A stretch of 6,148 nt of DNA from a bacterium (lineage in GTDB: Bacteria; CSSED10-310; JAJRTK01): positions 1 through 6,148 of the forward strand of contig JAJRTK010000449.1 in the NCBI GenBank assembly GCA_024278345.1. Direction: 5' to 3'. The position numbers were made by a program, and so were the translations under genes. Numbering within the stretch: the stretch's first letter is position 1; each line of letters opens with the position of its first letter. This document shows positions 1 through 6,148 of the stretch, piece after piece. The notes below the pieces were generated by a model. That model saw nothing but the letters and a program-made list of their open reading frames with translations, was not told the origin of the DNA and made no database searches.

Positions 1-1274
1 CGGGATTGCCCGTCATTTTGGGATCCGCCTTGCAGCAGAGCGCATAAGGATCTGTGAAGGATCTTGCCAATTTCGCTCGCCACGGTGACCTGTTCCCTGG
101 AAACCTCCAGTGTCCGCACTCCCTCTGGAGTTTCCCAGAATCCCTGACGGCAGCTCTTTGCAGGAAGCAGGAGAACGCGTTCCTTGTAACCGCAGGGATT
201 TTTTTTTATGTCGGCAGTGTACGCCAGCATTCGCGCAATCCAGAGGCGCTCCCGGGAGTTTCGAGGCTCACTGCCCGGCGGAGATGCGTATTCTCCCGGG
301 TCCATGAGCTCACGCACCTTTTGGTAGGTAAACCCGGTCACTGAGAGGGTGAGTGCCGCCGGATCCGATTTCGATGTTGCTTTTTTCACGGGGGTCCAGA
401 TTTCTCCCGTGATTCCCGAAAGAGCTGCCGCGTCCACCCGTGCTCCGTCCGTCGTCGCCCAGAAGGCGATGATGGCGCCTTCCAGCACGGCGAGGCGCAC
501 GCGGCGGCAGATCTCCAGGAAACCGGGATCGCAATCGCTCCACGACAAGGCTTCCTTTCCGTTCCAGGGGAGCATCCAGAGCAGGGCGTGACCTTCGGGA
601 GAATAGCCGAATTCATCCACCAGCCGGGGCCGTTCGTCGAGCCAGATTCGCGCGTCCCGGAGGAACCGGCTGCTCCAGGCATGGCTCTCAGCCCGGGTGA
701 CGCAGGGTCGGCTGTCCATCTTTGTTTTCATGCGGCAGACGCCGTAAGTGCGAGGTGCGGGATATCTAGCGAAAGTCTGGAGGGTCGTCAGGGCATAGAC
801 CCAATGTTCCGGTCGGGGGTGGGAGATGCGTCCTGTCTTGATTTCGTGGTTCCTGGAGGTCCTCAGAATTTCTAGTTGATCGGGGCAGTGGTGTGGTTCT
901 TTGAAGTTTTTGAAATGATCGATCTTTCCTTCCGGGACCGGAGTTTGGAAGAAGGCGGGTTTCGACAGGTCCTCCACCAGCAGGCACCAGGCTTCGGCCA
1001 GGCCGCCCGCCAGGCGAAGGAGGGCTTCCCGCCACGCTCCCGGGTCGGAGGCCGGTGTCCCGAGTCCTCCCCGGGCCATGGCCAGGGCCGCGAGCTGGGC
1101 CAGGAAGGCGTGCCAGGGATGTTGCTGGTGGCGTTGAAGGGCCGTGAACTCTAGTTCTTTCCCTTGCCCCAATGCGGCCAGGATCTCTGGAAGAGTCCGG
1201 TCTCTTCGCGTGCCATCCGCGGCGAGGGTTCCTACCAGGGGTTCGGTCAGGAGGTTGTATCGGGTTTCAGGCAT
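1..1274 (-). CDS. cas8e: Cas8e (CasA/Cse1), large subunit of type I-E Cascade, 5' part
   Basis: The frame is uninterrupted from the ATG at 1274 to the window edge (424 codons; stop not reached). In type I-E systems this subunit reads the PAM, holds the unwound target and recruits Cas3. The family call rests on remembered resemblance: an N-terminus with NLLTEPLV at residues 7-14, HQQHPWHAFLAQLAALAM at about 49-66, PAFFQTP at 106-112, RNHEIKTGRI at 141-150, PEHWVYALTTLQTFARY at 155-171 and YGVCRMK at 177-183. Full-length relatives have about 500 residues or more, so most of the C-terminal helical bundle is missing. The ATG at 1274 is chosen because GAGGA precedes it by 8 nt and an in-frame TGA lies about 48 nt upstream. 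Its position right after cas3 on the same strand supports type I-E. A run of nine A occurs at codons 356-359. Confidence is high for a Cas8-type subunit and somewhat lower for the exact subtype. Confidence 0.8.
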   Translation of the reverse strand, partial: MPETRYNLLTEPLVGTLAADGTRRDRTLPEILAALGQGKELEFTALQRHQQHPWHAFLAQLAALAMARGGLGTPASDPGAWREALLRLAGGLAEAWCLLVEDLSKPAFFQTPVPEGKIDHFKNFKEPHHCPDQLEILRTSRNHEIKTGRISHPRPEHWVYALTTLQTFARYPAPRTYGVCRMKTKMDSRPCVTRAESHAWSSRFLRDARIWLDERPRLVDEFGYSPEGHALLWMLPWNGKEALSWSDCDPGFLEICRRVRLAVLEGAIIAFWATTDGARVDAAALSGITGEIWTPVKKATSKSDPAALTLSVTGFTYQKVRELMDPGEYASPPGSEPRNSRERLWIARMLAYTADIKKNPCGYKERVLLLPAKSCRQGFWETPEGVRTLEVSREQVTVASEIGKILHRSLCALLQGGSQNDGQS

Positions 1275-1319
1275 GGGTTGATTCCTCGGATTCCTTGTTC
1301 CGGGTTTCAGGGTTGCTGG

Positions 1320-1661
1320 TCATCGTCTTGGTTTCCGGCATGGATCATGGGTGTTCTCGGTTGTCGAAGCTTCGTTTCCTGTGGACACGGACATCTGGCC
1401 GGCGGCATGCACTGGGGTGGCTCGTTCCCCGGTCGAAAAAAGCCTTTGTGGCATGGAGAAAGCGTCAAGGGGGATGATAGGCGAGCAGCGGCGCGCCGGA
1501 TGGCGCCCGATGGGAGCGGAACGCAATGAGTAGAAGAAGAAGGGTTTGTTGGCATGATTACCGTAAAGGCGTTCCTCCTTCCGGATTCCCGGCAGGCAGT
1601 TCCCATGCGTTGTGTTCGCCAGGGTGATGCCGTGGGTGGTTTTGTGTGAGGCTGGATTCAT
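1320..1661 (-). CDS. possible 113-residue protein between cas3 and cas8e
   Basis: I do not recognise this protein. The ATG at 1661-1659 overlaps, as ATGA, the TGA that would end an extended cas3 frame. GGAAGG stands 10 nt before the ATG as a plausible ribosome binding site. The TGA at 1322-1320 again overlaps an ATG (1323) of an 18-codon mini-ORF whose stop lies just inside cas8e. Third-position GC over the first 68 codons is about 71 %, against about 50-56 % at positions 1 and 2, which leans toward coding. The product is basic, rich in His, Arg, Pro, Ser and Thr, with FFFY at about residue 41 and no membrane segment or known motif. A competing 99-codon frame (1606-1307) covers much of the same DNA, so this could instead be non-coding spacer or an eroded gene. 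Confidence 0.35.
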   Translation of the reverse strand: MNPASHKTTHGITLANTTHGNCLPGIRKEERLYGNHANKPFFFYSLRSAPIGRHPARRCSPIIPLDAFSMPQRLFSTGERATPVHAAGQMSVSTGNEASTTENTHDPCRKPRR

Positions 1662-1735
1662 ATGTCCGCAGCCTTCCGGAGGCCCAGGCGGTCGTAGAAG
1701 AACCGATGGGAGCCGAAGGTGAAAGAAAATCCCCC
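1658..1735 (-). pseudogene. stranded Cas3 C-terminal codons after an in-frame TAA
   Basis: Directly after the cas3 TAA (1738-1736) the same frame runs on for 25 codons to a TGA at 1660-1658. The codons read like protein: they begin GGFSFTFGSHRFF, continue YDRLGLRKA and end in ADI, with mostly C or G in third positions. From memory, Cas3 proteins of this kind often end in a glycine- and aromatic-rich strand followed by YDRLGL; this was not checked. The simplest reading is a one-base change of a sense codon (CAA, GAA or AAA) to TAA, removing the last 26 residues. Stop-codon readthrough or a base-call error are alternatives. Confidence 0.6.
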
Positions 1736-4450
1736 TTAGATGCCCGTCACGTCCCGGGGCATTTCGTCGGTTCCGACTTCCCGGGCCATCCAGTCGGGAA
1801 TGGGCAGGCTTTTCACCTTGGTTCCGAAAGGACCTGGAGGCGCATTCTCAAAGTCCGCGCGCCGGCTGTCGCCGCCCAGCCGGGTGTAGACCTTTCCCTG
1901 ATCGCGAGCACTGGGGAATCCGCCCTCTCCGAACGGTTTCCCGCGATTCAAGACATTGAGGTTCGCCACGCTTTTTTGGGCCTGGAGCTTTCCCTCCACC
2001 GTTTGTCCGAATTCGCGCCATTTCTGGCCGGAATCGGTTTGCGCCAGTTCTTGCACAAGGCTTCGGACGCGAGCCGGATGGGTCGCCGTTTCCACTAGTT
2101 CCCGGTTCATCCGCGGGATCTCCAGGAGGACCGTTTGGCGATCTTTCTTCGTCGGGGGCCGTAACTGCCGCCAGGTAAGCTCCAGGATCCGCGGATCCCG
2201 GTAGACGGTTCCAAGGCCTGCTGGACCCAGGAGAATCTTTTCGCCTCCGCGGTTCCGGATCTCGATGACTTGGGCCAGATCCTGCTTGTGGGGAACCAGG
2301 ACGAAGAGGCGCGCCACGTCGCGGAATTTCGCCGGTTCCACGTTTTTGGCATGGCGGTGGAGCCGGCCCACGCGCTGGAGCAGGACGTCCATGGGACAGA
2401 GGTCGGAAATCAGGATATCGGAATCGAGATCGAGGCTCTGCTCCACGGTTTGAGTCGCGGCCAGGACGCAGCCTCCGGGTTTGCGATCCTTCCCGAAGAG
2501 GATTTCCACGCGGTTGTCCAGGATCTTTCGGTCTTCCTTGGAATAGCGGGAATGGTGGGGCAGGACCACCGGGTTGGCGCCGTTGCGAGGGACTTGGAAG
2601 AGAAGATCCATCCGTCCCATTTCCCGGGCCATCTCTTCCAGGGCCTCCTGCACCTTGAGGCAGCCGGCCACGGTGTTCCGGATGACCAGGACCTTGGCGC
2701 CCTGGGTGGCAAAATCCAGGGCAAGATTCGCGATTTCGTCCGCGTTGTCGAGCCACGGTTTCAAGGTGACCCGCACCTTCTTTTGAGGCGATCCGCTATT
2801 CTTCACCTGGAGTTCGTGCCCCGCGCTCGGGATTCGCGAGGCGGGTTTTTCCGCTCCGACGACAGCGTGACTGATGAGTGGATATGGAAGCTCGATGGCC
2901 TTTTTCCAGGGCGACTCCTCCGCCTTTTCCCGAAGAGCATCCTTCGCACGAAAGACTCGGGCCAGGAATCGTTCCCGCGCCGAAGAACCCAAGGTCGCCG
3001 AAAGCAGGAAAGCGTGCCCGCCAGCAGCCAGGTGATGGTCCAGCACTACCTCCAGGATCCTGGTCATGTAGGCGTCCGACGCATGGACCTCGTCCACCAC
3101 CAAGAGGTGGCGGAGAAGGGCAGACGCCCGCATCTGGGCATGGTTCACCTGGAGGGCCGACAGAAGAACTTGGTCGATGGTTCCCACCACGATGCCGGCC
3201 GCCATGTACCGCTTCGGGTGCTCGGCTGCCCATGCACGGAACCGCATCTCTTCCTGGCTCTTCTTGTCGGGCCAGAGGACGTGGAATCCCGGGAGCACGC
3301 CCCGGGCTTCCACGCCATCGGCGGAGATGTAGCCGGGGACCGCCTGGACCACCACTGGGCGAGATTCCAGATTGGGAAAGGCTCGTTTCACGATCTCCCC
3401 GATTCGGCGGTAGATCTGGGTCGCCGCCGTCCGCGTGGGGAGCGCGAAGTAGATGCCGTCCACCAGGCCTGCCTGGAACATGCGGAGGAAGCGGGCCAGC
3501 ACGGCCTCGGTCTTTCCGGAGCCCGTCTCGGCCTCCAGGATCGTCAGGCTTCCGTTTCGTTGGTCCGGTCCCACGGGAAGCTCCAGGACCGTTCGCTGGA
3601 TCGCCCGTGGCGGGAAGGGAAGCACCTTCTGGAAGCCCACGGGAAGCGTTCCCAGGCTCTTCCGAGGCTCACCGACCTCCAGGCCGATTTGCTTCATCGC
3701 CTCTTTCGCCCTCTCCCGGGCAAAAGTCATCCGGTCATCGTTGAGGTTTTTGGAGAAGGGAAAAAAGCGTTCAGAATCGGAGCCCAACCAGTCGGCCAGC
3801 ATCACCAGTCCGGAGAAGGCGTGCTGGAATGGCTCGGCTTCCGGCAGCTTGTCGGAGCCATCGTCCTTCTCGAACGCCGCGGGAAACCAGGAGGGGAGTT
3901 TTGCGCAAAGTTCCCCGATTCCTTGAAACGGGTCGAGGGCTCCTCGGGAATTCCAGACGGAGGAGCTGTTGCATCGCCAGTCTCCGCAGGGGATGGGGCG
4001 GCCGTGGTGGCAGATGGCCGCCACGAGTAGATCGCAAACTCTTTCTCCGCCCCAATTCTCGAAGGACTCGATGGGGAGAGCCTCGAAAAGTCGGGCGTCA
4101 CCCTCTTTCAGCAGCCACAGAAATTCCGAAAGATGACCGGCTTCGATCTTGTAGTCCACCAAGGCCCAGTGACGTTTTTTGATGGGAGCCTTGTTCTGGA
4201 ATCCCAGGTTGAACTTTCCCAGGTCGTGGAGCGTCGCCAGGACCGCCAGGCGCTGGATCATCTTTTTGGAAAGGCTGGTCCGCCCCGCCAACCTCGCTAG
4301 CCGGCACCCCAAGAGAGTTTGCTCCAGCATTGCCTCGAAACAAGCCCCCACATCGATGCAATGGTGGATCAAGGGATGCCAGGCCACGACGACACCATCT
4401 TTCGTCCTCAGCTTGCCCCAAAACGTCTTGGGAATTCCCTCCATCTTCAT
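1736..4450 (-). CDS. cas3: CRISPR-associated helicase-nuclease Cas3 (type I-E)
   Basis: This 904-residue protein is recruited by Cascade to degrade target DNA. The N-terminal HD nuclease has HPLIHHCIDV (H25, H30, D33), HD at 75-76 in ATLHDLGKF, H106, HH at 148-149 and D220 in LVMLADWLGSD, so all expected metal ligands are present. The helicase has Walker A GSGKT (310-314, K313), motif Ia FALPTRTAATQ (335-345), DEVH (453-456), SATLG (484-488), TQTVEQSLDLDSD (666-678) and QRVGRLHRH (692-700). E. coli Cas3 has 888 residues, so the length is normal. Two starts are possible: GGAGG sits only 3 nt before the ATG at 4450 but 9 nt before the ATG at 4444 (Met3), which may be the real one. The gene has its own promoter about 270 nt upstream and precedes cas8e, as in type I-E operons. 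The TAA appears premature, because coding-like sequence continues in frame to 1658. Confidence 0.96.
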   Translation of the reverse strand: MKMEGIPKTFWGKLRTKDGVVVAWHPLIHHCIDVGACFEAMLEQTLLGCRLARLAGRTSLSKKMIQRLAVLATLHDLGKFNLGFQNKAPIKKRHWALVDYKIEAGHLSEFLWLLKEGDARLFEALPIESFENWGGERVCDLLVAAICHHGRPIPCGDWRCNSSSVWNSRGALDPFQGIGELCAKLPSWFPAAFEKDDGSDKLPEAEPFQHAFSGLVMLADWLGSDSERFFPFSKNLNDDRMTFARERAKEAMKQIGLEVGEPRKSLGTLPVGFQKVLPFPPRAIQRTVLELPVGPDQRNGSLTILEAETGSGKTEAVLARFLRMFQAGLVDGIYFALPTRTAATQIYRRIGEIVKRAFPNLESRPVVVQAVPGYISADGVEARGVLPGFHVLWPDKKSQEEMRFRAWAAEHPKRYMAAGIVVGTIDQVLLSALQVNHAQMRASALLRHLLVVDEVHASDAYMTRILEVVLDHHLAAGGHAFLLSATLGSSARERFLARVFRAKDALREKAEESPWKKAIELPYPLISHAVVGAEKPASRIPSAGHELQVKNSGSPQKKVRVTLKPWLDNADEIANLALDFATQGAKVLVIRNTVAGCLKVQEALEEMAREMGRMDLLFQVPRNGANPVVLPHHSRYSKEDRKILDNRVEILFGKDRKPGGCVLAATQTVEQSLDLDSDILISDLCPMDVLLQRVGRLHRHAKNVEPAKFRDVARLFVLVPHKQDLAQVIEIRNRGGEKILLGPAGLGTVYRDPRILELTWRQLRPPTKKDRQTVLLEIPRMNRELVETATHPARVRSLVQELAQTDSGQKWREFGQTVEGKLQAQKSVANLNVLNRGKPFGEGGFPSARDQGKVYTRLGGDSRRADFENAPPGPFGTKVKSLPIPDWMAREVGTDEMPRDVTGI

Positions 4451-4453
4451 CGT

Positions 4454-4458
4454 CCTCC
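4454..4458 (-). promoter_or_regulatory. cas3 ribosome binding site that leaves the start ambiguous
   Basis: GGAGG at 4458-4454 is a strong Shine-Dalgarno sequence. It is only 3 nt from the ATG at 4450 but 9 nt from the in-frame ATG at 4444. The longer spacing is the usual one, so translation may begin at Met3. A 5-bp hairpin (TCGCC / GGCGA, loop AAGAG, 4485-4471) lies 12 nt upstream. Confidence 0.6.
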
Positions 4459-4501
4459 AGGGATAGAGACTCGCCCTCTTGGCGAAGCCGAAAATTCAAG
4501 T

Positions 4502-4534
4502 TATTTATAGATGTGATAGCAGCTCCCCGTTCAA
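4502..4534 (-). promoter_or_regulatory. weak possible second cas3 promoter
   Basis: On the minus strand TTGAAC (4534-4529) is followed after 19 nt by TATAAA (4509-4504). Both hexamers are good, but the spacer is 2 nt longer than ideal. If used, it would give a short cas3 leader of about 50 nt that skips the hairpins further upstream. The AT-rich patch could equally serve the opposite strand. Confidence 0.2.
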
Positions 4535-4602
4535 GGTCGGGAGTTGTCAGTGCAGGCGGGTGGGGTCAGGGGGTAGCAATCCGGACCCCACTCGCCTTTT
4601 TT
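4514..4602 (+). ncRNA. candidate small RNA antisense to the cas3 leader
   Basis: A transcript of about 90 nt is suggested by three elements in order on the plus strand: a modest promoter (TTGGCG at 4479-4484, 17-nt spacer, TATTTA at 4502-4507); a first hairpin pairing 4519-4527 with 4539-4547 (nine pairs, two of them G-U); and a strong terminator hairpin with a T tract ending at 4602. No protein-coding frame on this strand needs that terminator. The RNA would be fully complementary to the 5' leader of the cas3 transcript. The promoter match is weak, so this is inference built on the terminator. Confidence 0.3.
4555..4602 (+). terminator. strong rho-independent terminator, plus strand
   Basis: The arms GGCGGGTGGGGTC (4555-4567) and GACCCCACTCGCC (4584-4596) form a 13-bp stem with a single G-U pair and a 16-nt loop. 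Six T follow immediately (4597-4602). On the minus strand the same hairpin lacks a T tract, so it would not stop cas3 transcription there. No plus-strand gene precedes it, which raises the question of what it ends. Confidence 0.65.
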
Positions 4603-4605
4603 GTA

Positions 4606-4620
4606 CCCCACAGCATGGGG
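4606..4620. other. small hairpin CCCCA / TGGGG
   Basis: CCCCA (4606-4610) and TGGGG (4616-4620) form a perfect 5-bp stem with a 5-nt loop. In the cas3 leader RNA its TGGGG-derived strand could instead pair with the arm at 4560-4567 of the neighbouring large hairpin, so the two structures may compete. No T tract follows on either strand. Confidence 0.35.
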
Positions 4621-4691
4621 AAGCGTCGTGTTTCATCACTTTTCAACACAACGACTACGGTCGATCTCCGGGAATCCGGAGCAGCTAGGGA

Positions 4692-4715
4692 AACTAGTCA
4701 TCACAAAGACTAGTT
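4692..4715. promoter_or_regulatory. operator-like dyad at the cas3 transcription start
   Basis: AACTAGTC (4692-4699) and GACTAGTT (4708-4715) are perfect inverted repeats separated by 8 bp. The dyad spans roughly +1 to +24 of the transcript predicted from the promoter at 4722-4750, the classic place for a repressor of a dimeric helix-turn-helix type. CTAG, usually rare in bacterial DNA, occurs in both arms and again at 4685-4688. The binding protein is unknown and none is encoded in the window. Confidence 0.5.
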
Positions 4716-4721
4716 AATAGA

Positions 4722-4750
4722 AAAATACATCCATCCTACGGAAATGTCAA
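4722..4750 (-). promoter_or_regulatory. sigma70-type promoter of the cas3 operon
   Basis: On the minus strand a perfect -35 box TTGACA (4750-4745) is followed by a 17-nt spacer and TATTTT (4727-4722). Transcription would begin near 4715, giving a leader of about 265 nt before cas3. This lets the cas operon be transcribed independently of the upstream resB-like gene, whose coding sequence ends 126-67 nt before the -35 box depending on frame. Confidence 0.65.
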
Positions 4751-4851
4751 CCCAATAGTCATGGAGACCAATCGAACCACCCCACGATGAATCAAGAACC
4801 AGGGGCTGAGCAGGCCTCATACCCGTGAACGCTGCCCCCCCGGCCACTTTT

Positions 4852-4927
4852 CTCGCCTCAACCGCTTCCAGAGCGTCAGGCCGCCGCCCGCGAGCCTCGC
4901 CTCAACCGCTTCCAGACCGTCAGGCCG
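4852..4927. repeat. 32-bp imperfect direct duplication in the resB 3' end
   Basis: Positions 4852-4883 and 4896-4927 are identical at 31 of 32 bases (difference at 4873 versus 4917) and lie 44 bp apart. In the gene sense each copy can encode GLT(V/L)WKRLRR. Because 44 is not a multiple of 3, the second copy is read out of frame and supplies the TGA that ends the present ORF. Confidence 0.9.
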
Positions 4928-5847
4928 ACTCCCGCCACCAACAGCAGCGTCACCAGCAGGACCAGCGGCACGCTGGGGTTCGTCCGTTTTGTCAGGACCA
5001 CGTACGGCGCTGTCCGCAGACCCGCGAACTCCAGCTTCCCGTCCGGCGACTTGCCGCCCAGGGGCAGTGCTACCTCTATCGGGCTCGCGCCGACCGTGGT
5101 GACGAACGCCACCGGCATCCTGGTCTTGGGGCCCGTGTAGAGCCGGCTCAGGCGGATCTCCGCCGAGCCCAGCCTTCCAGCCTCGCCAGCCGACAACTCG
5201 AGCTCCTCGCCCCCGCTCCGCAACTTGGCCACCGGCGTTTGTCCCACGTTGCCCAGCAGGTATTCCCGGGCTCCAGCCTCGAACACCAGCGGCTGGTTGT
5301 AGGCGATGGTGACCGGTTCCGGCTTCGCGCCAGCGCCCGACGTCCGCTCCAGGATCGCCGAGATCTGCCGGGGCATTCCCGTGGGATGGCGCTCCACGGA
5401 AAGGCTCACAGCACGGTAGATGGCGCCCTCCAGCTCCGTTCCAGCCGGCGTCACTACCCGCTGGCCCGTCTCCGCCGCCAGGCCGCCCCACAAGTGCGCC
5501 ACCAGCGCCAGGAAAAAGGCCACGTGCAGCAGGATGGGCCCAAACGCCGCCGGGTGAAACGCCCGGCCGCGGATCCTTTTCGCCAGCGTGTCCAGGGCGC
5601 AGACCAGGGAACTCATGCCCCACACCGCCAGGCTCGCCGCCAGCAAGTAGAACCAGGCGTGGAGCCAACGGAGCGGCTGGAAGAAGAACCGGAAGTCGTC
5701 CAGCCCCAGCGTGCCGTAGACGTCTTGCCGCGCCGCCATCAGAAAACTGCCGAAGCCCAGGAAAAAGACCGACGTGAAGCAACAGACCAAGCCCAGCTTC
5801 TGGGAACGAAAAAAACTCCAGACCAAGGAGAGATGGTTCATCGTCAT
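4876..5847 (-). CDS. ResB-like cytochrome c biogenesis membrane protein
   Basis: ResB (Ccs1) works with CcsA/ResC in system II cytochrome c maturation, moving haem across the inner membrane and attaching it to apocytochromes. From the ATG at 5847 the product has 323 residues. Membrane segments lie at about 18-38, 63-86 (with AWFYLLAASLAVWGMSSLVC), 102-122 (FGPILLHVAFFLALVAHLWG) and 293-312, with a soluble domain of about 170 residues before the last. Three early helices, a periplasmic domain and a final helix is the ResB arrangement, although many ResB proteins exceed 400 residues. Starts at 5847 and 5841 (ATG) share a weak AAGGCAGG; a TTG at 5901 is possible but less likely. The C-terminus GSRAAA seems secondary: a duplication shifts the frame, and the older end may have been EKWPGGQRSRV, ending at 4817. 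No CcsA partner is visible. An uncharacterised membrane protein remains possible. Confidence 0.65.
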   Translation of the reverse strand: MTMNHLSLVWSFFRSQKLGLVCCFTSVFFLGFGSFLMAARQDVYGTLGLDDFRFFFQPLRWLHAWFYLLAASLAVWGMSSLVCALDTLAKRIRGRAFHPAAFGPILLHVAFFLALVAHLWGGLAAETGQRVVTPAGTELEGAIYRAVSLSVERHPTGMPRQISAILERTSGAGAKPEPVTIAYNQPLVFEAGAREYLLGNVGQTPVAKLRSGGEELELSAGEAGRLGSAEIRLSRLYTGPKTRMPVAFVTTVGASPIEVALPLGGKSPDGKLEFAGLRTAPYVVLTKRTNPSVPLVLLVTLLLVAGVGLTVWKRLRRGSRAAA

Positions 5848-5985
5848 GCCTGCCTTTTCTGCCAAAACCAACGCACCGGGAGAACTCTCCAACCTCGCCA
5901 ATCCCCCATCGTTCCATTCTGGCCCACCATGAATGTTGCGGCCTTCAATGACGTTACTCTTCTCTTACCGTGAAAGTACACGCCG

Positions 5986-6014
5986 GCATGGAGGCCGGAA
6001 GGCCTCTCCAGGCA
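5986..6014 (+). repeat. palindromic repeat, copy 1 (degenerate)
   Basis: GCATGGAGGCC (5986-5996), loop GGAA, then GGCCTCTCCA with one extra T bulged out of the stem. The left arm and loop are identical to those of copy 3. Confidence 0.7.
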
Positions 6015-6042
6015 AAAAGGTCCCGGGGAACGGATTTTGGGT

Positions 6043-6060
6043 GCAGGCCTTCCGGCCTGC
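6043..6060 (-). repeat. palindromic repeat, copy 2 (inverted)
   Basis: GCAGGCC (6043-6049), TTCC, GGCCTGC (6054-6060). Read on the minus strand it has the same AGGCC-GGAA-GGCCT core as copies 1 and 3, so it lies in the opposite orientation, as in REP-like clusters. Confidence 0.7.
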
Positions 6061-6100
6061 GCCCGCTTCTTGCCGGGCAACCGGGAGCGCCCAACGGAGA

Positions 6101-6126
6101 GCATGGAGGCCGGAAGGCCTCCATGC
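6101..6126 (+). repeat. palindromic repeat, copy 3 (perfect hairpin)
   Basis: GCATGGAGGCC (6101-6111), tetraloop GGAA and GGCCTCCATGC (6116-6126) form a perfect 11-bp stem. No T tract follows, so it is not an ordinary intrinsic terminator. The part of the window upstream of the resB-like gene holds these repeats and no recognisable gene. Confidence 0.75.
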
Positions 6127-6148
6127 GAAAGGCCGGAGAAAGATTAGC

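Follow-up and report, generated by a model that had tools for sequence, protein, structure and literature searches.

A premature stop codon near the end of a type I-E cas3 gene in a metagenome-assembled bacterial genome

Is the TAA codon that ends the cas3 reading frame of this locus the natural terminus of the protein, or does it cut a longer Cas3 short, and if so by what means? The window, that is the whole stretch of DNA analysed here (6,148 nucleotides), is the whole of one contig (C388) of a metagenome-assembled genome of 6.06 Mb in 550 contigs, which is 87.9% complete and has a GC content of 60%.

A cas3 frame with a stop before its apparent end

On the minus strand the cas3 frame is open from an ATG at 4450 to the TAA at 1738-1736 (904 amino acids), and past this codon it stays open for exactly 25 codons (1735-1661) before closing at a TGA (1660-1658), coordinates and a count which the first-pass annotation had given correctly. 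Counted through the stop, the frame has 930 codons with the TAA at codon 905. The features concerned, including the neighbouring gene and a repeat that lies between the two, are:

1739..4450, minus strand: cas3 as far as the premature TAA, 904 codons, encoding the HD nuclease, the SF2 helicase and the larger part of the C-terminal domain
1736..1738, minus strand: the premature TAA; the corresponding loop position varies among 78 homologues
1661..1735, minus strand: the 25 lost codons, GGFSFTFGSHRFFYDRLGLRKAADI, coding in the model for three beta strands at the C-terminus; homologous to 78 of 78 complete homologues
1658..1660, minus strand: TGA, the apparent original end of cas3, from reading of the frame
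1429..1572, no strand assigned: one occurrence of a repeat interspersed throughout the genome, with its core at roughly 1430-1549 and 74-98% identity to 40 other places
3..1274, minus strand: the first 424 residues of cse1/cas8e, which runs off the contig end; TIGR02547 at 1.3e-06, homologous to the cse1 near cas3 in 76 loci

The frame has the make-up of a type I-E Cas3, joining an HD nuclease domain to an SF2 helicase in which Walker A, DExH and motif VI are found. It matches the Pfam models Cas3_HD (1.4e-31) and Cas3-like_C_2 (1.4e-26) and the NCBIfam models cas3_core and cas3_HD above cut-off, and all of the catalytic motifs are present (HD, GSGKT, DEVH, SAT and QRVGRLHR). At 5 of 149 strongly conserved columns the protein deviates, against 2.3 ± 2.3 in homologues (range 0-9), which is slightly high but within range. 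The order of domains (HD, RecA1, RecA2, linker, C-terminal domain or CTD), the catalytic motifs and the neighbouring cse1 are shared with the type I-E Cas3 proteins of T. fusca (4QQW-4QQZ, 6C66), T. terrenum (4Q2C) and Salinibacter ruber (WP_118829604.1), from which the window's open-reading frame differs in stopping 25 residues before the conserved C-terminal end. As the Pfam and NCBIfam models end before the Cas3 C-terminus, neither gives a judgement on the extension.

That the 25 codons are open is itself weak evidence: in a genome with 60% GC, 58-75% of the stops sampled at the ends of long open-reading frames are followed by at least 25 open codons. The question therefore turns on homology. 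In-frame ATG, GTG and TTG codons were sought within the segment and none is present, and independent translation of the segment was rejected on these grounds.

The C-terminal segment in homologues and in a structural model

In an initial alignment the read-through translation and five Cas3 proteins had the segment in common, for example as DGGFSFWFSGHSFRYNRLGL in Salinibacter ruber, DSGFTFDYSGHSFTYDRYGL in a genome of the same phylum (G002) and DGFSFQFGSSRFVYDAMGV in Bosea. Scanning genome contigs and viral contigs with a single protein as query gave no close relatives, and only a query made from the Cas3 alignment found relatives: 80 loci in genome contigs were kept, two of them cut by contig ends, leaving 78 complete homologues from many phyla that are 39-48% identical to the window's protein, with nothing closer than about 50%. 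In every one of the 78 the open-reading frame passes the equivalent of codon 905 and runs into a conserved motif, so that the TAA is, as first proposed, premature with respect to the natural end of Cas3. The comparison of the 930-residue translation with homologues that had been suggested as a check thus found C-termini matching the 25 codons, and proteins ending at residue 904 with no similarity further downstream, which would have spoken for a natural end, were not seen among the 78.

Downstream of the stop Y919 and G923 are invariant (78/78), and R921 (75/78), F910 (73/78) and L924 (71/78) nearly so, whilst the residue aligned with the stop varies (D in 27, E in 14, G in 11, A in 6, S in 5 and R in 5). 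Against a leave-one-out profile of the C-terminal columns of the 78 homologues the extension scores 52.2 bits, where intact homologues have 41.8 ± 10.5. Shuffling it 100,000 times gave no score above 25.9 bits, and elsewhere in the window, translated in six frames, no 22-residue stretch exceeded -1.1 bits. Judged by this homology, the 25 downstream codons are the true C-terminus of Cas3. The codons are undecayed, given a score at the level of intact homologues, which would fit a recent change, an error or continued translation of the segment alike. A C-terminal domain ending in F.YDR.GL is absent from the 904-residue frame and appears only when the TAA is translated as an amino acid; because this segment lies downstream of the TAA we file the gene as a truncated type I-E cas3 allele and not as an intact Cas3. 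With an in-frame stop upstream of the homologous remainder of the protein, the gene also has the form of a nonsense (pseudogene-like) allele.

To view the lost segment in the fold, the read-through protein was modelled with AlphaFold2, the stop being written as E for folding only (mean pLDDT 88.2, pTM 0.91). The last strands of the model span residues 899-904, 907-912, 915-920 and 923-926, in a block with pLDDT of about 91-97 that includes the surroundings of the stop. The stop sits in the turn between the strands 899-904 and 907-912, so the truncation would remove three of the four closing strands. In a structural comparison T. fusca Cas3 (4qqy) matches the model at Z 27.9 over 766 residues with an rmsd of 4.0, and T. 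terrenum Cas3 (4q2c) matches it at Z 25.7; taking the end points of the aligned ranges only, the alignments reach model residues 926-929 against chain residue 944, near the chain ends. Conservation and the model, rather than a mutant, suggest that the last 25 residues matter for function, and the truncation probably cripples Cas3; as a later structure paper describes the precise function of the CTD as unsettled (PMC11417383), we infer this impairment from the conservation and the fold.

The rest of the locus

The cse1 fragment scores below cut-off with TIGR02547 because the gene is partial. The other six genes of a type I-E set (cse2, cas7e, cas5e, cas6e, cas1e and cas2e) are present on another contig of the same genome, C243, all open and all above curated cut-offs. 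The genes on C243 likely belong to the same operon as the window's cas3 and cse1; a search for an overlap joining the two contigs gave no shared end k-mer of at least 21 bases from the window ends. The 904 codons of cas3, the 424 codons of cse1 and, on C243, the six cas genes showed no further disruption of frame. The suggestion that the locus may be decaying is hence unsupported beyond the one codon, as the catalytic motifs are present and the six other genes are open and above their cut-offs.

Elsewhere in the genome, C296 carries a type I-C system, and C280 and C377 contain additional cas3 and cas1 genes. At C377:16977-17765 (L032, 640-2667) there is a 676-residue open frame of which residues 269-550 match Cas1, the remainder having no NCBIfam explanation. 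A canonical type I-E repeat with up to three mismatches, which would bear on whether the system is live, was sought in this 87.9% complete assembly and was not found. An exact 25-mer, CACCGGCAAGATGCCGGTGCCACCA, REP-like and palindromic, stands on both sides of the cse2-cas2 block of C243 (L036, 196-220 and 6020-6044). In the window, palindromic GGAGGCCGGAAGGCCTCC repeats, with two direct copies and an inverted arm, occupy 5986-6130 at the contig end and may be the reason that the assembly broke there. A 44-bp imperfect tandem duplication (82%) at 4837-4924, with two long overlapping frames, lies at the 3' end of a ResB-like gene (minus strand, 4876-5901).

The gap between cas3 and cse1 is 384 bases here, whereas the closest homologues have the two genes overlapping by about 8 bases or no more than some tens of bases apart, and in 60 of 76 homologous loci the gap is below 100. 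It contains a dispersed repeat, recognised as such because 1429-1572 matches 40 further sites in the genome; the family is about 100-150 bp long with a core of AGCGTCAAGGGNGATGATAGGCGAGCAGCGG...CCGATGGGAGCGGAACGCAA, and exists in at least 40 further genome copies and several sequence variants. The ATG of an open-reading frame at 1661-1320 does overlap the TGA of cas3 in an ATGA, as had been noticed, but as the next gene of an operon this frame is not credible, with no Pfam match and a course that crosses the dispersed repeat, and for the same reasons the ATGA is not evidence for translational coupling. A consensus search of the gap gave neither terminator nor promoter, and no RNA families were detected in the window at E up to 0.1.

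Broken or rearranged cas3 genes were encountered elsewhere in the scan. In plasmids of Azospirillum argentinense and Pontibrevibacter nitratireducens, cas3 is likewise broken in otherwise recognisable type I-E loci, split into two frames (L028, 2845-5546, and L029, 3001-5122, respectively), though these are frameshifts at positions unrelated to the stop described here (query residues ~638 and 491-585), and because the positions differ they are not a shared programmed frameshift. Bacteroidetes bacterium SW_9_63_38 has a tandem cas3 (L087, 3359-5207 and 6176-8851), of which the second copy is intact and the first is matched by fragments alone, spread over three frames, and in Nitrosospira multiformis (L067, 5001-9209) the cas3 frame continues into cse1 without a stop as a Cas3-Cse1 fusion.

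Accounts of the stop codon and their meaning

The first-pass annotation had offered a point mutation, read-through of the stop or a sequencing error, and of these the point mutation is best supported and the error is its main rival. Conversion to TAA needs one substitution from such common codons as GAA, CAA or AAA. The best explanation, which we consider probable, is a genuine recent nonsense mutation that leaves an impaired Cas3. The TAA would have been gained at codon 905 of a 930-codon ancestral frame in a real and recent event; the CTD of the truncated protein would be misfolded or unstable, and recruitment of Cas3 by Cascade, hence interference, would be lost or weakened, whilst production of crRNA and acquisition of spacers could remain through the intact cse2-cas7-cas5-cas6 and cas1-cas2. 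It is unlikely, though it deserves to be taken seriously, that the TAA is a single-base error of sequencing, assembly or strain consensus and that the living organism has an intact 930-residue Cas3. The window being an entire contig of a fragmented assembly (550 contigs, 87.9% complete) would fit such an error, as would downstream codons conserved as well as in intact genes and the single base separating TAA from GAA, CAA or AAA, E being the second commonest residue in the stop column. Substitution errors that happen to create a stop should, however, be rare in consensus assemblies, and the frames of cas3, cse1 and the six cas genes on C243 hold no other disruption. The truncation could also be real but tolerated, a 904-residue Cas3 working perhaps with altered coupling to Cascade; in its favour are the full set of HD and helicase motifs and a published description of the CTD as differing from one Cas3 to another (PMC11417383), but the lost residues include positions invariant in 78 of 78 homologues and no examined homologue is without them, so we regard this as improbable.

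Accounts in which the stop is decoded are harder still to reconcile with this genome. TAA ends 20 of 132 sampled long open-reading frames, and a reassigned code with TAA as a sense codon was for that reason rejected and is excluded for practical purposes; after TAA the frame stays open about as often as after TAG in the same sample. Suppression or read-through at some rate, giving a short and a long Cas3, would agree with the undecayed downstream codons, but UAA is an ordinary stop here, the RNA around and after it folds less well than 186 of 200 shuffles, and a conserved stop context or stable RNA structure of the kind that marks programmed read-through was looked for and not found, none of the homologues having a stop at this place. 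The variability of the aligned residue among homologues likewise means that the position bears no mark of recoding. With no start codon in the 25 codons either, the proposal of read-through and two Cas3 forms finds no support, and we hold it to be very improbable; that the cell makes mostly 904-residue Cas3 with rare read-through to 930 residues, so dosing Cas3 activity, is scarcely to be expected.

A naturally inactivated CRISPR locus is known from E. coli UTI89, in which a CAG present in other strains is replaced in csy2 by a premature TAG (PMC3784566). The present case resembles it in that a type I system has one cas gene interrupted by a lone nonsense codon, with an expected loss of interference, and differs in that the gene is a type I-E cas3, the stop is near the C-terminus and neither an intact sister strain nor a self-matching spacer dates or explains the change. 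As CRISPR loci inactivated by a premature stop are already documented, this is probably a further instance of that kind. The likeliest account is a recent loss-of-function mutation of an ordinary sort, or else an error of assembly, rather than a new mechanism. The case probably represents one more CRISPR system silenced by one base change in its effector nuclease, with the adaptation and Cascade genes intact. For the family, the comparison exposes a strongly conserved C-terminal Cas3 motif, GFxFxxGxxxFxYDRxGL, in at least 78 type I-E relatives from many phyla, and so marks residues whose mutation could reveal the role of the Cas3 CTD.
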